A DNA stretch of 11,327 nt from assembly GCA_022562855.1 (NCBI GenBank), contig JADFON010000034.1, positions 1 through 11,327 on the forward strand. Reading direction: 5' to 3'. Position numbers and translations under genes: made by a program. This DNA is from Candidatus Zhuqueibacterota bacterium. GTDB lineage: Bacteria > SM23-31. Under the pieces are notes generated by a model that searched no databases, was not told the origin of the DNA, and worked only from the letters and a program-made list of their open reading frames with translations. The first letter of the stretch is position 1. Each line of letters starts with the position of its first letter. Shown piece after piece: positions 1-11,327 of the stretch.

Positions 1-960
1 CGAATAGAGGATAATATTGAGGACGAAATACTTAAAACATTGCAAAAAACCGGAATAAAACTGATAATTCCGATGATGATTCACGAGAAACTGAAAGGTA
101 TAGTCTGCCTTGGGGAAAAAGTATCGGGGAAGCGATTTTCAGAAGAAAATATTGAATTTTTATCAACTCTTGGTAACCTGGCAATGATTTCTCTTGAAAA
201 TGCTATGATGGTGGAGGAGATGCTTGAAAAGCAGCGTATAGAAGAGGAATTAGCGTTAGCACGAGAAATACAGCAGAATTTGTTACCCGGAGACTTCATC
301 AATATACCGGGATTCCAACTGGAAGCGGTAAACATCTCAAGTCAATCGGTGGGCGGGGATTATTACGATTTCCTGAATTTTGCAGATTCTACCTGTGGTA
401 TAGTCATTGCCGATGTGTCCGGTAAAGGAGTGCCTGCTTCACTCCTTATGGCAAATGTGCAAGCCTCGTTCCATGCCTTGTCAGAAGTGATGGTAAATCC
501 TGCAAATCTGATCGATAAAATTAATAATATAATTTATAGAAACACCTCATCTGACAAATTCATAACGTTGTTTTATTGCAGGTTATATCCGGATGAAAGA
601 AGAATTGAGTATTGCAACGCTGGGCATAATCATCCGTTCATACTCTCAAAGGACGGAACAGTTAAATATCTCGACAAAGGTGGTTTGATACTTGGAATAA
701 TGCCCGATTTGGATTATCAACTGGATTCCGTTGATTTGGAGCGTGGAGACGCATTGATAATGTATACAGACGGAGTATCGGAAGCTATGAACAAAGAAAA
801 TGAAGAATTTGGCGAGAACCGTTTGCTGGATGTTTGTCAAAAATTGCGTAATAATTCAGCGTCAACGATAAGGGACGGAATCCTTAACGCAGTAAACGAC
901 TTCAGTCAAGGCGCCCCTCAATATGACGATATTACGCTGGTTGTATTGAAAGTGGAATAG
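1..960 (+). CDS. GAF-SpoIIE/PP2C serine-threonine phosphatase, RsbU-like (5' end missing)
   Basis: The reading frame is open from the first base of the window, so the gene begins upstream; 319 residues are visible. Codons 1-60 look like the end of a GAF domain (IPMMIHEKLKGIVCLGEK, then an SEENIEFLSTLGNLAMISLEN helix). A charged helical linker follows (about 65-95), typical of the signalling helix joining GAF to phosphatase. Residues 95-319 form a complete SpoIIE-type PP2C domain. The expected metal-binding acidic residues are present: D120 and D123 in GGDYYDF, D138 in ADVSGKG, D257 in YTDGVSE and D309/D310 in DDITLVV. NAGHNHPF is also conserved. By family, such enzymes dephosphorylate phosphoserine on STAS anti-anti-sigma proteins in partner-switching pathways. 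It is the first of three tandem genes of this kind. No partner is visible, so the substrate is unknown. Confidence is high for the family and low for the exact pathway. Confidence 0.93.
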   Translation, partial: RIEDNIEDEILKTLQKTGIKLIIPMMIHEKLKGIVCLGEKVSGKRFSEENIEFLSTLGNLAMISLENAMMVEEMLEKQRIEEELALAREIQQNLLPGDFINIPGFQLEAVNISSQSVGGDYYDFLNFADSTCGIVIADVSGKGVPASLLMANVQASFHALSEVMVNPANLIDKINNIIYRNTSSDKFITLFYCRLYPDERRIEYCNAGHNHPFILSKDGTVKYLDKGGLILGIMPDLDYQLDSVDLERGDALIMYTDGVSEAMNKENEEFGENRLLDVCQKLRNNSASTIRDGILNAVNDFSQGAPQYDDITLVVLKVE

Positions 961-992
961 GCGAAAGACAATCGCTGCTTAAATCAATTCGG

Positions 993-1016
993 CGAATATG
1001 GACTGAATAATATTCG
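993..1016. repeat. 7-bp inverted repeat between phosphatase genes
   Basis: CGAATAT (993-999) and ATATTCG (1010-1016) are perfect inverted copies around a 10-base loop, within the 195-bp gap between the first two phosphatase genes. No T-run follows, so it is not a standard intrinsic terminator. It could be an operator or chance AT-rich pairing. I saw no convincing promoter boxes in the rest of this gap. Confidence 0.25.
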
Positions 1017-1155
1017 TGAAGAGGTGTTTATAACAAACTTGCTCTTAGAATTAAAATTTATCCGAGTCCAAGTTTGATTCATTATGTAATTTGCCGGCTC
1101 ATATTCTCAATGCCGGAATCCTCAATTTATTAAACCGATACATCATTATAAGAAA

Positions 1156-2883
1156 ATGAAGGATAGTTCATTCATAGCCAGGAATTGGGTTGATTCGTTA
1201 GTGAAGATACCGGCATTTCCTGATAGATGCAGCCAAATCTGCTCCTGGGTTCAGGAAGTTTATAACGCGCAGAAAGTTTTGTTGTTTTTTCATTCGGAAA
1301 AACGGTCAAGGTATACCATTCGAACGACTATTAGAATTCATAAGTCATCTTTTCGGAGACTGGATTTTCACGATGAACCGTTCATTTACGACAGAATGCA
1401 GTCCGACAAACCTCAAAAATTTGAAGGTTTACTAACGCTGAAAACATGGCCCTGGTTCAGGGAAGAATTAAAACACAACCTGAGAAATGCCGGAATGAGT
1501 TGGATTTTGCCGTTATGGTCAGGGCACGAATGTCTTGGGGGACTGGTAATAAAAATGGCTACTCCCAAAAAATCGGTTTATTCCGAAGCTCTTGGCAAGG
1601 CAACTACCGACTTTGGCCATTTGCTGGAGATTGCATTTGTAAAACAACTGCTTCTACGCGATGAATGGGAAATGAGAGTTCTCCTGGGAGTCGGAAAGCG
1701 GATAAGCGAGCTTAAAGACCTGGATTCGATACTCAAGCTCATGATTGATTCGATCAAGGAAGTTATTGATTACGATGCAGCCGGAATATTTATTTTGAGA
1801 ATGCCGGAGAAGAAGATTGAATATTCTACTCTTCGGGGATTTCCCGGAAATCTAAAAAATAAAGTGAATCTGAAAGTCGGCAAAGGAATTGTGGGCTGGG
1901 CTATCGAGAATGGGAAAGAAGTTACTGTGCCGGATGTACGGGAAAACAAAAGATATATTATGGCGCGTCGAGGAACAAAATCTTCAATTGTTGTCCCTAT
2001 CAAATTTGGAGGCACGGTGATGGGCGCCTTTGCACTCGAAAGCGACAAACTCCATTTTTTTAAGTATCATGACGTAGAATTACTCAGGGCTTTTGCCTCA
2101 CAGACAGCTATTGTATTAGAGAATTCGAAGCTTCTTAATGCGTCAATGCAGGCTGTTCAACTACAAACAGAGATAGAGATTGCTGCCGGTATTCAAAAAG
2201 CCCTGCTGCCAAAGAATATTCCTAAAATAAAGGGATATGACATAGCGGCGGTAAATCACTCCAGTCTCGCTGTCGGGGGAGACCTGTATGATTTTATTCA
2301 GATATCCGACCATGAACTTGGCGTGGCTATTGGCGACGTTTCCGGGAAGGGAATACCGGGCGCTATATTAATGGCGTCGCTTTATTCAACTTTCAGGGGT
2401 TTATACAGGAAGAGCGGACCTCCCGGCAATGTGATTAAAGAACTCAACGAATCAATATATAATCATACTGAGGCAGACAAATTTGCAACTTTTTTTTATG
2501 GAGTTTTGAACTACTCGAATGACAGTTTTACCTATTCGAATGCAGGACATAATCCTCCTATTCTGCTTAAAAGCAATGGAGAAACCCGGACTCTTTCAAA
2601 AGGAGGTTCGCTATTGGGATTTATTATCGGAAAAAATTATCTGTCGGAAACAATAAATATGCGACCGGGCGATGTTTTATTCCTCTACACGGACGGTGTT
2701 TCAGAAACATTTAACCCGAAGAACCAGGAATTTGGTGAAGACAGGATAATCGAATGTCTAAAACAATACATCAATCACTCTTCAAAACAAATTATAGATA
2801 ATGTATTGGCAAAGATCAAAAATTTTTCGAAGAAAAGTTACCAGGATGATGATATAACCATAGTCGTGGTGAAAAAAGAATAA
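1156..2883 (+). CDS. GAF-SpoIIE/PP2C serine-threonine phosphatase, RsbU-like, cytoplasmic
   Basis: This 575-residue protein has no membrane segment. Residues 1-170 are not clearly assignable; a GAF-like stretch (WILPLWSGHECLGGLVIKM) suggests a degenerate first sensor. Residues about 172-325 are a typical GAF domain, including VGKGIVGWAIENGKEV, VPDVRENKRY and SIVVPIKFGGTVMGAFALES. A helical linker leads to the SpoIIE-type PP2C domain (about 338-575). That domain has VGGDLYDF, IGDVSGKGIPGA, NAGHNPPI, YTDGVSETFN and DDDITIVVV, so all acidic metal ligands are retained. The ATG is the only usual start codon after the in-frame stop at 1087-1089; no clear Shine-Dalgarno site precedes it. The next gene begins 4 bp after its stop, which implies co-transcription and probably translational coupling. 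By family it should dephosphorylate a STAS-type anti-sigma antagonist in response to a ligand or redox cue at the GAF domain; the cue is unknown. Confidence 0.93.
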   Translation: MKDSSFIARNWVDSLVKIPAFPDRCSQICSWVQEVYNAQKVLLFFHSEKRSRYTIRTTIRIHKSSFRRLDFHDEPFIYDRMQSDKPQKFEGLLTLKTWPWFREELKHNLRNAGMSWILPLWSGHECLGGLVIKMATPKKSVYSEALGKATTDFGHLLEIAFVKQLLLRDEWEMRVLLGVGKRISELKDLDSILKLMIDSIKEVIDYDAAGIFILRMPEKKIEYSTLRGFPGNLKNKVNLKVGKGIVGWAIENGKEVTVPDVRENKRYIMARRGTKSSIVVPIKFGGTVMGAFALESDKLHFFKYHDVELLRAFASQTAIVLENSKLLNASMQAVQLQTEIEIAAGIQKALLPKNIPKIKGYDIAAVNHSSLAVGGDLYDFIQISDHELGVAIGDVSGKGIPGAILMASLYSTFRGLYRKSGPPGNVIKELNESIYNHTEADKFATFFYGVLNYSNDSFTYSNAGHNPPILLKSNGETRTLSKGGSLLGFIIGKNYLSETINMRPGDVLFLYTDGVSETFNPKNQEFGEDRIIECLKQYINHSSKQIIDNVLAKIKNFSKKSYQDDDITIVVVKKE

Positions 2884-2887
2884 TACT

Positions 2888-4939
2888 GTGGGGTCTTCAC
2901 TAAAAAATATTTTCAAGTTTCGTTTACGTACCAAGATCACTTTCCTGGTATTGTTAGTGATCCTGCTTATCTGGATAACTATGAGCGTTATTGATATGTG
3001 GTCTGATTACCTTGAGCATGAAACTAATCTACAGGTTCAAATGCAACAGGTTGCCGAAGCAATATCTCAGATTGGAAGTTCGATTGAGACACGGGCGGAC
3101 TGGGAGGTCTTTCAGAACTACATTGATGACATTCACGCCGTACTGGATAAAGTCGTTTATATTGGCGTATTCGATGCCGCTGATAACTTGCAGGTGTATT
3201 ATTTGAAGGAGGATCTGTTCGAATTAGACATTAGTGCCACTGTAACCGACTCCCTGCTCAAAGATTACGTTTTAAAGCTAAGCACTAATCCGGGCGAGAC
3301 TTTTTCGTTGATTTACGATTTTTATTTATTTTATCCTTTTTTTTCAATCGGTCTTGATAAGCTCGGAACCGTTACGCACAGCATAAGTTCGGGAAACGAG
3401 TTTTTTGGAAGGGTACAGGTCGGCTATGCAAAGAGGGAATTGAACAATGAATTAGTAACCGTTTATAAGCGAAATGTAATTATACTCATAATATTTATTG
3501 TCATCGGCTTTCTGGCGTCGCTGTTAATGAGCTATCGCCTGACCAAGCCGCTTGAGCGCCTCAGTACCGCAATGGAGACTATTCCTCACGGTAATATGGA
3601 CACAATCGTTGAATCTCACACCTCGGATGAGATAGGGTCTCTTGCACGGTCGTTCAATTATATGGTAAGGGAACTTCGCGAAAACAATTTTTTTGACAGG
3701 TTTGAGAGGGATTTAAGAAAAGTTTTTACGCTTGAAAAAATATTCGCGACACTTCTTGGAAGATTAGAATCTCTATATGGCATCAATAAAGGGGCTCTCT
3801 TTATCAAAAGCACTCAAAACGACGAGTATGTTGGAGTGTATCAACAAAATTTTGATGTCGATTTTCCTGCTGATTTTCACTTCTCAATGGAAAAATCTCT
3901 TGAAAACCACTTGAAAAGAGACGAAATTTGCTTTTCTCTTGAAGGACTCGAAATAATTTCTAACGAGATTCCTACGCTCAGGGCTCCATTCGCCCTTGCC
4001 GGGAAAAATTCAATTCACTGGACAGTGTTTCTCAAACGTCAGGATAAATGTTTCGGTGTTATTTATTTCGGGAAAGATATAGATTACCAAAGTGTCGATA
4101 TTGAGGAAAAGAAATATATTGTTAACCTTGTCAATCATACGCTTCTGCCGTTTGAAGTTGCATTGTTGCATGCTGATCTGACGGAACAGGAACGACTGAA
4201 AAAAGAGTTTGAAATCGCAAGATTTGTCCAATCGAATCTGCTTCCGCAGAGTATGCCCGATTTTGAAGGATACGACATTTTCGGTCTTTGTCTGCCTGCC
4301 AGGGAAGTCGGGGGTGATTATTTCGATTATGTACCTCTCAGCGAAAACAAATTGGGAATAGTTATCGCAGACGTTGCCGGTAAAAGCACCTCAGCCGCAT
4401 TCTATATGGCAGAAATTAAGGGGATGATTGTCTCGCTTTCAACGCTTTACCATTCTCCAAAAGAGTTGTTGATAGTTCTGAATACCCGTATGTTCCTGAA
4501 TGCAGACAGAAAAGTTTTTGCATCGATGATCTATGGAGTGCTCGATAAGAAATCAAATAGTTTTACATTCGCCAGGGCAGGGCACAATCCATTGTTGGTC
4601 AAGCAGGATTCTAAGAACCTTGTTACATACTTGACCCCCGACGGTCTGGGGCTTGGTCTTGACCGTGGAAAGATATTTGATGAGTTAATTACTGAAGAAA
4701 AGGTGAAAATGAAGGAAGGCGACACGTTGTTGCTTTACACCGATGGTGTAGTCGAATCGATGAACAAGAAACAAATTGAGTTTGGTGAAGAAAGGCTGCA
4801 AAATATCGTATTACGACAGGATGAAATATCCTCCGAGACCGGCTGTCAAGAGATACTAAAAGGACTTAAAGCTTATTCTTCCGGTACAGAGCAATTTGAT
4901 GATATTACCATGATAATGATAAAAAGAGAAAAGAAATAA
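2888..4939 (+). CDS. Membrane-anchored HAMP-SpoIIE/PP2C phosphatase with periplasmic sensor
   Basis: The order of parts in this 683-residue protein is: basic N-terminus, TM1 (about 17-35), periplasmic domain (about 36-193), TM2 (about 195-215), HAMP domain (about 213-268, with TKPLERLSTAMETI and DEIGSLARSFNYMV), a GAF-like region (about 275-430) and a SpoIIE-type PP2C domain (about 440-683). The periplasmic part contains VYIGVFDAADNLQVYYL, which suggests a Cache/PAS-like fold (inference). The phosphatase keeps VGGDYFDY, RAGHNPLL, YTDGVVESMN and FDDITMIMI. The usual DVSGKG motif reads DVAGKS; the metal-ligand Asp is kept but the loop differs from both neighbours. The start is GTG, 4 bp after the preceding stop. 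An AAAAAAGAA tract ahead is only a weak ribosome-binding site. It probably signals an extracytoplasmic stimulus to a cytoplasmic STAS substrate. It is the last gene of the plus-strand unit. Confidence 0.92.
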   Translation: MGSSLKNIFKFRLRTKITFLVLLVILLIWITMSVIDMWSDYLEHETNLQVQMQQVAEAISQIGSSIETRADWEVFQNYIDDIHAVLDKVVYIGVFDAADNLQVYYLKEDLFELDISATVTDSLLKDYVLKLSTNPGETFSLIYDFYLFYPFFSIGLDKLGTVTHSISSGNEFFGRVQVGYAKRELNNELVTVYKRNVIILIIFIVIGFLASLLMSYRLTKPLERLSTAMETIPHGNMDTIVESHTSDEIGSLARSFNYMVRELRENNFFDRFERDLRKVFTLEKIFATLLGRLESLYGINKGALFIKSTQNDEYVGVYQQNFDVDFPADFHFSMEKSLENHLKRDEICFSLEGLEIISNEIPTLRAPFALAGKNSIHWTVFLKRQDKCFGVIYFGKDIDYQSVDIEEKKYIVNLVNHTLLPFEVALLHADLTEQERLKKEFEIARFVQSNLLPQSMPDFEGYDIFGLCLPAREVGGDYFDYVPLSENKLGIVIADVAGKSTSAAFYMAEIKGMIVSLSTLYHSPKELLIVLNTRMFLNADRKVFASMIYGVLDKKSNSFTFARAGHNPLLVKQDSKNLVTYLTPDGLGLGLDRGKIFDELITEEKVKMKEGDTLLLYTDGVVESMNKKQIEFGEERLQNIVLRQDEISSETGCQEILKGLKAYSSGTEQFDDITMIMIKREKK

Positions 4940-5038
4940 AAACTGATATTGTGGTATTTATCGTATTTGGATTAAAGAACAAGATTTAAATAATTTTAAA
5001 GAAGTAGAATGATCCTTTATGGATTTGGTATAAAAGAA
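4940..5038. other. Short convergent intergenic gap without a clear terminator
   Basis: This 99-bp AT-rich gap separates two convergent transcription units. It holds only weak pairings: AAGTAG (5002-5007) with CTACTT (5039-5044), enclosing ATCC/GGAT (5012-5015 with 5021-5024), plus a TTTAAA/TTTAAA-type palindrome near 4985-5000. There is no GC-rich stem followed by a T-run on either strand, so no intrinsic terminator can be supported. Confidence 0.4.
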
Positions 5039-7741
5039 CTACTTTGATCGCATTTCCTGCAGTTTGGTGAGGGCGCTTGTGTCGGTGGGAAATATTTCAA
5101 TCCACTGTTCAAGATATTCCGCCGCTTTATCGTATTGTCGAGTAACTTCGTAAATGCTTATCAATGCGCTGAACGCCCGGTTGTCCCGGTTGTTGCGTTC
5201 CCATAGCTGCCGGTAGGCTTTTTCCGCATTGACCGTATCCGAGAAGGTCGAGAACAGTAATACCGCGTAGTTATGTTGAATGTCCGGGGAAATCGGCGGC
5301 TCCCAATCAAGCATATCAAGAATTCTTGTATGGTATTCTTCCTGCTTTCCGGCTACGGAATAAAATCTGCCAATATTATCAAGAAGAACCTGGTCTTTTA
5401 TCATCCTGAAATCGGGCACGTTTTTCTGCATGCTGTCAAGCACTCTTATTGCTTCCGTCTGGTTGCCGGAGTTCAGATATTGTTGTGCAAAACGGAGGAA
5501 TCCCTGGCGGTAGTTGTACAAAAGACGTAGCGTACCAAAATCTAAATAAACGTCCGGGTCGTTTAGCCCCCTGTATTGAAATACTTCCATTAAGTTCTTA
5601 CCAAGCTTATCCTGCAGAAGGGGGGCGTTTTCTACGGGGGTGATTCTCCAGGCTAAGCCGTCTAACCGGAAATATTTGTCGAATCCGGCATAAAACGCTG
5701 GACTCACCGTAATGGCAAAATAGACCGGTCTCTGCCATTGATTGTTACTGATTAAATGGTAGATCATCAGGTCCTGTACTTTCAAGGCTGTCTGGTCGCC
5801 GACTTGTATCGTATGATTCGCCTGAACAGAAATAGAGTTTACAGTATCATATTGCGGAGGAACCGTCTGACCGTATTCTTGAAAATGCGCTTCATATACA
5901 GACCGGGGAACCGGGATCTTAATTACCTGTGACTCCCAGGCTACCGGACCCAACTGACTTATCTGTGCATCTGTGAGCGCTATGTTGAGCTTTGGTTCGT
6001 AATTTTTTAACTGGTTAACGTACCAGGTTGTATTCAAAAGGCTCAGGTTAACGATTTTGACGTCCTTCCTGATACCTTCCACTTCCTGGATGTACCAGAG
6101 CGGAAAAGTGTCATTATCCCCGTTTGTAAATATAATTGCGTTTGGTTCGCACGACATAAGAATGTTATATGAATAATCCCAGGGCACATAATTTCCCGTT
6201 CTGTCGTGGGAATCGTAATTGTGATTGAATTGATTCCACGGTCCAGCCATTACAAGCACGACCGCTATAAAACCTGTTAAAGTTTTCTGGAATTTCCCGT
6301 CGCTAAATATCTGTTTTATCTTTGAGAGAATCGCCAATGCTCCCAATCCTATCCAAATTGCAAACACAAAGAAGCTGCCGACATACACATAATCTCTTTC
6401 ACGGGGTTGAGGATTCGCCTGGTTTAAATAAATTACGAGAAGTAATCCGCCTGTAAAAAAGAACGCAAAGATGGCAAACGATTTTTTCCAGTCTTTCACA
6501 CTGTGATAAAACAATCCGATCATTCCTATTATAAACGGAAGACCTTTCAGACCGATAAATGAAAAACTCTCCAGGATAAATCCCCTTCCACCTCCGGCGA
6601 ACGTCAGACCTTTTCCTATGAAATTCCAGCTAAAGTAGCGTAGATACATATACTTAATCTGGTAATCCCAGAATGGCGCAGCCCTGTCGAATGTTGTAGA
6701 CAAAAGACTCGTAGTACCATATTGTTCCCGGTTGAGATAATAGAGCATCCCAAGAGATGAAGGATCGTTCTCGTTGATAAGCGGTTCCATTGCCGAACGG
6801 ATGCTTATCATGAAATACGTTGACCGTCCGATGGCAACTATTACAAAAATCATTGCAGTTGTGATAAACATCCCGGTTAACAGCGACTGCCAATGCAAAG
6901 GAGTGTTCGGTCTATATTGCAGTATTAAAAAACCTGCTCCGATAGCGACCACAAAGAAAAGACCGAAAATTGTGATCGTTCCCGAAATTCCCAAAAATAC
7001 AGTAGGATCGACGCTTGACAGATATTCAATTCCAATTATTACAACAGTCAAAAACGCTGCAACAATAGCTGATAATGGTGCAAGAAGTTTGTTCAGGATT
7101 ATTTGGGGTTTGTTAAAGAATATAATTAAAATCACGGTCGGAACAACGAGCAGATTCAATAAATGAACGCCGTAGGACAAGCCGATCAAATATACAATAA
7201 GCAGAAGATTTTTAACCGATGACAGGTCTTCACGTGTTTCAAACCACCTGAGTGCAAGCCAGAGAGTCGCCGCGGTAAAAAGCGTACTGAGGGCATACAC
7301 TTCGGCTTCAACAGCATTGAACCAGAATGTGTCGGAAAATGCATACGTTAACGCGCCAATCGAGGCGGCGCCATATATTATGAATTTGTCAAAGCGGTTT
7401 TCCGGTCTTCCCCGGAAACTTCTCACCAGTTGTATGATAATGAGATAGAGCAGCAGAATGGTTAGTGCGCTTGCGATAACGGATATGATATTTACTTTGA
7501 GACCGATATCTTCCGGAAATGGTAGAAAGGTAAAAAGCCTTCCGAGCAGCAGAAAAAACGGCGCTCCCGGCGGATGGGGAACACCAAGTATGTATGAGCT
7601 GGCAATAAATTCACCGCAATCCCAGAAAGAGACCGTCGGAGCAACAGTGTCTAAATATACTCCGAGAGACAAAAGGAAAGTAAATGCGCCTACTAATGAA
7701 AGTTCCGGGTCCCGGGTAAAAAACGATTTCAATTTTCCCAA
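5039..7741 (-). CDS. DUF2723 family GT-C-like integral membrane protein with C-terminal TPR region
   Basis: This 900-residue protein has a hydrophobic N-terminal half with roughly a dozen membrane segments and a long soluble C-terminal half. Family hallmarks are SFWDCGEF (38-45) and HPPGAP (56-61) after TM1, and the NGDNDTFPLWYIQEVEG motif near residues 540-556. D41 and E44 sit in the first outside loop, where GT-C glycosyltransferases carry catalytic acidic residues; catalysis itself is inferred. The last 130 residues have TPR-like helical repeats (for example AFSALISIYEVTRQYDKAAEYLEQWIEIFP). DUF2723 proteins are widespread in Bacteroidota-type bacteria and are thought to transfer sugars from lipid-linked donors. 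The start appears to be TTG at 7739-7741: an in-frame stop lies at 7748-7750, no ATG occurs before the family motifs, and GGGAG lies 11 bases upstream. A second in-frame TTG lies three codons later. It is probably co-transcribed with the sigma and anti-sigma genes. Confidence 0.9.
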   Translation of the reverse strand: MGKLKSFFTRDPELSLVGAFTFLLSLGVYLDTVAPTVSFWDCGEFIASSYILGVPHPPGAPFFLLLGRLFTFLPFPEDIGLKVNIISVIASALTILLLYLIIIQLVRSFRGRPENRFDKFIIYGAASIGALTYAFSDTFWFNAVEAEVYALSTLFTAATLWLALRWFETREDLSSVKNLLLIVYLIGLSYGVHLLNLLVVPTVILIIFFNKPQIILNKLLAPLSAIVAAFLTVVIIGIEYLSSVDPTVFLGISGTITIFGLFFVVAIGAGFLILQYRPNTPLHWQSLLTGMFITTAMIFVIVAIGRSTYFMISIRSAMEPLINENDPSSLGMLYYLNREQYGTTSLLSTTFDRAAPFWDYQIKYMYLRYFSWNFIGKGLTFAGGGRGFILESFSFIGLKGLPFIIGMIGLFYHSVKDWKKSFAIFAFFFTGGLLLVIYLNQANPQPRERDYVYVGSFFVFAIWIGLGALAILSKIKQIFSDGKFQKTLTGFIAVVLVMAGPWNQFNHNYDSHDRTGNYVPWDYSYNILMSCEPNAIIFTNGDNDTFPLWYIQEVEGIRKDVKIVNLSLLNTTWYVNQLKNYEPKLNIALTDAQISQLGPVAWESQVIKIPVPRSVYEAHFQEYGQTVPPQYDTVNSISVQANHTIQVGDQTALKVQDLMIYHLISNNQWQRPVYFAITVSPAFYAGFDKYFRLDGLAWRITPVENAPLLQDKLGKNLMEVFQYRGLNDPDVYLDFGTLRLLYNYRQGFLRFAQQYLNSGNQTEAIRVLDSMQKNVPDFRMIKDQVLLDNIGRFYSVAGKQEEYHTRILDMLDWEPPISPDIQHNYAVLLFSTFSDTVNAEKAYRQLWERNNRDNRAFSALISIYEVTRQYDKAAEYLEQWIEIFPTDTSALTKLQEMRSK

Positions 7742-7752
7742 ATTTATTTATT

Positions 7753-7757
7753 CTCCC
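7753..7757 (-). promoter_or_regulatory. Ribosome-binding site that fixes the TTG start of the DUF2723 gene
   Basis: Read on the minus strand this is GGGAG, 11 bases ahead of the TTG. It is partly covered by a small hairpin, CCAAA (7756-7760) with TTTGG (7767-7771) around a 6-base loop. That pairing uses two bases of the ribosome-binding site and could modestly limit its access. Confidence 0.55.
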
Positions 7758-7801
7758 AAATCATACTTTGGTTTGAAAAATTCGATTCACGTTTTCTTCC
7801 C

Positions 7802-8515
7802 TCAGGCAATTAATACCGGTTTTTGCCGGTAGAATTGCGGAGTCGGTGATATACTTTTGGACGCGTCCGAAATAAGTTTACCCCTGCTGCGAGAAGCAGA
7901 ACCTGCTTCCACGGATGTGGAAGAAATTATCCTGTTCATCAATGCGTAGGGGGAAAGCATATCTGCGGAAAAGAAATAGAATTTTGATTGAATATCAGGT
8001 GACGCGATTTTAATGCTGCGGTGGAAAAGTAGAAAATTACTGAGAAAGGCAAGAGAGTCACGCATTGGAGCGCTTGTCGACATAGCTCCTGCAGTTACAA
8101 TAGTATCTCCGGCCCAGAATTCCTGATCGTTCATTTCATAGTAGGGCATCGATATTGTCGAAACCGGATCGATAATCATATAATTATAAAAGAACAATAC
8201 TGCAACTACACTCAAAGCCATAGACATTAATTGTTTGTAGGGTTCCTTCGGATTCGATTTTCTTATTGCGGCAGTTTCTATTTTGCCAAATATGCGGTTT
8301 TTCAAGGCAAAATAAGTGTTGCTCGAAACGTGCGGCATTTCGACTTCTCGAATAGTATTGAATGAGTTAACCATGAATTCCAGCTCAACGCTGCAGGAAT
8401 CACATTCTCGAATGTGATTGTCAAGATCCGCCGTTTCTTCGAGGGACAATTCCTCAAGAAGAAAATCAATAAGTAATTCCCGTGAAATACCACAATTTTT
8501 ATTATTTGTCGACAT
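7802..8515 (-). CDS. Zinc-finger-type membrane anti-sigma factor
   Basis: This 237-residue protein begins 2 bp after the stop of the ECF sigma gene, the usual arrangement for a sigma/anti-sigma pair. The N-terminus carries the ZAS signature: H34-x3-C38-x2-C41 within DNHIRECDSCSVEL, with C8 as a possible fourth ligand. Leucine-rich acidic helices before it (LLIDFLLEELSLEET) fit the sigma-binding fold. One membrane segment lies at about 95-115, so the N-terminus should be cytoplasmic and the remaining 120 residues periplasmic. The periplasmic part has no recognisable domain; it ends in a Ser-rich, Arg-containing stretch (SRSRGKLISDASKSISP). By family it should hold the sigma factor inactive until an envelope or redox signal releases it. 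A strong hairpin overlaps its final codons. Confidence 0.85.
   Translation of the reverse strand: MSTNNKNCGISRELLIDFLLEELSLEETADLDNHIRECDSCSVELEFMVNSFNTIREVEMPHVSSNTYFALKNRIFGKIETAAIRKSNPKEPYKQLMSMALSVVAVLFFYNYMIIDPVSTISMPYYEMNDQEFWAGDTIVTAGAMSTSAPMRDSLAFLSNFLLFHRSIKIASPDIQSKFYFFSADMLSPYALMNRIISSTSVEAGSASRSRGKLISDASKSISPTPQFYRQKPVLIA
7806..7838 (-). repeat. Strong hairpin over the last codons of the anti-sigma gene
   Basis: GCAATT (7806-7811) pairs with AATTGC (7833-7838), and TACCGG (7814-7819) pairs with CCGGTA (7826-7831). This makes a 12-bp stem with one small internal loop and a 6-base apical loop. It covers the last 11 sense codons, starting 2 bases from the stop codon, and precedes the DUF2723 gene. 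No T-run follows on either strand, so it looks more like an mRNA processing or stability element, or a partial attenuator, than a terminator. Confidence 0.55.
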
Positions 8516-8517
8516 AA

Positions 8518-9090
8518 TTATTCTTTTACAAGTACCTGGATTTTCCCAACAGCGTAGTGTATCCGGGATTTAACCGTCCCGATGGAGCATTCCATAATAG
8601 ACGCTATCTCTTCGTAAGATAAAAAGTGGTAAAATTTCAATATAAAAGCAATCCGTTTTGACTGAGGCAAAGATTTCATAGCCTCGTTAATACGGTTTGT
8701 GCGGTCTTTTTTCTGCAAAATCTCGAACGGCGTATCATCATGACTGAACGACTCGATAAAATTGTAATTATCGAAGTCAGGGTTATATGGAGAATTGTTG
8801 ACCATTTTTGACTGCTCACGCCGCCTCTTTCGAAGTTCGTTTATGCACAAGTTGATTGCAATGCGATACACCCAGGTAGAAAACTTGTACCGGTCGTTAA
8901 ACTTGTCTGCATTTTCAAGAACTTTTATAAACGTATCCTGAAAAATATCTTCAGACCGGTTCTGGTCATAAAGCATTTGATTAATAAAGAACGTAAGCGG
9001 ACGGGCATATTTCTTGAAAAGCAAATCGAACGCTTCTTCATTACCATTCGCACACGCTTTGATCAATTGTTCGTCGTTTTTTACAATCAT
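8518..9090 (-). CDS. ECF-type RNA polymerase sigma factor
   Basis: At 190 residues this is the normal size for the ECF group of the sigma-70 family. Region 2 spans about 24-92: SEDIFQDTFIKVLENADKF for core binding, then FSTWVYRIAINLCINELRKR for -10 recognition and melting. A 40-residue linker follows. Region 4 (about 138-186) has LPQSKRIAFILKFYHFLSYEEIA and a helix-turn-helix with CSIGTVKSRIHYA for -35 recognition. There is no region 1.1 or region 3 and no C-terminal extension. The ATG start has no obvious Shine-Dalgarno site. The membrane anti-sigma factor follows after 2 bp, so activity is probably controlled by release from that partner. The target promoters cannot be read from this window, although the DUF2723 gene downstream is a natural regulon candidate. 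Confidence 0.95.
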   Translation of the reverse strand: MIVKNDEQLIKACANGNEEAFDLLFKKYARPLTFFINQMLYDQNRSEDIFQDTFIKVLENADKFNDRYKFSTWVYRIAINLCINELRKRRREQSKMVNNSPYNPDFDNYNFIESFSHDDTPFEILQKKDRTNRINEAMKSLPQSKRIAFILKFYHFLSYEEIASIMECSIGTVKSRIHYAVGKIQVLVKE

Positions 9091-9135
9091 GAATTATACA
9101 CCAAAATTCGAACTTTATTTATTCTGAATTTGCCT

Positions 9136-9165
9136 TTTATACACTATATCGGCAAAAAAGTTCAA
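9136..9165 (-). promoter_or_regulatory. Candidate promoter for the ECF sigma operon
   Basis: On the minus strand TTGAAC (9165-9160) and TATAAA (9141-9136) are separated by 18 bp, close to the sigma-70 consensus. The implied transcript start would lie about 40 bases ahead of the sigma ATG. AT-rich sequence yields such matches by chance, and FCB-group bacteria often use a different promoter consensus, so this is tentative. Confidence 0.3.
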
Positions 9166-9183
9166 TTTATTGAAAAGTCTTCT

Positions 9184-9195
9184 TGCGGCGCCGCA
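9184..9195. repeat. 12-bp perfect GC palindrome
   Basis: TGCGGCGCCGCA reads the same on both strands and stands out in AT-rich surroundings just upstream of the candidate sigma promoter. Nearby CGCATAT (9192-9198) also pairs with ATATGCG (9233-9239). It could be a regulator-binding site; the function is unknown. Confidence 0.35.
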
Positions 9196-9282
9196 TATTC
9201 GCATTACCCGGGCAGTCAAGCCATGTTTGTAAATATGCGCCACACACCTGAGCAAAAATCAAACAATTTTTTCTGAAATTTG

Positions 9283-9315
9283 CAATTTTTTAGCAAAAAT
9301 ACAACTAAAAAATTG
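9283..9315. repeat. 11-bp perfect AT-rich inverted repeat
   Basis: CAATTTTTTAG (9283-9293) and CTAAAAAATTG (9305-9315) are perfect inverted copies around an 11-base loop. The stem is too AT-rich to make a strong terminator. It may be an operator or a relic of a mobile element end. Confidence 0.45.
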
Positions 9316-9411
9316 TGAGGACTCGTGCTTATTTCAGTTATTTTTGAATTTTTTGTCAATTATTCCAAAACTTTTCACAAAATAATTGCTTATAGATAAT
9401 ATACATAATAG

Positions 9412-9603
9412 GAGAGTGTTGTATAATTGCCAAAATAAGTCCAAAAATCTGTATGCGGGGTCGTCTCTGACCCCGCATAAGCACAAATGTTTCACGCAGC
9501 GCACATAGTGACCACTCGCGTGGCGGGACGTGGCGGGTCAGGGACGACCCCGGTAAAGGGGACAGGCCCGAACTACGGTGTTTTAGGGTTTTGCAACACT
9601 CTC
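9412..9603. mobile_element. MITE-like 192-bp element with terminal inverted repeats
   Basis: GAGAGTGTTG (9412-9421) and CAACACTCTC (9594-9603) are perfect 10-bp terminal inverted repeats. Inside, two GC-rich palindromic blocks sit at similar distances from the ends (46 and 53 bp) in inverted orientation, and the interior is clearly richer in GC than the flanks. There is no coding capacity for a transposase. No clean target-site duplication is seen; the flanks read AATAG on the left and ATATAG on the right, only loosely similar. The layout fits a non-autonomous MITE, or alternatively a REP doublet of the kind mobilised by RAYT-type transposases. No parent element is in the window. Confidence 0.6.
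9452..9552. repeat. Paired GC-rich palindromes (REP-like doublet) inside the MITE-like element
   Basis: Block one is a perfect hairpin: TATGCGGGGTC (9452-9462), a 6-base loop, then GACCCCGCATA (9469-9479). Block two (9535-9552) is itself palindromic (GGGTC, 6 bases, GACCC) and is the inverted copy of 9456-9473 with 17 of 18 bases matching. The one difference, at 9466, still allows G-U pairing in RNA. Between them are a CCAC/GTGG hairpin (9512-9523) and two tandem 10-bp units starting GTGGCGGG (9520-9529 and 9530-9539). The whole block could fold as one long stem or as two separate hairpins. Confidence 0.65.
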
Positions 9604-9625
9604 ATATAGATGGGTTGATACCGAT

Positions 9626-10468
9626 ATGAAAATGATACTCCTCATCATAAGAATCGCAATTGGACTACTCTTCGTTTTTTCCGGTGCACTGAAAATGACC
9701 GACCTTATTTCGTTTCATGATACGATAGAGCAGTTCAATATCCTGCCAATTCAATTCATTAATGCAGTGACAATACTCATTCCGTCGCTTGAACTCGTAT
9801 GCGGCTTGTTTCTAACATTGGGCTTGTTCAAAAAAGGCGTGATTTCTATCCTGGTTCCGCTTATGACAATTTTTATCATAGCAATAAGTATAAACCTCTA
9901 CCGGGGTGCAGAATTCGACTGCGGATGTTTCGGACCGTTGTCGATATTTAGTACGATTTCATTTTCCAATGTTCTTTTTGATATACTGCTGTTAATCCCC
10001 TTTGCTGCGATATACATGAAAGATAACGGTCATGTTAATGTAAAACCACAATTTAAAATACCAATGATTTACTCAGTGTTGGTTTCATTCGTTATATACA
10101 TACCTTTCATGAGCACTAACCTAAAACATAGCATTATCGCAAAAAATGTCCAAATTATAAATTGGGACGAGGCTTACAATTTTATAGAGGAAGATAACGC
10201 AGTTTTATTCGACGCCAGACCAAACAGCAGGTTTGAGAAGGAGCATGTTCCAGGTGCGTTTTCGCTTCCTTTTAATGATTTTATTGAATTTTATAAAAAC
10301 CATATCGACTTGAATAAATCCCGATCAATTTTAATTTATTGTGATGGTTTGGATTGCAACGCATCACAGCGCGTTGCAGATAAATTGGTGCAAAGAGGGT
10401 TTACGCGAGTATTTAATATTAGGGAAGGCTGGGAGGCATGGAAACAAAAAAATCCGAAGATTTCTTGA
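9626..10468 (+). CDS. MauE/DoxX-like membrane protein fused to a C-terminal rhodanese domain
   Basis: This 280-residue protein has membrane segments at about 4-22, 46-68, 71-92, 113-131 and 146-163. The DoxX/MauE part shows SGALKMTDL after TM1 and DCGCFG (C99, C101) between TM3 and TM4. Residues about 175-275 are a rhodanese domain: LFDARP, then HVPGAFSLPF, then the active loop YCDGLDCNAS with C239 as the expected persulfide-forming cysteine and C244 nearby, and the usual GW-AW end. Lysines after TM2 and TM4 suggest an N-terminus-inside topology, which puts both the CGC motif and the rhodanese domain in the periplasm (inference). MauE is needed for disulfide maturation of the methylamine dehydrogenase small subunit, which suggests a thiol-redox role here. 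The ATG is the only usual start between the in-frame stop at 9584-9586 and ATG 9632; the Shine-Dalgarno site is weak. The next gene overlaps it by 31 bp. Confidence 0.88.
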   Translation: MKMILLIIRIAIGLLFVFSGALKMTDLISFHDTIEQFNILPIQFINAVTILIPSLELVCGLFLTLGLFKKGVISILVPLMTIFIIAISINLYRGAEFDCGCFGPLSIFSTISFSNVLFDILLLIPFAAIYMKDNGHVNVKPQFKIPMIYSVLVSFVIYIPFMSTNLKHSIIAKNVQIINWDEAYNFIEEDNAVLFDARPNSRFEKEHVPGAFSLPFNDFIEFYKNHIDLNKSRSILIYCDGLDCNASQRVADKLVQRGFTRVFNIREGWEAWKQKNPKIS

Positions 10469-11079
10469 CTCGAATAACAGAAAAAAATATAACGATATTA
10501 ATAATTGTTATCCTGTCTATCTATATATATTACAGTAAAAACACCCAAACGTTTTTGATCGATGGGGAAACAGATTTAAGAAGCAAAAACACCCTTTTAG
10601 AAACGGATTTAAATCTGTCAAATAATGTAAGGGACAAATTGATATCGGGATTACATTTAATGAACAAGGATTATTCTGAATTTAACCGGGTGCTGCCAAC
10701 AAATGAGTTGAAATTTGTCTCCGTTATAGAAAACAGGGACCACCACCACAACGCTGACAATAATATGCACAGAGTTATTACCGCTATTACAACAGAGTAC
10801 GATATAAAATATTATATTTTTTACTCAAATTCGGAAGACGATTCCAATTCGGAAGACAATTCCAGATTGGATGAATTCTACAAAGAAATAGCGGTGCAAG
10901 ACTTTCATAAGATAACTAATAATACAGCAATGTTATTAGAAACTCCTACGCTATTTTTGATCAGTAAAAGAGACAAAATATTAGCTTCGTTTACCTTTAC
11001 CGGCAAGGAGAACTCGGGAGAGCGTGGTTACATAGGAGAATTATTGAGCAGCCTTATAAAAGAATATAATCAATTTTAA
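10438..11079 (+). CDS. Membrane-anchored, cysteine-free protein, possibly thioredoxin-like
   Basis: I do not recognise this 213-residue protein as a whole. It has a short charged N-terminus, one membrane segment (about 18-33) and then a mainly hydrophilic domain expected in the periplasm. The stretch ETPTLFLISKRDKILASFTF resembles the cis-proline strand and following hairpin of TlpA-type thioredoxin folds, but the protein has no cysteine, so it cannot do thiol chemistry itself. It also has a DHHHN histidine cluster and a repeated NSEDDS/NSEDNS segment caused by an 18-bp tandem duplication. The start overlaps the MauE-rhodanese gene by 31 bp in another frame; AGGGAAGG (10421-10428) is a good ribosome-binding site 9 bases ahead. 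The overlap implies co-expression. Its codon use is visibly AT-rich. It may be a binding partner or scaffold for the neighbouring redox protein and peptide, but that is inference. Confidence 0.75.
   Translation: METKKSEDFLTRITEKNITILIIVILSIYIYYSKNTQTFLIDGETDLRSKNTLLETDLNLSNNVRDKLISGLHLMNKDYSEFNRVLPTNELKFVSVIENRDHHHNADNNMHRVITAITTEYDIKYYIFYSNSEDDSNSEDNSRLDEFYKEIAVQDFHKITNNTAMLLETPTLFLISKRDKILASFTFTGKENSGERGYIGELLSSLIKEYNQF
10828..10863 (+). repeat. 18-bp in-frame tandem duplication
   Basis: Units 10828-10845 and 10846-10863 match at 17 of 18 bases (the difference is G10840 versus A10858). They encode NSEDDS and NSEDNS. The near identity suggests a recent slippage duplication in an exposed acidic loop. 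Confidence 0.85.
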
Positions 11080-11128
11080 GCCCCCATATGTTTCAATAAT
11101 GCAACTTAAACAGAAACACCAAAACAAC

Positions 11129-11134
11129 AGGAGA
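11129..11134 (+). promoter_or_regulatory. Strong Shine-Dalgarno site of the small secreted peptide gene
   Basis: AGGAGA lies 5 bases ahead of the ATG and is the clearest ribosome-binding site in the window. It suggests that the peptide is translated more strongly than the genes before it. Confidence 0.65.
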
Positions 11135-11139
11135 ATAAA

Positions 11140-11327
11140 ATGAAGAAATCAGGAAAATTAAATATCATATTGTTTATGGGTATTGTTTTACTTCTTGCTA
11201 TTATTGGAAATCCCAATAATTCTTTTAGTGGAGAAGAAACTTGTCAAGGTCCTGTTGATCTTGAGCACGCATGTGAAATTAATGCATTCAATGTAAGGCA
11301 TTCAGAGTGTATTGATTGTGAATGGGG
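11140..11327 (+). CDS. Small secreted cysteine-containing peptide precursor (3' end missing)
   Basis: 62 codons are visible and the frame is still open at the window edge. The N-terminus is a good Sec signal: MKKSGK, a hydrophobic core (about 8-22, IILFMGIVLLLAIIG), then a small-residue region NPNNSFSGEE with likely cleavage near 28-31. The mature part shows four cysteines, C35, C45, C57 and C60, the last two in a CIDC (CxxC) motif, and a nearby H55. A very good Shine-Dalgarno site precedes it, and it starts 60 bp after the previous gene. The layout recalls NVEALA-type short secreted peptides of Bacteroidota, which are also short exported Cys-containing chains, but I do not see that motif, so the family is unassigned. 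It is a plausible substrate for the upstream MauE-rhodanese protein. Its full length and C-terminus are outside the window. Confidence 0.7.
   Translation, partial: MKKSGKLNIILFMGIVLLLAIIGNPNNSFSGEETCQGPVDLEHACEINAFNVRHSECIDCEW

Follow-up and report, generated by a model that had tools for sequence, protein, structure and literature searches.

We lean towards reading the last three genes of the window (the whole stretch of DNA analysed, 11,327 nucleotides) as a dedicated cysteine-maturation module, working as a disulfide relay, for one small exported peptide. An earlier note on this DNA had proposed that three consecutive genes, the first two overlapping, are devoted to an exported cysteine peptide. 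This proposal is well supported, since the three genes recur together in other genomes, the cysteines of the peptides are conserved, and the relatives of the peptide are short secreted proteins rather than the start of a large unrelated one.

Gene layout at the contig end

The open reading frames lie as the earlier note had described them. A MauE domain joined to a rhodanese overlaps a cysteine-free, membrane-anchored protein with a thioredoxin-like tail, after which a strong ribosome-binding site introduces an exported peptide that has four cysteines or more:

9626..10468, plus strand: MauE-rhodanese fusion protein, 280 aa (Pfam profiles and AlphaFold model)
10340..10357, plus strand: codons of the rhodanese C239-x4-C244 site (CDGLDC); two relatives have TGA in place of the final TGC (10355-10357)
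10438..11079, plus strand: predicted TlpA/CcmG/ResA-like thioredoxin-fold protein, cysteine-free and membrane-anchored, 213 aa (model and homologues)
11140..11327, plus strand: 5' part of the gene for a small exported cysteine peptide, 62 codons visible (AGGAG, signal-like leader, relatives)

The overlap between genes 1 and 2 measures 31 bp in the window and is kept in every relative with both ends read. The window is an entire contig (C476) of a fragmented metagenome-assembled genome (MAG; 2.5 Mb, 491 contigs, 80% complete), and its end falls within the peptide gene, so that the end of the peptide and the genes beyond are absent from the data for this genome. No continuation of the contig emerged when its end was compared for overlap with those propeller contigs of the same genome that were examined, and the module DNA has no second match anywhere in the source genome. 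Upstream of gene 1 (9440-9600) lies a G+C-rich palindromic element, an interspersed REP-like repeat that is matched in part at 38 other places in the genome. Farther upstream, the window encodes three successive proteins with similar C-terminal phosphatase-like domains (1-4939; SpoIIE/RsbU type, named by eye) and, on the minus strand (5039-9090), a cluster of an ECF sigma factor, a zinc-finger anti-sigma-like protein, and a TMEM260-like membrane protein.

Both domains of gene 1 score above the curated Pfam cut-offs: MauE (PF07291) over residues 1-127 (E 2e-24; 86.8 bits versus 27) and rhodanese (PF00581) over residues 181-275 (E 3e-17; 63.5 bits versus 22.2), with C239 at the catalytic position. 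The four MauE transmembrane (TM) helices carry C99-x-C101 in the TM3-TM4 loop, and a fifth TM helix leads into the rhodanese with its C239-x4-C244 pair. The AlphaFold model (pLDDT 83) places helices at residues 2-25, 42-65, 69-92, 113-132, and 139-173. Since the N-terminus and the loops 66-68 and 133-146 are rich in lysine, as read from the sequence, the CxC loop and the rhodanese would both face the periplasm. C99, C101, C239, and C244 are invariant in the six fusions aligned, C244 being a candidate selenocysteine in two of the copies.

Gene 2 contains no cysteine, and the CxxC active site of the MauD/TlpA oxidoreductases is absent; a profile search found no Pfam or NCBIfam match. Its AlphaFold model, built from six sequences (mean pLDDT 75, with residues 132-166 poorly predicted), consists of a long N-terminal helix followed by a beta-alpha-beta, beta-beta-alpha core. 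The top PDB matches of this model all belong to the thioredoxin superfamily (Foldseek E 1e-4), and it superposes on CcmG over 127 residues (VIA-align Z 10.2, rmsd 3.1); the predicted fold is that of a CcmG/ResA-like thioredoxin. The L033 homologue retains QCPTYT, and a redox ancestry is plausible because the counterpart in the same position of a MauE-TlpA-peptide locus from an Ignavibacteriales MAG (L091/L204) has a full CPIC site. Gene 2 thus looks like a protein that lost its redox site and kept its fold.

The visible part of gene 3 opens at 11140 with a signal-peptide-like start and has four cysteines in the mature part. Its relatives are 53-94 aa long in the window's family and 71-75 aa in Aminicenantia, so that, by homology, the window's peptide should be short as well. 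Relatives at fusion loci have four to six cysteines in the mature part, compared with at least four in the window's peptide, of which four are visible. In tandem paralogues, 25 of 28 cysteine columns are kept, versus 76 of 204 other columns that are identical (p 1.5e-7); across phyla, the peptides have only their cysteines in common and share no sequence pattern. None of the peptides belongs to a Pfam or NCBIfam family. Identification as an AgrD-like pheromone was dropped, its sole support being one match at E 0.2.

Recurrence of the locus and extent of the module

Seven fusion loci were compared, all on MAG contigs with some flanks lost at the ends: the window, four copies in one genome of the same family (G002, JANQEH01; L031-L034), and one in each of two Aminicenantia genomes. 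The fusions of the four copies are 29-43% identical to that of the window, and the gene order is fusion, overlapping thioredoxin-like gene, exported cysteine peptide, and propeller. In Aminicenantia, the fusion of L076/L209 is 39% identical to that of the window and that of L202 is cut by the contig end; each locus has two tandem peptides and a propeller. Overall, the thioredoxin-like gene lies downstream in all seven loci (the window and all six others), and a six-bladed propeller in all six where the contig continues. These fusions were recovered with an alignment query, a contig search with a single protein query having given no matches. Among some 470 additional genomes in the neighbourhood of G387 and G388, none gave a fusion at E 1e-30; in G387 and G388 themselves, MauE is present and unfused.

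A signal-peptide cysteine ORF follows the fusion at six of the seven loci. At the seventh, L031, codon 54 of the peptide gene (L031:9192-9434) is a TAG, beyond which the same frame encodes two more cysteines; this is either a pseudogene, a sequence error, or recoding. By comparison, an exported cysteine peptide accompanies none of 24 unfused MauE and rhodanese pairs and 4% of random anchors (Fisher p = 1e-5), peptides being counted within 2.5 kb downstream and both peptides and signal peptides being called by custom-script heuristics. Since four of the seven fusions come from one genome, the number of independent events is below seven.

Versions with MauE only occur in a family-mate (G001, L035), in the Ignavibacteriales MAG (L091/L204), and in another MAG (L105/L207/L208). 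They carry thioredoxin-like genes, small exported peptides, and propellers, with the exception of the short Ignavibacteriales contig, which has no propeller. A short AraC-type regulator gene lies upstream of the module in L031, L032, L033, and L035; no such gene precedes the module in the window, where the interspersed repeat lies instead. The three-gene boundary drawn earlier was therefore too narrow: once the AraC-type regulator and the propeller of the relatives are counted, the full module comprises about five genes, and the regulator often leads it. At L202, a radical SAM/SPASM protein (L202:1424-2755) is encoded beside the module, its nearest families being the Clo7bot and TIGR04463 peptide maturases, below cut-offs.

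Unfused MauE-rhodanese pairs are found in Aminicenantia, for instance between aminotransferase-like and PPDK-like genes (named from sequence). Such pairs, occurring where there are no peptides, show that MauE and rhodanese also have a broader role together, from which the peptide module probably derived. The propellers scanned in the relatives are of the DUF5128/NHL type and not large subunits of methylamine dehydrogenase (MADH). As a marker of the module, the propeller was rejected: of 119 matches to the six-bladed DUF5128 type (12 in G000, 61 in G001, and 46 in G002), the majority of those inspected occur singly or in tandem arrays of propellers.

The rhodanese site and candidate selenocysteine copies

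The two-cysteine C-x4-C site is general for MauE-linked rhodaneses. Among 67 rhodaneses aligned to the profile, C-x4-C or C-x4-U occurs in 44 of 49 that are linked (fused to MauE or no more than 400 bp from its gene) versus 7 of 18 that are unlinked, the latter being a small set picked by likeness to the profile. CxxGxR is the commonest site in the unlinked set, and sites of this type are found in most of its members that lack C-x4-[C/U].

In two of the G002 copies, an in-frame TGA stands at the second rhodanese cysteine (L033:7850-7852 and L034:936-938), and readthrough yields the remaining rhodanese with a normal end overlapping gene 2. Both share a hairpin, GUUGC-GGU-GCAAC, 15-18 nt after the UGA, which is absent from the cysteine copies. 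Its stem corresponds to five consecutive identical codons that begin 18 nt from the TGA, although the two genes have only 49% DNA identity and agree in codon choice at 42 of 93 shared residues; its folding energy is within that of shuffles (z -1.6 and -0.3). SelB and tRNA-Sec score above cut-off in G000, G001, and G002. A UGA at a conserved cysteine, an open frame beyond it, a SECIS-like hairpin, and the selenocysteine machinery thus occur together, and we regard these rhodaneses as candidate C-x4-U selenoproteins. The window's own copy is the cysteine form. Taken together, the Cys/Sec exchange at the second position, the hairpin, and the presence of SelB and tRNA-Sec point to a redox-active residue.

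C-x4-U appears to be unlisted, since the catalogued rhodanese selenoproteins have UxxS, UxxG, CxU, or UxxxxU (PMC13188914). The module resembles these proteins in its Cys/Sec pair and shares the five-residue spacing of TsoB (UxxxxU), but its C-x4-U rhodanese is fused to MauE and not to a DsbD-like protein.

A proposed disulfide relay weighed against other readings

In the pathway that we propose, a signal peptide would export the cysteine peptide. The MauE domain would present its periplasmic C-x-C pair and the fifth TM helix would bear the periplasmic rhodanese with C-x4-C/U, and these pairs would serve as a thiol-disulfide relay by which the disulfides of the peptide are made (or corrected). 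The TlpA-like protein, devoid of active-site cysteines and tethered to the membrane, might hold the peptide or serve it as an adaptor, and the mature peptide may work with or bind the propeller that is encoded next in relatives. The relay, the direction of its chemistry, and the roles of the thioredoxin-like protein and the propeller are all our inferences. A thiol-disulfide relay is nevertheless the most economical reading, with persulfidation as its main rival. Since the rhodanese fold usually transfers sulfur, a role in disulfide chemistry leans on the second Cys/Sec.

This rival would have the periplasmic rhodanese accept sulfane sulfur and persulfidate or otherwise sulfurate the peptide cysteines, and MauE regenerate the enzyme, making the peptide a sulfur carrier or metal ligand. 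The conserved cysteine at the catalytic position of a rhodanese fold agrees with it, as do the top structural matches of gene 1, which are rhodanese-fold proteins with sulfurtransferases among them; in another context, a DoxX homologue was tied to oxidative or sulfur stress (PMC12452194). We nevertheless consider it unlikely: sulfurtransferases with a single Cys do not usually have a second Cys/Sec five residues on, which is the very residue exchanged for selenocysteine, and the lack of any peptide at most unfused pairs implies a general role of the pair too. Quite unlikely as well is a part in competition or signalling, in which a hypervariable disulfide-rich peptide would act outside the cell, with the propeller as receptor or self-protection and the AraC-type gene as regulator. 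The peptides are indeed highly variable around fixed cysteines and often come in tandem pairs, small AraC-type regulators precede four loci, propeller paralogues are numerous in three genomes, and a peptide-maturase-like radical SAM/SPASM gene adjoins L202. However, no exporter beyond the signal peptide was recognised, the radical SAM gene occurs at one locus only, and the propellers are mostly solitary. This reading is compatible with disulfide maturation, the function then being intercellular.

The mau cluster offers the closest parts list. Methylamine metabolism requires both MauE and MauD, and MauE is believed to help form the disulfides of the MADH small subunit (van der Palen 1997, as cited in PMC7794033). 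The module and its relatives match this list in MauE, a thioredoxin-fold partner (MauD), a cysteine-rich small exported protein (MauA), and a propeller (MauB), and the Aminicenantia peptides keep two tryptophans with four cysteines (CW-x4/5-FW/YW-x-C). An enzyme resembling MADH, with the propeller as large subunit, the peptide as the small subunit with a quinone derived from tryptophan, and MauE with a MauD-like protein in its maturation, is nonetheless very improbable. The tryptophans are not conserved in the window's family; the MADH small-subunit Pfam profile matches neither the window's (partial) peptide nor ten relatives, the propeller is of another type, and no MADH subunit family is found. 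The module further differs in its rhodanese-fused MauE and in a thioredoxin-like partner that lacks cysteines, and no MauG or haem protein was recognised in it. Finally, coincidence, that is, a housekeeping MauE-rhodanese with small genes unrelated to it as neighbours, might be entertained in view of fragmented MAGs and of four fusion copies from a single genome; it is scarcely credible given an order repeated at seven loci in two distant groups with a conserved overlap of genes 1 and 2.

The earlier note knew of no described system with exactly this set of genes, a statement that finds no support as worded. In Streptomyces, decRiPPter predicted three candidate RiPP families in which mauE, in one of them together with mauD, lies beside precursors with at least eight cysteines (PMC7794033). 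The present module may therefore be a variant of this predicted, uncharacterised type, resembling it in a MauE, sometimes with a MauD-like protein, beside a cysteine-rich precursor; it differs in its phyla, and the rhodanese fusion, possible selenocysteine, redox-dead thioredoxin, and propeller were not found described there. Bufferin clusters, which are built around an MNIO enzyme, likewise place a DoxX-superfamily membrane protein next to exported cysteine-rich RiPPs (PMC12452194). The ORFs next to the seven fusions included no recognisable MNIO (DUF692) or DUF2063 gene, within limited flanks that were partly profile-scanned. In the open-access literature, we found no paper treating MauE and rhodanese together (the one co-mention concerns an unrelated subject), nor any on NVEALA or DUF5128. 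It is possible, if short of probable, that these loci encode exported disulfide peptides of a class not described before, found in two or more distant bacterial groups, each peptide with its own membrane-bound MauE-rhodanese oxidase (in some copies C-x4-U), a redox-dead thioredoxin escort, and a cognate propeller.

MauE is fused or adjacent to a two-cysteine rhodanese in many genomes and, in one clade, accompanied by a single peptide; the module thus offers a compact system for probing the substrate and chemistry of MauE, in which the candidate selenocysteine copies single out the residue of first interest. If our reading is true, it would represent substrate-dedicated disulfide formation outside the DsbA/DsbB route.
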